NCBI RefSeq assembly: GCF_033110965.1
Contig: NZ_CP137003.1
Coordinates: 2,604,001 to 2,668,000 of the forward strand
From: Raineyella sp. LH-20
Lineage (GTDB): Bacteria; Actinomycetota; Actinomycetes; Propionibacteriales; Propionibacteriaceae
DNA length: 64,000 nt
Direction of reading: 5' to 3'
The notes beneath the pieces were generated by a model, which had not been told where the DNA came from, made no database searches, and saw only the letters and a program-made list of their open reading frames with translations. The position numbers and the translations under genes were made by a program. How positions within the stretch are numbered: position 1 is the stretch's first letter; every line of letters begins with the position of its first letter. Of the stretch, positions 1-64,000 are shown in pieces.

Positions 1-579
1 TCCCCGACCGTGTGGGGGTGGCTGCTGGGCGCCGGCCTGGCGGTCGCCGTGGCGGTGCTGGCCGTCCCGTCGGGTCCGGGCGTTCCGGTGCCCGACGAGG
101 AGCCCGTCCCCGGGGAGACCGACGGCGACGACGATGACGACGAGGTCTGGGAGGACTATGTCCGCACCGAGATCCCGGAGGCCACGCTGCAGGACCCGGA
201 CGGCCGCCAGGTGCCGCTGCGGGGCATGATCCACCACGGCGCGCAGCTGTTGCTCTTCCTCTCCCCGGGCTGCGGGTCCTGTGCCGGGATCGCCCGCGAC
301 CTGCCCCGCTGGCGGGCCCGGGATCTGCCCCTCGACATCCGGGTCGTGGTCTCCGCGGGGGTGCTGGGCATGCCGGGCACACCGGCCTGGGTGGAGACCG
401 CGATGGTGGACACGACGGGGGACGCCGTACGTACGCTCGGCGTGAAGGGCACCCCCGGCGCGGTGCTGCTCGGAGCCGACGGGCTGCTCGCCGGAGGACC
501 GGTGGCCGGATCCGCGGCGGTGCGCGACTTCTACGTGCAGATCGCCGGACAACTGGAAGAAGCGGCCGACGTCTCCTGA
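1..579 (+). CDS. Thioredoxin-fold protein, 5' end outside window
   Basis: The reading frame is open to the first base, so the gene probably begins upstream and only its last 192 codons are seen. A hydrophobic stretch at the visible N-terminus looks like a membrane segment. An acidic Asp/Glu-rich linker follows, then a thioredoxin-like domain with a CGSC motif in the context SPGCGSCAG and a cis-Pro-type loop (KGTPGAVLL). This architecture fits a membrane-anchored TlpA/MauD-like disulfide oxidoreductase with the redox domain outside the cytoplasm; the missing N-terminus could be a DoxX/MauE-type membrane domain. The fold call is fairly safe. The substrate is unknown. An internal GTG at position 10 could start a shorter protein, but nothing marks it as the true start. 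Confidence 0.6.
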   Translation, partial: SPTVWGWLLGAGLAVAVAVLAVPSGPGVPVPDEEPVPGETDGDDDDDEVWEDYVRTEIPEATLQDPDGRQVPLRGMIHHGAQLLLFLSPGCGSCAGIARDLPRWRARDLPLDIRVVVSAGVLGMPGTPAWVETAMVDTTGDAVRTLGVKGTPGAVLLGADGLLAGGPVAGSAAVRDFYVQIAGQLEEAADVS

Positions 580-586
580 CCCGGGC

Positions 587-592
587 CACAAT
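587..592 (+). promoter_or_regulatory. Putative -10 element of yqgE, leaderless start
   Basis: CACAAT lies six bases before the GTG at 599, so transcription would begin at or next to the start codon. No Shine-Dalgarno sequence is visible. I see no convincing -35 element. Confidence 0.35.
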
Positions 593-598
593 GGTCGG

Positions 599-1165
599 GT
601 GGAAGTACGTCGGCCGAGGCGCGGTGACCTGCTGGTGTCGACCGTCGACGTGCGCGACGGCGGCGTGTTCGAGCAGTCCGTCATCTTCCTTGTCGACGCC
701 GACGACGACGGGGCCCTGGGCGTGGTGCTCAACAAGCGCGCCGACCTGGCGCTGGAACGGGTGCTGCCCGACTGGGCCGAGGTGGTCAGCGTGCCGCGGG
801 TGCTCTACCAGGGCGGACCGGTGCTGCCCGAAGGCGCGGTCTGCCTGGCGAGCGTGAAGGACCCCGAGGAAGAACCTCCCGGCTGGCGTCCGGTGGTCGG
901 CCGGATCGGCCTGCTGCATCTCGACACGCCGGTCGAACTGGTCGTCGACACGTACGACGACATCCGGATCTTTGTCGGCTACGCAGGGTGGTCGCCGTGG
1001 CAGCTGGAGACCGAGATCGGCCGGGGTCTGTGGTACGTCGTGCCCGCCGCTTACACCGACGTCTTCGGGCACGCCCCGTGGACGCTGTGGCGTGAGGTGC
1101 TCCATCGACAGGGTGGGGACCTGGCCCTCTACGCGACCTGGACCGAGACGCCTCACCTCAACTGA
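599..1165 (+). CDS. YqgE/AlgH family protein (UPF0301)
   Basis: This 188-residue protein has the YqgE/AlgH signature: an N-terminal RGDLLVSTVDV strand, a VIFLVDADDDGALGVVLNK segment, a QGGPV motif and a mid-protein FVGYAGWSPWQLE block. Length matches the family. YqgE/AlgH proteins are cytoplasmic and often described as transcriptional or redox-linked regulators, but their biochemical role is unsettled, so no function is assigned. It starts at a GTG with no ribosome binding site and a -10-like element six bases upstream, consistent with a leaderless message. It lies 19 bp after the thioredoxin-fold gene and about 100 bp before mtrA. Confidence 0.9.
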   Translation: MEVRRPRRGDLLVSTVDVRDGGVFEQSVIFLVDADDDGALGVVLNKRADLALERVLPDWAEVVSVPRVLYQGGPVLPEGAVCLASVKDPEEEPPGWRPVVGRIGLLHLDTPVELVVDTYDDIRIFVGYAGWSPWQLETEIGRGLWYVVPAAYTDVFGHAPWTLWREVLHRQGGDLALYATWTETPHLN

Positions 1166-1228
1166 CCGGCCGGACGGTGCGACAGGGCCGAAACGGCGAC
1201 CATGCCGGGCGGGGTATCGCGGTGAGAT

Positions 1229-1234
1229 TAGGAT
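1229..1234 (+). promoter_or_regulatory. Putative mtrA -10 element
   Basis: TAGGAT fits the actinobacterial TANNNT -10 pattern. Transcription would start near 1241, leaving a leader of about 28 bases that carries a strong AAGGAG ribosome binding site at 1255-1260. Confidence 0.4.
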
Positions 1235-1268
1235 GGTGACGACCGGCGGAGGACAAGGAGTACCGACT

Positions 1269-1991
1269 GTGGCGTACGGAGCCCGGCCTGCGGTGTCGCG
1301 GGCGACGATCCTGGTGGTCGACGACGATGCGGCGCTCGCCGAGATGCTGCAGCTCGTGCTCCAGCAGGAGGGCTTCGGGACCACCTGGGTCGGCCGCGGC
1401 GACGAGGCGATGGAGACCCTGCGCGCGGTGAACCCGGACCTGGTGCTGCTGGACGTGATGCTGCCCGGCAAGGACGGGGTGGAGATCTGCCGGGAGATCC
1501 GGGCGGAGTCCGACGTGCCGGTGGTGATGCTCACTGCTCGCTCGGACACCACGGATGTGGTGGCGGGCCTGGAGGCCGGGGCGGACGACTACATCGCCAA
1601 GCCGTTCAAGGCCAAGGAACTGATCGCCCGGGTGCGCACTCGCCTGCGGCGGCTGCCCACCGAGCACCCCGCCGAGACACTGACCATCGGCGACCTGCAG
1701 ATCAGCGTCGAGTCCCACTCCGTGCGCCGGGGCACCCAGGAGATCCCGCTCACCCCGCTGGAGTTCGACCTGCTGCTGGCACTGGCTCGCAAGCCCCGTC
1801 AGGTGTTCAGCCGCGAGGTCCTGCTGGAACAGGTGTGGGGCTACCGCCACGCCGCCGACACCCGGCTGGTCAACGTCCACGTGCAGCGGCTGCGCTCCAA
1901 GATCGAGCAGGATCCGGAACACCCACAGATCGTGCTCACCGTCCGTGGTGTCGGATACAAGGCCGGCCCGACGGTCGAGCGGATCGACTGA
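1269..1991 (+). CDS. mtrA: Response regulator MtrA
   Basis: OmpR/PhoB-class response regulator of 240 residues. The receiver domain (about 12-128) has the acidic pocket DDD at 18-20, phospho-acceptor Asp62 in LLDVMLPG, and the conserved Thr and Lys of TARSD and AKPF. The C-terminal winged helix (about 140-235) carries LTPLEFDLL and RLVNVHVQRLRSKIE, typical of MtrA. In actinobacteria MtrA is phosphorylated by MtrB and controls cell-wall hydrolases, osmotic response and replication/division genes. The start is a GTG eight bases after AAGGAG; the frame stays open upstream but without a better start. mtrB follows after 4 bp and lpqB overlaps mtrB, so the three form an operon. Assignment rests on sequence and synteny together. 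Confidence 0.96.
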   Translation: MAYGARPAVSRATILVVDDDAALAEMLQLVLQQEGFGTTWVGRGDEAMETLRAVNPDLVLLDVMLPGKDGVEICREIRAESDVPVVMLTARSDTTDVVAGLEAGADDYIAKPFKAKELIARVRTRLRRLPTEHPAETLTIGDLQISVESHSVRRGTQEIPLTPLEFDLLLALARKPRQVFSREVLLEQVWGYRHAADTRLVNVHVQRLRSKIEQDPEHPQIVLTVRGVGYKAGPTVERID

Positions 1992-1995
1992 CCCG

Positions 1996-3678
1996 ATGGC
2001 CCCCGGCATCCCCACCCGGGTGGGCGGGGCGATCCGGTGGTTCGCCCGGGCGTTGCACGGCTTCTTCACCCATCCGCTGGACGTGTGGCGCGGCTCGCTG
2101 CCGATGCGGGTGGTGACCAGCACCGTGCTGGCCTCCACCGCGGTCCTGGTCGCAGCCGGCTTCCTGCTGATGCAGCAGGCGAGCGACGGGGTGATGCAGG
2201 GCAAGCGCCGGGCGGCGATGGCCGAGGCGGAGGTCGCCTTCGACTCCGCGCAGACCCAGATGCTCACCAGTGACCTGGCCGCCGGCAACATCAACGAGAT
2301 CCTCAGCAAGGTCACCATCGACCTGGCCAAGCGCGGCACGGTCAGCGGCCAGTACCACGTGCTCGTGCAGGGCCCGGTGTCGAGCTTTCGATCCGGCGGG
2401 ATGCAGCCCGATTCCGTCCCGGCCGGGCTGGCCGACCAAGTGTCCCGGTCCACCGGGGTGTGGGCGGCGCCCACGCTGATCGCGTACGAGGACGGGCACA
2501 CCGAGTCGGGCTGGGCGGTCGGCTCGGCCCTGAACGCGCCGGGTGCCGGGCGCTTTCCGGTCTACCTGGTGTTCCCGCTGACCCAGGAGACCCAGACGCT
2601 CCAGGTGCTGCGCGGCGCGGTGATCACCACCTGGGTGATCCTGTTGCTCGGCCTCGGCCTGGTCGCCGCGTTCGTCGCCCGCCAGGTCGTCATCCCGGTC
2701 CGGGCGGCCCGGGAGGCGGCCGAGGCCCTCGCCTCGGGCAACATGGCCGACCGGATGCCGGTCCGCGGCACCGACGACGTCGCCCGCCTGGCCGCCTCGA
2801 TGAACAACATGGCCTCGGAACTGCAGACCAGGATCAGCCAGCTGGAGAACCTGTCACAGGTCCAGCAGCAGTTCGTCTCCGACGTCTCCCACGAGCTGCG
2901 TACGCCACTGACGACGATGCGGATGGCCGGCGACTTCATCTACGAGGCGCGCGAGGACTTCGACCCGGCGACCCATCGCTCGGCCGAGCTGCTGCACGAC
3001 GAGTTGGACCGGTTCGCCTCGCTGCTCGACGACCTGCTGGAGATCTCCCGGTTCGACGCCGGTGCCGCGGTGCTCAGCACGGCGAAGGTCGACCTGGTGG
3101 AGATCGTCGAGGCGGAGGTCGACGCGCAGCGCCCGTTCGCCGAGAGCAAACGGACACCGCTGGTGGTGCGCGCGGAGGATGCGGCGTACGCCGAGGTGGA
3201 TCCGCGTCGGATCCAGCGGGTGCTGCGCAACCTCATCACCAACGCGATCGAGCACGGTGAGTCCCGACCGATCGAGATCACCGTAGTGGGGGACGAGCGG
3301 TCGGTCGCGGTCACCGTCCGCGACCACGGCGTCGGGTTCGCCGCGGACCAGGCCCGGATGGTCTTCCACCGGTTCTGGCGGGCCGACCCGTCGCGGGCAC
3401 GTACGGTCGGCGGGTCCGGTCTCGGCCTGGCCATTGCGATGGAGGACGCCCGGCTGCACGGCGGCTCCCTGAACGCCTGGGGGCGGCCCGGCCAGGGAGC
3501 GCAGTTCCGGCTCACCGTGCCTCGCCGGCCGGGCGGGCTGGTGGAGGTGTCACCGCTGCCGGTCGTGCCCGCCGACTTCCTCGAGGCCCAGGCGCACGCG
3601 GCGGCCCGGGAACTGCCCGCGGCGCGCCTTGCACCGACGGCGTCGGCGGCCGACCCAGCACAGGAGGCGGAGGAATGA
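1996..3678 (+). CDS. mtrB: Sensor histidine kinase MtrB
   Basis: Membrane histidine kinase of about 560 residues. TM1 (about 36-56) and TM2 (about 207-229) flank an extracytoplasmic sensor region. A HAMP domain follows, then the dimerisation/phospho-acceptor domain with His299 in VSDVSHELRTPL, and a HATPase domain with NLITNAIEHG (N box), DHGVGF (G1) and GGSGLGLAIA (G2). MtrB phosphorylates MtrA and in relatives is recruited to the septum and influenced by the lipoprotein LpqB. The ATG at 1996 lies four bases beyond the mtrA stop and is preferred over upstream in-frame starts inside mtrA. The C-terminal tail is Ala/Pro-rich and probably disordered. The stop overlaps the lpqB start (ATGA). Confidence 0.96.
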   Translation: MAPGIPTRVGGAIRWFARALHGFFTHPLDVWRGSLPMRVVTSTVLASTAVLVAAGFLLMQQASDGVMQGKRRAAMAEAEVAFDSAQTQMLTSDLAAGNINEILSKVTIDLAKRGTVSGQYHVLVQGPVSSFRSGGMQPDSVPAGLADQVSRSTGVWAAPTLIAYEDGHTESGWAVGSALNAPGAGRFPVYLVFPLTQETQTLQVLRGAVITTWVILLLGLGLVAAFVARQVVIPVRAAREAAEALASGNMADRMPVRGTDDVARLAASMNNMASELQTRISQLENLSQVQQQFVSDVSHELRTPLTTMRMAGDFIYEAREDFDPATHRSAELLHDELDRFASLLDDLLEISRFDAGAAVLSTAKVDLVEIVEAEVDAQRPFAESKRTPLVVRAEDAAYAEVDPRRIQRVLRNLITNAIEHGESRPIEITVVGDERSVAVTVRDHGVGFAADQARMVFHRFWRADPSRARTVGGSGLGLAIAMEDARLHGGSLNAWGRPGQGAQFRLTVPRRPGGLVEVSPLPVVPADFLEAQAHAAARELPAARLAPTASAADPAQEAEE

Positions 3679-5450
3679 CGAGGATCGACGGGGGCGGTGC
3701 GCGTCGTACGGCCCGTGTCCTTCTCGCACTGGTGCTCGCCACCCTGCTGGGCGGCTGCGTGTCGGTGCCCAGCAGCGGGCCGGTCATCCGCGGTGACCAG
3801 TCGAGTGCCCGGTCCACGTCTCAGGTCGAGATCGCCGCCCAGCCGCCGGCGGTCAACAGCTCGCCGCGCGCGGTGGTGGACGGCTTCCTGCAGGCGATGG
3901 CGGCGTACGAACCCGACTATGCGACCGCCCGGCTCTATCTGGCACCCTCGGTCCGCGACACCTGGCAGCCGATGTCGGGGGTGACCGTCTATGCCGACGG
4001 GCACGCCGTCACCGAGGCCGGCGGCACGGTCACCCTGAGCGCGCCGGTCACCGGCCGGGTGGATGCCCGCGGCGCCTTCACCCCCGTCAAGGACAGACTC
4101 ACCACCGACTTCGGTCTGCAACGCGGCTCCGACGGGCAGTGGCGGATCACCGATCCGCCCGAGGGGCTGCTGGTCTCCCAGTTCATCTTCGACAACTTCT
4201 TCCAGCACCCCAGCCTCTACTGGCCCGAGCCCGGCGGCCAGTACCTCGTCCCCGACCCGATTTCGCTGGCTCAGGGGCGGCGTACGGCGACCACCCTGGT
4301 CCGCGCCCTGTTGGCGGGGCCAGGGGACTGGATCGCACCCGCGGTGTCCAACGCCGTCCCGGCCGGGACGACGCTGCGCAACGACGTCGGGGTGGGTGCG
4401 GACGGCGTGGCCACCGTCGATCTGAGCGGTCCGATCGACACCCTCGACACAGCCCAGCGGCGTCTGTTGGCGGGCCAGCTCACCTGGACACTCGCCCAGC
4501 TGCCGACGGTGACCGGGGTGAAGGTCCTGCACGACGGCGCCGCGTACGCCCTCGGCGACCTGACCGGGCAGAACTCCGTCGTGCCGGTCGGCTCGTTGCC
4601 GAACCTGGCGCCGGTGCCGCCCGGCCTCGACAACCATCTCTTCGCCATCGACGACCACAAGGTGGTCAGGGTCGACCAGAGCGACCAGACCAGCACCGTC
4701 GTCCCGATCCCCGGCCCCTTCGGTCAGAGCGGAACCGACCCCGAGGGCCTCGCCGTCACCGCGTCCGCGGACACCGTCGCGGTGGTCACCGAGGGCGGTA
4801 CCCGGCTGACCACCGTCGACCTGGCCGCCGGCACCACCTCGGGGACCTTCGCCGGGTTCACCCGGCTGCTCCGCCCGCAGTACGCGCGTACCGGCGAACT
4901 GTGGCTGGTGTCGGGGGAGCCCGGCCAGCAGAAGATCCAGGTCGCCCAGGGCGACCGCATCGTCGGCGTCGACGCCGGTGACCTGACCGGCACGCGGATC
5001 AGCAACTTCCGGATCTCTCCGGACGGTGTCCGGATGGCGCTGGTGATCGAGCGCGACGGTCACACCGTGCTGGCTCTGGCCCGAGTGGATCGCCAGGGAG
5101 GGAGCCTGCGGGTCGAGGGCCTGCAGGTCATTCCGCTGGCCCTGAGCGGGCAGTCGCAGCTCACCTCGGTCAGCGACGTCGGCTGGTCGGGCCCGATGGG
5201 GTTGGTCGTGCTGGGCAGCGGGCAGGAGAGCACCCAGCCCAGCCCCTACCGCCTCGACCTGAGCACCGTCGCGGTGCAGCAGATCGGCCAGCCGGACGGG
5301 TGGCAGGCGCGCTCGATCGCGACCCTGCCGAACCCGGAGAGCACCCGGATGGTGATCGTCGGGGACCGGACCGGCGCCTGGCGTTACGAGGACGTCGCCA
5401 TCTGGCCACACCTGTCGGCCACGATCACCGCGGCGGCCTACCCCGGCTGA
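3675..5450 (+). CDS. lpqB: Lipoprotein LpqB, MtrAB accessory
   Basis: Secreted lipoprotein of 591 residues. A basic N-terminus and hydrophobic segment end in the lipobox LLGGC, with lipidated Cys28. A GerMN-type domain (roughly 200-300) and a C-terminal beta-propeller-like LpqB domain follow; overall length and order match the LpqB family. In mycobacteria LpqB binds the extracytoplasmic part of MtrB and tunes MtrA phosphorylation. It overlaps mtrB by four bases, so translation is coupled. No hairpin terminator is evident in the 160 bp before the next gene. Confidence 0.94.
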   Translation: MTRIDGGGARRTARVLLALVLATLLGGCVSVPSSGPVIRGDQSSARSTSQVEIAAQPPAVNSSPRAVVDGFLQAMAAYEPDYATARLYLAPSVRDTWQPMSGVTVYADGHAVTEAGGTVTLSAPVTGRVDARGAFTPVKDRLTTDFGLQRGSDGQWRITDPPEGLLVSQFIFDNFFQHPSLYWPEPGGQYLVPDPISLAQGRRTATTLVRALLAGPGDWIAPAVSNAVPAGTTLRNDVGVGADGVATVDLSGPIDTLDTAQRRLLAGQLTWTLAQLPTVTGVKVLHDGAAYALGDLTGQNSVVPVGSLPNLAPVPPGLDNHLFAIDDHKVVRVDQSDQTSTVVPIPGPFGQSGTDPEGLAVTASADTVAVVTEGGTRLTTVDLAAGTTSGTFAGFTRLLRPQYARTGELWLVSGEPGQQKIQVAQGDRIVGVDAGDLTGTRISNFRISPDGVRMALVIERDGHTVLALARVDRQGGSLRVEGLQVIPLALSGQSQLTSVSDVGWSGPMGLVVLGSGQESTQPSPYRLDLSTVAVQQIGQPDGWQARSIATLPNPESTRMVIVGDRTGAWRYEDVAIWPHLSATITAAAYPG

Positions 5451-5610
5451 GGACGTCAGGGGATCAGTCCGGCCGAGGACACCCACCCGGGCCGGCCGGA
5501 ACGCAGCCGCCAGGACGGCGTTGTCCACAGCCTTCGCGCAGCCATCGGGCGGTGTCCCCAGGTCGGGCCGTGCCAGCCGCCGCAGCGCTCGAGCGAACCA
5601 CACCGACGGT

Positions 5611-6348
5611 ATGACGCTGGTCGAGGCGGCGGCGGATCTGCTGCTGGGCAGGACCTGCGCCGGATGCGGGCGCCCCGGCCCGTCGGTCTGCCCGCGGTGC
5701 GAGGCGTGGGTGCTGGCGTACGGTCCGCGGATCGTACGCCCCCGACCGACGCCGCCCGGCCTGCCGATGACGGTGGCCGCCGCCCCCTACGTCGGGCCGA
5801 TGCGGGGCCTGATCCACCGCTACAAGGAGGGGTCGGCCTGGGGGCTGGCCGGCCTGCTCGGTGACCGGCTCGCCTGGGCGGTGCTCACCCTGCTGCACCG
5901 TTGCGCGGAGGACGGGCTGTGGGTGCCGGGACCGGTCGTCCTGGTGCCGGCGCCCTCCCGGCGGAGCGCGGTGCTGCGCCGCGGGAGCGATGTGACGGCA
6001 CGGCTGGCGGCGTGTGCTGCGGTGCGGGTGAGCGCCGCCACCGGTCTGCCGGTGGTGATGCGCCGGCTGGTACGGATGCGCCGCCGGACCGCCGACCAGG
6101 CCGGTCTGGACGCCGCACAGCGAGCCGCCAACCTGCGGGGCAGTCTGGCGACGACGGCACGCCCGATCCCCGACGCGGTGGCCGTCCCGATCGACGACGT
6201 GATCACCACCGGCGCCACCATGGCCGAGTCGGCGCGGGTGCTGCGATCGGCCGGGGTCCGGGTGCTCGGAGCGGCGACAGTGGCCGCGACACCGCGCCGG
6301 CCCTCGGTCAGTGCGGCTCCTCGGCCAGCCGCCGTCGCGCCGCCGTGA
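5611..6348 (+). CDS. ComF family phosphoribosyltransferase-like protein
   Basis: A 245-residue protein with an N-terminal zinc knuckle (CAGC followed by CPRC, about residues 16-30), a LIHRYKEG segment, and a C-terminal type I phosphoribosyltransferase PRPP loop, VPIDDVITTGATM. This is the ComF/GntX arrangement. ComF proteins are associated with DNA uptake in competent bacteria; in actinobacteria the role is unknown, and the gene habitually sits near mtrAB-lpqB and hpf. The ATG at 5611 is chosen because similarity begins there; the frame is open further upstream and no good ribosome binding site is seen. The last 14 codons lie antisense to the end of glnD, a 41-nt convergent overlap, so the Pro/Ala-rich tail is probably not conserved. 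Confidence 0.85.
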   Translation: MTLVEAAADLLLGRTCAGCGRPGPSVCPRCEAWVLAYGPRIVRPRPTPPGLPMTVAAAPYVGPMRGLIHRYKEGSAWGLAGLLGDRLAWAVLTLLHRCAEDGLWVPGPVVLVPAPSRRSAVLRRGSDVTARLAACAAVRVSAATGLPVVMRRLVRMRRRTADQAGLDAAQRAANLRGSLATTARPIPDAVAVPIDDVITTGATMAESARVLRSAGVRVLGAATVAATPRRPSVSAAPRPAAVAPP

Positions 6349-8032
6349 CGAACAGGCCGGCCCGGCCGGCCCGCCAGCCGGTCCACACCCCTGGGCCGGT
6401 GGCCCGGGCGTCCGCTTCGGTGAGCGCGGCCAGCAGCTCCAGCACCTCCGAGTCCTCGTGGACGATGCCGAGCAGCCGGTCGACGGCCGCCGGCTCGTCG
6501 GGATCCTCCCGGGACGCCAGCGCTGCCAGGGCCAGGTGGTCGTGCACCAGGCCGACGATGGTCCCGGCCGTGTCGGGATCGACGCCGAGCCGGGGCAGCG
6601 CCTCGCCGGCGAGGCGGGCCCCGGTGGTGCTGTGGTCGCGGGCGCCGGCGACCTTGCCGATGTCGTGGAACAGTGCGGTGAGCAGCAGGAGGTCGGGCCG
6701 ACCGACCCGATCGGTCAGCCGGGTCGCCTCGATGACGCACTCGATGCTGTGACGATCCACGGTCCACCGGTGCACGCTGTTGCGCTGGTGGCGCGACCGG
6801 ATGGCGTCCCAGGCGGGGATCCAGCGGCTGATCAGGCCGGCGTCGTCCAGGGCGTCCCAGACCGCCAGCAACGGCCGGCCGGTGCCGAGCAGGTCGACGA
6901 AGGACGACAGGGCAGCTGCCGGCCAGGGGGTGGGCAGGTCCGGCGTTCGGTCGGCGAGGTTGCGCGCGGTGATGTCGGAGATCGGCAGGTCCTCCGCTGC
7001 GGCGTGCCGGGCCAGGACCAGCGGGAGCATCGGGTCGTCCTGGTCGGCCCCCTTGCCGAGGACGACCTCGCCCTCGTGGACATAGCAGCCGTCGCCGAGG
7101 GCACGTAGCTCGGGCTTGCGGCGCGGGATGCCGCGACGGGGTGCTCGAGCCTGGAGAGCGCGGCGCAGCGTCGTCTGGAGCTCGTGGGCGACGGTGTGAC
7201 CGCCGGCGGAGACCCGACGCAGCATCTCGTCGGTGTCCAGCCCGAGCCGGTCGGCGACCGCGTCGTGCTCCTGCAGCACCAGTTCGTTGCGGGCCCGCCC
7301 GGTGACCACCTGCAGCGCGTCGCGAGTGTCCAACAGCAGGTGGTGGGCGATCTCGGCCCGCTCGTGGGCGTAGTCGGCGAGCCAGGAGGCGGCCAGTGCC
7401 CGCAGCACGGTCATGTCCCGCAGGCCCCCGTTGCCCTCCTTGAGGTCGGGATCCAGCGTCTGGTCGAGGTCGCCGTTGCGGGCGTGCCGGGCCCGGATCG
7501 ACTCCTCCAGCTCGGGTAGCCGTTTGCGGGCGTCGGTGCGCCAGTCGGCGGCGAGCACGCTGCGCAGCGTACTGACGACCCGGTCGTCGCCGGCCAGGCA
7601 GCGTACGTCCAGCGCGGAGGCGGCGGTGGCGAGGTCGACCCGGGCAGCGGCCCGGGACTGGTCGATGGTCCGGACGGCATGGTCCAGCCCGAGGCTGCTG
7701 TCCCAGATCGGATACCAGAGACGCTCGGCGATCTCGGCGATGGCGTCGCGGCCGAGACCGCACTGGCGGTCGAGGAGCAGCTCCAGGTCGAGATCGCTCA
7801 GTGGGCCGGACTCCCGGCGGGCCAGGCTGCCGGAGCAGGCCAGGGCGATCCCGGGGCCCGGCTCGATCGGTTCCGGATGGCCGGTCGTCGCGGCGACCCA
7901 CAGATCGCGGAGCCACCCCTCGGTGAGGGCGGCGATGTGAGCCCTGGACAGCGCACCGGCGCCCCGGCCCGAAGGACGCGGGGCGCCGGCGATGGTCAAT
8001 CGCTCGGAGCGGACCGTGGAGGTGTCGGCCAT
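6308..8032 (-). CDS. glnD: PII uridylyltransferase-like GlnD lacking ACT domains
   Basis: Last gene of the amtB-glnB-glnD operon. The N-terminal nucleotidyltransferase domain has GSLARRESGPLSDLDLELL (Gly-Ser pair and SDxD metal ligands). A helical GlnD linker follows, then an HD domain with ALFHDIGKV and a downstream HDHLALAA segment, which removes the modification. The protein is 574 residues, whereas typical GlnD is about 700-890 and ends in two ACT domains that sense glutamine. Here the frame stops soon after the HD domain and the DNA beyond encodes comF on the other strand, so the ACT region is absent, not frameshifted. In actinobacteria this enzyme usually adenylylates PII. ATG start at 8032, six bases after glnB. 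Confidence 0.88.
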   Translation of the reverse strand: MADTSTVRSERLTIAGAPRPSGRGAGALSRAHIAALTEGWLRDLWVAATTGHPEPIEPGPGIALACSGSLARRESGPLSDLDLELLLDRQCGLGRDAIAEIAERLWYPIWDSSLGLDHAVRTIDQSRAAARVDLATAASALDVRCLAGDDRVVSTLRSVLAADWRTDARKRLPELEESIRARHARNGDLDQTLDPDLKEGNGGLRDMTVLRALAASWLADYAHERAEIAHHLLLDTRDALQVVTGRARNELVLQEHDAVADRLGLDTDEMLRRVSAGGHTVAHELQTTLRRALQARAPRRGIPRRKPELRALGDGCYVHEGEVVLGKGADQDDPMLPLVLARHAAAEDLPISDITARNLADRTPDLPTPWPAAALSSFVDLLGTGRPLLAVWDALDDAGLISRWIPAWDAIRSRHQRNSVHRWTVDRHSIECVIEATRLTDRVGRPDLLLLTALFHDIGKVAGARDHSTTGARLAGEALPRLGVDPDTAGTIVGLVHDHLALAALASREDPDEPAAVDRLLGIVHEDSEVLELLAALTEADARATGPGVWTGWRAGRAGLFVTAARRRLAEEPH

Positions 8033-8038
8033 GTCAGA

Positions 8039-9717
<1,679 letters not shown>

Positions 9718-10059
9718 CAGTGAACAGGCCGTCTGTTTCCACGGATCTGCGGTTGTGTTACGGCCTGATGAGGGATGCCGGCCTGATGTGTCGATCGGAT
9801 GTCGGCCCGCCCGTGGGGCCGGCGTGACGTGGTTCGGGGCCCGGCGACCCTCGGTGTGACATAGGTCGAACACGCTGGTGGGGACCCGACGGCACGAGTA
9901 CCGTAGGTGCATGGCACCGGTTCCCCACTGATTCCGGCAAGGCAGGATCCCCAGAGGTCCTGCCTCAAGGCGAGGGGGGACGCGGTGCTTTTCCCATTGT
10001 CAGGACCGATGCCAGCCCGTCGTACGGGCGGTCGGTCGTCGCTGAGACTGGAGGTTGCC
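9718..10059. other. Divergent intergenic region amtB / hpf
   Basis: About 340 bp without a credible gene. It must hold the amtB promoter (leftward) and the hpf promoter (rightward). On the minus strand GTAAC (9761-9757) and GAAAC (9739-9735) half-sites are 22 bases apart just upstream of amtB; this loosely resembles a GlnR site but the middle half-site is missing. On the plus strand TACCGT at 9899-9904 could be a -10 element, which would give hpf a leader of about 150 bases. None of this is strong. Confidence 0.4.
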
Positions 10060-10698
10060 ATGGACGTCAACGTCACTGGCCGGCACACCAAGGTGCCCGA
10101 GGACTACAGGCTGCACGTACTGGACAAGATCGGAAAGATCGAGCGTCTCAGGGATCGCGTGATCCGAGTGGACGTCCAGCTCTCCTCCTACGGGACCGAG
10201 AAGCAGCCCAACCAGACCTACCGCACCGAGATCACCCTCCTCTCCAAAGGCCCGATCGTCCGCGCCGAAGCCGCGGACGCCGACAGGTTCGCCTCCTTCG
10301 AAATGGCGATGGACCGGCTGCGCGCGCAGCTGCGGCGCGCGTCCGATCGTCGCAAGGTGCACCACGGACGTCGTCGGCCGACCGCCCTCTACGAGGCGGC
10401 CGCCGAGCTGCCCGAGCTGGGCTTCGCCCCGGCCGAGGAGAGCGGCGAGCCGGAGACCCGTACGGTCGCCGGCATCGAGGTGACGGGTGAGGGCCCGCTG
10501 GTGGTGCGCGAGAAGTCGCACCCCGGGACCCCGATGACGCTGGCTCAGGCGTTGGACCAGATGGAACTGGTCGGACACGACTTCTTCCTGTTCCAGGATG
10601 CCGAGGCGGGCGTGCCCAGCGTGGTCTACCGCCGCAAGGGCTACAGCTACGGTGTGCTGCGGCTGGACGGTGAGGCGTCGTCGGAGAACGTCGGCTGA
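10060..10698 (+). CDS. hpf: Long-form ribosome hibernation promoting factor
   Basis: A 212-residue long HPF/RaiA-type protein. The N-terminal S30AE domain (about 1-105) opens MDVNVTGRHTKVPEDYR and ends in a basic segment that binds the ribosomal decoding centre. A linker leads to the C-terminal dimerisation domain (about 150-205), with REKSHPGTPMTLAQAL and DFFLFQDAEAG. Long HPFs join two 70S ribosomes into inactive 100S particles in stationary phase or hypoxia. The ATG follows GAGG at 10051-10054. Upstream in-frame codons are not HPF-like and probably belong to the leader. A perfect terminator follows 40 bp after the stop. Confidence 0.95.
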   Translation: MDVNVTGRHTKVPEDYRLHVLDKIGKIERLRDRVIRVDVQLSSYGTEKQPNQTYRTEITLLSKGPIVRAEAADADRFASFEMAMDRLRAQLRRASDRRKVHHGRRRPTALYEAAAELPELGFAPAEESGEPETRTVAGIEVTGEGPLVVREKSHPGTPMTLAQALDQMELVGHDFFLFQDAEAGVPSVVYRRKGYSYGVLRLDGEASSENVG

Positions 10699-10737
10699 AC
10701 AGTCCCGGGAGCCGCCGCCGCGGTCTCCCGGAGCGAC

Positions 10738-10769
10738 GAGGGGGCCGGTCCACACGGACCGGCCCCCTC
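10738..10769 (+). terminator. Intrinsic terminator of hpf
   Basis: A perfect 14-bp inverted repeat (10738-10751 with 10756-10769), ACAC loop, all but two pairs G:C, followed by a T-rich tract. It lies between hpf and the convergent gnd gene and may act in both directions. Confidence 0.85.
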
Positions 10770-10878
10770 TGTCTGTCCTGCGATCTGTCTACCCGGTGAT
10801 CCGTCTACCCGGCGACCTGTCTGTCGCAACCCGGCGAGCACCGGTGTCCGTACGATCGCCGGGCGGTAGGGATCGGGG

Positions 10879-12312
10879 TCAGTCGAGTCTGGTCTCCGTA
10901 CGATCGCCGGACCACTCGGTGTGGAAGGTGCCCTCGGCGTCGGTGCGCCGATAGGTGTGGGCGCCGAAGAAGTCGCGCTGGCCCTGGATCAGGAAAGCGG
11001 GCAGCCGCGGCGACCGGGCGCTGTCGTAGTAGGCCAGGGCCGAGGAGAAGACCGGCACCGGGACGCCGGCGGTGATCGCCCGGGCGAGCGTACGTCGCCA
11101 GCCGTCCTGCGCAGCGGCCATGTCAGTGACCAGCGAGGGGGCCTCGAGCAGGTTGGTGAGATTGCCGGCGGCGTACTCGTCGGAGATCCGGCCGAGCAGC
11201 CGGGCCCGGATGATGCAGCCGGCGCGCCAGATCTTGGCGACCGCGGCCACGTCGATGTCCCACCCGTACTGCTGGGCGCCGACCCGGATCAGGTCCAGGC
11301 CCTGGGAGTAGGCGACCACCTTGGACGCCCACAGCGCCTGGCGGACGTCCTCGACGAAGGCGGCCCGGTCCTCCACCGCGATGGTCCCGTCCGGCCCGAC
11401 GAGCCGCGGCGCCAGCGCGGCGCGCAGGTCGGCGGAGGAGGACACCGCCCGGGCGAAGACGGACTCGGCGACCGCGTTCACGTCGACTCCGAGCTCCAGG
11501 GCGATCTGGGCGGTCCACGAGCCGGTGCCCTTCTGACCGGCCGCATCGACGATCATGTCGACCAGCGGGCGGCCGGTGGCCGCGTCGACCTGGTCGAGCA
11601 CCTCGGAGGTGATCTCGATCAGGTAGGAGTCGAGTTCGCCGGTGTTCCACTCCCGGAAGGTGTCGGAGATCTCCGGCACGGTCAGGCCGGCGGCGCGCAG
11701 CAGGCTGAAGGCCTCGCCGATGCCTTCCATGTCGGAGTACTCGATGCCGTTGTGCACCATCTTGACGAAGTGGCCGGCGCCGTCGGTGCCGATGTAGGTG
11801 CAGCAGGGTTCGCCGTCGTACTTCGCGGAGATGTCCTCCAGCAGCGGGCCGAGGAACTCGTAGGAGTGTGCCGAGCCGCCGGGCATGATCGAGGGGCCGT
11901 TCAGTGCACCCTCCTCGCCGCCCGAGACGCCGACACCGACGAAGTGGATGCCCCGGTCGCGCAGGGCGACCTCGCGTCGCTGGGTGTCCTTGTAGAAGGC
12001 GTTGCCGCCGTCGATGAGGATGTCGCCGTCCTCCAGCAGGGGGGCGAAGGTCTCGATCGTCGCGTCGGTCGCGGCGCCGGCTTTGACCATCATCATGATC
12101 CGGCGGGGCTTCTCCAGTGCGGCGACCAGTTCCTCCGGGGTCCGGGCGGCGATGAAGCCCGCCTCGGCCCCGTGTTCGGCCATCACCTTGTCGGTCTTCT
12201 CGACGCTGCGGTTGTAGATGGCGACCGTGTGGCCGTGGGCGGCGAAGTTCCGCGCCAGATTGGACCCCATCACCGCCATCCCGACGACTCCGATGCTTGC
12301 CAGTTCACTCAT
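10879..12312 (-). CDS. gnd: 6-phosphogluconate dehydrogenase (decarboxylating)
   Basis: Full-length 477-residue Gnd. It has the N-terminal dinucleotide fold GVVGMAVMGSNLARN with NRS at the NADP phosphate site, the substrate motifs GVSGGEEGALNGPSIMPGG and KMVHNGIEYSDM (catalytic Lys and conserved HNGIEY), GQKGTGSWT in the helical domain, and the C-terminal arm QGQRDFFGAHTYRR. It converts 6-phosphogluconate to ribulose 5-phosphate, CO2 and NADPH in the oxidative pentose phosphate pathway. ATG at 12312 is preceded by an AAAGGCAG ribosome binding site. It is transcribed alone on the minus strand, converging on hpf. Confidence 0.97.
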   Translation of the reverse strand: MSELASIGVVGMAVMGSNLARNFAAHGHTVAIYNRSVEKTDKVMAEHGAEAGFIAARTPEELVAALEKPRRIMMMVKAGAATDATIETFAPLLEDGDILIDGGNAFYKDTQRREVALRDRGIHFVGVGVSGGEEGALNGPSIMPGGSAHSYEFLGPLLEDISAKYDGEPCCTYIGTDGAGHFVKMVHNGIEYSDMEGIGEAFSLLRAAGLTVPEISDTFREWNTGELDSYLIEITSEVLDQVDAATGRPLVDMIVDAAGQKGTGSWTAQIALELGVDVNAVAESVFARAVSSSADLRAALAPRLVGPDGTIAVEDRAAFVEDVRQALWASKVVAYSQGLDLIRVGAQQYGWDIDVAAVAKIWRAGCIIRARLLGRISDEYAAGNLTNLLEAPSLVTDMAAAQDGWRRTLARAITAGVPVPVFSSALAYYDSARSPRLPAFLIQGQRDFFGAHTYRRTDAEGTFHTEWSGDRTETRLD

Positions 12313-12401
12313 GAACAGCTGCCTTTCGTTGCGTTACTCCCGACCCGCCCGCGGGCGCCGGGCCGTCACCAGTCTGACATCCGCCGCCGAAGGGCATGCC
12401 G

Positions 12402-12407
12402 TACCCT
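12402..12407 (+). promoter_or_regulatory. Putative -10 element for the oxidase-like gene
   Basis: TACCCT fits TANNNT and would give a leader of about 28 bases that contains the AAGGAG ribosome binding site at 12431-12436. Confidence 0.35.
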
Positions 12408-12441
12408 CGGAGACGACGCGCCACCACACGAAGGAGTAGCG

Positions 12442-12840
12442 ATGGAGCACGAGCAGATGGAGGAGCTGACCCTCGAGGCCTGCTGGGAGGTGCTGGCGGA
12501 GGAGTCCGTCGGCCGACTGGCGTACGAGCTCGACGGCGAGGTCAGCATCGTCCCGATCAACCATGCGGTTCGCGACGGGCAGATCGTCTTCGAGACCGGA
12601 CCCGGGTCGAAGCTGCTCGGCATCGACGCGCAGGGCACGGTCGCCTACGAGGTCGACCGGATCGAGGAGCAGGAGAGCACCAGCGTCGTCGTCCGGGGGT
12701 TCGCCGCCGCGTTGGAGGGAGACGAGGCAGCGGCCGCGGCCAGCGGTGTGCACCCGTGGATCGAGGGGAACAAGACAGAGGTGATGGCGATCGTCCCGTC
12801 CAGCGTGACCGGGCGCCGCTACCACTACCACCGCGGGTGA
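12442..12840 (+). CDS. Pyridoxamine 5'-phosphate oxidase-like (split-barrel) protein
   Basis: A small 132-residue protein of the FMN-binding split-barrel superfamily (Pyridox_ox_2 type). It shows the N-terminal helix LTLEACWEVLAEESVGRLAYE, the strand pattern VSIVPINHAVRDGQIVFET and GSKLLG, and a C-terminal GRRYHYHRG. Members bind FMN, F420 or haem; this one lacks a distinctive substrate motif, so its cofactor is not assigned. Start chosen at ATG 12442, five bases after a good AAGGAGT ribosome binding site. It stands alone between divergent gnd and secA. Confidence 0.8.
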   Translation: MEHEQMEELTLEACWEVLAEESVGRLAYELDGEVSIVPINHAVRDGQIVFETGPGSKLLGIDAQGTVAYEVDRIEEQESTSVVVRGFAAALEGDEAAAAASGVHPWIEGNKTEVMAIVPSSVTGRRYHYHRG

Positions 12841-12870
12841 CGACGGGTCGGCAGAGCTTCGCCGACCCCC

Positions 12871-12902
12871 TACGATGGGGTACGTCCGCCCGACGGGCGG
12901 AC
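12871..12902 (+). promoter_or_regulatory. Putative secA promoter and 5'-end hairpin
   Basis: TACGAT at 12871-12876 fits a -10 element, with transcription starting near 12883. A perfect 8-bp hairpin with a 3-base loop (12884-12891 with 12895-12902) would then sit at the extreme 5' end of the secA mRNA. A separate 8-bp inverted repeat at 12845-12868 just upstream lacks a T-tract. Confidence 0.4.
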
Positions 12903-12936
12903 GCCCCAGACGTTCCCGTGAGAAAGCACTGATTCC

Positions 12937-15810
<2,874 letters not shown>

Positions 15811-16328
15811 CCTGAGGCGGCCCGCGGCGGGCCGGCGATCCACCCCAGGTGGCAGCAGTGCCATCGGTCGGCGTACGGCTCGATCCGTGCGGTGAGCACC
15901 CGCAGCGGGGCCCAGTCCTCGCCGCGGGCCGGCCGACACCCGATGACGATCTCGGCGGCCCGGTCGCCGACCACCTGGACGTACGGAGGACCGGTCCGGA
16001 TCGGGTGGCGGTGCACCGCCCGGGCGAGCATCACCAGGTCGGTGAGCACCGTCTCGGTGCTCCACCGGGCCAGCTGGTGCGGGCCACGCCGACCGGCCAG
16101 GATGTCGACCAGCGCCGACGTGCAGGCCTCGCCTGCGCGAGCCAGCATCCGGGCCCGCGCCGAGCTCGAACAGGGGCGCGGGCCGGTGGGCAGGGTGTCG
16201 AACAGGCCCGGTTGGGCGACCTGTTCCTCCGGCGGTCCGGACAGGTCGAGGCGGGGTGGACGGGACTCGGGCAGCAGCAGGGTGAGCACGCCTCCACGGT
16301 GCCGGTCGTGGCGTACGCCCGGAAGGCC

Positions 16329-16369
16329 CGGACAACACATCTGTGGACAGAGTGCCGGACGGACAACAC
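16329..16369 (-). promoter_or_regulatory. Paired CGGACAACAC motif
   Basis: CGGACAACAC occurs at 16329-16338 and 16360-16369, 31 bases apart (about three helical turns), with a CTGTGGACAG motif between them at 16341-16350. The pair lies between the divergent Rv3235-like and DUF6912 genes. The same decamer pair recurs at 40351-40381. Likely a shared regulator site; the regulator is unknown. Confidence 0.45.
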
Positions 16370-16405
16370 CCGGTGGCTGCGCATCCCACCGACCGCTCGG
16401 GGCAC

Positions 16406-16411
16406 TAGCCT
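16406..16411 (+). promoter_or_regulatory. -10 element of DUF6912 gene, leaderless
   Basis: TAGCCT ends six bases before the ATG at 16418, so the transcript should start on the start codon. There is no ribosome binding site, as expected for a leaderless message. Confidence 0.5.
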
Positions 16412-16417
16412 GAGGCC

Positions 16418-16912
16418 ATGGCCAAGGCACCCACCACCCGGACCGTCTACCTGCCCTCGGGGCCCGGGACGACGGAGGAGTTCCGTCGATCCGGACGCCT
16501 GGACCACGCTGAGGGCATCAGCGTCGACGTGGCGTACGCCCGCCGCCGCGACCTGGACCTGGCGGTGTCGGACGACGAGGAGGAGGCCGACTTCTGGGCC
16601 CTCACCGACGCGGCGATGCGCAGCCTGGCCGACTCGCTGAGCGGCCCGCGGTTCGTGGTGGCGGTCCGGGTCCGTCCCGACCAGCTCGTGGCCGACCCGG
16701 AGGTCGGGTCGGGCCGGGTCACTGTGTCGGACGTCGCCTGGTCGCAGGTCAGCGCCCTCTTCGTCGACGAACCGGCGGCTCTGCCCGCCGTCGCGGCGGC
16801 GCGGGCCGCGCGGACGGTGCCGGACACCTTCGCCGAGCACGTGGCGGTGCTGGTCGCCGAACACGACCTGCTCTGGTATGCCCCTGACGAACTCGACACG
16901 CTGCTCGGCTGA
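16418..16912 (+). CDS. DUF6912 family protein
   Basis: A 164-residue cytoplasmic protein with no signal or membrane segment. It resembles the actinobacterial DUF6912 family: an N-terminal RTVYLPSGPGTTEEF strand/turn, SVDVAYARRRDL, an acidic DDEEEADFWALTDAAMRSLADSL helix, a VVAVRVRPDQ strand, and a C-terminal DLLWYAPDELDTLL. Function unknown; no catalytic motif is visible. The start is supported by a TANNNT -10 element placed for leaderless initiation. It is divergent from the Rv3235-like gene and converges with the DUF2505 gene. Confidence 0.7.
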   Translation: MAKAPTTRTVYLPSGPGTTEEFRRSGRLDHAEGISVDVAYARRRDLDLAVSDDEEEADFWALTDAAMRSLADSLSGPRFVVAVRVRPDQLVADPEVGSGRVTVSDVAWSQVSALFVDEPAALPAVAAARAARTVPDTFAEHVAVLVAEHDLLWYAPDELDTLLG

Positions 16913-16934
16913 GGGCCCGGGCCGGTGAGGAGAG

Positions 16935-17411
16935 TCAGGCCAGGTAGCGCCGGGCGACCGTCTCCTGCACCTCGATGCCCGCGGTGAGGGCAGGCGCGGC
17001 GGCCTGTTCGAGCTTGCGGCCGACCAGCGGCAGCTTCACCACCAGGTCACCGGAGACGACGATCTGGCTGCCGCCGAGCGCGGGGGAGAGCACCGCGGCG
17101 CCGGTCATCCGTCCGGGGGTGCCGGGCACGTCCACGACCAGGTCGGCGGTGCGGGTGCCGTCGGCCGATGCGTCGCCCCACAGGTAGGTCTCGACGACGG
17201 TGATGGTGTCACCGACGAACTTCCGCGCCAGCTCCGGTGCCGGCATGCTGCGTGACATCCGGGTGCGGTGACCGTTCGCCTCGACCTCGTACCTCACGGC
17301 GCCACCGATCCGGCAGACCTCCTCGAGGAAGGCGCGGTCGATCTGCATCGCGAAGACGCGGGCCGGATCGGCGGGGAACAGTGCGGTCGCGGAGATCTGC
17401 ATGGGACCCAT
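16935..17411 (-). CDS. DUF2505 family protein (START/SRPBCC-like)
   Basis: A 158-residue protein of the DUF2505 family, an actinobacterial group with a helix-grip (SRPBCC-like) ligand-binding fold. Signatures are the N-terminal MQISATALFPADPARVFAM, an alternating beta meander with VETYLWG and GTRTADLVVDVPGTP, and a terminal amphipathic helix (LEQAAAPALTAGIEVQETVARRYL). A hydrophobic ligand is plausible but not known. The ATG at 17411 is preferred because GGGGG lies about seven bases upstream; the ATG at 17402 is an alternative. Divergent from the PHP gene, 25 bp away. Confidence 0.75.
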   Translation of the reverse strand: MGPMQISATALFPADPARVFAMQIDRAFLEEVCRIGGAVRYEVEANGHRTRMSRSMPAPELARKFVGDTITVVETYLWGDASADGTRTADLVVDVPGTPGRMTGAAVLSPALGGSQIVVSGDLVVKLPLVGRKLEQAAAPALTAGIEVQETVARRYLA

Positions 17412-17423
17412 GGTGCCACCCCC

Positions 17424-17429
17424 TACGAT
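17424..17429 (+). promoter_or_regulatory. -10 element of PHP gene, near-leaderless
   Basis: TACGAT ends seven bases before the ATG at 17437, placing the transcription start at or one base from the start codon. Confidence 0.45.
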
Positions 17430-17436
17430 GAGGCAC

Positions 17437-18282
17437 ATGACCGTCCCGGGCCGCATCGACCTGCACACCCACTCCTCCGTGTCGGACGGGACGGACCGCC
17501 CGGCGGAGGTGGTCCGCGCGGCCGCCGACTGCGGCCTGGCCGTCGTCGCGCTGACCGACCACGACACCTGGGACGGCCTGGACGAGGCCGCACGGACGGC
17601 CGCGGAGATCGGGCTGGAGTTCGTCGGCGGCCTCGAGATGTCCTGTGCCCACCACGGCAGCTCGGTCCACCTGCTCGGCTACGGAGGGGACCGGACCGAC
17701 CCGGCTCTGGTCGGCGAACTGGCCCGGATCCGCGCCGGCCGGACGGGGCGGATCCCGGCGATGCTGCGCCGGCTGGCCGCGCTGGGCATGCCGCTGACCG
17801 AGGAGGAGGTGGCGGCCCAGGCTCGCGACACCCCGTCGATCGGCCGTCCCCACGTGGCCGATGCCCTGGTCGCCCGCGGCTACGTCGCCAGCCGCGACGA
17901 GGCGTTCGCCGGCTACCTGGCCGAGGGCGGGCCGGCGTGGGTCGACCGCTACGCCCCGGACATCTTCACCGGCGTACGTACGCTCCGGGCGGCCGGGGCC
18001 GTCCCGGTCATCGCCCACCCGTGGGGGCGGGACTCGAAACGGGTGCTGGCGCTGGACGTGCTGGGCGAGCTGTTGGCGGCCGGGGCGGCCGGCTGGGAGG
18101 TCGACCACGTCGAGCACGGACCGGAGGACCGGCGGCGGCTGCGGGCGTACGGCGCGGAGCACGGGGCGCTGATGACCGGCTCCAGCGACTACCACGGGAG
18201 AGGGAAGACCCACAATCCGCTGGGCTGTGAGGTCACCGACCCGGAGCAGTACGCCCGATTGCGGGAGATGATGGGCGACTGA
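17437..18282 (+). CDS. PHP domain phosphoesterase
   Basis: A 281-residue PHP (polymerase and histidinol phosphatase) metal-dependent hydrolase. Metal-ligand motifs are in order: DLHTHSSVSDGT at the N-terminus, TDHDTWDGL, the Glu of GGLEMSCAHH, HVADAL, VIAHPWG and the C-terminal SDYHG. Length and motif order fit the YciV/RNase AM-like and 3',5'-bisphosphate nucleotidase group (TrpH-type). The natural substrate could be an RNA 5' end or a nucleoside bisphosphate, and the sequence does not decide. The start is supported by the -10 position. Confidence 0.85.
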   Translation: MTVPGRIDLHTHSSVSDGTDRPAEVVRAAADCGLAVVALTDHDTWDGLDEAARTAAEIGLEFVGGLEMSCAHHGSSVHLLGYGGDRTDPALVGELARIRAGRTGRIPAMLRRLAALGMPLTEEEVAAQARDTPSIGRPHVADALVARGYVASRDEAFAGYLAEGGPAWVDRYAPDIFTGVRTLRAAGAVPVIAHPWGRDSKRVLALDVLGELLAAGAAGWEVDHVEHGPEDRRRLRAYGAEHGALMTGSSDYHGRGKTHNPLGCEVTDPEQYARLREMMGD

Positions 18283-18295
18283 GCCGGGCCGGGTC

Positions 18296-19114
18296 TCAGT
18301 CGAGCTCGAGGAAGTTCTGCACCAGCGCGCGGGCGGTCGCCTCGGGCCGATCTTCGGCCGGATGGTCCGAGCAGCCCTTGAGGACCACCGGATCGGCGCC
18401 GAACTTCCGCGCCATCGCGACCTGGGCATCGACCGGCCAGGAGTCGGAGTGCTCCCCGTACACCACGTGGAAGTCGATCCCGGTGGCGCACAGCTGCGCG
18501 GAGCGGTCCGGGGTGTGCTCGACCGCGTCGATCATCGCCGTCACCGCGTGCGGGTCGGTCCGGGCCACGCGCTCGTCGACGAATGCCGAGGGATGGTCCA
18601 CCGTCAGCCCGAGCAGGTCGAGGAACTCCCGGTGGATCTCCACCAGAGGACGATGCTCGGCGAGCGCGTCCTCGACGTAACCCAGCGGGCGGGTGCGCCC
18701 CAGACCGCCAGGGCCGGAACTCACCAGGGTGACCGAGTCCCAGAAGTCCGGTTCCAGCAGGGCCGCCTCCTCGGCGACCAGTCCGCCGAAACCCTGGCCG
18801 ACGAGATGGACCGGGATGTCCGAACCGATCTCGTCGACCAGGTCGATGACGTCCTCGGCGAAGACTTCCAGCGAGAACGGGCCGGGGGAGGTGGACTCGT
18901 AGCAGCCGCGCAGATCCAGCGCACACGCGCTGAAGCCCTCCTCGGCCAAGGCCGGCAGGACGGTGTCGAAGTCCTCCTTCGACCCGAAGATGCCGTGGAT
19001 CAGGATGACCACGCCCCGCTCGTCGTCGGGACTGCAGAGGTGCAGCGCCAGCGACGTGCCGTCGTCGAGGTCGACGACGGCCGTCTCGACCGGCCAGCTG
19101 GGCGACTCGGTCAT
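18296..19114 (-). CDS. Alpha/beta hydrolase
   Basis: A 272-residue alpha/beta-hydrolase. Visible features are VILIHGIFGS (oxyanion-hole HG), DLRGCYES, the nucleophile-elbow position VGQGFGGLVAEE, an acid in the VYGEHSDSWP region and the C-terminal CSDHPAEDRPEA carrying the expected His. The elbow reads GQGFG instead of the usual GxSxG: the nucleophile Ser is replaced by Gln. This suggests either no classical serine hydrolase activity or a different use of the fold. ATG at 19114, seven bases after the helicase stop, so it is co-transcribed with it. Substrate unknown. Confidence 0.75.
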   Translation of the reverse strand: MTESPSWPVETAVVDLDDGTSLALHLCSPDDERGVVILIHGIFGSKEDFDTVLPALAEEGFSACALDLRGCYESTSPGPFSLEVFAEDVIDLVDEIGSDIPVHLVGQGFGGLVAEEAALLEPDFWDSVTLVSSGPGGLGRTRPLGYVEDALAEHRPLVEIHREFLDLLGLTVDHPSAFVDERVARTDPHAVTAMIDAVEHTPDRSAQLCATGIDFHVVYGEHSDSWPVDAQVAMARKFGADPVVLKGCSDHPAEDRPEATARALVQNFLELD

Positions 19115-19121
19115 CCGGGCC

Positions 19122-20705
19122 TCATTCCGCCGGCGGCGGGGCCGTCGCGGCGCCCTCACTCTCGCGTCGGATCCGGCGGCGACGGCGTCGGCGAGGAGCG
19201 GCCTCACCGGTGCCGGCCTGGGCCGGCTCGGCCGTGGCGCCGTCGGTGGGCTGGACACTGGGCCCGGTCGAGGTGGTCGAACCGGTCGAGTGGGACGGGG
19301 ACCGATGGGCCGGCTTGTGGCCGCCGGAGGACCGACCGGACCCCTTGCCGCCGGTGCCCTTGCCGGACCCGGCGCCGCCCCGGTGACCGGCCGAGCCGCT
19401 GGTCGGCCGCGGCGGGCCGACCCGACCGGAGGTCTCCGGGTCGATGTCCAGATCGGTGAACAGATGGTCGGACGTGGAGTAGGTCTCCTGGAGATCCGCC
19501 AGGTCGAGCCCGAGGGTCTTGTTGATCACCTTCCACCGGGTCACGTCGGCCCAGTCGACCAGGGTGACCGCGACGCCCTCGGCCCCGGCGCGGCCGGTAC
19601 GACCGATCCGGTGGACGTACGTGCTGGAATCCTCCGGGCACTCGTAGTTGATCACGTGGGTGACACCGGTGACGTCGATCCCGCGGGCGGCGACGTCGGT
19701 GGCCACCAGGACGTCGATGCGGCCCTCGCGGAACCGGCGCAGCGCCTGTTCGCGGGCGGCCTGGGTGCGATCACCGTGGATCGCGGCGGCGGCGAAGCCC
19801 CGCTCGCACAGGTCGTCGGCGACGCGTTGCGCCTCGCGCTTGGTCCGGCAGAAGATCATCACCCGGTCGCGGTCCTTCGCCTGCAGGACGCGGGCGACCA
19901 GCTCGGGCTTGTCCAGCGGGTGAGCCTGGTAAATGAACTGCCGGGTGGCCGGGACGGTCTGCACGTCCTCCTGGTGCTCGGCGCGGATGTTCACCGGCGC
20001 GTGCAGGTGGGCCCGGGCGAGCGCGACGATGGGCGCCGGCATGGTCGCGGAGAACATCAGGGTCTGACGGTTCTTCGCGGTCTTCGACATCAGCCGCTCG
20101 ACGTCGGGCAGGAAGCCGAGATCGAGCATCTCGTCAGCCTCGTCGAGGACGGCGATCCGCACCCGGGACAGGTCCAGAGCGCGGCGGTCGGCCAGGTCGA
20201 GCAGCCGGCCAGGAGTGCCCACCACGACGTCGATGCCGTCGGCGAGGGCCTCGAGCTGCGGTTCGTACGGCGTGCCGCCGTAGACGGTGAGGATCCGCGC
20301 GGTGGTCCGCGCGGAGGCGGTGCTGAGATCCTTGCCGACCTGGTTGGCCAGCTCGCGGGTGGGGGCGATGACCAGCGCCTGCGGGCTGGTGCCGTGCCCG
20401 TCCTCGGCGTCGACCGGCAGATCGATGCGCTGGAGCAGCGGCAGCCCGAAGGCGAGGGTCTTGCCCGTGCCGGTGCGAGCCTGCCCGATCAGGTCGGTGC
20501 CCTGGAGGGCGATCGGGATCGCCATCTCCTGGATCGGGAACGGATGGACGATGCCGTGCTCTGCGAGGGCCTCGCAGAAGGCGGCATCGATCCCGAGATC
20601 CGTGAAGGTTGTGGTGTTGTCTGTCAGGGCTCTGGCCTTTGCAGTCGCGGGCGTCGCGCACGGTCGGTGGGACACCCTGCTTGGACGCGCTCTTCGGCTC
20701 GGCAC
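19122..20705 (-). CDS. DEAD-box RNA helicase (RhlE/DeaD type)
   Basis: DEAD-box helicase of about 500 residues. The core has all motifs: the Q motif with TTFTDLGI and PIQEMAIP, motif I ARTGTGKT, Ia PTRELA, VGTPGR, DEAD in VLDEADEMLDLGF, SAT, then domain 2 with ATDVAARGIDV and HRIGRTGRAG. A Gly/Ser-rich and Arg-rich C-terminal tail (RRRRRRRI) suits non-specific RNA binding in ribosome assembly or mRNA decay. The start is uncertain: GTG at 20705 opens the frame, GTG at 20675 is possible, and a CTG at 20627 lies eight bases after AAAGG exactly where similarity begins. A long, repeat-bearing leader precedes it. Confidence 0.92.
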   Translation of the reverse strand: MPSRRARPSRVSHRPCATPATAKARALTDNTTTFTDLGIDAAFCEALAEHGIVHPFPIQEMAIPIALQGTDLIGQARTGTGKTLAFGLPLLQRIDLPVDAEDGHGTSPQALVIAPTRELANQVGKDLSTASARTTARILTVYGGTPYEPQLEALADGIDVVVGTPGRLLDLADRRALDLSRVRIAVLDEADEMLDLGFLPDVERLMSKTAKNRQTLMFSATMPAPIVALARAHLHAPVNIRAEHQEDVQTVPATRQFIYQAHPLDKPELVARVLQAKDRDRVMIFCRTKREAQRVADDLCERGFAAAAIHGDRTQAAREQALRRFREGRIDVLVATDVAARGIDVTGVTHVINYECPEDSSTYVHRIGRTGRAGAEGVAVTLVDWADVTRWKVINKTLGLDLADLQETYSTSDHLFTDLDIDPETSGRVGPPRPTSGSAGHRGGAGSGKGTGGKGSGRSSGGHKPAHRSPSHSTGSTTSTGPSVQPTDGATAEPAQAGTGEAAPRRRRRRRIRRESEGAATAPPPAE

Positions 20706-20717
20706 GCCCGGGAGGTA

Positions 20718-20781
20718 CGGTGACGACGCCGAGCGCCCTGACGAGCGTTCGGTGACGACGCCGAACGCCCTTGGGGACGTT
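20718..20781. repeat. 32-bp imperfect tandem repeat in the helicase leader
   Basis: Two 32-bp units (20718-20749 and 20750-20781) share a CGGTGACGACGCCGA start and differ mainly in an 8-base block. The junction forms a hairpin (20746-20752 with 20761-20767). The repeat lies in the predicted 5' leader of the DEAD-box helicase mRNA. Confidence 0.7.
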
Positions 20782-20817
20782 CAGAAGCGGCCCCACGGCG
20801 GGGCTCGTCACGCGGCC

Positions 20818-20823
20818 ATTCTA
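20818..20823 (-). promoter_or_regulatory. Putative helicase -10 element
   Basis: TAGAAT on the minus strand is a near-consensus -10 element. Transcription from about 20811 would give a leader of roughly 105-185 bases, depending on which start codon is used. Confidence 0.45.
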
Positions 20824-20857
20824 GCCCAGCGGCCCGCCGTGCCCCGGACAGCGATCC

Positions 20858-21082
20858 TCAGAGGCTGCCGAAACCGACCGGACGGGCGTTCGGCTGCCCG
20901 ATCTCGACGTACGCGACGGCGTCGGCCGGGATCAGCACCTGGCGACCGTGGGTGTCGGTCAGGGACAGCAGGGTGCCGTCCGCGAGGGCCTTCTCGTACG
21001 TCGCCCGGAACGCGTCGACCGTCTGGTCGAGGTCGACGACGACCTCGCGGGCAAGATTCTTGACGCCGATCTTGATCTCCAC
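20858..21082 (-). CDS. DUF3107 domain protein
   Basis: A 74-residue protein covering the whole DUF3107 domain: MEIKIGVKNLAREVVVDLD, a helix with FRATYEKALADGTLLSLTD, GRQVLIPADAVAYVEIG and a C-terminal RPVGFGSL. It is a small cytoplasmic actinobacterial protein of unknown function, the equivalent of the mycobacterial gene near rhlE and adnAB. GTG start at 21082 with GAGAGG eight bases upstream. It is divergent from adnA and upstream of the RNA helicase on the same strand. Confidence 0.88.
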   Translation of the reverse strand: MEIKIGVKNLAREVVVDLDQTVDAFRATYEKALADGTLLSLTDTHGRQVLIPADAVAYVEIGQPNARPVGFGSL

Positions 21083-21210
21083 CGGTGTGCCTCTCTGCTC
21101 GGATGTGGCTGCCCTCCACCGTGCCACACCGGGGCGTCCGGGACGAAAGCCGTTCGCTGTCGGCGGAGTCTGCACCCGCCGGCACCGCGCACGGGCGGGT
21201 CGGCCGGGCA

Positions 21211-21233
21211 ATGTCAGTGGCCTCTGCTGGGAT
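21211..21233 (+). promoter_or_regulatory. RecA-NDp/PafBC-type damage promoter of adnAB
   Basis: ATGTCAGTG (21211-21219) matches the RecA-independent damage motif TTGTCRGTG at eight of nine positions. An exact 8-base spacer separates it from TGGGAT, a near match to TANNNT. Transcription would start seven bases later, on the G of the adnA GTG at 21240. Confidence 0.65.
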
Positions 21234-21239
21234 GAGCAC

Positions 21240-24200
21240 GTGGACGCAAGTGGACCGGCGAACGTGATCGCACCCGCGCAGGGACAGGCATCGTGGGTGA
21301 CCCCGGCGCCTCCCGACGCGGCCGGTCGAGTGGACGCCGGACCGGTCCTCGATCCGGCACAGCAGGTGCTGGTCGAGCACCGGCGCGGACCTCTCCTCGT
21401 GCTCGGCGCCGCCGGGACCGGCAAGACGACGGCGCTGGTCGAGGCGGCGGTCGCGGACGTCCGTGACCGCGGGATCGCGCCGGAGCGTGTCCTGGTGCTC
21501 ACCTTCTCGCGTGCTGCCGCGCGGGGTCTCGCCGAGCGGATCGCCGAGCGGCTCGGCGAGACCGGGGCGGCTGTGCCGGTCCTCAGCATTCACGGCCTGT
21601 GTCACGCCCTGTGGGCCGAAGCACACCGTGACGATCCCTGGCGGGTGCTGACCGCGCCGGAGCAGGAACTGCGACTGCGGGAGGTGCTGGAGGGATCGTC
21701 CGCGCCGTGGCCCGAGGACGTCCGAGCGGCGGTCGGCACCCGGGTCTTCGCCCGCGAGCTGCGCGATCTGGTGGCCCGGGCCCGCCAGCTCGGTCTGGAC
21801 CCCGCCGACATCGCCGGGCTCGGGAGGGCCGACGACAGGCCCGCGTGGGTGCGGGCCGCGGGTCTGTTCGAGGAGTACCTCGACGTGCTCGATGCCGAAC
21901 GAGTGCTCGACTACGACGAACTGGTGCACCGGGTGCGGATCCTGCTGGCCGATCCGCGGTCCGGGGACGCCCTGCGGGAACGCTGGGACCATGTGCTCGT
22001 CGACGACCTGCAGGATGCGGTGCCCGCCCATGCGGCACTGCTGCGCGACCTGGTGCCGGCCGGGTCGTCGGCCGGTTTGCTGGTGACGGCGGATCCGGAT
22101 CGCGCGGTGTATTCCTTCCGCGGTGCCGACGGCAGCGTAGTCGCGCGTTTCCCCAGCGCTCATGCCGATGCCGAGGGACGGCCTGCGCCGGTGCACGTCC
22201 TGGGCACCGACCACCGACGCGGTGACCTGCTCACCCGAGTGGTGCACGCGCCGATGTCTCGTCGGCCGCGGCCGGTGACGCTGCCGGACTGGCGGGATCC
22301 GGTCCCGGGACGGCGACCGGCGGGCATGGCGAGGCTCCTGCTGTGCGCGGACGATCGGCAGGAGGCGCAGACGGTGGCGCAGGTGCTGTTCGCGGCCCAC
22401 GAGGAGCGCGGGGTCTGCTGGCACCGGATGGCTGTCGTGGTGCGCTCCCGCGGGACCGAGGAGGCGCTGCTGCGCCGCCGGTTGGTCAGGGCCGGGATCC
22501 CGGTGGCGGTGGCCGACGACACGCCCTTGATCGACGAGCCGGCCGTCCGGGTGCTACTGGAGGTCCTGACGGCGGCGCTAGGCGCCGAAGAGGTCGCGAC
22601 GGAGACGGTGGAGCGGTTGGCTCTCGGCCCACTGGGTGCCCTCGATCCACTGGACCTGCGCCGGCATCGGCGGCTGGTGGCCTCCTCCGTGCCGGCCGAG
22701 CCGCCGGTCGGCCTGCTCCGCGTGCAACGGCGGTTGGATGCGGTCCGCGATGCGGTCCGGGTGACCCGGGAGGCGATCGCGACCGCGGGCAGCGCCGAGG
22801 AGGTGCTCTGGGCGGCCTGGCAGGCCACCGACTGGCCGCAGCGGCTCCGGAAGACGGCGCTCGGCGGCGGGCCGGACGCCCGACGGGCGGATCGCGACCT
22901 CGACGCGGTGCTGACGCTGTTCGATTTCGCCGCGCGCAGCGGCGCCCGGCGCGGCAGGGGAGCCGCCGAGGACCTGGTCGAGGAGGTGCGTCACCAGGAG
23001 ATCGCCGTCGACGCACGGATGACCCGGCGGTTCCAGCCGGACGCCGTGGAGGTCCTCACGCCGCATCGGTGCGCGGGTCGGGAGTGGGACCTCGTCGTGG
23101 TGGCCGGGGTGCAGGAGGGGGTCTGGCCCGCCCAGCGACGGAGTCGGTCGTTGTTGGGGGCCGACCGGTTGGGTCCGGAGGGGCTGATCCCGCCGATGAC
23201 CGCCGGTGAGGTGCTGGCCGAGGAGCGCCGGCTGTTCCACCTGGCCTGCTCCCGGACGCGCGACGCACTGGTGGTCACCGGTGTCGCGGACGACGGGGAG
23301 GCCGGGCCGCCGTCCCGCTTCCTCGCCGAACTCGGTCTGGAGGCGACCGCGCCGGATCCGGACCGCGGGCCGTCGCCGAGCGCCGCCTCGCTGGTCGGTG
23401 AGCTGCGGTCGGTGGGGGCTGACCCGTCGCAGAGCCCTCTGGTGCGTGACCAGGCCGCGGCGGCACTGGCCCGCCTCGCCGACCAGTTGCCGTCGGCGGC
23501 GCCCCGCACCTGGTGGGCGGCACGGGAGACGACCCACCGGGCGGAGCCGATGGTCGCCCCCGACCAGCCGGTCGTGCTCTCACCGAGCGGCGTGGATGCT
23601 CTGCGCCGCTGCCCGCGGCGATGGTTCCTCGAGCGACGGGGCGGGGCGACGGGGACGACCGGCGAGGCGGCGGCGGTCGGCACCCTGGTCCACGAACTCG
23701 CCCGGCGGGTAAGCCAGCGGGAGATCGCACCGGGACAGCTGCGCGACGCGTTCGACGAGGCATGGGCGGCCATCACGGCGGGCCCGGCCTGGCGACAGGA
23801 CGCCCGTCGCGAGCGGGTGTGGAGCATGGTGGAGGCCTGGCGGTCCTGGGACGCCGGCCGGCCGGAGGGCACCCTGGTCGGGGTCGAAGCCGGCTTCCGC
23901 TGCGACCTGCCGGTCGAGCTCCCCGACGGGCGCTCCGACCGGGTCGAGGTGCACGGCAAGGTGGACCGCCTGGAGATGATCGACGGCCGCCCAGTCGTCG
24001 TGGACTACAAGACCGGGCGCAAGGCCACCGCCGGCCAGGTCGCGACACTGGGACAGCTGGGCGTCTACCAGCTGGCGGTCCGGGCGGGGGCCTTCGACGA
24101 GCTGACCGGCGGGGCGCACCATCGACCCGGTGCCGCCCTCGCGGTGTACCTCGACGCAGGAGCCGGCGATCCCAGAGCGGCCACCCTGAGCCAACCTTCG

Positions 24201-24392
24201 CTCGACGACGTCCCCGTCCCGGAGAAGCTCCCTGACGGCCTCGACCTGGGCACCGCGCCGGACTGGGCCACGGCGGCGGTGGCGGAGGCGGTGCGGATCG
24301 TACGGGACGAGGACTTCCGGGCTCGTCACGGAGCGCACTGCCGGGGCTGCCCGTTCAGCGCCGAATGCCCCCCGAGAGGAGCCCGGCGATGA
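21240..24392 (+). CDS. adnA: AdnA-type helicase-nuclease subunit
   Basis: A 1050-residue protein with an N-terminal UvrD-like SF1 helicase and a C-terminal RecB-family nuclease. Walker A GAAGTGKTT is at residues 56-64 and motif II is VLVDDLQDA, with Asp-Asp in place of the usual Asp-Glu. The nuclease has the D-x-K core at Asp922-Tyr923-Lys924. Cysteines 791, 1034, 1037 and 1043 are spaced as in the iron-sulfur cluster of AddB/AdnA-type nucleases. AdnAB is the actinobacterial end-resection motor-nuclease for double-strand breaks. GTG at 21240 is chosen for length agreement and promoter position; the open frame upstream is not family-like. It overlaps adnB (ATGA). Confidence 0.9.
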   Translation: MDASGPANVIAPAQGQASWVTPAPPDAAGRVDAGPVLDPAQQVLVEHRRGPLLVLGAAGTGKTTALVEAAVADVRDRGIAPERVLVLTFSRAAARGLAERIAERLGETGAAVPVLSIHGLCHALWAEAHRDDPWRVLTAPEQELRLREVLEGSSAPWPEDVRAAVGTRVFARELRDLVARARQLGLDPADIAGLGRADDRPAWVRAAGLFEEYLDVLDAERVLDYDELVHRVRILLADPRSGDALRERWDHVLVDDLQDAVPAHAALLRDLVPAGSSAGLLVTADPDRAVYSFRGADGSVVARFPSAHADAEGRPAPVHVLGTDHRRGDLLTRVVHAPMSRRPRPVTLPDWRDPVPGRRPAGMARLLLCADDRQEAQTVAQVLFAAHEERGVCWHRMAVVVRSRGTEEALLRRRLVRAGIPVAVADDTPLIDEPAVRVLLEVLTAALGAEEVATETVERLALGPLGALDPLDLRRHRRLVASSVPAEPPVGLLRVQRRLDAVRDAVRVTREAIATAGSAEEVLWAAWQATDWPQRLRKTALGGGPDARRADRDLDAVLTLFDFAARSGARRGRGAAEDLVEEVRHQEIAVDARMTRRFQPDAVEVLTPHRCAGREWDLVVVAGVQEGVWPAQRRSRSLLGADRLGPEGLIPPMTAGEVLAEERRLFHLACSRTRDALVVTGVADDGEAGPPSRFLAELGLEATAPDPDRGPSPSAASLVGELRSVGADPSQSPLVRDQAAAALARLADQLPSAAPRTWWAARETTHRAEPMVAPDQPVVLSPSGVDALRRCPRRWFLERRGGATGTTGEAAAVGTLVHELARRVSQREIAPGQLRDAFDEAWAAITAGPAWRQDARRERVWSMVEAWRSWDAGRPEGTLVGVEAGFRCDLPVELPDGRSDRVEVHGKVDRLEMIDGRPVVVDYKTGRKATAGQVATLGQLGVYQLAVRAGAFDELTGGAHHRPGAALAVYLDAGAGDPRAATLSQPSLDDVPVPEKLPDGLDLGTAPDWATAAVAEAVRIVRDEDFRARHGAHCRGCPFSAECPPRGARR

Positions 24393-27300
24393 CGACGGTC
24401 GACGGTCCGGCCCTGTGTCGGCTGGTCGGCATCCCGTTCTCAGCCGAGCAACTCGCGGCGATCACCGCGCCGCTCGAGCCCGGGGTGATCATCGCTGGGG
24501 CCGGCACCGGCAAGACGACGGTGATGGCGGCACGGGTCGTCTGGCTGGTCGCATCCGGTCTGGTCCGGCCGGAACAGGTCCTCGGCCTGACCTTCACCCG
24601 GCGGGCCGCCCGGGAGCTGGGGAATCGGATCCGGGCCTCCCTGGAGGGCGCCGGCCTGCTCGGGACGGCCGAGGAGTCCGGCGGGCCGACGGTGGCGACG
24701 TACGACGCATTCGCCGGGACGCTGTGCGCCGAGCACGGGCCTCGGCTCGGGGTGGAAGGCGACCTTCGCCTGGTCGACGACGCGGAGCTCCATGCCCTGG
24801 CGGACCGGGTGGTCGCCGAGGGCCGGGTCGCCGCGCCGGGGCTCGCCGACCTGTCAGTGGCCACCGTCGTCGAACGGGTGGTGGCGCTGAGCGGGGAGAT
24901 GCTCGCGAACGGTGTGACGATCGAGCGGCTCCTCGACCAGTGCCGCGCCTTCCGGGCCGAGCTCGAGGAGGTGCCGCTGTATCGGGGCAAGCCGTACAAG
25001 GACGTGGTCGACGCCCTCGGGGTGGATCGGGCCCGACGGGAGCTGGTCGGCTTCGTCGGCGACCTGTGGGCGGCGAAGGCCCGCGACGGGGTGGTCGAGT
25101 TCGCCGACCGTACGGCACTGGCCGCCCGGTTGGCGACCGAGGTGGCCGGAGTCGGCCGCGGGCTGCGCGAGGAGTTCCGGGTGGTGCTGCTGGACGAGTA
25201 TCAGGACACCTCCGCGGCGCAGACCAGCATGTTGGCCGGCCTGTTCTCGGGCCCCGACCCTGCCCACGGGCGGGGATTCCCGGTCACCGCCGTCGGCGAC
25301 CCCCTGCAGGCCATCTATGAGTGGCGCGGGGCGGCGGTCGGCACCATCGCCGGGTTCCCCGGCCGATTCCCGGCCGCCGACGGCACTCCGGCACGACACT
25401 TCACGCTGCGGACGAACCGCCGCTCCGGCCATGCGATCCTGGCGGTCGCCAACGAGGTGTCGGCGCCGCTGCGCGCCACGGGCGGACCGGCCTGCCCCGA
25501 GGCGTTGATCGGACCGGACCGGGCTGCGCCGGGGGAGGTCACCGTTCATCGGGCGCTCAGCTGGGACGATGAGCTGGACCACATCGTCCGTACGCTCCTG
25601 GAGGAGCACCAGCGGGGGGTCGGCTGGGCCGACATCGCGGTGCTGGGGCGCCGTCGGGCCGATCTCGCCGTGCTGCACCGCGTCCTGGACGACGCCGGCA
25701 TCCCGTCGGTGCTCGTCGGGCTGGGGGGTCTGCTGGAGTTGCCGGAATGCGGTCAGGTGATCGCCGTGTTGCGGCTGCTGCACGACGTCACCGACAATCT
25801 GTCCGCGGTGACCGTGCTCGCCGGTCCCCGCTGGCGCCTCGGGTCCCGCGACCTGGCCGCACTGGCGCACCGTGCGGCGCTGCTGGCCGGGGAGGGTCAG
25901 GATCCGTGTCTGCTGGACGCCGTCGATGACCCGGGTCCCGCGGGACTGTCCGCCGAGGCCCGGGCACGGGTGGCGGTGCTCTCCGCGGAGTTGGCGCGGC
26001 TGCGGGCCCACGCCGGGGATCCGATCAGCGAATTGGTCGCCCGGGTGGTCCGTGCCCTCGGGATCGTCCCGGAACTGCTGGCCGGTCGGGGCAGCGATGG
26101 TGCCCGGCAGGTGGACGCCCTGATCGAGGCCGTCGAGGAGTACGGCTCGCGGCGAGCCTCGGCCGGGCTGGCCGGTCTGCTGGCCTGGTTCGACGCCGAG
26201 ATCCGGGTCGGGCGGGGCATGGAGCAGTCCCCACCGCCGGCCCAGGACGCCGTCACGCTGCTCACCGTGCACGCGTCGAAGGGGCTGGAGTGGGACGTGG
26301 TGCTGCTGCCCGCCGTGGTCGACGGTGTCTTCCCCAGCACACCGACGCCGGCTGACTGGACCCGCTCGGCGCAGGTGCTGCCGTTCGAACTGCGCGGGGA
26401 TGCCGACGGCCTGCCGCACCCGGTCGAGATGACCCGGACGGGCTTGAAGGAATGGCGCGACGAACTCAAGGATCTCGCCCGCGACGGCGAACGACGGCTC
26501 GGCTACGTCGCGGTGTCGCGGGCCCGTCACCGGCTGCACGTCTCGGGTCATCGCTGGCACCCGGACGCCGTGACCGAACGCCGCGAGTCGCCGTTTCTTC
26601 GGGCCGCCCGTACCGCGCTGGGACAACCGGACGACGCGCCGGAGGACACGGCGGCGGCCAACCCGTACGCCGAGCGCGGTGCGGACGACCTCGGCGCGGG
26701 GCGGGCGGTCCCTCCGGGCAGCGCCGCGCCGGATCCTGGTGATCCGGGTGCCGCGGTCGCTCCCGGCTGGTCCGGTGCGAGTGCCGGTGACACCGTTCCG
26801 GAGGCTGTCCGCGACCTCGCCCTGGCGGTGGACCGCTGGCGGGGAGTCCTCGCCGACGGCGGCCGACCCGCCCCGCCACCGGAGGCCGACAGCGCCGCCC
26901 GGGCCGAGCGGTGGCGTCGCGACGGGGACCGGATCATCGCCCGGTTGCGGGCACGGCCCTCACCGGTCGATGTGGAAGGTCCCGGCCGGCTCTCGGTGAC
27001 GGAGATCGTCCGCGGCATCGCCGACCCGGAGGCGCTGCGCGAGCAGGTGCGCCGCCCGATGCCCGTCCAGCCGTCACGGCGGGCGACGCTGGGCACCCGC
27101 TTCCATGCCTGGGTGGAGGAGCGGTTCCGCCACCAGGGCACCCTCGACATGCAGTTCGAGGAGGCGGAGGGGATCGCCGTCGGCCGTCAGCGGTCCGAGG
27201 CCGACGATGCGATGCTGGCCGAGTTCGACCTGCTGTGCCGAGCGTTCCGGGCGGGCCGGTTCGCCGACCGCCAGCCGCTGGCCCTCGAGTTGCCGTTCGC

Positions 27301-27604
27301 CCTGTCGCTGGGCGGACGGCTGGTGCGCGGCCGGATCGACGCCGTCTACCGCCAGCCTGCGGGGGCGGACACCGACTACCTGGTGGTCGATTGGAAGACC
27401 CACCGCGGCGGCACGGCCGATCCGCTTCAGCTGGCTCTCTACCGGCTGGCGGTGGCCAGGGTGTACGGCGTGGAGGTGGACCGGATCGCCGCCGGCTTCT
27501 ACTACGTCCGCCGCGACCGGTTCGACCTCGCCGAGGACCTGCCCACCGTCGACGAGCTGGTCGCCGACGTGGCCCGGCTCACTGCTGTGCTGGGCCGGGA
27601 ATAG
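24389..27604 (+). CDS. adnB: AdnB-type helicase-nuclease subunit
   Basis: A 1071-residue partner of AdnA. The SF1 helicase has GAGTGKTTV (Lys42), VVLLDEYQDTSAAQ, GDPLQAIYEWRGA, LTVHASKGLEWDVV and RLGYVAVSRARHRL, so the motor looks fully active. In the mycobacterial complex AdnB is the lead motor. The C-terminal RecB-type nuclease has Asp1001-Trp1002-Lys1003. The iron-sulfur cysteines of AdnA are absent. ATG at 24389 follows AGAGGAG by seven bases and overlaps the adnA stop, giving coupled translation and equal stoichiometry. An in-frame ATG at 24365 inside adnA is less likely. Confidence 0.9.
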   Translation: MTTVDGPALCRLVGIPFSAEQLAAITAPLEPGVIIAGAGTGKTTVMAARVVWLVASGLVRPEQVLGLTFTRRAARELGNRIRASLEGAGLLGTAEESGGPTVATYDAFAGTLCAEHGPRLGVEGDLRLVDDAELHALADRVVAEGRVAAPGLADLSVATVVERVVALSGEMLANGVTIERLLDQCRAFRAELEEVPLYRGKPYKDVVDALGVDRARRELVGFVGDLWAAKARDGVVEFADRTALAARLATEVAGVGRGLREEFRVVLLDEYQDTSAAQTSMLAGLFSGPDPAHGRGFPVTAVGDPLQAIYEWRGAAVGTIAGFPGRFPAADGTPARHFTLRTNRRSGHAILAVANEVSAPLRATGGPACPEALIGPDRAAPGEVTVHRALSWDDELDHIVRTLLEEHQRGVGWADIAVLGRRRADLAVLHRVLDDAGIPSVLVGLGGLLELPECGQVIAVLRLLHDVTDNLSAVTVLAGPRWRLGSRDLAALAHRAALLAGEGQDPCLLDAVDDPGPAGLSAEARARVAVLSAELARLRAHAGDPISELVARVVRALGIVPELLAGRGSDGARQVDALIEAVEEYGSRRASAGLAGLLAWFDAEIRVGRGMEQSPPPAQDAVTLLTVHASKGLEWDVVLLPAVVDGVFPSTPTPADWTRSAQVLPFELRGDADGLPHPVEMTRTGLKEWRDELKDLARDGERRLGYVAVSRARHRLHVSGHRWHPDAVTERRESPFLRAARTALGQPDDAPEDTAAANPYAERGADDLGAGRAVPPGSAAPDPGDPGAAVAPGWSGASAGDTVPEAVRDLALAVDRWRGVLADGGRPAPPPEADSAARAERWRRDGDRIIARLRARPSPVDVEGPGRLSVTEIVRGIADPEALREQVRRPMPVQPSRRATLGTRFHAWVEERFRHQGTLDMQFEEAEGIAVGRQRSEADDAMLAEFDLLCRAFRAGRFADRQPLALELPFALSLGGRLVRGRIDAVYRQPAGADTDYLVVDWKTHRGGTADPLQLALYRLAVARVYGVEVDRIAAGFYYVRRDRFDLAEDLPTVDELVADVARLTAVLGRE

Positions 27605-27607
27605 GCT
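27602..27607 (+). promoter_or_regulatory. -10 element of nudC, leaderless
   Basis: TAGGCT overlaps the adnB stop codon and ends six bases before the nudC GTG. nudC can therefore be expressed from its own promoter, separately from adnAB. Confidence 0.4.
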
Positions 27608-27613
27608 GGCGCC

Positions 27614-28474
27614 GTGATGGACTGGTCGGTGGCGAGCATGTTGGACCGCAGCGAGGAGCATCGGGACGACGCCGGGTGGGTGCACCGGCAGTGGCGCTCG
27701 TCGGACGCGCTGCTGCTGCCGGTCGGCCCGGGCGGACGGCTTCCCGTCGCGCCGGGACCCGCCCTGCGCTACGCGGCGACCGCCGGTGATCTGGATCCGG
27801 CCACCACCCATCTGCTCGGCGTGCTGGACGGCCATGCGGTGTTCTGCCGGGTCGTCGACGAGGTGACCGGCGAGACGGCGATCGTCCGCGAGATCGGCCA
27901 CCGACTCGCCGAGGGCCAGGCCGAGGTGGCGTTCTGTGCCACCTCGCTGGCCAACTGGCATCGGATCGAGCCGCGCTGCGCCGCTTGCGGTGCCCTCACC
28001 GAGCCGCGCCGCGCCGGACTGATGCGGCACTGCCCGGCGTGCGGCCGCGACACCTGGCCACGGACCGACCCGGCCGTCATCGTCGCGGTGACGAACACCG
28101 ACGACGAGATCCTGCTGGCCCACCAGCCGGTCTGGGCGGCGGGCCGGGTCTCGGTGCTGGCCGGGTTCGTCGAGACCGGGGAGTCCCTGGAGCAGGCGAT
28201 CCACCGCGAGATCCTCGAGGAGGCAGGCGTCCGGCTGGGCGAGGTGCGCTACGTCGCCAGCCAGCCGTGGCCCTTCCCGCGCTCCCTGATGCTCGGCTTC
28301 CGGGCCACCGCGGTGACCACCCGGATCACTGTCGACGCCGAGGAACTGGCCTGGGGACGTTGGTTCAGCCGGGCCGACGTCCGGGCGGGTCGGGCCGACG
28401 GCAGTCTGGTGCTCCCGCCGGGCTCCTCGATCGCCCGCCGGCTGATCGAGGACTGGCTCGGCGAGCAGGCCTGA
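27614..28474 (+). CDS. nudC: NAD-capped RNA / NADH pyrophosphatase NudC
   Basis: A 286-residue NudC. The zinc ribbon CAACG and CPACG is in the middle. The Nudix box follows: GFVETGESLEQ then AIHREILEEAGV, with the REIxEE metal ligands. The NADH-pyrophosphatase signature SQPWPFPRS comes after it. NudC cleaves NADH to NMNH and AMP and removes NAD caps from RNA. The start is the GTG at 27614; an ATG follows directly at 27617. It lies 10 bp after adnB, as in mycobacteria, and converges with recD. Confidence 0.95.
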   Translation: MMDWSVASMLDRSEEHRDDAGWVHRQWRSSDALLLPVGPGGRLPVAPGPALRYAATAGDLDPATTHLLGVLDGHAVFCRVVDEVTGETAIVREIGHRLAEGQAEVAFCATSLANWHRIEPRCAACGALTEPRRAGLMRHCPACGRDTWPRTDPAVIVAVTNTDDEILLAHQPVWAAGRVSVLAGFVETGESLEQAIHREILEEAGVRLGEVRYVASQPWPFPRSLMLGFRATAVTTRITVDAEELAWGRWFSRADVRAGRADGSLVLPPGSSIARRLIEDWLGEQA

Positions 28475-28482
28475 GCCGCGGG

Positions 28483-30381
28483 TCAGCGGTCTCCGTCCCG
28501 GCCGCCGGCCAGCCCCGACGCGCGGTTGGCCCGCCGGCAGACCGCCTCCCGCAGGGCGGCGCGGGTGCCGTACAGATGGACCGCCCCCGAGGCGCGGGTG
28601 ATCGCCGTGTAGAGCAGTTCGCGGGTGAGCAGCGCCGATCCCTCGTCGGGCAGGATCACCGAGACCTCGTCGAACTGGCTGCCCTGCGCCTTGTGGATGG
28701 TGCTGGCATACATCGGGACCAGTCCGGTGAGTTGCACCGGGGCGAGGAACCGTACGCTCCGCTCGTGCAGGTCGGCCAGCGCGAGCCGTCGGCCGGCCGG
28801 GGTGGCGACCACGGCGCCGACGTCCCCGTTGTAGACCTGCAGGGCCCTGTCGCGCCGGGTCACCAGGAGCGGCTCTCCGATCGCCGTTGTCTCCTCCCCG
28901 GCGCGTCCCAACCAGCCGCGGGCGATCCGGTTCCAGGTGGTCACCCCGGCCGGGCCGCGCCGATGGGCGCAGAGCAGGCGGTGACGATTCAGCTCCGCGA
29001 GCGTCTCCGCGGCGTCGCCCTGCTCGGCGAGGCGCTCCAGCTCCGACCCCCACGCCACCATCCGCTGCCGCAGGGTGGCGTACGCCGCATCCTCCGGGCC
29101 TCGCGAGACGGGGGTGAAGACGACGTTGTCACCCGGGCCCAGCCCGTCGATCAGGGTGTCGACACGGTCGGGATCGCCGTCCCGGATCGCCAGGGCGAGG
29201 TCGGCGATCCGGCCCTGGAACCGCCAGGTGTGACTCAGCCCCACCAGCCCGGGGCGGGCCAGGGCGGGTCGGTCGACCGGATCGACCAGGCTGTCCAGCA
29301 GCTCCCGGGTCGTCGTCGTGGCGCGTCCGGTCGGGTCCTGAGCGCGCACCAGGGCGCCGATGTCGGAGAACACCGCGCCGGCCTCCACCGAGGCGAGCTG
29401 GTCGGGGTCGCCGACGAGCAGCAGCCGGGCGTCCGGGCGGGTCGCCTCGAGCAGCCGCGCCATCAGCGACAGCGACACCATCGACATCTCGTCGACCACG
29501 ATCAGGTCGTACGGCAGCGGCATGGTGCGGTCGTGGGCGAAGCGCGTCGTGCTGTCGCGCCGCCAGCCCAGCAGGCTGTGCACCGTGGTGGCGTGCAGCC
29601 GGATGAGCCGCTGGACCACCGCCGGGTCGGCGTCGCCGACCGTGGCCAGGGCGTCCTTGATCGCCTCGCCCATCCGGGCGGCCGCCTTGCCGGTGGGGGC
29701 CGCCAGGCCGATGTGCAGGTCGGGTTCCAGCGTCGCGAGGACCACCAGGATCCGGGCAATGGTGGCGGTCTTGCCGGTGCCGGGGCCACCCTGCAGCACG
29801 CACAGCCGGGTCGCCACGGTCGTCGCGGCCGCCGCTCGCTGGTGGTCCGGCTCCCCGGGGGCCAGGCCGGTCGGTCCCTCGACCCGCGGGAACACCGCCC
29901 GCAGGGTGGCGGCGATCCGGTCCCGGTCCGCCCCGACCATCGGGGTGCTGCGGCGCAGGTCGACGTCGGCGCGGACCAGTTGCTCGTCGCGCCAGTAGCG
30001 ATCCAGATACAGGAGACTTCCCACCAGCCGTAGTGGTCGTCCGGGCGGCCCGTCGACACCGACGCTGACCAGCGGACTCGCCCGCAGGCAGGCCAGCCAG
30101 TCCGCCAGGTCCGGCCAGTCCAAGGCGGAGACGTCGACCGCGTTCTCGTCGCTCTCGAAGATCGCCTCCTTGACGCCGGCGAGGTCGATGCACACCGAGC
30201 CGGCGCGCACCGCACGGATCGCCAGGGCGATGGCCAGCGGCACCCGGGGGTCATCCGCTCCGCCGAGGAACGCCAGCTGCTGGGCGGCCTGGACATCGGC
30301 GAAGCCGAACACGCCGGCTGCGTCGAACGCGGCGACCAGTCCGGTCCCGATGACGCTGGTGGACCCCGTGGTGCTCGTCAT
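28483..30381 (-). CDS. recD: Exodeoxyribonuclease V subunit RecD
   Basis: A 632-residue RecD, the 5'-3' SF1B motor of RecBCD. It has Walker A GGPGTGKT at 198-205, APTGKAAARM (motif Ia), VVDEMSMVSLSLM (motif II), GDPDQLASVEAGAV (motif III) and the C-terminal YASTIHKAQGSQFDEV and LLYTAITRA motifs. The N-terminal domain is short, as in other RecD1 proteins. The ATG overlaps the recB stop by four bases, making it the last gene of the recC-recB-recD operon. It converges with nudC, with eight bases between stops. Confidence 0.94.
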   Translation of the reverse strand: MTSTTGSTSVIGTGLVAAFDAAGVFGFADVQAAQQLAFLGGADDPRVPLAIALAIRAVRAGSVCIDLAGVKEAIFESDENAVDVSALDWPDLADWLACLRASPLVSVGVDGPPGRPLRLVGSLLYLDRYWRDEQLVRADVDLRRSTPMVGADRDRIAATLRAVFPRVEGPTGLAPGEPDHQRAAAATTVATRLCVLQGGPGTGKTATIARILVVLATLEPDLHIGLAAPTGKAAARMGEAIKDALATVGDADPAVVQRLIRLHATTVHSLLGWRRDSTTRFAHDRTMPLPYDLIVVDEMSMVSLSLMARLLEATRPDARLLLVGDPDQLASVEAGAVFSDIGALVRAQDPTGRATTTTRELLDSLVDPVDRPALARPGLVGLSHTWRFQGRIADLALAIRDGDPDRVDTLIDGLGPGDNVVFTPVSRGPEDAAYATLRQRMVAWGSELERLAEQGDAAETLAELNRHRLLCAHRRGPAGVTTWNRIARGWLGRAGEETTAIGEPLLVTRRDRALQVYNGDVGAVVATPAGRRLALADLHERSVRFLAPVQLTGLVPMYASTIHKAQGSQFDEVSVILPDEGSALLTRELLYTAITRASGAVHLYGTRAALREAVCRRANRASGLAGGRDGDR

Positions 30382-33300
30382 GGCAGCGGCCTCCCGTCGG
30401 TGATCAGGTCGGCGATCTCGACGACCAGTGCGGCCGGCGGACGCCAGGCGAACACCCCGTACGGCACGTCGCCGGCCGTCGGCGTCCCCGGGCCGACCAT
30501 GCCGCGCAGGAAGAGGTAGCGGATCCCGCCCAGGTGCTCCTCGGGACGGTAGCCGGGCAGCCGCCAGCTGAGGAACCGGTGCAGGGCGACCGTGTAGAGC
30601 AGCGCCTGCAGCGGATAGTGTGCGGCCGCCATCGCTCCGGCCAGTGACCCCGGAGCGTACGCCGCCAACGGGAGCAGACCGTCACTGGGCGGCCCACCCA
30701 GCCAGTTCGTCTTGTAGTCCACCACCACGAACCGCGGTGTGGCACCGCCCACCCGCAGCACGGCGTCGATGCTGCCGGTGAGGAAGCCTCGCAGCGTCTG
30801 GTCACCCAGCCCGGGGGCGCGCAGGTGCGCCGGATAACCGACGCCGGCCAGCGGGTCGTCCGCCGGCAGGTGGCGGTCCAGCGCATCGGCGATGTCGGCG
30901 AGCAGGGAGGCCTCCCCGGGCCGGTCGCCACCGCCCAGCGGCAGCTCGAAGTCGAGCTCGCTGAGCCGGTCGCCGAGAGCGACGTCGGCCAGACTGGTCG
31001 CGGCCAGTTCGCCGCCGAGCGGCGTACGGGTCGCCGCGTCCAGCGCGGCCGCGAGCGCGGCCGGGTCGAGTCCGTCGACCGGCGAGCTCGCCACCGCGCC
31101 GTCGACGAGCCGGGTGAACGGCGTGCCGGACGGGTCCCAGGCCTCGAGCACCGCGTGGACCAGGGTGCCGAACCGTGCGCCGGTCGGCAGCAGCCCCCAC
31201 GGGGAGGTCCGGCCGGCCGCTGGATCGGTCGCGTCCGCGGCCCCGCCTGCCACCGCCCTGCCTGCCACCGCCCTGGCGGCATCGGCGACCGCGGTGTCGC
31301 TCGGCGGGACCGACGATCCGTCCAAGGCGGGCTCGTCGTCGGCCCGCACGCCGTCGAAGAGGGGAGCGTCAGGAGTTCGGTCGTGCTGGGCGGCGGTCAG
31401 ACCGGTGTAGGAGGTCCGCCGCCAGGCAGTGTCGAGGGGACGGTCGAACCGGCGGAGCAGCAGCGGCGGCGCCGGCTCCGGTGCGGTCGGCGGCGGAAGC
31501 GGCTCGGTGTCGTCGGCGACGTACGCCACCCGTACCTCGGCCAGCGGCGGCGGTGCCTGGTCCTCCAGGGCGGCGACGACCCGGGGCAGCGTGCCGTCGA
31601 CGGCCCGTTCGCCGAACAGCGCCCGGTGCAGCGGGGCGGCCGGCGCGTTCTTCTCGTGCGGGGCCCACCAGGCGATCACCTGGGAGGCGGCACGGGTCAT
31701 CGCGACGTAGAGCACCCGGAGCTGTTCGCCGGCAGCCTCGTCCAGAGCGATCCGATGACGGGCCCGCGACGACGGGTCCCGCCGCCCACCGACGTCCACC
31801 ATCCGATCGCCGGCCCGGTCATGCACGGTGAACGCCTCGGGCACCACCTCGTCCTTGGCGGCCGGCCGGACGTCGGTCATGTCGGGCAGCAGCACGATCG
31901 GGAACTCCAGCCCTTTGGCGGAGTGCACGGTGAGCACCTGGACGGCCTCCGCCTCGGTCTCCAGCCGCAGCGAGTGGTCGTCGTCCCCCGACCGGCCGGC
32001 CGCCGACATCGCGTCGTCCAGCCACGCGAGCAGGCGCCGCGGGGCGAGATGCCCGTCGGTCTCCGCCTCGTGCAGCAGCTGGCCGAGATGGCGCAGGTCG
32101 GTGATCTCCCGCTCCGACCCGGTCCGGCTGATCGACCCGGCCGCCAGCTGCCCCTCGTCCAGGGCGGCCTCGAGCACCGCGGTCACCCCGCACTCCTGCC
32201 ATCGCCGCGCCCATGTGCGGGCGCGGATGAACAGCACGGAGCGCTCGTCCTCGCCGGCACGGATCAGGTCCTCGAGTCCCCAGCCGACGAACGGCCCCAG
32301 GGCGAGCCGGTGGACAGCGGCCGGTTGCGGATCCAGCAGCGTCGCCAGCAGGTCGCGCCAGGCGGTGGCCGCCGGAGACCTGAGCACGCTGTCGGCCCCG
32401 TTCAGCACGGCCGGGATGCCGTGGCCGATGAGCGCCCGGGCCATCCGCTCGGCGGCGATGTTGGTGCGGACCAGCACGGCGATGTCGCGGGGCCGGACCG
32501 GCCGGGCGCTGCCGCCGTCGTCGAGCGTGGTGCCGTCGGTGAGCAGCCGGGTGACCACCGCGACGGCGTCGCGGCGGATCCGCTCGCGCTGGGCGCTGAC
32601 GCTGCGGTACGTACGCGACAGTCGGCGCAGCTCCATCCCGGGGCACGGCGTGCCCACCGGATCGTGCAGTCGTGAGCCCTCGTGACAGGCCCGCACCGGC
32701 ACCAGGGTGATGTCCGGGTCGCCGAGCGCCGTGCCGCCGAGGACCGCGTCGACGGCGCGGACGACGCTCGCGTCGGAGCGCCAGTTGGTGGTCAGCGTCA
32801 GCCGCCGGTCGGCCGCCTGGGCGGCGGCCAGGTAGGTCTGTACGTCACCGCCGCGAAAACCGTAGATCGCCTGTTTGGGATCCCCGATCAGGAACAGGTC
32901 GCTGTGCCCGTGGAAGGCGGTCTGCAGGATCTCCCACTGCCGGGGATCGGTGTCCTGGAACTCGTCGACCATCACCACTCGGTAGGCCTCGCGCAGTCGG
33001 GCCGCGGTGGCGGTCGCGGTGGCGGGCTGCCGCAGCGCGGCGGCGAGTCGCCCGATCAGGTCGTCGTACGTGTAGAGCCCCCGGGAGATGAGCCGGCGCT
33101 CCACTTCCCGACGGGCCCGTCCGGCGAAGTCGACCCGGGCGGCGACGGCGGGATCGTCGGCCGGATCGGGCACGATCGGCGCTGCCGGTGTGGCCATCGC
33201 GGCGGCGACCAGGGTGCGGGCGACCTCCGGGGAGAACGGCGGATCGGCCAGGCCGCCGTACATCGACAGGTGGAGGTCGTCGGCGACCTCGGTGGTGATC

Positions 33301-33836
33301 GCGTGGTGGTCGGCCAGCAGGGCGGTGCCCGTACGATGCCCGGACAGGAGACCGAGGCGGTCGAGCATCGATCCGGCGAACTCATGGATGGTGGCGATCG
33401 TGGCCGCGTCGAAGTCGGTGCGGGCCTCGACGAGCCGGTCCCGGGTGGTCGCGGACGCGTCGGCGCGCAGCGCCTGCCACAGCGGGTCCTCGTTCGGTGC
33501 GGCAGGGGTGTCGAGGACCCGGACCGCCTCGGTCAGCCGGGACCGCACCCGGGCACGTAGTTCGCGGGCCGCCTTGCGGGTGAAGGTGATCAGCAGGATC
33601 GAGCGCAGCGGGGTGCCCCGGGCGACCGAGAGGACGACCAGGGAGGCGATGGTGTGGGTCTTCCCGGTGCCGGCGCTGGCCTCCAGCAGGGTCGTTCCAC
33701 CCGGCAGCGGCGCGGCGAGGTCGAGCCGGTCGGCGCTGTCGACCGGGGCCGGCCCGGGGGAGGGCGGTGCGGGGGAGAGGAGCGGGGTCTCGGGCACGGG
33801 ATTCATTGACTGGGGGTTCATGGACAGGGGGTTCAT
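30378..33836 (-). CDS. recB: Exodeoxyribonuclease V subunit RecB
   Basis: An 1152-residue RecB. The 3'-5' SF1A helicase shows LEASAGTGKTHTI (Lys59), VMVDEFQDTDPRQW, IGDPKQAIYGFRGGD, TVHSAKGLEFPIVL and LRVLYVAMTRA. The C-terminal nuclease has the RecB-specific VDYKTNWLG with catalytic Asp1040 and Lys1042, so nuclease and helicase both appear intact. The start overlaps the recC stop (ATGA at 33836). The first 30 bases are a tandem repeat carrying further in-frame ATGs (33821, 33806), so N-termini of 1152, 1147 or 1142 residues are possible. Confidence 0.94.
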   Translation of the reverse strand: MNPLSMNPQSMNPVPETPLLSPAPPSPGPAPVDSADRLDLAAPLPGGTTLLEASAGTGKTHTIASLVVLSVARGTPLRSILLITFTRKAARELRARVRSRLTEAVRVLDTPAAPNEDPLWQALRADASATTRDRLVEARTDFDAATIATIHEFAGSMLDRLGLLSGHRTGTALLADHHAITTEVADDLHLSMYGGLADPPFSPEVARTLVAAAMATPAAPIVPDPADDPAVAARVDFAGRARREVERRLISRGLYTYDDLIGRLAAALRQPATATATAARLREAYRVVMVDEFQDTDPRQWEILQTAFHGHSDLFLIGDPKQAIYGFRGGDVQTYLAAAQAADRRLTLTTNWRSDASVVRAVDAVLGGTALGDPDITLVPVRACHEGSRLHDPVGTPCPGMELRRLSRTYRSVSAQRERIRRDAVAVVTRLLTDGTTLDDGGSARPVRPRDIAVLVRTNIAAERMARALIGHGIPAVLNGADSVLRSPAATAWRDLLATLLDPQPAAVHRLALGPFVGWGLEDLIRAGEDERSVLFIRARTWARRWQECGVTAVLEAALDEGQLAAGSISRTGSEREITDLRHLGQLLHEAETDGHLAPRRLLAWLDDAMSAAGRSGDDDHSLRLETEAEAVQVLTVHSAKGLEFPIVLLPDMTDVRPAAKDEVVPEAFTVHDRAGDRMVDVGGRRDPSSRARHRIALDEAAGEQLRVLYVAMTRAASQVIAWWAPHEKNAPAAPLHRALFGERAVDGTLPRVVAALEDQAPPPLAEVRVAYVADDTEPLPPPTAPEPAPPLLLRRFDRPLDTAWRRTSYTGLTAAQHDRTPDAPLFDGVRADDEPALDGSSVPPSDTAVADAARAVAGRAVAGGAADATDPAAGRTSPWGLLPTGARFGTLVHAVLEAWDPSGTPFTRLVDGAVASSPVDGLDPAALAAALDAATRTPLGGELAATSLADVALGDRLSELDFELPLGGGDRPGEASLLADIADALDRHLPADDPLAGVGYPAHLRAPGLGDQTLRGFLTGSIDAVLRVGGATPRFVVVDYKTNWLGGPPSDGLLPLAAYAPGSLAGAMAAAHYPLQALLYTVALHRFLSWRLPGYRPEEHLGGIRYLFLRGMVGPGTPTAGDVPYGVFAWRPPAALVVEIADLITDGRPLP
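33792..33836 (-). repeat. 15-bp tandem repeat at the recB start codon
   Basis: Three imperfect 15-bp units, each beginning ATGAA(C/T)CC, encode MNPLS, MNPQS and MNPVP. Each unit carries an in-frame ATG, and the first overlaps the recC stop. Confidence 0.75.
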
Positions 33837-36800
33837 CGGCGCTGTTCGGCCTCGTCGAGCGGGGACCACAGGCCCCGGGCCAGGTCGGCGATCCAGTCGG
33901 GCTCGTCGCCGATCGCCGGCAGCTGCGCCGGCCGGGGGGCCCGGACCAGTGCCTGTAGGTCGCGGCCCCACAGCAGCTCCCAGTTGGCGTCGCGCTCCTG
34001 GTCCCAGGCCTGGAGCAGGGCCCGGTGGCCCCACAGATCGGACCCGCCGGTCCCGGGACGGACGCTGCTCTGCAAGGCAGCGCCGGTCCGCAGCGGCAGC
34101 GGCAGCGGGGTGGTCAGCCCGACGGTCGCCACCTGCACCCACCGGTCGAGCAGGAAACGGGCGGTCCGCGAGTCGGGGGCGGCCAGGTCGAGCAGGTCGT
34201 TGCGGCCGATCAGCTGGGCCCGGGGCCGGTCCACCGCCCCGGCTGCGGCCAACGCCAGCAGGTCGAACCAGGCGCGCAGGCGGTGCCTGGGGCCGATCCG
34301 ACCGTACGCCACGGAGACCACGGTGGCGCCCCGGGTGGTGACGTCGGCGCTCAACACCCGCCCCTCGGCGAGCGGGACCCGGACGTGTCGGGTCTGCGGA
34401 GCCTCCGCCCGAACAGCGGCGGACTCCCGCAGGATCCGGTCGACGGTGCCTCGGATCCGGTCCAGGACGGCGGCTCCGGCGGCGCCCGGCGGCAGCGTGC
34501 CGCGCAGCTGTTCAGCGCGCAGGGCGTCATCCAGGCCGTCGCCGCGGAGGGTGGCCTCCAGCACGCGGCTGCCGCAGGCCCAGACACCGAGTCCGTCGAG
34601 CTCGAGCGGCATCGTGTCGGCGGGTTCCTCCTCGTCGCTCCACCGGGTGAAACCGGCGCGTCGGCGCAGGAAGGCACGCGCCGGGTGGAGCAGGACGTCG
34701 ACGACGTCGGCCAGCGGCACCACTGCGTCGTCCCATTCCCAGGCCGGGATCTGCAGCCGGTGGGCGAGCGGTTCCGCGGTCGTCCGGTCGCGGACCGGCG
34801 GCAGTGCGGTGAGGGCGCGGGCGCCCGCCGCGGCGGCCGGGTCGAAGCCGGACACCGCGGAGGCCCGGAAGGGTGCCGCCGCCGGGTCGCCGAACGACGT
34901 CGGGGCGTACGGCTGCAACGGGTGACGGGCGACCAGCACCTCCTCGATCCGGGCGTCGTCGGACAGGGCGAGCATCGGCCGCAGCGCGTCGAGCAGGTCG
35001 CTGACGACCACCGCGGGGGGCCGGGTCTCGCCGGTGCGCGGATCGGCGCCGGTCCAGGTGAGCACCAGATGCTGGCGGGCGGCGCGGACCAGGTCGAGGA
35101 AGAGCTGACGGTCGTGGTGCCGCGGACCGGGCACCGTCGGTTCGGGAGCGAGGTCGACCAGGTTGTCGCCGTCGGCGCGCTCCGGACGCGGCAGACGGCC
35201 GTCGTCGAGACCGGCCAGACAGACCACCCGGTAGGGGACGTGCCGGGCGGGGGTGAGCGAGCAGACGGTCATCGCGCCGGAGCGGAACGCCGAGCGTGGC
35301 ACCCGTCCCCGTACGGCGTCGTCGATCAGGTCGAGCAGGTCCTCCAGCACGAGCGTCGGGGCGTCGGCGGGGGCCGCGTCGGCAACCTCTGCCAGGATCC
35401 GCCAGGCGTGGTCCAGCTGCCAGGCCCGGTCGGGGGCGGGGGTCATCAGCCGGTCGATCGCGTCGCGGCAGATCGTCGCCCACTCGGCGGCGGTGTGCGG
35501 CTCGGCGGCGGTGCGGGCGAGCCGGATCAGCCGGGCCATCAGTTCGGCGACCGCACCGACCACGTCGATGTCGGAGGAACCGACGTCGTCGAGCGGCAGG
35601 CCGCTGCGGACGGCGTACGACCCGTCCTCGGTCATCGCGATGCCGACCAGCATCCGGTTCAGGCCGCTCAGCCAGGTGTTCGCCCCGACGCCGGCCAGGC
35701 CGAACCGGTCGCGGTGGGCGGCGTTCATGCCCCACCGCACGCCTGCGGCGGCGATCAGGTCGTGGGCGCGGGCGACGTCGTCCTCCTCGAGGCCGAAGTG
35801 GCGGGCCACCGGGTCAGCTGCCAGGAACGCCTCCAGTTCCGTTGCTCCGGCACGGCCCCTGCCCATCGCCAGGGCCTCGACGAGGCGGTTGAGAAGGTCG
35901 TTGTGCTCGCGTCGGTCAGGGTCGGCGAACCGCACCGGGATCGCCCGGGCCGGATGGCCGCCGCCCGGCCGCTCCGGATCGGTCGTGGCGAAGGCCGCCT
36001 CCAGGACGGGCAACAGGGTCGGATCGGCACAGGCGATGAGAACGTCGCGTGGTTCCAGCGTCGGATCGTCAGCCAGCAGTCCGCAGACCACGTCGCGGAG
36101 CACCTCCGCCTGGCGGTCAGGGCCGTGGCAGGAGTGCAGGGAGATGCTGGTGTCGTCGGACGCCGGCGGTGCCGGGGGGCCGACCTCGCCGGCGGCCAGG
36201 TCGTGGTGCAGCCGGTCCAGCACCGTGCGTCCCGCGGCCTCCGTGCCTCCCGCCTGCGGCGTGCGGTGCCTGTCGGCTCCGTGCTCCACCACCCCCGCGC
36301 CCGCGTCGAGCAGGGCGGTCACGGTGGCCGCTGACTCGTGGTCGAGGACCGCGGCCAACGGATGGCGTGTGTCGCCGGTGGAGGCGCCCGGCAGCCAGAT
36401 CCGCACCTGGTGCGCGCCGGACAGTGCGGTGAGCAGCCGGACCTCCGGGGCACTGAGGGCACCCGGGGCCCAGCAGTCGATCGTGGCAGGGACACCGGGC
36501 AGTGGGCCGGCCGCCAGCGTCTCCTCGGCCAGCGCGATCCGGGACACCGGGTCGGGCACCGCCGCGGTCTGCGGCCGGGCCAGCAGGGCGCGCCAGAGCG
36601 GAGGCTGCCAGGCCAGATCGTCGGGCACCCCGGCGTCCTGCCCTGCCGCCCAGGCCGTCAGCAGCGCGGGCCGGCGCCGGGCGTAGTCGAGCAGCACCTC
36701 GGCGACGTGGCGGGCCAGCCAGACGGTGCCACCGTCGGCCCGCTGAGCCTGCTGCCAGGACCCCAGCGTGGTGTCCCGCCAGCGGTCGGTGTCGGCGAGC

Positions 36801-37114
36801 AGAGCCGCCACCTGCCAGCCCAGCCGTCCGGGCCGCCAGGGATCGGTGTCCGGGTCGACGCCCGCGGCCCGCGCGGTCGTCTCCCGTAGCCAGGCGCCCA
36901 GCGGCGGCATCGCGATGCCCGCGGAGATCCCGAGCGTACGGGTCAGCCGGTGCGCCAACCAGCGCTGGGTGCCGGGCCCCTCACAGGTGATCAGCAACTC
37001 GTCGAACACCCCGGCCGGCGGCGTCGCGAGGGCGCCGGACAGGGCGTCGGCGAGCACCTCGGCAGCCGCCCCGAGATGGAGCGTGGGTCGGCCGGTCGGC
37101 GAGGAGTGGGTCAT
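33833..37114 (-). CDS. recC: Exodeoxyribonuclease V subunit RecC
   Basis: A 1093-residue RecC-like protein, close to the E. coli length. It has the helicase-like fold without a working ATP site; visible family segments include RWLAHRLTRTLG near the N-terminus, HSCHGPDRQAEVLRDVVC, GGVTVCSL-like SGAMTVCSLTPARHVPYRVV and VCLAGLDDGRLPR. RecC bridges RecB and RecD and scans for the recombination hotspot sequence. First gene of recC-recB-recD with 4-nt overlaps throughout. ATG at 37114 chosen, though a GTG just upstream (37123) is possible. Divergent from uvrD2, with a damage-type promoter match between them. Confidence 0.92.
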   Translation of the reverse strand: MTHSSPTGRPTLHLGAAAEVLADALSGALATPPAGVFDELLITCEGPGTQRWLAHRLTRTLGISAGIAMPPLGAWLRETTARAAGVDPDTDPWRPGRLGWQVAALLADTDRWRDTTLGSWQQAQRADGGTVWLARHVAEVLLDYARRRPALLTAWAAGQDAGVPDDLAWQPPLWRALLARPQTAAVPDPVSRIALAEETLAAGPLPGVPATIDCWAPGALSAPEVRLLTALSGAHQVRIWLPGASTGDTRHPLAAVLDHESAATVTALLDAGAGVVEHGADRHRTPQAGGTEAAGRTVLDRLHHDLAAGEVGPPAPPASDDTSISLHSCHGPDRQAEVLRDVVCGLLADDPTLEPRDVLIACADPTLLPVLEAAFATTDPERPGGGHPARAIPVRFADPDRREHNDLLNRLVEALAMGRGRAGATELEAFLAADPVARHFGLEEDDVARAHDLIAAAGVRWGMNAAHRDRFGLAGVGANTWLSGLNRMLVGIAMTEDGSYAVRSGLPLDDVGSSDIDVVGAVAELMARLIRLARTAAEPHTAAEWATICRDAIDRLMTPAPDRAWQLDHAWRILAEVADAAPADAPTLVLEDLLDLIDDAVRGRVPRSAFRSGAMTVCSLTPARHVPYRVVCLAGLDDGRLPRPERADGDNLVDLAPEPTVPGPRHHDRQLFLDLVRAARQHLVLTWTGADPRTGETRPPAVVVSDLLDALRPMLALSDDARIEEVLVARHPLQPYAPTSFGDPAAAPFRASAVSGFDPAAAAGARALTALPPVRDRTTAEPLAHRLQIPAWEWDDAVVPLADVVDVLLHPARAFLRRRAGFTRWSDEEEPADTMPLELDGLGVWACGSRVLEATLRGDGLDDALRAEQLRGTLPPGAAGAAVLDRIRGTVDRILRESAAVRAEAPQTRHVRVPLAEGRVLSADVTTRGATVVSVAYGRIGPRHRLRAWFDLLALAAAGAVDRPRAQLIGRNDLLDLAAPDSRTARFLLDRWVQVATVGLTTPLPLPLRTGAALQSSVRPGTGGSDLWGHRALLQAWDQERDANWELLWGRDLQALVRAPRPAQLPAIGDEPDWIADLARGLWSPLDEAEQRR

Positions 37115-37124
37115 GATGGCCACC

Positions 37125-37147
37125 ACCCTAGAGGAGCGCTGTGACAC
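37125..37147 (-). promoter_or_regulatory. Possible RecA-NDp-like promoter of recCBD
   Basis: On the minus strand GTGTCACAG (37147-37139) matches TTGTCRGTG at six of nine positions. It is followed by an exact 8-base spacer and a perfect TANNNT element, TAGGGT (37130-37125). The start codon lies ten bases beyond. GTGACACCGG occurs twice on the plus strand here (37141-37150 and 37159-37168). Confidence 0.4.
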
Positions 37148-37214
37148 CGGCGCCGTACGTGACACCGGATGTCGTGGCAGACCGGAGCCGCCGGGGGAGA
37201 TCGACGTGGGCGGG

Positions 37215-37237
37215 GTGTCGGCGTCGCGTCCTACAGT
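37215..37237 (+). promoter_or_regulatory. RecA-NDp/PafBC-type promoter of uvrD2
   Basis: GTGTCGGCG (37215-37223) matches seven of nine positions of TTGTCRGTG. The spacer is exactly eight bases and TACAGT (37232-37237) is a perfect TANNNT. Transcription would start at or one base before the ATG at 37245. Confidence 0.6.
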
Positions 37238-37244
37238 GTGGGGC

Positions 37245-39377
37245 ATGCCCGCCGCCCCGTCTGCCGTCCCGTCCGCCGAGTCCCTCCTCGATCAGTTGGA
37301 CCCCGAGCAGCGCGCCGTGGCGAGCGGCCTGACCGGCCCGATGGTGGTGATCGCCGGAGCCGGCACCGGCAAGACCCGGGCGATCACCCACCGCATCGCG
37401 TACGGCTGCGCGGTCGGTGCGTACGCCCCCACCCAGGTGCTGGCGGTGACTTTCACCACCCGAGCCGCGGGTGAGCTGCGCGGCCGGCTCCAGCAGCTCG
37501 GGGCGCGCGGCGTGCAGGCCCGGACGTTCCACTCCGCGGCGCTGCGGCAGGCGCAGTACTTCTGGCCCAAGGCGTACGGGCGGGCACTGCCGCCGCTGGC
37601 CGACAACCGCTACGGCATGGTCATCGAGGCTGCGCGCCGGCTGCGGCTGGAGACCGATCAGGGGACGGTACGCGACCTGCTCGGCGAGATCGGCTGGGCC
37701 AAGGTCTCCAACGCCGATGCCGAGAGCTATCCCCAGGTGGCCCGGCGGGCCCGCCGCGAGGTGTCCGGTCTGGAGCCGGAGACGATCGCGCGGGTGTTCG
37801 CCGGCTACGAGCGGCTCAAGGTCGACCACGGGGTGATCGACTTCGAGGACATCCTGCTGTGCTGCGCGGGGATGCTGGCCGAGCGCCCGGACGTGGCCGA
37901 GGAGGTCCGGCGGACCTACCGGCACCTGGTCGTCGACGAGTACCAGGACGTCTCGCCGCTCCAGGAGGCGCTGCTCACGCTGTGGCGCGGCGAGTCCGAC
38001 GAACTCTGTGTGGTGGGTGATCCGTCCCAGACCATTCACTCCTTCGCCGGCGCCCGGGCCGACTATCTGACCGGGTTCACTCGGCGTCACCCGGGGGCGA
38101 CAGTGGTCCGGCTGGTCCGCGACTATCGCTCGACCCCCGAGGTGGTCGACGTCGCCAACCGGGTGATCGGCCACAGTGGCCGCCCGCAGGCACTGGTCGC
38201 CCAGCGGCCGACCGGCCCAGCGCCGGTCTGGGCGGAGGCCACCGACGAGGCGGAGGAGGCCGCCGGGATCGCCGGCTGGCTGGCCGGACTGGCCGAGCAG
38301 GGCGTGGACTGGCGGGAGATGGCGGTGCTGTTCCGGATCAACGCGCAGTCGCCGCAGCTCGAACAGGCCCTCGACGCGGCCGGCATCCCCTACCTGGTGC
38401 GCGGCGCCGAGCGGTTCTACGAGCGGGCCGAGGTGCGCCAGGGGATCGGTCTGCTGCGGGCCCAGGCCCGCACCGGCCAGGTCGACGGCATCGGTGCCCT
38501 CGACCAGGCCAAGGCCCTGCTGGAGCCGATCGGCTGGCGCGAGACAGCTCCGTCGGGCTCCGGCTCGCGGCGGGAGAAGTGGGAGTCGCTCGCCGCCCTG
38601 GTCGACCTGGTCCGCGACGTCCTGGCCGAGCAGCCCGAGGCCGACCTGGCCACCGTTGCGGAGGTGCTCGACGCCCGTGCGGCGGCCGACCACGCGCCGA
38701 TCGCGCACGGCGTCACCCTGTCGACCTTCCATGCGGCGAAGGGCCTGGAGTGGGACGCGGTCGCGCTCAGCGGGGTGCACGAGGGGTCGGTGCCGTTCGT
38801 GCTCGCCACCGGCCGGGACCAGGTCGATGAGGAGCGCCGGCTGCTCTACGTCGGCATCACCCGGGCCCGCCGGCACCTGCGGGTGTCCTGGTCGCGGGCC
38901 CGCTCCGGCACCAACGGTCGCCGCCGGCCGTCCCGCTTCCTCGATGGGGTGCTGCCGGACGGTGCCACGGCGACGCCCGAGACCACCCGCCGCGGGGCCG
39001 GTGGTGGCCGGCGCCGCAGTGCGCTCAGCGCGACCTGCCGGGTGTGCGGGCTGGCGCTGCACGACGCGGCCGAGCGCAAGCTGGGTCACCACCACGACTG
39101 CGAGGTGCCGTACGACGAGGCGACCGCGGACGCGCTGCGGCGCTGGCGGCGCCAGGAGGCGAAGACCCGCAGCCTGCCGGCGTACGTGATCTTCACCGAT
39201 GCGACCCTGCTGGCGCTGGCCGAGACCCGTCCCGCCGACGAACGCGCACTGCGCGCGGTGCGTGGCATCGGGGCGGGGAAGATCGAGCACTACGGCGAGG
39301 CGGTGCTGAGGATCGTGGCGGACCCGGCCAGTGTCGACGACGACGGGGTGCTCGCCGGCACCGAACCGACGGCCTGA
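37245..39377 (+). CDS. uvrD2: UvrD2-type DNA helicase with zinc and HRDC domains
   Basis: A 710-residue SF1A helicase. The core has VIAGAGTGKTRAIT (Lys43), VVDEYQDVSPLQ, GDPSQTIHSFAGA, TFHAAKGLEWDAV and LLYVGITRARRHL. After a Gly/Arg-rich linker a zinc-binding module starts at Cys598-x2-Cys601 and ends HHHDC (Cys619). A C-terminal HRDC domain follows, with VIFTDATLLALAETRP and VRGIGAGKIEHYG. This is the UvrD2 architecture, essential in mycobacteria. The last Cys-x2-Cys of the usual tetracysteine is replaced by a His-rich HxxC. ATG at 37245 has no ribosome binding site and a damage-type -10 element placed for leaderless initiation. Confidence 0.92.
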   Translation: MPAAPSAVPSAESLLDQLDPEQRAVASGLTGPMVVIAGAGTGKTRAITHRIAYGCAVGAYAPTQVLAVTFTTRAAGELRGRLQQLGARGVQARTFHSAALRQAQYFWPKAYGRALPPLADNRYGMVIEAARRLRLETDQGTVRDLLGEIGWAKVSNADAESYPQVARRARREVSGLEPETIARVFAGYERLKVDHGVIDFEDILLCCAGMLAERPDVAEEVRRTYRHLVVDEYQDVSPLQEALLTLWRGESDELCVVGDPSQTIHSFAGARADYLTGFTRRHPGATVVRLVRDYRSTPEVVDVANRVIGHSGRPQALVAQRPTGPAPVWAEATDEAEEAAGIAGWLAGLAEQGVDWREMAVLFRINAQSPQLEQALDAAGIPYLVRGAERFYERAEVRQGIGLLRAQARTGQVDGIGALDQAKALLEPIGWRETAPSGSGSRREKWESLAALVDLVRDVLAEQPEADLATVAEVLDARAAADHAPIAHGVTLSTFHAAKGLEWDAVALSGVHEGSVPFVLATGRDQVDEERRLLYVGITRARRHLRVSWSRARSGTNGRRRPSRFLDGVLPDGATATPETTRRGAGGGRRRSALSATCRVCGLALHDAAERKLGHHHDCEVPYDEATADALRRWRRQEAKTRSLPAYVIFTDATLLALAETRPADERALRAVRGIGAGKIEHYGEAVLRIVADPASVDDDGVLAGTEPTA

Positions 39378-39396
39378 CCCGCGCGTCGGGCGAGGA

Positions 39397-40299
39397 TCAG
39401 GCACAGCCGCAGGACGGGTGCGCCCGCCAGGCCCGCCAGTGCTGACGCCAGTCACGGGTGTCCAATTCGACCGTACGGTCGGCCAGGTCGGGCCGGCCGC
39501 CGGCGGCCCAACAGGCCAGCTGGTTGAGCACGGTGGAGATCGTCCAGTCGTGCAGCGCCGCTGCGTACGGTGCCTCGGCCCCGGTCATCACGGCACGTTG
39601 TTCGATCCAGGAACCGTCGCGCGCGGCCCGGACCAGGTCGCCGCAGACCAGACAGGACGTCCGCCCGGGCAGCACGAAGGGGCCGACCAGGACCCCCTCC
39701 GGCCGCGGTCGCACCACGACATGGGGATCGTCGGCGCGCATCAACGCCTCGACCAAGGCAGGGTCCGGCTCCAGGCAACCCGGCGCGACGACGGTGGGGG
39801 TGCCTGGCGGCAGCGGTCGGCGGTCCAGCGTCGCGGCCACCAGGATCCGCTCCCGGAACGGTCCCCGTGCCAGGCCCGGAAGACCCGTCGGGGCGATCAC
39901 GTGCACCGTCCCGACACCGGCCTCGAGGAGTCGGGTGGTGAGGTCGGTGAGCAGCGACGGTGCGGCGACCACCCTGACCACCGGGACAGTGGCCAGCGCG
40001 CCCGGCTGTGGGCCGTCCACAGCAAGCAGCCCGGCCGTCCGCAGAGTTGTCACCACGTTGTCCACAACCCACGGGGCCAGGTGCCACCGGTCGGCGAGGT
40101 CGCGGAGAGAGTGTTCCCCGGTCAGCTCGGCCAGCATTCTCGACGTCCCGGGCGGAGCACCGCCGAGCCGCACCCCGCGATCTGCGTCACATCCCACCTG
40201 CACCGTCCCGTCCCTCAGTTCGAGGACCGGCACCCCGGCCAACAGCCGTGGCCGCGCCGTCGCAGAGCACGGGGAGAGGGTGTCCAGGAGATCGTCCAT
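39397..40299 (-). CDS. Orphan TOMM cyclodehydratase/E1-like protein
   Basis: A 300-residue protein resembling the E1-like (ThiF-like) partner of azole-forming cyclodehydratases. The N-terminal part (about 15-100), with DGTVQVGCDADRGVRLGG and MLAELTGEHSLRDLADRWHL, looks like a PqqD/RRE winged helix that binds leader peptides. A Rossmann-like region follows, and paired cysteines (CLVCGDL and a terminal HPSCGC) look like a structural zinc site. No YcaO enzyme, precursor peptide or transporter is encoded nearby, so the usual peptide-modifying role is not supported here. Actinobacteria commonly keep such a gene beside uvrD2. ATG at 40299 is preferred; a GTG at 40308 is possible. Confidence 0.7.
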   Translation of the reverse strand: MDDLLDTLSPCSATARPRLLAGVPVLELRDGTVQVGCDADRGVRLGGAPPGTSRMLAELTGEHSLRDLADRWHLAPWVVDNVVTTLRTAGLLAVDGPQPGALATVPVVRVVAAPSLLTDLTTRLLEAGVGTVHVIAPTGLPGLARGPFRERILVAATLDRRPLPPGTPTVVAPGCLEPDPALVEALMRADDPHVVVRPRPEGVLVGPFVLPGRTSCLVCGDLVRAARDGSWIEQRAVMTGAEAPYAAALHDWTISTVLNQLACWAAGGRPDLADRTVELDTRDWRQHWRAWRAHPSCGCA

Positions 40300-40350
40300 G
40301 CCCACCACGATCCCCCCGACGGGCCCACCGAGGGGGCTATGACAAGGGGA

Positions 40351-40381
40351 CGGACAACACTCCGGGGTGAACGGACAACAC
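40351..40381 (-). promoter_or_regulatory. Paired CGGACAACAC motif
   Basis: Copies at 40351-40360 and 40372-40381 are 21 bases apart (two helical turns). They lie 52-82 bases upstream of the E1-like gene. An equivalent pair is found upstream of the Rv3235-like gene at 16329-16369. Confidence 0.45.
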
Positions 40382-40608
40382 CGGAGGAGGGAGGGATCAT
40401 CACCGCCGCGGAGACGATCCCGGACAGGCGGAAGGCCCTCACGCTATCGATGAGATTCGCCTTCCCCTGCGAACCATCGACCACGGAGGGCCTCCTCACG
40501 CCAATCTAGGCGGCCGCGGCCGAGCCCGTCAAGGCCGCCCGGGCACCACCCGCTGTGACAGTCGTCATCGGACCGGCCGGACGGCGTGGCCGGAACTGCT
40601 GCGCTCGC

Positions 40609-40674
40609 TTGTCCACGGCTGTGGAAAACTCTGTGGACGGATTGTGGTCAACATGTGGACGGCGGGTGGACACC
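40609..40674. repeat. Phased array of DnaA-box-like repeats
   Basis: Six DnaA-box-like nonamers start at 40609 (TTGTCCACG, inverted), 40620 (TGTGGAAAA), 40632 (TGTGGACGG), 40643 (TGTGGTCAA), 40654 (TGTGGACGG) and 40665 (degenerate, GGTGGACAC core). The spacing is 11, 12, 11, 11 and 11 bases. A perfect TTGTCCACA lies at 40058-40066 inside the adjacent gene. Confidence 0.6.
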
Positions 40675-40739
40675 TGAGGGTCACCCCTTGGTATGACGCC
40701 GTTCACCAGGTGGACATCTTCGGTCGGCCCAGTCCGGGC

Positions 40740-42221
40740 TCAGTGCCCGTCCTGATCGGGGTCGGCGTCGGTGCCACGGTCCCGGTCGGCCTCGCTGAGC
40801 AGCCGTTCCAATTCCGCATCGAGGTCGTACGCCTCCGGTGCGGGCTCCGGCTCGCCGCCGTGCTGGTCGACCTCCCCGGCGACGAACCCCAGTGGGTCGT
40901 CGAGCCCGGCGGCGGTCGGCAGGTGATCGGGATGCGTCCACAGGGCGTCGCGGCCCTCGGTCCCGCGCGCCTCGCGCAGAGCGGCCCACAGGTTGGCCGC
41001 GTCCCGCATCCGGCGGGGCCGCAGCTCCAGCCCGACGACGGTGTTGAGCGCCTCCTCGGCCGGGCCGCCGGTCGCTCGGCGGCGCCGCAGCGTCTCCGCG
41101 AGGGCCGGTGCGGTGGGCATCCACCGACCGGTGGCCTGGGTGACCGTGTCGTCGACCCAGCCCTCGATCAGTGCCAGCAGGGTCTCCAGCCGCTCCAGCA
41201 CCGCCTGCTGCTCGGGCGTACGCACCGGCTCGAAGAGGCTGCCCTGCAGCTTCTCGAAGGCCACCTGGAGCGCCCCCAGATCCATCGAGGAGGGGTCGAG
41301 GTCGCGGTACATGTCCTCCATCGCGGACATGTCGATCCGGATGCCCGCGGCGTACTGTTCGAACAGCGACAGCAGTTGCGGTCGCAGCCAGCCGGCGGCG
41401 GCGAACAGCCGCTGGTGCGCCGCCTCGCGCAGCGCCAGGTACACCTGGATATCGGTGGGGGACTGGTCGAGGCCCTCGGAGAACTCCGTCACATTGGTCG
41501 GCACCAGCACCACTGCGCCGTCGTCACCGAGCGGCAGCCCGATGTCGGTCAACCCGAGCACCTCAGAGGCCAACCGCCCGAGCGCCTCGGCGACCTTCTG
41601 GCCGTACATCATCGCGCCGCTGGTACGCAGCATCGGCTGCAGCAGACCGGCCATCTGGGCCAGCTCGGCGGGCTGCTCCTCACCGGGACCGGCCGACAGC
41701 AGCGCGTCGGCCAGTGCATCGGCAAAGCTCGTCGCCACCGGGGCGATGATCCGCTGCCACACCGGCAGGGTCGAGGTGATCCACTCCGCGCGGCTCCACA
41801 CCTTGGGTGCCCGCTCGGTGGCCGGGAAGGATGTCGAGCGGTCCAGCCAGCCGTCGGCGATCCGGGTCGCTTCGGCCAGGCTCTCGCGCTGCTCGCGCGA
41901 GGGTGACGGATCCTCCCCGCGCTCGGCACAGACCCGCCGGGCGATCGTGCTCACCTGGCGCCAGTCCACCTGCCCGGGCTGCACCGGGGCGCCCGCGCCG
42001 GCCGGGTTCACGAAGCCGGCATAGCCGGCGGTCGGTCCGGGCGCGCCGGCCGCGAACATCTGCCCGAAGGCCTGCTGGAGCTGCTGCATCATCGCGGCGA
42101 GGTCCGGCGTGCCGCCGGGCCCGGCGCCGGGCAGGCCCAACCGGCGGAGCAACTCCTCGAAGTCGTTCTCCGGCTTGCCCTCGTCCGGGTCGTTGTCGTC
42201 GCGGCGAGGATCGTCGGCCAT
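40740..42221 (-). CDS. Zinc-dependent metalloprotease, DUF2342 family
   Basis: A 493-residue protein of the actinobacterial DUF2342 family, annotated elsewhere as zinc-dependent metalloprotease or coenzyme F420 biosynthesis-associated protein. The N-terminus is acidic with a Gln/Met-rich segment. The middle holds REAAHQRLF, the family's metal-site block, followed by LFEQYAAGI. The C-terminus is acidic and probably disordered. Orthologues sit beside the Lon/PDZ protease gene, as here. Peptidase activity is inferred from the family only. ATG at 42221 has AGGAG seven bases upstream; the frame is open far upstream, but that is antisense to moaE and the Lon gene. Confidence 0.85.
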   Translation of the reverse strand: MADDPRRDDNDPDEGKPENDFEELLRRLGLPGAGPGGTPDLAAMMQQLQQAFGQMFAAGAPGPTAGYAGFVNPAGAGAPVQPGQVDWRQVSTIARRVCAERGEDPSPSREQRESLAEATRIADGWLDRSTSFPATERAPKVWSRAEWITSTLPVWQRIIAPVATSFADALADALLSAGPGEEQPAELAQMAGLLQPMLRTSGAMMYGQKVAEALGRLASEVLGLTDIGLPLGDDGAVVLVPTNVTEFSEGLDQSPTDIQVYLALREAAHQRLFAAAGWLRPQLLSLFEQYAAGIRIDMSAMEDMYRDLDPSSMDLGALQVAFEKLQGSLFEPVRTPEQQAVLERLETLLALIEGWVDDTVTQATGRWMPTAPALAETLRRRRATGGPAEEALNTVVGLELRPRRMRDAANLWAALREARGTEGRDALWTHPDHLPTAAGLDDPLGFVAGEVDQHGGEPEPAPEAYDLDAELERLLSEADRDRGTDADPDQDGH

Positions 42222-42317
42222 GCTGTCACTCCTGCTCGTGGGGCATCCTGACTTGCGTCCATTGAACCGCATCCGGCCAAGCCTGTCCGGGGCGGCCGGA
42301 GCCACGCGCGAGGTGGG

Positions 42318-42323
42318 TACAGT
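42318..42323 (+). promoter_or_regulatory. -10 element of moaE, near-leaderless
   Basis: TACAGT ends seven bases before the moaE ATG, giving a transcript with no or a one-base leader. Confidence 0.45.
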
Positions 42324-42330
42324 CGTGGGC

Positions 42331-42756
42331 ATGCTGCGGACGAGTGCACGGGTGACGACCGAGCCGCTGGTGGTCGACGACCTGCTGCGTACGGTCGCGG
42401 ATCGTACGGTCGGCGGTCTGGGGATGTTCGTCGGGCTGGTCCGCGACCACGACCCGGCCGGCCCCGGCGCCACCGTGCAGTGGCTGGAGTACTCCGCCCA
42501 CCCGACCGCCGAGGTCACCCTCGCCGCGCTGGTCGACGAGGTCGCCGGGACGTACGACGTCCTCACCGCCGCGGCCGAACACCGGGTGGGACGGCTGGCC
42601 GTCGGCGACATCGCCGTCACGGTCGCCGTCGGCGCCGCGCATCGGGCCCCCGCGCTGGCTGCCTGCCAGGTGCTGATCGACCGGATCAAGACCGAGGTGC
42701 CGATCTGGAAACGGCAGGCGTTCGACGGCGGCGTGACCACCTGGGTCGGTCTGTGA
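42331..42756 (+). CDS. moaE: Molybdopterin synthase catalytic subunit MoaE
   Basis: A 141-residue MoaE: the N-terminal RTSARVTTEPLVVDDL, the GMFVGLVRDHD loop, the LEYSAHPTAE segment, HRVGRLAVGDIAV and the active-site block DRIKTEVPIWKRQ with the catalytic lysines. With thiocarboxylated MoaD it converts precursor Z (cPMP) to molybdopterin. No moaD or other cofactor gene is in the window. It overlaps the next gene by four bases (GTGA), an operon with a Lon/PDZ protease that has no obvious metabolic logic. Confidence 0.93.
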   Translation: MLRTSARVTTEPLVVDDLLRTVADRTVGGLGMFVGLVRDHDPAGPGATVQWLEYSAHPTAEVTLAALVDEVAGTYDVLTAAAEHRVGRLAVGDIAVTVAVGAAHRAPALAACQVLIDRIKTEVPIWKRQAFDGGVTTWVGL

Positions 42757-43865
42757 GCTCCCGCGGTGGGCGGCGTTCCCCGCTGGGGCGCGCCGGCGGC
42801 TGGCTGCGCCGGACGTTCGGCGACACCCCGACCACGACCGCGGCGGCCGCGGTCACCTTCGTCGTGCTGGCGATGGTCCTCGCGCTGGTCCCGGTGCCGT
42901 ACGTGACGTGGAGTCCGGGACGGACCATGGACGTGCTGGGCCCGGCCGCCTCCGGCCAGGGTGAGGCAGTGGCGATCAGTGGGCTGACCACCTACCCGGC
43001 CGACGGCCAGCTCCGGCTGACCACCGTCGGCGTGACCCGTGCCGACTCCCGGATCACCCTGCCCGCTGCACTGGCCGCTCAGTGGTTGCCATGGCGCGAG
43101 GTGCTGCCCCGCGAGGCCGTCTACCCGGCGGGGACCACCGAGCAGCAGAGCACCGCCGAGAACACCCGGATGATGGACACCGCCCAGCAGTCGGCGATCG
43201 TTGCCGGGCTGCGCAGCGCCGGCGTCACGGTGACCGAGGTGACCACGGTCGTCGGGGTGACCGACCGGACCCCCGCCGACGGTCGCCTCGAGCCCGGCGA
43301 CACCATCACCACGGTCGACGGGGTCGCCGTCACCTCGCCGGGCGACGCGACGGCCCGGATCCGGGACCGCCGGGTCGGTGACTCGGTCCGGATCGGCGTG
43401 CTGCGCTCCGGGACCCGACACGACGTCACCGTGCCGACCGTCGCCGGCACCGACGACCCGGGCCGGCCGAGGATCGGCGCGACCATCGGCGTCGGGTACG
43501 ACCACCCCGGCACCGTCACCTTCGGCATCGACCCGGCGATCGGCGGGCCCAGCGCCGGTCTCGTCTTCGCGCTGGCCATCCGCGACCGGCTGACACCCGG
43601 AGACCTCACCGCCGGCCGAGTGGTCGCCGCGACCGGCACCATCGACCCCGACGGCACGGTCGGCTCGATCGGCGGCCTGCCCGCCAAAGTCGCCGGCGCC
43701 CGGGCCGCCGGCGCCACTCTCTTCCTGATCCCGCGCGGCAACTGCGACGAGGCCGTCCGGCTGCGCACCGACCTGCCGCTGGTCCCTGTCGACAGCCTGC
43801 AGCAGGCGGTCGATGTCCTGTCCCGGCCGCAGACCCCGCTCGCCGAGCTGCCCCGCTGTTCCTGA
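42753..43865 (+). CDS. Membrane-anchored PDZ-Lon (S16) protease
   Basis: A 370-residue protein with one N-terminal transmembrane segment (about 33-52), a PDZ domain in the middle (LEPGDTITTVDGVAVTSPGD) and a C-terminal Lon-type S16 protease domain. The catalytic Ser lies in GIDPAIGGPSAGLVFAL and the Lys in GGLPAKVAGARAAG, so the dyad is intact. There is no AAA domain, as in the YlbL/Rv3194c group. The active site should face outside the cytoplasm. The GTG start overlaps the moaE stop. The stop codon lies in a 13-bp tandem duplication. Confidence 0.92.
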   Translation: MSSRGGRRSPLGRAGGWLRRTFGDTPTTTAAAAVTFVVLAMVLALVPVPYVTWSPGRTMDVLGPAASGQGEAVAISGLTTYPADGQLRLTTVGVTRADSRITLPAALAAQWLPWREVLPREAVYPAGTTEQQSTAENTRMMDTAQQSAIVAGLRSAGVTVTEVTTVVGVTDRTPADGRLEPGDTITTVDGVAVTSPGDATARIRDRRVGDSVRIGVLRSGTRHDVTVPTVAGTDDPGRPRIGATIGVGYDHPGTVTFGIDPAIGGPSAGLVFALAIRDRLTPGDLTAGRVVAATGTIDPDGTVGSIGGLPAKVAGARAAGATLFLIPRGNCDEAVRLRTDLPLVPVDSLQQAVDVLSRPQTPLAELPRCS

Positions 43866-43881
43866 TCCCTGTTCCTGACTC
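43856..43881. repeat. 13-bp tandem duplication at the Lon stop codon
   Basis: CTGTTCCTGATCC (43856-43868) is followed directly by CTGTTCCTGACTC (43869-43881). The first copy contains the stop codon of the PDZ-Lon gene. Confidence 0.7.
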
Positions 43882-43896
43882 TCGAGGAGGACCACG

Positions 43897-44508
43897 ATGA
43901 CCGACCCCGACACCCCGCCGGCGGACGCCGCCCCGACCGACCCCGCCCCGACCGACCCCGCCCCGACCGACCCCGTCTCGTCCGACGGCGTGTCGACCGA
44001 CGGCGCCGACGCCCTGGTGGCCGCCCTGATGGAGATCGAACGCCACGTCTCCTCGCTCGGCTGGGACCAGCCGGCTCGGCTCTTCGCGCTGGTCCGTACG
44101 GCTGACCTGGTCGCCGCCGAACCGCACCTCGCCGAGGCCCTCGATGCGGAGCACCGTCCGGCCGACGCGCTCAGCTCGATCGAGCAGGACTCCTGGCACG
44201 CCGGTGAGGACGTCGTGGCGTCCCTGCAGGAGATCGCCTGGCCGGAGACGGTCGAGGGCTGTGCCCTGGCGATCGAACGGGCGTTCCTGCCCTCCGACGC
44301 CGAGGCCGACATCCCCGAGGATGCCGAGGAGGCGGCCCGCTACGTCGCCGAGCATCCGCGCCGCCAGGACATCCGCGTGGTCGCCGGGGTGCTCCGCTCG
44401 GGAGAGCAGCAGAGCCTGGCCCGGTTGGCCTCCGCGCCGGAGGACCTGCTCGGTGGCCCCGAGCTGGCCCCCGGGCTGTCCGCACTGCTCAGCCGTACGC
44501 TGGACTGA
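43897..44508 (+). CDS. PPA1309 family protein
   Basis: A 203-residue protein of the family named after C. acnes PPA1309, consistently placed between the PDZ-Lon and UPF0182 genes. An N-terminal Thr/Asp/Pro-rich tail contains a repeated APTDP pentapeptide encoded by a 15-bp tandem repeat. The conserved domain (about 37-200) includes HVSSLGWDQPARLFALV, EQDSWHAGEDVVASLQEIAWPE, GCALAIERAFLP and QDIRVVAGVLRSGEQQ. Cytoplasmic; function unknown. ATG at 43897 has GGAGG six bases upstream. Confidence 0.85.
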   Translation: MTDPDTPPADAAPTDPAPTDPAPTDPVSSDGVSTDGADALVAALMEIERHVSSLGWDQPARLFALVRTADLVAAEPHLAEALDAEHRPADALSSIEQDSWHAGEDVVASLQEIAWPETVEGCALAIERAFLPSDAEADIPEDAEEAARYVAEHPRRQDIRVVAGVLRSGEQQSLARLASAPEDLLGGPELAPGLSALLSRTLD

Positions 44509-44527
44509 TCTGCTGGGGGCCCGCCCC

Positions 44528-44533
44528 TAGGAT
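44528..44533 (+). promoter_or_regulatory. Putative -10 element of UPF0182 gene
   Basis: TAGGAT fits TANNNT; transcription from about 44540 would leave a leader of about 87 bases with an AAGGAAG ribosome binding site. Confidence 0.35.
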
Positions 44534-44626
44534 GGGTGCGGCGGTCCGGATCCCGCCGCAGCCCTGCCCGATCGACGATCCGGACGTCGCCGTCCGTCCC
44601 ACGTTCCGAGAACAAGGAAGTGTCCC

Positions 44627-47506
44627 GTGAGCACCGCCTCTCCGACCCGCCCCCGTCGCAGGCCGCACCCGTTGCTGATCACCCTGGTCACGGTGGCGGT
44701 GCTGCTGGTGGTGCTCGCGGTGACGGCGAACATCTGGACCGACTTCCTGTGGTACCGCAGCCTCGGCTACTCAGAGGTGTTCAGCACTCGGCTGCTCGCC
44801 GCCGTGCTGATGTTCTTCGTCGGCCTGGTCGTGATGGCGGGGCTGGTCATCGGCAACGGGCTGATCGCGCTGCGGTTGCGGCCCCGCACCCGACCGACCG
44901 CGCAGAGCAGCCTGCTGGAGACCTACCGGCACGTGATCTTCAGCGGCCGGTTCCGGTCGGGGCTGTTCGTCATCGGCGGCATCCTCGGCCTGTTCGCCGG
45001 GTTCGGCATCTCGGGCAACGTGGACACGGTGCTGGCCTGGGTGCATCGCACCCCGTTCGGCGGACAGGACGCCGGCTTCGGCCTGGATCCGGGGTTCTAC
45101 GTCTTCGACTACCCGTTCTGGCGGATGACGCTGAACTTCCTGATCACCTGCCTGGTGCTCAGCGGCCTGGTCGCCCTGGTGATCCACTACCTGTCCGGCG
45201 CACTGCGACTGGAGCGGGGCGTACGGTCCACCTCCGGCGCCCAGGTCCACCTGTCGGTGCTGATCGGCGTGGTCCTGCTGGTGTACGCGGGGCTGCGGGT
45301 CTTCGACCGGTACGCGCTGCAGCTCGGCACCGGGCAGCTGGTCACCGGCATGGGCTACACCGACGAGCACGTACGATCCACCGCGCAGCTCATCCTCGCG
45401 GTGATCACCGTCGTGTGCGCGCTGCTGTTCTTCGCCAACGCGGCGCTGCGCCGCTGGCGGGTGCCGGTCGCCTCGGTGGTCCTGCTGGTGCTCTCCGGGC
45501 TGATCCTCGGGCTGATCTACCCGGCCGTGGTGCAGGCCTTCTCGGTGACCCCGGACGAGCCGGACAAGGAGAAGCCGTACATCGAGCGCAACATCGCCGC
45601 CACTCGGCAGGCGTTCGGGCTCTCCGACGTCGAGGTCCAGGACTACACGGCGGTGACCCAGACCTCGGCCGGCCAGCTGCGCGCCGACGCGGAGGCACTG
45701 CCCGGCATCCGGCTGATCGACCCGAAGGTGGTCGCGCCGGCGTACGAACAGTTCCAGCAGGTGCGTGGCTTCTACCAGTTCCCGAAGACCCTCGACGTCG
45801 ACCGCTACACCGTCGACGGCCAGGAGAGCGACGTCGTGGTCGCCGCCCGCGAGATCGACCTCAACGGGCTGGACTCCAAGAGCTGGAACAACATCCACAC
45901 CGTCTACACCCATGGCTACGGCATGGTCGCCGCCTACGGCAACCGCCGCCAGACCGAGGGCCAGCCGGACTGGCTCGAGAAGGACATCCCGCCGACCGGC
46001 AAGCTCGACGAGGAGCAGTCGCGGGTCTACTTCGGCCAGCTGTTCACCGACTACTCGATCGTCGGCGCCCCGGCCGGCACCGCGCCCGTCGAGCTCGACA
46101 CCCCCGGCGGCGGGGACCAGAGCGGTGGCTCGAAGATGTTCACGTACGACGGCAAGGGCGGCGTGGCGATCGGCAACATGGTCACCCGGGCGCTCTACGC
46201 GATCCGGTTCGCCGACCCCAACATCCTGCTGTCCGACCGGGTGAACGCGTCCTCGCGGATCATCTACAACCGCACGCCGACCGAGCGGGTCAAGGCGGCC
46301 GCGCCGTGGCTCACCGTCGACTCCAACATCTATCCGGCGATCGTCAGCGGCCGGCTGGTGTGGATCGTCGACGGCTACACCACCTCGAACACCTACCCGA
46401 ACGCGCAGCGGGTCAACCTCACCTCGGCCGTCTCCTCGCAGCGTCCCACCGACACCGGGCTCGGCCTGGGTGGGCCGTCGGTCAACTACATGCGCAACTC
46501 GGTGAAGGCCGTCGTGGACGCGTACGACGGCACGGTCAGCCTGTACGCCTGGGACCAGTCGGACCCGATCCTGCAGACCTGGGAGAAGACCTACCCCGGC
46601 CTGATCCAAGGCCGCGACCAGATCTCGCCGGAGCTGCTCAACCACCTGCGCTACCCGGAGGACCTCTTCCAGGTGCAGCGCGAGGTGCTCGCCCGCTACC
46701 ACATGACGGACCCGCACCAGTGGTACCAACGCACCGACCTGTGGCAGATCCCCGACGACCCGGTGCTCGGCACCGGCAACAAGGAGCAGCCGTACTACCT
46801 GTCGGTGAAGTGGCCCGGTGACCAGAACCCGGTCTTCAGCCTGACGTCGGTGTACGTCCCGAACGCCCGGTCCAACCTCGCCTCCTACATGGCGGTGAAC
46901 GCGGACGCCGCCAGCCCGCAGTACGGCCAGATCAGGATCCTGCGGATGTCGGACCAGACCCAGATCGACGGTCCCGGCCAGACGTTCAACGCGATGACGA
47001 CGAACGAACAGGTCGCCACCCGGCTGCGCCCGTACCTCAACCAGGGCTCCGCCAGCGCGTCGTACGGCAACCTGCTGACCCTGCCCGTCGGCGGCGGCCT
47101 GCTGTACGTCCAGCCGGTCTACACCGAGCGGCAGGGGGCGACCGGGGCCTACCCGGCGCTGAGCTTCGTGATGTCGCGGTTCGGCAACTCGGTCGGCATC
47201 GGCACGACCCTGCAGCAGTCCCTCGACCAGGTGTTCGCCGGTGATGCCGGCGCCACCACCGGCGAGTCCGGCGGACCGGCCCAGGCGACCACCGGCACGG
47301 CCACCCCGCCGTCCCAGACGCCCGCCGGATCGGGCGCTGTAGGCACCGTCGACCAGGCCGCGTTGCAGCAGGCCATCACCGACGCCCAACAGGCGTTCGC
47401 CGACGCGGACAAGGCGCTGAAGGCCGGCGACCTCGGCACCTACCAGAAGCGGACCCAGGACGCGCAGGCCGCGGTGGCGCGGATGCGCCAGGCGATGGGC
47501 GGCTAG
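44627..47506 (+). CDS. UPF0182 family membrane protein
   Basis: A 959-residue UPF0182 protein. The N-terminal third has about seven transmembrane helices, starting LLITLVTVAVLLVVLAV. A large extracytoplasmic domain follows, with family blocks such as EKPYIERNIAATRQAFGL, ARREIDLNGL-like AAREIDLNGLDSKSWNN, YTHGYGMVAAYGN, and RYPEDLFQVQREVLARYHM. The C-terminus is a Gly/Thr/Ala-rich linker and a helical tail rich in Ala and Gln. Function unknown; the family is widespread in actinobacteria and cyanobacteria. GTG start at 44627 with AAGGAAG six bases upstream. It converges with the second M16 gene, 38 bp apart. Confidence 0.93.
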   Translation: MSTASPTRPRRRPHPLLITLVTVAVLLVVLAVTANIWTDFLWYRSLGYSEVFSTRLLAAVLMFFVGLVVMAGLVIGNGLIALRLRPRTRPTAQSSLLETYRHVIFSGRFRSGLFVIGGILGLFAGFGISGNVDTVLAWVHRTPFGGQDAGFGLDPGFYVFDYPFWRMTLNFLITCLVLSGLVALVIHYLSGALRLERGVRSTSGAQVHLSVLIGVVLLVYAGLRVFDRYALQLGTGQLVTGMGYTDEHVRSTAQLILAVITVVCALLFFANAALRRWRVPVASVVLLVLSGLILGLIYPAVVQAFSVTPDEPDKEKPYIERNIAATRQAFGLSDVEVQDYTAVTQTSAGQLRADAEALPGIRLIDPKVVAPAYEQFQQVRGFYQFPKTLDVDRYTVDGQESDVVVAAREIDLNGLDSKSWNNIHTVYTHGYGMVAAYGNRRQTEGQPDWLEKDIPPTGKLDEEQSRVYFGQLFTDYSIVGAPAGTAPVELDTPGGGDQSGGSKMFTYDGKGGVAIGNMVTRALYAIRFADPNILLSDRVNASSRIIYNRTPTERVKAAAPWLTVDSNIYPAIVSGRLVWIVDGYTTSNTYPNAQRVNLTSAVSSQRPTDTGLGLGGPSVNYMRNSVKAVVDAYDGTVSLYAWDQSDPILQTWEKTYPGLIQGRDQISPELLNHLRYPEDLFQVQREVLARYHMTDPHQWYQRTDLWQIPDDPVLGTGNKEQPYYLSVKWPGDQNPVFSLTSVYVPNARSNLASYMAVNADAASPQYGQIRILRMSDQTQIDGPGQTFNAMTTNEQVATRLRPYLNQGSASASYGNLLTLPVGGGLLYVQPVYTERQGATGAYPALSFVMSRFGNSVGIGTTLQQSLDQVFAGDAGATTGESGGPAQATTGTATPPSQTPAGSGAVGTVDQAALQQAITDAQQAFADADKALKAGDLGTYQKRTQDAQAAVARMRQAMGG

Positions 47507-47544
47507 GCCGCTCCGCTCCCCGTGCGGCCGGCGCCGCGGGGGCG

Positions 47545-48924
47545 TCAGTCCAGGACGTCCTCCGGCCGGACGACCTTGTCGGGGACGATCCCCTGCTCGG
47601 CCAGCGGGCCGAGCAGGGCCCCGGCGTCACCCGCCACCACCAGACTCATCGCCGCCGGGTCGACCACCTCGGTGTAGGAGACGGTCGCCGACGCCGGCGT
47701 CACCGCACGGATCCGGGCCAGGTGCTCGTTGACGTAGCCGAGCGGGAGGCCGTTCAGCAGCGTCGAGGCCGTCTGCTCGACCATGCCGGCCGCGGTGGCC
47801 AGGTGCAGCGGCAGCAGACCGACGGAGTAGGCGACCGCGTCGTCCACCTCCTGATCGGTGAGCGGAGCGCCGTCCAGTGACATCAGCTGCCGGGCGGCGG
47901 CCACCGTGGGGGCGGCGACCTCGGTGCGGAAACTCGAGGTGACCGAGTACGCCCCACCGGCGCGGAACGGCAGCAGGCCCATCGAGATGCCGTACGTGTA
48001 GCCCCGTTCCTCACGGAGCACCCGGTTGAGCCTGCTCCAGAAGGCGCCGCCGACGGCGTGGGTCGCCACCCGCAGGTCCGCCCAGCGGGGATCCGTACGA
48101 TCCGGGGCCGGGCCGCCGAACGCCACGTCGGCCTGCACCGCTCCCGGTCGATCGGCGAGCACGACGGCCGGCGGTGCGGGCAGCGGAGGAGCGTACGTGG
48201 CCGCCGGCAGTCCGGGCCCCGACCAGCCGCCGAAGGCCGCCTCGACCAACGGGACCGGGTCGGTGCCGGCGAAGTCACCGCCGAGGACCAGCGTGGCCCG
48301 GCCAGGGTCGAACCGGGCGGCGTGGAAGGCCTGCACGTCCTCGGGGCGGATCTGTTCCACGGTCTGCCGGGTGCCGCCGGACGGCCGTTGGGCGCGGCTG
48401 TCGGGGTCGAAGACGACCGCCCGCAACAGCAGCGGGGTGAAGGACGCCGGCCGGGACAGCACCTGGTCGATCTGCGCCAGCCGCAGCGCGACGTGCCGTT
48501 CGACGTCGTCGGCGGCCAGGGTCGGCCGGACGACCGCCTCGGCGAACAGGGCCAGCGCCCGGTCGAGATGGGTGATCGGCACCTCGAGGTGGACCCGCAG
48601 GCCGGCCTGGGCCACAGACAGGGACAGGACGGCGCCGGCGTTGGCCAGCGCCTCGGCGAATGCCGGGCCGGGGTGCGGGCCGGTGCCCTCGTCCAGGCAT
48701 CGGGCGGCGATGGTGGCGACGCCCTCCAGCCGACGGGGCTCGGTGGCCAGCGGCACCTCGAGCACCAGGGCGGCGGAGACGACGTGCTGGCCGGGCAGGT
48801 GGTGCACGGCGACGCGCATCCCGTTGTCCAGTCGCCGCACGGTGGGCAGCGGGGCCTGCCAGGGCGAGGCCTCGGTCGTCAGCGGTCGCGGCCGGGGCGG
48901 AAGGCGAAGGAAGTCGAAGCTCAT
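47545..48924 (-). CDS. M16 family peptidase, non-catalytic partner
   Basis: A 459-residue M16-fold protein. The region matching the zinc site reads ATIAARCLDEG instead of HxxEH, so it should be catalytically dead and act as the substrate-gating partner of the adjacent active subunit, as in other bacterial M16 pairs. The C-terminal half keeps the M16 signature GYTYGISMGLLPF (Arg/Tyr region). The ATG at 48924 is taken as the start. GTG codons at 48954, 48978 and 49002 within the upstream tandem repeat are in frame and could give an N-terminus extended by up to 26 residues. Confidence 0.9.
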   Translation of the reverse strand: MSFDFLRLPPRPRPLTTEASPWQAPLPTVRRLDNGMRVAVHHLPGQHVVSAALVLEVPLATEPRRLEGVATIAARCLDEGTGPHPGPAFAEALANAGAVLSLSVAQAGLRVHLEVPITHLDRALALFAEAVVRPTLAADDVERHVALRLAQIDQVLSRPASFTPLLLRAVVFDPDSRAQRPSGGTRQTVEQIRPEDVQAFHAARFDPGRATLVLGGDFAGTDPVPLVEAAFGGWSGPGLPAATYAPPLPAPPAVVLADRPGAVQADVAFGGPAPDRTDPRWADLRVATHAVGGAFWSRLNRVLREERGYTYGISMGLLPFRAGGAYSVTSSFRTEVAAPTVAAARQLMSLDGAPLTDQEVDDAVAYSVGLLPLHLATAAGMVEQTASTLLNGLPLGYVNEHLARIRAVTPASATVSYTEVVDPAAMSLVVAGDAGALLGPLAEQGIVPDKVVRPEDVLD

Positions 48925-49013
48925 CGGGCACCGCCGTTCAGGCTCATCGGGCACTCCCGTGCAGGGCTCATCGGGCACTCCCGTGCAGGGCTCATCGGGC
49001 ACTCCCGTGCAGG
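48919..49013. repeat. 24-bp tandem repeat at the M16 gene junction
   Basis: Three identical 24-bp units (48942-48965, 48966-48989, 48990-49013) plus one diverged 23-bp unit (48919-48941). Each contains GCTCATCGGGCAC. The stop of the first M16 gene is in the rightmost unit and the ATG of the second is in the leftmost. Confidence 0.85.
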
Positions 49014-50299
49014 GTGGAGTGGTAGGCGAGGGTGGCCCGCTGCTCGGGCCGGAGGTGGCGGCCCGGAGCAGCGGCGATCTCGTCGTCGGAGAGGGCGAGC
49101 ACCTCCGGCAGCCGCCGATTCAGCAGGGTCGGGTCGTCGTACAGGGTCGCATAGCCGGACAGCAGGTCGGCCCGGTCGGCGACCGAGGCGAGGTCCTGCA
49201 GGGTGACCAGCTCGTGCTGGGCGCGGGCCCGGGCGAGTTCCTGGGGCGTCGGACCTGCGGCCAGGTAATCGGTGAGCACTTCGCCGACCGCTTCCTCGAG
49301 CTGGGCGGCGGTGGTGCCCTCCCGGGCCCGGGCGACCACGAAGCCGAGCGAGGTGCCGTCGATCAGCCCGACGGTGCCGCTGCCGGCGGACTCGGCCAGA
49401 CCACCGTCGCGGACCAGGGCCCGGTGCAGGCGGGAGGTCTGCCCGTCGCCGAGGATGTCGATCGCCAGGCCGAGGGCGTCGTACGCCCGGGTGTCGAGAG
49501 CGGGCAACCGCCAGCTCAGGTAGACGGCGTCGGCCGGCACCGGCTGCTCGAGGTCGATCCGCGGAGTGCCGCCGAGCGGCGGCAGCGGACCGTGGGCCGG
49601 GCGTTCGCCGAGGACCCGCGGGGCGATCGGGGAGAAGTAGTGGTCGGCCTTGCGCCAGGCCTCGTCCGGGGTGACGTCGCCGACGATGGACAGCACCGCG
49701 TTGCCGGGCAGGTAGTGCGCCTGGAAGAAGATCCGGACGTCGTCGAGGACCGCGGCGTCGAGGTCTTCCATCGAGCCGATCGTCGGATGGGCGTACGGGT
49801 GGCGATCGGGGAACGACAACGCCAGCAGGTGGCGGAAGGAGTCACCGTACGGCACGTTGTCGTAGCGCTGCCGCTTCTCCTCCTTGACGACGTCGCGCTG
49901 GTTGTCCAGGTTCGTCTGGTCGAGGGCGGACAGCAGGGTGCCCATCCGGTCGGCCTCCAGCCACAGCGCGAGGTCGAGGACGCCGGCCGGGCCGCTCTGG
50001 TAGTAGTTGGTGCGGTCGAACGAGGTGGTGGCGTTGGCGGTGGCGCCGGCGGCCTCCAGGATGGCGATGTGCTGCGCCGATCCGACGTGGCCCGACCCCT
50101 GGAACATCAGGTGCTCGAACAGGTGGGCCAGCCCGGTGCGGTGCGGTCGCTCATGGCGAGAACCGACGTCGTACCACAGGTTGACCGCGATCGTCGGGGT
50201 GGCGTGGTCCGGACTCACGACCACCCGCAGCCCATTGTCGAGTCGGCGCTCGTGGACGGGATAGTCGAGGTGGACGGACGGATCGGCCATGACGGCCAT
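48992..50299 (-). CDS. M16 family zinc peptidase, catalytic subunit
   Basis: A 435-residue insulinase/processing-peptidase family enzyme with the inverted zinc motif HLFEH in GLAHLFEHLMFQGSG and the distal Glu expected in the DVVKEEKRQRYDN region. C-terminal M16 half with LHRALVRDGGLAES. No signal peptide, so probably cytoplasmic. It pairs with the downstream inactive M16 protein; the two genes are joined by a tandem repeat carrying the stop and start codons. The ATG at 50299 is chosen; ATG 50290 and GTG 50302 are close alternatives. Confidence 0.92.
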   Translation of the reverse strand: MAVMADPSVHLDYPVHERRLDNGLRVVVSPDHATPTIAVNLWYDVGSRHERPHRTGLAHLFEHLMFQGSGHVGSAQHIAILEAAGATANATTSFDRTNYYQSGPAGVLDLALWLEADRMGTLLSALDQTNLDNQRDVVKEEKRQRYDNVPYGDSFRHLLALSFPDRHPYAHPTIGSMEDLDAAVLDDVRIFFQAHYLPGNAVLSIVGDVTPDEAWRKADHYFSPIAPRVLGERPAHGPLPPLGGTPRIDLEQPVPADAVYLSWRLPALDTRAYDALGLAIDILGDGQTSRLHRALVRDGGLAESAGSGTVGLIDGTSLGFVVARAREGTTAAQLEEAVGEVLTDYLAAGPTPQELARARAQHELVTLQDLASVADRADLLSGYATLYDDPTLLNRRLPEVLALSDDEIAAAPGRHLRPEQRATLAYHSTLHGSAR

Positions 50300-50388
50300 C
50301 ACACCACATCCGCGTCGATCCGTGGGCCAGGTCCGTGCCCGGCGTGCCCGATGGTGGTCAGTCGGCCGATCCCGGACGGTCGATCCGG

Positions 50389-51930
50389 TCAGTCCGCGGT
50401 CGCACACGCCCCGGTGACCTGAAGGTCGCCGACGCCGTCGTCGAAGCCGACGCGGGCGGTGAACAGCTTCCCCTCGGGAGGACCGGAGTACCACTCGCCG
50501 TGCAGCGGTTCCGGCGCTGCGGTCAACCCCTGTGCGGACCAGGCGTCGACGATCTGCTCGGCGACCGCCTCGTTGGCCTGGGTGATCGACAGGAAGTCGA
50601 CGTTGTCGGTGGCCGACGCGGGGTCGCGGGTGGTGAACCGCCCCGTCAGGGCCACCGACCGTCCGGTGGTCCCGGCGCTGTCGGTGCACGCCGAGGTGGA
50701 GATCGCCAGGGGACGGGGCCACCGCAGGTCGGCGCCACCGGCCCGCTGGGCCGCTGTCATCAGTGCGGTGAGTCGGGCGGTGACCGCGGCGGCGGAGACG
50801 GTCGCGACCGGCGTGGGGGAGGGCGGCGTGGGGGAAATGGCGGCGGGGACCTGCTGTCGGGCGTACGTCGGGAGAGGCTCCGGGACCCGTTCCGCGGCGA
50901 TCCGGCCCCGTTGCACCGCCTCGGTCGGCGGGTGCGGGAAGGCTGCCGCGAACCCGGCGGTGGCCCCTGCGAGGACGGTCGCGACGGCCACGATCGTGGT
51001 GGCGTACGTCGCCCGTCGGCCGGCCCGGTCAGCTGAGACAAGGCGGCCGTCGGGGCCGGGCAGCCCGTCGGGGATGAGCAGTCCCTCCGGGACGGGGCGC
51101 CACCAGTGCCAGGCCAGCACCAGGCAGAGCGCGGTGAGGGTGAGGCCGGCGACCAGCGCCGGGCCCCACCACAGCGGCAACAGCGGTCGGGCGATGTCGC
51201 CGCTCAGGCACCAGCGTTGCGGCGGGAAGATCGTCTCACTGACCACCACGCGCTCGGAGGAGATGCCGAGGGCCGTGGCACACGACTCCGCCGCGGCGTA
51301 GTCGGTGTGCCTGACCCACAGCCAGGCCGCTGCGGACCAAGTGATCGCGCCGACCTCCACTGCTGCCAGACCCCACCAGGCGGCACGCCGCCGGCTCGCG
51401 GTCGCCGGCCCACCGGTCGGCAGACCGCGGGACGTACGGCGGGCCCGCCCCGTCACCAGCACGGTGGCGCCACCGGTGCCGACGCCCCATCCGAGGACGG
51501 CCGGGACGAAGGTGCCGTGCACTGCGCCGCCGACGAGCACCGCCGCACCGACGAGAGCGACCAGGCCGGCGGCGACCGTCCCGGCGACGGTCGGTGACAC
51601 CCGGTCGGGGCGACGACCTCCGGTCGGCCACGCAGCGAGGGCCGACACCGCGGAGGCGGCCAGCCCGGCGACGACCGAGGCGGCGATCACCGGAGGCAAC
51701 CACACCGGGGCGAAGACGACCGCGATGACGAGCAGCGTGCCGGCCTCCTGCACATCGTCGAGGTGCAGCGGATGCGCCGCGGCGGCACCGATCGCCAGTC
51801 CGATCGGTGCCAGGAGCGCCAGCATCGGCCCGAGCCAGAGCGCGTGACCGACCGTACGCAGGGGTGGGGTGCCGGTGTTCACCCTCACATCCTGCCCGCG
51901 CGACCTCGGCCCCTTGACTCGCGGCGCCAC
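50389..51930 (-). CDS. Multipass membrane protein, unknown function
   Basis: A 513-residue protein I do not recognise. Four helices come first (about residues 28-165), then a pair with WLWVRH and LPLWWGPALVAGL, then another near 310 (IVAVATVLAGATAGFAAAF). A Pro-rich linker leads to a C-terminal domain of about 140 residues, probably extracytoplasmic, with cysteines (ISTSACTDS and TGACATAD) that could form a disulfide. The GTG at 51930 is chosen because AGGAGG lies six bases upstream; an in-frame ATG at 51954 lacks a ribosome binding site. It stands alone between the M16 genes and the IS element. Confidence 0.65.
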   Translation of the reverse strand: MAPRVKGPRSRGQDVRVNTGTPPLRTVGHALWLGPMLALLAPIGLAIGAAAAHPLHLDDVQEAGTLLVIAVVFAPVWLPPVIAASVVAGLAASAVSALAAWPTGGRRPDRVSPTVAGTVAAGLVALVGAAVLVGGAVHGTFVPAVLGWGVGTGGATVLVTGRARRTSRGLPTGGPATASRRRAAWWGLAAVEVGAITWSAAAWLWVRHTDYAAAESCATALGISSERVVVSETIFPPQRWCLSGDIARPLLPLWWGPALVAGLTLTALCLVLAWHWWRPVPEGLLIPDGLPGPDGRLVSADRAGRRATYATTIVAVATVLAGATAGFAAAFPHPPTEAVQRGRIAAERVPEPLPTYARQQVPAAISPTPPSPTPVATVSAAAVTARLTALMTAAQRAGGADLRWPRPLAISTSACTDSAGTTGRSVALTGRFTTRDPASATDNVDFLSITQANEAVAEQIVDAWSAQGLTAAPEPLHGEWYSGPPEGKLFTARVGFDDGVGDLQVTGACATAD

Positions 51931-52023
51931 CTCAGTCCTCCTCTGATGTTCCATAGGGCAGGCCTATGACGAGTCGGAGGACACCAGCTACCGGTGCGGC
52001 CCGGCACGGTCCCGGCGCGGCTG

Positions 52024-52077
52024 CCGGAACGCACGAGCCGGAACGCACGGGCCGAACGCACGGACCGGAACGGACCG
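52024..52077. repeat. Short tandem repeat, 13-14-bp units
   Basis: Four degenerate units (52024-52037, 52038-52051, 52052-52064, 52065-52077) built on CCGGAACGCACG. They are in the intergenic region between the membrane protein gene and the IS element. Not coding in any convincing frame. Confidence 0.6.
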
Positions 52078-52132
52078 CCTCAGGCGACCAGGAATCCGCC
52101 GACCACCAACGGTCGGATCCGGAAACGAAGAA

Positions 52133-52163
52133 CGCCTGAACCTACATTCCGTAGGTTCAGGCG
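52133..52163 (-). terminator. Displaced terminator of the initiator tRNA gene
   Basis: A perfect 13-bp stem (52133-52145 with 52151-52163) and 5-base loop. On the minus strand it is followed by a T-rich stretch beginning TTCTTCGTTT, so it terminates leftward transcription. The only leftward gene upstream is the tRNA, now 1.4 kb away on the far side of the IS481 insertion. Confidence 0.75.
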
Positions 52164-52188
52164 TCCGCGATGTCGTGACACATCACCA

Positions 52189-52203
52189 TCGTGGCGGGGG
52201 CAG
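52189..52203. repeat. Target site duplication, left copy
   Basis: TCGTGGCGGGGGCAG, identical to 53569-53583 on the other side of the insertion. It is a copy of the 3' end of the initiator tRNA gene. Confidence 0.85.
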
Positions 52204-52314
52204 TGTGTGGTCTCAGGACATCGGAATGGGGTGTCTCACGACATCGGAATGGTGCTGTCTCGGGTCATCGGCATGGCTTGTGGTCTGTGCCCGGTGGATC
52301 GGTCAGGGTGCGTC

Positions 52315-53559
52315 ATGTCGATGCGTCGTCTGGTCATCACCGCCGTCTTGTCGGGCTTGTCGCAGTCCGAGGTCGCCCGGGCCTACGGGGTGTCCCAGGG
52401 CTGGGTTTCCCGCCTTATGGCCGCTTACCGTGAACACGGCGAGGATGCCTTCGAACCCGCCTCGCGTGCGCCGCACACGTCACCGAACGCCACCCCACCA
52501 GCGGTGGTCGAGTTGGTCATCACCGTGCGTCACCAGTTGTCCGAGGCGGGGCTGGACGCCGGAGCGGACACGATCGCCTGGCACCTCGCCCATCACCACA
52601 ACACGCGTCTGTCGCGCGCGACGATCCACAGGATCCTCACCCGTGCGGGGGCCGTCACGGCCCAGCCGCGGAAGCGTCCGAAGAGTTCCTACACCCGTTT
52701 CCAGGCTGACCAGCCCAACGAGTGCTGGCAGTCCGATTTCACCCACTACCGCCTCACCCGCCCCGACGGGAGCCCCGGACGCGATGTGGAGATCATCACC
52801 TGGCTCGACGACCATTCCCGCTACGCCCTTCATGCCACAGCGCATATCGCGATCACCGCTCGGATCGTGCGTGACACGTTCCGCCAGGCCGGTGACCGGC
52901 ACGGATACCCCGCTGCGACGCTGACCGACAACGGCCTGGTCTATACCGTCCGGCTCGCGTCCCAGGCCCGACGCGGCGGGCGAACGATGCTTGAGAACGA
53001 GTTACGTCGTCGCGGCATCGTCCAGAAGAACGGGCGACCAGCCAGCCCGACGACCCAGGGCAAGGTCGAACGCTTCCAACAGACGATGAAGAAATGGCTG
53101 ACCGCCCAACCCGAACAGCCCGCCACCATCACCGGCTTGCAGACCCTGATCGACGCGTTCATCGAGGAATACAACCACCACCGCCCGCACCGGTCCCTGC
53201 CGCACCACGCGACCCCGGTGACCGCCTACACCGCCCGACCGAAAGCCGCCCCCGGCACCGACCGCAGCCGCGACACCCACGACCGGGTCCGCCACGACCG
53301 GGTCTCCAAAGCCGGCTCGATCACCCTGCGTCACGACGGCACCCTCTACCGCATCGGGATCGGGAAGACCTACACAGGAACCTACGTCCTGGCCCTCATC
53401 CACGACCTCGACATCACCGTCATCAACGCAGCCACCGGCGAAATCCTGCGTGACCTGACCCTCGACCCCACACGCCTCTACCAGCCCATCAACCAACCCC
53501 AGAAACAACGAATGGCCCGAACCTACGCACCGCAGGTTCGAGCCATTCCGATGTCCTGA
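52315..53559 (+). CDS. IS481 family transposase
   Basis: A 414-residue DDE transposase. An N-terminal helix-turn-helix (LSQSEVARAYGVSQGWVSRLM) is followed by a second winged-helix region, then an integrase core with catalytic Asp in WQSDFTHY, Asp in LTDNGLVY and Glu in QGKVERFQ, and the IS481-type HHRPHRSL block. The ATG at 52315 has AGGG about seven bases upstream; ATG 52321 is an alternative. The frame is open beyond the left inverted repeat, but that part is outside the element. The gene ends inside the right inverted repeat. Codon use contains more CAC/AAC and ATC-rich stretches than neighbouring genes. Confidence 0.92.
   Translation: MSMRRLVITAVLSGLSQSEVARAYGVSQGWVSRLMAAYREHGEDAFEPASRAPHTSPNATPPAVVELVITVRHQLSEAGLDAGADTIAWHLAHHHNTRLSRATIHRILTRAGAVTAQPRKRPKSSYTRFQADQPNECWQSDFTHYRLTRPDGSPGRDVEIITWLDDHSRYALHATAHIAITARIVRDTFRQAGDRHGYPAATLTDNGLVYTVRLASQARRGGRTMLENELRRRGIVQKNGRPASPTTQGKVERFQQTMKKWLTAQPEQPATITGLQTLIDAFIEEYNHHRPHRSLPHHATPVTAYTARPKAAPGTDRSRDTHDRVRHDRVSKAGSITLRHDGTLYRIGIGKTYTGTYVLALIHDLDITVINAATGEILRDLTLDPTRLYQPINQPQKQRMARTYAPQVRAIPMS
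53514..53544 (-). terminator. Hairpin at the right end of IS481
   Basis: An 11-bp stem with one G:T pair (53514-53524 with 53534-53544) and 9-base loop, inside the transposase 3' end. On the minus strand it is followed by a T-rich tract starting ATTCGTTGTTTC, so it could stop tRNA-promoter transcription entering the IS antisense to the transposase. Confidence 0.5.
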
Positions 53560-53568
53560 GACATCACA

Positions 53569-53583
53569 TCGTGGCGGGGGCAG
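53569..53583. repeat. Target site duplication, right copy
   Basis: Identical to 52189-52203. This copy forms the 3' end of the intact initiator tRNA gene. Confidence 0.85.
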
Positions 53584-53645
53584 GATTTGAACCTGCGACC
53601 TCTGGGTTATGAGCCCAGCGAGCTACCGAGCTGCTCCACCCCGCG
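53572..53645 (-). tRNA. Initiator tRNA-fMet (CAT)
   Basis: A 74-base tRNA without encoded CCA. The anticodon CAT is at 53611-53609, closed by three G:C pairs (GGG with CCC), the hallmark of bacterial initiator tRNA. The acceptor starts CGCGGGG and its 3' strand ends CCCCGC-C-A, so position 1 is C and position 72 is C: a non-Watson-Crick pair, as required for formylation. The T-arm is GCAGG, TTCAAAT, CCTGC. The last 15 bases of the locus are duplicated by the IS481 insertion but the tRNA itself is complete. Confidence 0.93.
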
Positions 53646-53661
53646 TCGGCAACGAGTCAGT

Positions 53662-53690
53662 ACTGTAGTCCGCATCCGGGCCGTAGGCAA
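53662..53690 (-). promoter_or_regulatory. Promoter of initiator tRNA gene
   Basis: On the minus strand TTGCCT (53690-53685) and TACAGT (53667-53662) are separated by exactly 17 bases. Transcription would start about ten bases before the mature 5' end. Confidence 0.65.
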
Positions 53691-53724
53691 ATCGCCGCCG
53701 CCACCCCTTCTCACCTGGCCGCAC

Positions 53725-53730
53725 TACCGT
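53725..53730 (+). promoter_or_regulatory. -10 element of P1 peptidase gene, leaderless
   Basis: TACCGT ends six bases before the ATG at 53737, predicting transcription from the start codon. Confidence 0.45.
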
Positions 53731-53736
53731 GGCTCC

Positions 53737-54744
53737 ATGATCGAAGGCTTCTCCATCGGCCATCACACGGCCCGGGGCGACGGCTGGCTCACCGGGACCA
53801 CCGTCGTGCTGGCCCGCGACGGCGCCGTCGGCGGCATCGACGTGCGCGGCGGCGGTCCCGGCACCCGGGAGACCGACCTGTTGTCGCCCACGGCGATGGT
53901 CCACGACATCCACGCCGTCGTCCTCACCGGTGGCAGTGCGTACGGGCTGGCCGCCGCTGACGGGGTGATGCACGGGCTGGGGGAGCGCGGGATCGGGTTC
54001 CCGGTGCCGACGCCCCAGGCCGATCCGCCGACGGCGGTGGTGCCGATCGTGCCCGCCGCGGTCATCTTCGATCTCGGCCGGGGCGGGGTGACGGCGCACC
54101 GGCCCGACGCCGGCTTCGGCGCCCGGGCGTTGGCGGCGGCCCTGGCCGCCGACCTCGACCCGGATGGACGGCCCGCGGTCGGCTCGGTCGGCGCCGGCAC
54201 CGGCGCGGTCTGCGGTGGCCTGCGCGGCGGCTTCGGTTATGCGGAACGTACGGCCGGGCCCTACCGGGTCGGCGCGGCGCTGGTGCTCAATGCCTCCGGC
54301 CCGGCGGTCGACGTACGGACCGGCCGTCCCTGGGCGGACACCCTCCACACACTGCCCGCCCCCCGCTCTGACCAGCGGGCCGCGATCGCCGAGGCACTCA
54401 GCCGGGTGCCGTCCTTCCCGCTCAACACCACCATCGCGACCGTGCTCACCGACGCACCGCTGGACCGGATGGCGGCCACCAAGACCGCTCAGGTGGCCCA
54501 CGACGGGCTGGCCCGCGCGGTCCGCCCGGTGCACCGGATGATGGACGGCGACACCATCTTCTGCCTGGCCTCCGCCCGGGTCGACGCCGCCCCGGACCCG
54601 CGCGGGCTGTTCGATGTGCTGCTCACCGCGGCCGCCGACGTCGTCGAGGAGGCCTGCCTGGGGGCACTGCTGGCCGCCACCACGGCCGGCCCCTGGCCGG
54701 CGTACGCCGACCTCGTCCCTGAGGTGCGACGCCCGCCACAGTGA
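53737..54744 (+). CDS. P1 family (DmpA/NylC-like) self-processing hydrolase
   Basis: A 335-residue Ntn-fold hydrolase of the P1/DmpA group. Signatures are SIGHHT near the N-terminus, VLTGGSAYGLAAADGV, VGAGTGA and GGFGYAE, and the processing site PLN|TTIATVLTD. Cleavage between Asn230 and Thr231 would expose Thr231 as nucleophile, as in 6-aminohexanoate oligomer hydrolases. Members act on D-amino-acid or beta-peptides and on nylon oligomers; the natural substrate here is unknown. It is directly upstream of an oligopeptide transporter operon, so peptide uptake and processing may be linked. Confidence 0.9.
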   Translation: MIEGFSIGHHTARGDGWLTGTTVVLARDGAVGGIDVRGGGPGTRETDLLSPTAMVHDIHAVVLTGGSAYGLAAADGVMHGLGERGIGFPVPTPQADPPTAVVPIVPAAVIFDLGRGGVTAHRPDAGFGARALAAALAADLDPDGRPAVGSVGAGTGAVCGGLRGGFGYAERTAGPYRVGAALVLNASGPAVDVRTGRPWADTLHTLPAPRSDQRAAIAEALSRVPSFPLNTTIATVLTDAPLDRMAATKTAQVAHDGLARAVRPVHRMMDGDTIFCLASARVDAAPDPRGLFDVLLTAAADVVEEACLGALLAATTAGPWPAYADLVPEVRRPPQ

Positions 54745-54801
54745 CACGTGGGAGGATGGCTCCCGGACATCCGAGGTCCGGACCGGAGGGGTGAGGTGGG
54801 C

Positions 54802-56316
54802 ATGCGTCGTCGACTGGGGCTGGTGGTGGCCGTGGTGACCGGACTGGCGGTGATGCTGGCCGGCTGTTCGGGCCCGGGCGCACGCTCCTCCGGGAACCGA
54901 CTGCCCGCAAACACCCTGGTGATCGGCGCCACCGCCGAACCGCCGACGCTCGACCCGACCGTCAACAATGCCGCGGCCATCCCGCAGGTGCTGCTCTACA
55001 ACGTGTACGAGACCCTGGTGAAGGTCGACGGCACCGGCCAGCTGCAGGGCCTGCTGGCCAAGGACTGGACGGTCAGCCCGGACCGCCGTACGTACACCTT
55101 CCACCTCCAGCCCGGCGCGACCTTCGCCTCCGGACGACCGGTCTCCGCGACCGACGTCAAGTGGAGCATCGAGCGGATCGTCAGCGCCGACACCAGCAGT
55201 GTGCTGAAGACCCAGATGGCCGTGGTCGACACGGTCACCGCGGTCGACGATCACACCGCCGAGGTCACCCTGAAGCGCCCGTCGAACAGCTGGCTGTGGA
55301 ACATGAGCTCCACCGCCGGGATCGTCATCGACTCGCAGTCCGGCGCCGATCTCGCGACGACGCCGGCCGGCTCCGGGCCGTACGCCCTGAAGGCCTGGGC
55401 CAAGGGGTCGCAGATCGAGTTGGTGCGCAACGGCACCTACTGGGGCACCCGGGCCGGCGTGGACGCGGTGACCTTCCGGTACTTCACCGACGCCAACGCG
55501 ATGAACGCGGCGATGCTGTCCGGCGACCTCAACGTGATCTCCAACGTGCAGGCGCCGCAGGCCCTGGACCGGTTCTCCGACACCTCGAGGTACACCGTGA
55601 TGCAGGGCACCACCAACGGCGAGGTGGTGCTCGGCATGAACAATCTCAATCCCGCACTGAAGGACGTCCGGGTCCGCCGGGCGATCACGTACGCCATCGA
55701 CCGCAAGGCGCTGCTCGCCTCGGTCTGGAACGGCAAGGGGACGCTGATCGGCTCGATGGTGCCGCCCACCGACCCCTGGTACGAGGACCTGGCCGGCGCC
55801 TACCCGTACGATCCGGCCAAGGCGAAGGAACTGCTGAAGGAAGCCGGCTACGAGAACGGCCTCACCCTGCGGCTGCGGTTGCCCACCCTGGCGTACGCCA
55901 CCGGCGCCGGTCGGTTCGTGCAGAGCCAGCTGGCCGCGGTGGGGATCACCGTGGTGATCGACGAACTCGAGTTCCCGGCCCGATGGATCGACGTGGCGAT
56001 GCGGCAGAGCGACTACGACCTGACCATCGTGGCGCACGTCGAACCGCGGGACATGGTCAACTTCGCCGACCCGTCCTACTACTGGCACTACGACTCGGAG
56101 ACGTTCCGTGGCCTGATGGCCGCCGCCGACGCGGGGACGCCGCAGGAGTACATCGACGACCAGCGGGCCGCGGCCAGGGTGCTCTCCGACGACGCTGCCG
56201 CCGACTGGCTGTTCCTGCTGCCCAACCTGGTCGTCACCACCCCGCAGGTGACCGGCCTCAACGCCAACGCCACGTCCCTGAGCTTCGACGTGACCCGGGC
56301 CGCGGTGGGGAGCTAG
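54802..56316 (+). CDS. Oligopeptide ABC transporter substrate-binding lipoprotein
   Basis: A 504-residue SBP_bac_5 (DppA/OppA) family lipoprotein. The signal peptide ends in the lipobox MLAGC, lipidated Cys22. The mature part has the family signature TFHLQPGATFASGRPVSATDVKWSIER, and SGPYALKAW and DVRVRRAITYAIDRKALL. It binds di- or oligopeptides, or another solute such as nickel or sugars, outside the membrane; the ligand cannot be read from sequence. The ATG at 54802 is chosen; a GTG at 54796 is a close alternative. First gene of a five-gene ABC operon. Confidence 0.93.
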   Translation: MRRRLGLVVAVVTGLAVMLAGCSGPGARSSGNRLPANTLVIGATAEPPTLDPTVNNAAAIPQVLLYNVYETLVKVDGTGQLQGLLAKDWTVSPDRRTYTFHLQPGATFASGRPVSATDVKWSIERIVSADTSSVLKTQMAVVDTVTAVDDHTAEVTLKRPSNSWLWNMSSTAGIVIDSQSGADLATTPAGSGPYALKAWAKGSQIELVRNGTYWGTRAGVDAVTFRYFTDANAMNAAMLSGDLNVISNVQAPQALDRFSDTSRYTVMQGTTNGEVVLGMNNLNPALKDVRVRRAITYAIDRKALLASVWNGKGTLIGSMVPPTDPWYEDLAGAYPYDPAKAKELLKEAGYENGLTLRLRLPTLAYATGAGRFVQSQLAAVGITVVIDELEFPARWIDVAMRQSDYDLTIVAHVEPRDMVNFADPSYYWHYDSETFRGLMAAADAGTPQEYIDDQRAAARVLSDDAAADWLFLLPNLVVTTPQVTGLNANATSLSFDVTRAAVGS

Positions 56317-56319
56317 CGG

Positions 56320-57303
56320 GTGGTGTCCACACCGGTGTCCGGCCTGCCGCTGCGGGTGGTGCGACGCCTGGCGGTGTTCCTGGTGAGCGTCCTGGTGGCC
56401 TCGGTGCTGGTGTTCTGGGTCGGCTCCGCGCTGCCCGGCAACGTCGCCCAGGTGGTGCTCGGTGTCCAGGCGACCCCGGACGCGGTGGCCCGGCTGCAGC
56501 ACGACTTCGGCCTCGACCGACCCTGGCCGGTGCGCTACCTGTTCTGGCTGGGCGGGCTGCTGCACGGCGACCTCGGCCGGTCCTACCTCACCGGCGAGCC
56601 GGTGCTCTCCCAGGTGGTCCCGCGGTTGGAGGTGACCGGGTGGCTGGTCGGCCTGGCGATGCTGTTGGCCGTGCTGCTGGCGGTGCCGGCCGGGATGTGG
56701 GCCGCGGTCCGGCGCCGGCACGCCGACGGGTTCGCCGTGTCCGCGCTCTCCCAGGTCGGTCTGGCGGTGCCGGGTTTCTGGCTCGGCATCCTGGCCAGCC
56801 TGGTGTTCGCCGTCCGGCTCGGCTGGCTGCCGGCCAACGGCTACCTCCCGCTCGCCGACGGCATCGGCGGCTGGGCCGCCCACATGGTGCTTCCGGTCGT
56901 CTCCCTGGCCCTCGTCCAGGCCTCGGTGCTCGCCCGCTACGTACGATCCGCGACGATCGAGGTGCTCAGGGAGGACTACTACCGCACCGCCCGGGCCGGC
57001 GGCTGGCGTACGGTGCCGGCGTTGCTGCGGCACGGCCTGCGCAACGTCGCGCTGCCGGTGGTGACCGTGATCGGCCTGCAACTGGCCACCCTGTTGGCCG
57101 GGGCGATCATCATCGAGTCGGTCTTCGCATTGCCCGGACTCGGCCGGCTGCTCCTCGATGCGGTGGCCCAGCGCGACCTGATGGTGGTGCAGGGCATCGT
57201 GCTGCTGCTGGTCGTCGCGGTGCTGGCGATCAACGCCCTGGTCGACCTGTCGTACGCCCTGCTCGACCCGCGGCTGCGTTCCGAGGGGCGGGATCGCGGA
57301 TGA
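56320..57303 (+). CDS. Oligopeptide ABC transporter permease, DppB type
   Basis: A 327-residue permease with six predicted helices. The long N-terminal helix (LAVFLVSVLVASVLVFWVGS) and LPGNVAQVVLG fit the DppB/OppB group, and the EAA loop is DYYRTARAGGWRTVPALLRHGLRN. It forms the membrane channel with the downstream DppC-type subunit. GTG start three bases after the binding-protein stop; the stop overlaps the next ATG. Confidence 0.93.
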   Translation: MVSTPVSGLPLRVVRRLAVFLVSVLVASVLVFWVGSALPGNVAQVVLGVQATPDAVARLQHDFGLDRPWPVRYLFWLGGLLHGDLGRSYLTGEPVLSQVVPRLEVTGWLVGLAMLLAVLLAVPAGMWAAVRRRHADGFAVSALSQVGLAVPGFWLGILASLVFAVRLGWLPANGYLPLADGIGGWAAHMVLPVVSLALVQASVLARYVRSATIEVLREDYYRTARAGGWRTVPALLRHGLRNVALPVVTVIGLQLATLLAGAIIIESVFALPGLGRLLLDAVAQRDLMVVQGIVLLLVVAVLAINALVDLSYALLDPRLRSEGRDRG

Positions 57304-58142
57304 AGCGTGCCTCGTTGGTGGCCGGGGCCGTGCTGGTCACCGCCACCCTGCTCACCGCCCTCGTCTCGCTGGTCGCGACGCCGTACGATCCGGTGGCCGT
57401 GGTGCCCGGCGACCTGCTGGCGCCGCCCGGGCCGGCGCACTGGCTCGGCACCGACGGCTACGGCATCGACATCCTGTCGCGGATCATGGTCGGTGCCCGG
57501 ATCGCTGTGGCGGTCGGCGTCGTCGCGGTCGCGATCGCCGCGGTCATCGGCGTCCCGCTGGGGGTGCTGGCCGGTTCCGGTGCGGTCCGCCGGGGGGAGG
57601 GCGCCCGCACCGGCTGGGTGTCCGGCCTGGTGATGCGGGCCGGTGACATCCTCTACGCCTTCCCGGCGATGCTGCTGGCCATCATGGTGGCCGCGGTGTT
57701 CGGCGGTTCCACTGCGACCGCGATGGTGGCGATCGGCGTGGCGAACATCCCGCCGTTCCTGCGGGTCGCCCGCGCGGCCACGCTCCAGGTGATGGTGTCC
57801 GACTTCGTCCTGGCGGCCCGCGGCGCCGGCACCGGGCCGGTCGGCATCGCCACCCGGCACGTACTGCCCAACATCGCCCCGGTGGTGGCGGTGCAGGCGT
57901 CGATGGCCTTCGGCATGTCGATCCTCTCCGAAGCGGCGCTCAGCTACCTCGGCCTGTCGACCCCGCTGCCGACGCCGACCTGGGGCCGGATGCTCAACGA
58001 GGCGCAGGCCTACCTCTACACCGACCCGATGCTGGCGGTGTGGCCCGGCCTGGCGATCGGCCTGGCGGTGCTCGGCTTCAACCTGCTCGGTGACGGCCTG
58101 CGCGACCTGCTGGACCCCCGGCTGCGGGAGGCGGTCCGATGA
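57300..58142 (+). CDS. Oligopeptide ABC transporter permease, DppC type
   Basis: A 280-residue DppC/OppC-type permease. The N-terminal helix is followed by HWLGTDGYGIDILSRIMVGAR, a family signature, and the EAA loop reads DFVLAARGAGTGPVGIATRHVLPN. Four-base overlaps with the genes on both sides (ATGA) indicate translational coupling. Confidence 0.94.
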   Translation: MKRASLVAGAVLVTATLLTALVSLVATPYDPVAVVPGDLLAPPGPAHWLGTDGYGIDILSRIMVGARIAVAVGVVAVAIAAVIGVPLGVLAGSGAVRRGEGARTGWVSGLVMRAGDILYAFPAMLLAIMVAAVFGGSTATAMVAIGVANIPPFLRVARAATLQVMVSDFVLAARGAGTGPVGIATRHVLPNIAPVVAVQASMAFGMSILSEAALSYLGLSTPLPTPTWGRMLNEAQAYLYTDPMLAVWPGLAIGLAVLGFNLLGDGLRDLLDPRLREAVR

Positions 58143-59110
58143 CCGGACCACTGGTGCAGGTGCGCGATCTGCGGATCGGCTTCGGCCGACGCGGCCGCGA
58201 GGTGGTGCACGGCCTGTCGTTCAGCATCGCGCCCGGACAACGGGTCGGCCTGATCGGCGAGTCCGGCTCCGGCAAGTCCGTCACCGGACTGGCCCTGCTC
58301 GGCCTGTTGCCGGAGACCGCGCGGGTCAGCGGCAGCATCCGGCTCAGCGTCCCGAGCTCGGCAGACGGCGACCCGGTGGGCGGCGACCCGGTGGGCGGAG
58401 CGCAGCAGACCGTGGAGGTCACCACCGCGACCGACCGGCGGCTCTCCCGACTGCGCGGCGACACGTACAGCATGATCTTCCAGGAGCCGATGACCGCGCT
58501 CGACCCGACGATGCGGATCGGGCGCCAGCTCGGCGAACTGGTCGCCCTGCACGGCCACCGCGGCGGCGACACCCGCGCCCGGGTGCTGGAGATGCTGCGG
58601 ACGGTCGCGCTGCCGCAGGTGGACCGGATCGCCGACAGCTATCCCCACCAGCTCTCCGGCGGACAACGCCAGCGGGTGCTGATCGCGATGGCGCTGGTCA
58701 ACGACCCGATGCTGACGATCTGCGACGAGCCGACCACCGCACTCGACGTCACCTCCCAGGCGACCGTGCTCGGCGTCCTCGACCGTCACTTCGCCGAGCA
58801 CCACGCTGCGACGCTGTTCATCACCCACGACCTGGCCGTGCTGGCCCGGGTCGTCGACGTGGTGATGGTGATGGTGGACGGATACCTGGTGGAGGCCGGG
58901 CCGCTGCCGGAGGTGCTCGCCGACCCGTGGCATCCCTACACCCGCGGACTGGTCGCCACCGGTCGCCTCGACCGGATCGCCCCCGGTGCTCGGCTGCCCA
59001 CCGTCGCCGACCACTTCGACCGGACCGCGCCGCTCGACGGACTCGAGGGTGTGCCGGACGACTGGCACCACCGCGCCCGGGTGCCGGGCCGACCAGGAGG
59101 GACGCCATGA
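58139..59110 (+). CDS. Oligopeptide ABC transporter ATPase, DppD type
   Basis: A 323-residue ABC ATPase with Walker [10 protein letters not shown]-loop [11 protein letters not shown], signature LSGGQRQR, Walker [13 protein letters not shown] and switch His in ITHDLAV. The C-terminus has the oligopeptide-type HPYTRGL. An insertion after the first beta-sheet carries a duplicated GDPVG (15-bp DNA repeat), probably a surface loop. Its partner is the downstream DppF-type ATPase, overlapping by four bases. Confidence 0.94.
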
Positions 59111-59913
59111 GCACCCCGGAGGACATCACCGTCGGTGAGGGGCCGCTCTACCGGGTGGCCGACGTGGTCCGGCGCTACGGCCGTGCCGAGCAGGCGGCGG
59201 TCGACCACGTCACCTTCGACGTACGCCGCGGCGAACGCCTCGGCATCGTGGGGGAGTCGGGGTCGGGCAAGTCCACCCTGATCCGGATGATGGCCGCACT
59301 CGACCGGCCCACCAGCGGCACCATCACCTTTCGCGGCACCGAGCTGGCCGACCGTCCCGAGCGACGGCTCGGCTTCCTGCGGGCCTCGGTGCAGATGGTC
59401 TTCCAGGATCCTCGGACGTCCCTCGATCCGCGGATGACCGTCGGTGACGCCATCACCGAACCGCTGCGGTCCCGGCGCGTACGGGGCCGTGCCGCGGTGC
59501 CCACCGACCGGCGCGCCCGGCTCGCCGAGGTGATGTGCCAGGTCGGTCTCGATCCCGCCGACGCGAGGCGGTTCCCGCACGAGTTCAGCGGCGGGCAGCG
59601 CCAGCGGATCGCACTGGCCCGGGCACTGGCGCCGCGGCCGGAGGTGCTGATCGCGGACGAGCCGGTGTCCGCGCTGGACGTGTCGGTCCGTGCGCAGGTG
59701 CTCAACCTGATCAGCGACCTGGTGGCCGCCGAGGGCCTGACCCTGGTGTTCGTCAGCCACGACCTCGCGGTCGTCCGCCACCTGTGCGAGCGGGTGGTGG
59801 TGATGACCGCGGGCCGGGTGGTGGAGGACGGCCCGGCCGAGCAGGTCTGGAGCGCCCCGCGCCACCCGTACACCCGCGAGCTGCTGGCCGCCGTCCCGCG
59901 CCTGCCGGAGTGA
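59107..59913 (+). CDS. Oligopeptide ABC transporter ATPase, DppF type
   Basis: A 268-residue ABC ATPase with [53 protein letters not shown] and VSHDLAVVRHL, ending at HPYTRELLAAVP. The C-terminus is somewhat shorter than DppF proteins that carry a cysteine-bearing tail. ATG at 59107. Its stop codon lies in the first unit of a three-copy 15-bp tandem repeat. Confidence 0.94.
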   Translation: MSTPEDITVGEGPLYRVADVVRRYGRAEQAAVDHVTFDVRRGERLGIVGESGSGKSTLIRMMAALDRPTSGTITFRGTELADRPERRLGFLRASVQMVFQDPRTSLDPRMTVGDAITEPLRSRRVRGRAAVPTDRRARLAEVMCQVGLDPADARRFPHEFSGGQRQRIALARALAPRPEVLIADEPVSALDVSVRAQVLNLISDLVAAEGLTLVFVSHDLAVVRHLCERVVVMTAGRVVEDGPAEQVWSAPRHPYTRELLAAVPRLPE

Positions 59914-59948
59914 CCCCCGCCGGAGTGACCCCCGCCGGAGTGACCCGA
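59904..59948. repeat. 15-bp tandem repeat at the DppF stop codon
   Basis: Three units starting GCCGGAGTGACCC (59904-59918, 59919-59933, 59934-59948); the first contains the stop codon, so copy number does not change the protein. Confidence 0.8.
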
Positions 59949-59994
59949 GCGGCGACTGTTCTGCCGGAGTGTTCGGTACGGCCATCATTTTCGC

Positions 59995-60062
59995 TTGTCA
60001 GAGCGCTAATACCTTTTTGATATGAGCGGAGGGTCGTGTTCCACCTGCCGTCCTCCTAGACT
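59995..60062 (+). promoter_or_regulatory. Candidate serA promoters
   Basis: TTGTCA (59995-60000) and TGATAT (60018-60023) are 17 bases apart in an unusually AT-rich patch. A second -10-like element, TAGACT (60057-60062), lies directly before the start codons and could give a leaderless transcript. Which one is used cannot be told from sequence. Confidence 0.35.
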
Positions 60063-60064
60063 CC

Positions 60065-61267
60065 GTGAGCGTGAAGGCACTTCTTCTGGAGAACATCCAC
60101 CAGTCAGCGGTCCAGGCCCTCGAGGGGTTCGGGATGGACGTCCGGCTCGAGAAGGGCGCGATGGACGAGGCGGAGCTCATCGCCGCGTTGGACGGCGTCG
60201 ACCTGCTCGGCATCCGCTCCAAGACCCAGGTGACCCGCCGCGTCCTCGAGGCGCGTCCCGATCTGATGGCGGTCGGTGCGTTCTGCATCGGCACGAACCA
60301 GATCGACCTGGCGGCGGCCACCGACACCGCCACCGCCGTGTTCAACGCGCCGTACTCCAACACCCGCTCGGTCGTCGAGCTGGCCATCGCCGAGATCATC
60401 GGGATGGCCCGCCACCTCACCGACCGCAGCGCCGAGCTGCACCGCGGCGAGTGGAACAAGTCGGCCAAGGGCTCGCACGAGGTCCGCGGCCGCAAGCTCG
60501 GCATCGTCGGCTACGGCAACATCGGCTCGCAGCTGTCGGTGATCGCCGAGGCGATGGGCATGCAGGTGTACTTCTACGACGTCGTCGACCGGCTGGCGCT
60601 GGGCAACGCGCACAAGTGCACCTCGCTGCAGCAGCTGCTGGAGACCGCCGAGGTGGTCAGCCTGCACGTCGACGGCCGCGAGGAGAACACCAATCTCTTC
60701 GGTGCCGAGGAGTTCGCGATGATGCGCGACCGGGCACTGTTCCTCAACCTGTGCCGTGGTTTCGTCGTCGACCTCGACGCGCTGCGTGACAACCTGCTGT
60801 CGGGCCACCTCGCCGGTGCCGCCGTCGACGTCTTCCCCGAGGAGCCGAAGAAGAACGGCGAGCCCTTCACCTCGGTGTTGCAGGGCATTCCGAACGTCAT
60901 CCTCACCCCGCACGTCGGTGGGTCGACCCAGGAGGCCCAGGAGGACATCGGCCACTTCGTCTCGGGCAAGCTGCTCGACTACGTACGCTCGGGCTCGACG
61001 AACATGTCGGTCAACATGCCGCAGCTGCACATCGACAGCCACGTCGACCACGCCCGCCTGCTGCACCTGCACAAGAACGTGCCGGGCGTGCTGGCCAAGG
61101 TCAACGGTGTGCTCGGCGAGCACGGCGTCAACATCGAGCGCCAGCAGCTGTCCACCCGCGGCGAGCTCGGCTACGTGGTGACCGACACGCTGACCCCGCT
61201 GGACCGTGACCTGATCGACGGCCTGCTGGAGATGCCGGAGACGATCCGGCTGGCGACCATCGGCTGA
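60065..61267 (+). CDS. serA: D-3-phosphoglycerate dehydrogenase, E. coli type
   Basis: A 400-residue SerA catalysing the first step of serine synthesis. The N-terminus KALLLENIHQSAVQ, the substrate loop AFCIGTNQIDL, GYGNIGSQLS of the NAD domain, LNLCRGFVVD and the catalytic His in LTPHVGGST are clear. A C-terminal ACT domain begins NVPGVLAKVNGVLGEHGVN. There is no extra allosteric-binding domain, so this is the short E. coli-like type and not the ~530-residue form usual in actinobacteria. GTG 60065 or GTG 60071 is the start; the second fits both the -10 spacing and the family N-terminus. Convergent with hisN. Confidence 0.94.
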   Translation: MSVKALLLENIHQSAVQALEGFGMDVRLEKGAMDEAELIAALDGVDLLGIRSKTQVTRRVLEARPDLMAVGAFCIGTNQIDLAAATDTATAVFNAPYSNTRSVVELAIAEIIGMARHLTDRSAELHRGEWNKSAKGSHEVRGRKLGIVGYGNIGSQLSVIAEAMGMQVYFYDVVDRLALGNAHKCTSLQQLLETAEVVSLHVDGREENTNLFGAEEFAMMRDRALFLNLCRGFVVDLDALRDNLLSGHLAGAAVDVFPEEPKKNGEPFTSVLQGIPNVILTPHVGGSTQEAQEDIGHFVSGKLLDYVRSGSTNMSVNMPQLHIDSHVDHARLLHLHKNVPGVLAKVNGVLGEHGVNIERQQLSTRGELGYVVTDTLTPLDRDLIDGLLEMPETIRLATIG

Positions 61268-61288
61268 TCCGGCCAGATCCGGCCGGCG

Positions 61289-62089
61289 TCAGCCCAGACG
61301 CGACAGGACGGCCCGGTGGAGCAGCCCGTTGGAGGCGACGGCGCTGCGGCCCACCGGGCCGTCCTGTCCGTCGAGGTTGGTGAACCGGCCGCCGGCCTCG
61401 GTGACGATCAGGCTGCAGGCGGCCATGTCGTGCAGCTCCAGGTCGGGCTCCGCGGCCACGTCGACCGCCCCCTCGGCGACCAGCATGTACGACCAGAAGT
61501 CGCCGAACCCACGCACCCGCCAGATGTCGCGGGTCAGCTGCACGAAACGGTCGCCCCGCTCGAGGTCGAACCACCCGGCCAGCGAGGAGAACGACAGCGA
61601 GGCGTCACGCAGCTCGCCGACGGCCGAGACCCGGCAGGGCGCCGCGTGCCGGCCGAGCACCCGGGTCCAGGCGCCCTCGCCACGCGCCGCCCACCAGCGT
61701 CGGCCGAGGGCCGGTGCGCTGACCGCGGCGGTGACCACGTCGGGCCCGTCCATCAGCGCGATCAGGGTGGCCCACACCGGCACGCCGCGGACGTAGTTCT
61801 TGGTGCCGTCGATCGGGTCGATGATCCACCGGCGACGGGCGTGCCCGGTGTCCGCCCGCTCCTCCCCGTGCACCGCGTCCTCGGGCCGCAGCCCGGCCAG
61901 CAGCTCCCGCAACTCGTCCTCGACGGCCAGGTCCGCATCGCTGACCGGCGTCAGGTCGGGCTTGGTGGCCACCTCCAGGTCGAGAGCGAGGAAGCGGGCC
62001 AGCGAGATCTTGTCCGCGGCATCGGCCAGCAGCAGCGCCACCCCGAGGTCGTCGTTGGCGGGGAAGGCAGGGGAGGACGTCGCGCTCAT
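61289..62089 (-). CDS. hisN: Inositol monophosphatase family, probable histidinol-phosphatase
   Basis: A 266-residue IMPase-fold phosphatase with metal-binding [15 protein letters not shown] (in [10 protein letters not shown]), [15 protein letters not shown], and a C-terminal [17 protein letters not shown]. The DPIDGTKNY form and length fit actinobacterial HisN (histidinol-phosphatase) better than SuhB, but inositol phosphatase activity cannot be excluded. ATG at 62089, about 60 bp after rsgA on the same strand, giving the order aroA-rsgA-hisN seen in other actinobacteria. No other histidine genes are nearby. Confidence 0.88.
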
Positions 62090-62151
62090 GGGGCCCAGCG
62101 TATCGGCGAACGTCGCCTGCCGCTGTGGACGGCCGGCGCCGACCGTACCGA

Positions 62152-63171
62152 TCAGCCGCGGTCGTGGCGGTGGGCCAGCATCCGTCGGTAGGACGCCACC
62201 CGCACCTGCGAGACCGCGCCGGCGGCGACCGCCGCATCCAGACCACAGTCCGGGGCGCCCTCCTCGTGGGTGCAGCCTCGAGGACAGTCGAGGGCGTGCT
62301 CGGCCAGGTCGGGGAAGGCCTCGATGATCGCTTCGGGACGCACATGGGACAGCCCGAAGGATCGTACGCCCGGGGTGTCGATCACCCAGCCGGCGTGCTC
62401 GGGCAGTTCCAGCGCGACCGCCGAGGTGGAGGTGTGCCGGCCTCGGCCGGTCACCGCGTTCACCTGGCCGGTCTGCCGGTCCGCCGCCGGGATCAGTCGA
62501 TTGACCAGGGTCGACTTGCCCACCCCGGAGTGGCCGACCAGGACGCTGGTGCGGCCGGCCAGCTCCGCCTGCAGCGGCGCCAGGGACGCCTCGGGGTCGA
62601 TCACCACGACCGGCACCCCGAGCGGTTCGTACGCTGCCCGCAGCTCGTCGGGGGAGGCCAGGTCGGCCTTGGTCAGGCACAACAGAGGGTGGATCCCGGC
62701 GTCGTACCCGGCGACCAGGATGCGGTCGATCATCCCGGTGCGCGGCGGCGGATCGGCCAGCGCGGTGACGATCACCAGCTGGTCGGCGTTGGCGACGATC
62801 GGGCGCTCGTACGGATCGTCGTCGTCGGCCGTCCGCCGCAACACGCTGGTCCGCTCCAGCACCTCGACGATCCGGGCCAAGGTGCCCTCCTCGCCGGAGA
62901 CGTCGCCGTCCAGGTGGACCCGGTCGCCGACGATGACACCCTTGCGGCCCAGCACCCGCGCCTTGGTCGCGGTCACCTGGGCCGCGGCGGCGGGCACCTG
63001 CGCCTGCCGATCCTCCAGGATGCAGGCGTAGCGGCCCCGGTCGATGCCGATCACCCGGCCGATCGGCTTGACCGAGTAGTCCGGCCGATCCTTGGTCCGC
63101 GGCCGGCTGCCCTTGCCCGGCCGGTCGAAGCCGGCGTGCTCGTCGGCCCGGATCCCGTAGCGCGGCGTCAC
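62152..63171 (-). CDS. rsgA: Ribosome small subunit-dependent GTPase RsgA
   Basis: A 339-residue circularly permuted GTPase. An OB-fold comes first, then G4 TKAD, G1 [10 protein letters not shown]3 DTPG in this permuted order, and a C-terminal zinc module with [16 protein letters not shown]. RsgA checks late 30S assembly at the decoding site. The GTG at 63171 overlaps the aroA stop by four bases (GTGA), so translation is coupled. Confidence 0.95.
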
Positions 63172-64000
63172 CGGCCGCTTCCGGTCGCCAGCGACCACCA
63201 GGCGGCGGGGAAGCTCGGCATCGTCTTGGAGGTGCAGCCGATGTCGTCGATCATCACCCCGGACACCACCAGGCCGAGCAGCGCCCCGGCCTGTGCCATC
63301 CGATGGTCGGCGTACGCGCCCCACGGGCCGCCGTGCAGCACCGCCGGCCGGAACGCGAGACCGTCCAGGGTCTGCTCGACATTGGCGCCGAGGCTGCGGA
63401 AATCGGCCTCCAGGGCGGCCAGTCGATCGGTCTCGTGACCGCGGATGTGACCGACCCCGCGGATCCGGGTGGGCCCGTTGGCGAGGGCGCCGATCGCCGC
63501 CACCACCGGGGTGAGCTCGCTGGCGTCGGACAGGTCGATGTCGAAACCGTCGATGTCCCAGTGCCCCGGGCCGGAGACCGTCAGGGTGCCGGTGCGCCCG
63601 TCGCCGGACGGCTGCAGGTGCACCCGCGCGCCGAGCTGCTCCAGCAGCGGCAGCAGCAGGGCGCCCGGCTGGTTGGTCTCCAGCGGCCAGTACGGGACCC
63701 GGATGGTGCCGTCGGTCAGGACGGCCGCGGCGAGGAACGGGGCGGCGGTGGACAGGTCCGGCTCGATCGCGATGTCACCGGCCCGGATCGGGCCGGGTGC
63801 GACGATCCAGCGCGCCGGCTCCGGCTGGCTCACCTGCACGCCGTGGTCGCGCAGGATGTCGACGGTCATCTGGATGTGGGGGAGCGACGGCAGCGTCGGG
63901 CCGACATGGCGCAGGTCGATGCCGTCGCGGAACCGGGCGGCGCTCAGCAGCAGGCCGGAGACGAACTGGCTGGAGGTGCTGGAGTCGATGATCGCCGGTC
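63168..64000 (-). CDS. aroA: 3-phosphoshikimate 1-carboxyvinyltransferase, 3' part
   Basis: The C-terminal 276 codons of EPSP synthase; the 5' part lies beyond the window. Visible family marks are [19 protein letters not shown] (phosphate-binding Ser/Gln), an acidic [24 protein letters not shown] and the active-site [15 protein letters not shown] with the catalytic Asp-His-Arg. It makes EPSP from shikimate 3-phosphate and PEP in the shikimate pathway. The sequence IRGHETDRL and KTMPSFP agree with AroA of actinobacteria. First visible gene of the aroA-rsgA-hisN operon. Confidence 0.95.

Follow-up and report, generated by a model that had tools for sequence, protein, structure and literature searches.

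A phased array of DnaA-box-like nonamers in Raineyella is a candidate control region of a conserved, predicted small RNA gene

Introduction

Why does a regular row of DnaA-box-like nonamers lie upstream of an E1-like (ThiF-type) gene in Raineyella, at 0.85 of the path from oriC to the opposite point? The row was noticed in a reading made from the letters alone of the 64,000-nucleotide stretch analyzed here (the window; C1:2604001-2668000 of host genome G000, a single contig of 3,632,335 bases). That reading held that no dnaA gene is near, and dnaA is indeed about 1.54 Mb off on the same contig, at 1,099,611. It offered titration of DnaA, control of the E1-like gene, or binding of another factor as possible roles.

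Results

The array consists of six phased DnaA-box-like nonamers

Six DnaA-box-like nonamers were located at 40609-40673 (Table 1), five on the minus strand and one inverted on the plus strand, with start-to-start distances of 11, 12, 11, 11, and 11 bp, which is the arrangement that the sequence-only reading had described. The boxes were compared to TTGTCCACA, given as the DnaA-box consensus of M. tuberculosis and S. coelicolor in excerpts of PMC4285127. Three boxes differ from it by one mismatch, three by two, and none is perfect, which makes the array boxes weak. The inverted box converges with its neighbor at 40620 across a gap of 2 bp. A perfect TTGTCCACA, previously placed 540 bp away inside the E1-like gene, was recovered there at a slightly greater distance.

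Table 1. Features of the array locus in window coordinates
Feature	Coordinates	Strand	Remarks
Inverted box TTGTCCACG	40609..40617	+	One mismatch; closest to promoter; also in three other Raineyella genomes
Box TTTTCCACA	40620..40628	-	One mismatch; perfect TTGTCCACA in G001 and G003
Weak box CCGTCCACA	40632..40640	-	Two mismatches
Box TTGACCACA	40643..40651	-	One mismatch; same sequence in 4/4 Raineyella genomes
Weak box CCGTCCACA	40654..40662	-	Two mismatches
Weak outermost box GTGTCCACC	40665..40673	-	Two mismatches; absent from three other Raineyella genomes
Perfect TTGTCCACA within E1-like ORF	40058..40066	+	551 bp from array; equivalent site perfect in G001 and G002, imperfect in G003
Promoter TTGACG-18-TAGATT	40503..40532	-	Hexamers identical in four Raineyella genomes
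Structured small RNA	40423..40501	-	Model match; hairpin core about 40430-40496
E1-like (ThiF-type) gene	39397..40308	-	Downstream of RNA; no Pfam match; weak TIGR03882 match below cut-off
Zincin_2 / DUF2342 gene	40740..42287 (start approximate)	-	Ends 66 bp before array; synteny anchor

The array received a cluster score of 9 with its six boxes; the best score elsewhere in the window was 4, and 300 first-order Markov windows of like composition reached at most a score of 5 and three boxes. Isolated one-mismatch nonamers were not enriched, either in the window (7 found, 5.35 expected) or across the host genome (281, compared to 330 for the reversed control pattern). Three CCACA cores separated by gaps of 4-8 nt occur at three genomic places, one at oriC and two overlapping at the array. 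The reversed control of this pattern has 8 matches in the host genome, and therefore it is the content and not the count of the triple-CCACA sites that is special; in many genomes the reversed control outnumbers the real pattern because of simple repeats.

Each of the three other Raineyella genomes (3/3) carries five boxes at 11-12 bp spacing under a rule allowing up to two mismatches and permitting A at position 3. The sequence-only reading was to be given up if the array was missing from sister species or if such nonamers were equally dense elsewhere; we found the array conserved in the genus and unmatched by any other cluster in the window.

The oriC of the same genome has a similar layout. 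Read towards dnaA, the dnaA-dnaN gap contains CTGTCCACA, TTGTCCACA, and CTGTCCACA at 10 and 12 bp, and the row closes with a convergent TTGTCAACA after a gap of 2 bp, as the array closes with the convergent TTGTCCACG after a gap of 2 bp. The spacings are thus 10, 12, and 11 bp at oriC versus 11, 11, 11, 12, and 11 bp at the array, with a convergent end box in each. The oriC-like layout, the conservation in the genus, and the gaps of 2-3 bp support the earlier identification of the nonamers as DnaA boxes, which we treat as predicted sites.

A promoter and a structured RNA lie between the array and the E1-like gene

Alignment of the Raineyella genomes revealed two further conserved blocks between the array and the E1-like gene, namely a promoter, whose -35 element is separated from the array by 76 bp, and a long hairpin of about 80 nt. 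The loop of this candidate small RNA is AGGGGAAG, and the conserved RNA core also matches Raineyella antarctica LZ-22. Since the conserved promoter and RNA intervene, control of the E1-like gene by the array is not the best reading here.

The possibility that the RNA is a coding leader was rejected: judged by eye, the reading frame that opens with GTG after AGGAGG is shifted between the four Raineyella genomes by a one-base indel. Between the RNA and the E1-like gene the sequence ACGGACAACAC (read on the minus strand as GTGTTGTCCGT) occurs twice without mismatch, at 40350-40360 and 40371-40381, and related copies occur at the equivalent place in the three other Raineyella genomes.

The RNA had no match at the gathering score in Rfam 15. 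The window alone gave one unrelated sub-threshold match, and a further search gave four matches, all far below the gathering score. Keyword searches of the texts of three structured-RNA surveys (PMC2864571, PMC11109978, and PMC8632094) did not reveal the RNA, and within the open-access main texts covered, neither the RNA nor a DnaA array at this locus was recognized. PMC3848588 describes abundant sRNAs outside genes in P. acnes, with their positions placed in its supplement. The family, a structured RNA of about 70-80 nt, appears to be undescribed.

The RNA is conserved in structure and widespread

A rule search for the loop GGGGAAGG or GGGGAAGC within two nested stems detected the RNA in 52 of the 99 stretches, from 95 genomes, that surround Zincin_2. 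Alignment of 67 RNAs revealed compensatory changes in 18 of 19 pairs, with 89.4% of cells paired, and a covariation of 0.479 compared to 0.231 +- 0.010 in shuffles (0/500 reached the score); slid versions scored no higher than 0.174. The model to which this alignment was fitted already contained 13 of the 19 pairs. A MAFFT alignment of 48 RNAs gave a covariation of 0.388 versus 0.238 +- 0.014 (0/500 shuffles) and compensatory changes in 12 of 15 pairs. The loop-closing pair changes from C-G to G-C in 6 of the 67 RNAs. Alignment A3, which has two opposite-strand rows, was left out of the RNA models.

Among 296 genomes of the class the RNA model matched in at least 79, always at a single place, which in two genomes also matched on the opposite strand; 15 candidates were scored per genome, and G016 and G049 were missed though found otherwise. 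A scan of the phylum, with 18 candidates scored per genome, yielded at least 3 of 246 genomes and missed the known positive G034. Because so few candidates were scored in each genome, both counts are lower bounds. The RNA is spread over 22 families of the class and one family outside it, in which two genomes have the RNA, the boxes, and a divergent YgjP-like gene. Twelve genomes that we call Mycobacterium-like or Streptomyces-like (the names are guesses) were scanned with 150 candidates each and had no convincing match to the RNA; 8 of the 12 gave matches up to E 10, the best 0.007 (family f3), and these were mostly short hairpins, often on both strands.

Genomes of 1.4-2.0 Mb have retained the RNA (loci L150, L072, and L209 in G010, G015, and G060, respectively). 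At the AT-richer L150 and L072 the outer RNA stem ends in a T run (GGGGGTTTT), like an intrinsic terminator. Three loci of family f23 (L160, L163, and L161) have a variant RNA in which the loop reads CGGGGAAGG or CGGGGAAGGT and the 5' part is conserved and of the CTCGGAAAACGA type; these are weak model matches and possibly represent a subfamily.

DnaA boxes accompany the RNA across families

We then counted boxes at 72 distinct RNA loci, a set without ten duplicate entries and three loci of identical RNA core. The 250 bp upstream of the RNA contain 146 boxes with at most one mismatch, compared to a mean of 2.3 and a maximum of 19 for 200 permuted nonamers; the RNA loci share ancestry, and the box counts are not independent trials. 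Box density was 16.4/kb at -100 to -50 and 14.7/kb at -150 to -100, and fell to 0-0.7/kb at distances of more than 300 bp upstream or more than 100 bp downstream of the RNA. At least one upstream box was present at 54/72 loci, at least two at 47/72, and at least three at 28/72; a locus with at least two was seen in 18 of the 22 families. The remaining 18/72 loci are boxless at up to one mismatch; 13 of these belong to the window's family, which contributes 27 loci in all, two are the only f21 loci, and f24, f17, and f3 account for one apiece. The array is thus not required at every locus of the RNA. G046 and G140 have arrays or boxes, and no RNA was found in them.

The arrangement of the boxes is likewise conserved. 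With up to two mismatches allowed, boxes point along the RNA direction in a ratio of 248:38. Box-to-box distances at the 72 loci peak at 11-12, 22-24, 33, and 44-45 bp, and the strength of the period of 11 was 0.79, while 500 random placements of the inner boxes gave at most 0.24. A promoter of the form TTGAC-N17..19-TRnnnT is found at the RNA start of 66/72 loci (permuted pentamers, mean 2.6 and maximum 12 loci). Phasing between the array and the -35 element was not established, the strength being 0.39 at best on distinct distances drawn from a locus set with ten loci entered twice.

A control anchored on the Zincin_2 gene, and so free of the RNA as anchor, was in agreement. Between Zincin_2 and E1 or uvrD2, or the stretch end where neither of the latter was found, clusters with scores of at least 5, 6, and 7 were present in 33, 30, and 22 of 95 genomes; the remaining 909,217 bp of these stretches held none at any of the three scores, and 60 permuted nonamers reached maxima of 3, 2, and 1. 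The recurrence of the array with the RNA over many actinobacterial families suggests that the replication initiator controls a small RNA.

Neighboring genes change around the array, promoter, and RNA

The E1-like gene had been called an orphan in the sequence-only reading, a description that we withdraw, as relatives with a ThiF domain occupy the same place in other families. Behind it uvrD2 converges. In the window the two are direct neighbors (39377-39397); other genomes have extra ORFs between them, one of which looks WhiB-like from its signature, and another of which resembles an ABC1 kinase.

Raineyella has the E1-like start about 0.12 kb past the RNA on the same strand. The RNA lies 0.6-8.1 kb ahead of the E1-like gene in 16 of the 29 genomes having both the RNA and a located E1 start, the start being placed approximately by a short match to the N terminus, obtained in 54/99 stretches. 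The gene 3' of the RNA is variously the E1-like gene (Raineyella), a short ORF with a CxxC motif (some genomes), or a convergent gene, which in seven stretches (L173, L199, L201, L202, L207, L212, and L219) terminates no more than about 35 bp past the RNA; the one tested of the seven, in L173, is an enoyl-CoA hydratase. On the 5' side Raineyella has Zincin_2; the two further genomes tested, G008 and G106, have a divergent YgjP-like metallopeptidase there, as do the two genomes outside the class. The array, promoter, and RNA thus stay together as neighboring genes change on both sides, and in many genomes the unit stands apart from the E1-like gene, for which reason the E1-like promoter was rejected as the sole target.

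The E1-like gene nonetheless has boxes of its own elsewhere. Among genomes lacking a match to RNA model R1, a group that includes L161, where the rule search does find the RNA, a box was present within 400 bp before the estimated E1 start in 23/25, and 25 of the 27 boxes concerned lie at -43 to -179 (e.g. L185, L183, L172, L165, and L168). Where the RNA is distant, the E1-like gene has an upstream box in 9/16 genomes. The two groups together have 40 such boxes, compared to a mean of 1.8 and a maximum of 11 for permuted nonamers. The window's own E1-like gene has no box within 300 bp upstream; the array is more distant, and the gene itself contains the perfect box at 40058. A box before the E1-like gene is a possible second and wider DnaA target.

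Discussion

We consider it rather probable that the array controls the conserved small RNA gene from upstream, with DnaA binding there and regulating the promoter of that gene. DnaA would bind the boxes cooperatively on one face of the DNA, with gaps of 2-3 bp, upstream of TTGACG-18-TAGATT, and the DnaA row upstream of the -35 element would activate or repress the promoter of the structured RNA in step with the DnaA cycle. The spacing has a parallel in E. coli, in which DnaA prefers tandem double boxes 2-3 bp apart in vivo, and one extra base between the boxes of the purH site causes a large loss of DnaA binding, according to excerpts of PMC11317965; this gap preference is equivalent to the 11-12 bp rule of the array. 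The DnaA targets named in the excerpts of PMC11317965 and in the review PMC8203912 are protein genes, and a keyword search of these main texts found neither 'small RNA' nor 'sRNA'.

The strongest competing explanation, although we regard it as unlikely, is that the array is mainly a site for titration of DnaA or nucleotide exchange on it, tuning initiation at oriC in the manner of datA or DARS, and that its position at the RNA promoter is secondary. The array does consist of tandem boxes outside oriC, and box clusters near the oriC of S. coelicolor and B. subtilis repress untimely initiation (excerpts of PMC4585315). E. coli datA, DARS1, and DARS2 are also intergenic multi-box sites outside oriC, and the convergent end pair of the array recalls the opposed DARS boxes I and II (excerpts of PMC8682772); in a comparison of layout only, a single pair of the array boxes converges, across 2 bp. 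Unlike these sites, the array is a directional row, and from family to family it stays tied to one promoter and RNA, a coupling that a pure titration site would not require. Across 22 single-contig genomes its locus also replicates late, lying at 0.44-0.99 of the path between oriC and the point opposite (measured at Zincin_2 or the array, some genomes being arrayless). Some titration of DnaA would follow anyway from so many boxes, and the array may have titration as an additional function, perhaps even as its principal one.

Clusters of DnaA boxes in S. coelicolor, D78, H24, and H69, were reportedly described by Smulczyk-Krawczyszyn in 2006. Like the Raineyella array, they are groups of actinobacterial TTGTCCACA boxes outside oriC; they differ in being near oriC and having a titration role, and the material covered, a part of that literature, reports no conserved RNA with them. 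The Streptomyces-like genomes sampled here (family f22, the likeness being a guess) have neither the array nor the RNA at the equivalent locus.

We think it doubtful that in Raineyella the array regulates the E1-like gene with the RNA as its 5' leader, acting as a riboswitch or attenuator. The short distance on the same strand in Raineyella fits such an arrangement, and the boxes before the E1-like gene in nearly all RNA-less genomes lend merit to E1 control there. The RNA is, however, well ahead of the E1-like gene in the 16 genomes described above, and it cannot be a leader in the seven stretches in which a convergent gene follows directly. The earlier suggestion that the array places the E1-like gene under DnaA thus fails for this locus, where promoter and RNA intervene, and retains its force for the genomes having boxes at E1 itself. 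Still less probable is binding of the array by a different protein that recognizes TGTGGA-type sites; the two mismatches in several boxes would suit it, but DnaA boxes and the genome's own oriC share the consensus, the orientation rule, and the 2-3 bp gaps of the array. An auxiliary replication origin is very improbable despite the oriC-like box module, as 40310-40740 has no AT-rich unwinding stretch beside the array like that of oriC (the lowest-GC 50-mer, starting at 40605, has 52% GC versus 42% in the dnaA-dnaN gap) and the cumulative GC skew of the window climbs until about 40 kb and wavers thereafter, without the minimum expected there.

Returning to DnaA control of the RNA gene, a further actinomycete site is relevant. 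Three f7 genomes (L282, L283, and L284) have an array of two direct boxes with at most one mismatch, a weaker one in the middle, and an inverted perfect box. The ORFs around this array in G134 resemble glpQ1, ferritin, and sodA, presumably the Rv3843c neighborhood, and the f7 array is probably the mycobacterial Rv3843c-RVnc0040 DnaA site, RVnc standing for noncoding RNA. Excerpts of PMC7738170 place Rv3843c-RVnc0040 among the five strongest DnaA sites, both in M. tuberculosis in vitro and, at homologous places, in ChIP-seq of M. smegmatis, and state that those who discovered it could see no clear equivalent elsewhere among bacteria. Like the predicted Raineyella site, it adjoins an RNA gene in an actinomycete; it differs in its chromosomal place, and RNA model R2 had no convincing match in the f7 genomes. 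DnaA at a box array beside an RNA gene may therefore have published support at another locus, to which the Raineyella site may be analogous. A second likeness is Caulobacter CcnA, which excerpts of PMC8959179 describe as a cell-cycle-linked small RNA whose gene carries DnaA boxes; unlike the present unit, this gene is at the origin, with three weak boxes inside it and a CtrA-box promoter.

A broader proposal, which we put forward tentatively and as slightly less than an even chance, is that the unit is older than the class. A phased DnaA row would directly control a single-copy RNA, through which the replication initiator signals to the cell; in RNA-less lineages it would act on the E1-like gene via a single box, and Rv3843c-RVnc0040 would be a relocated or convergent version. 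The Raineyella unit may also give meaning to the mycobacterial site. To our knowledge, the timing of replication in actinomycetes is poorly known, and a DnaA-box array beside one promoter over many families, with an RNA outside Rfam, offers a concrete handle on it in the form of one locus, one transcript, and one predicted binding protein.

The loop was also considered for pairing with dnaA, and four 8-mers complementary to it gave 2 matches in 103,281 bp of 30 dnaA loci, without pattern. Apart from dnaA, the host genome has a second, weak match to the Bac_DnaA domain (30 bits) at G000:C1:180144-180440 (L002), within an open frame of 322 aa.
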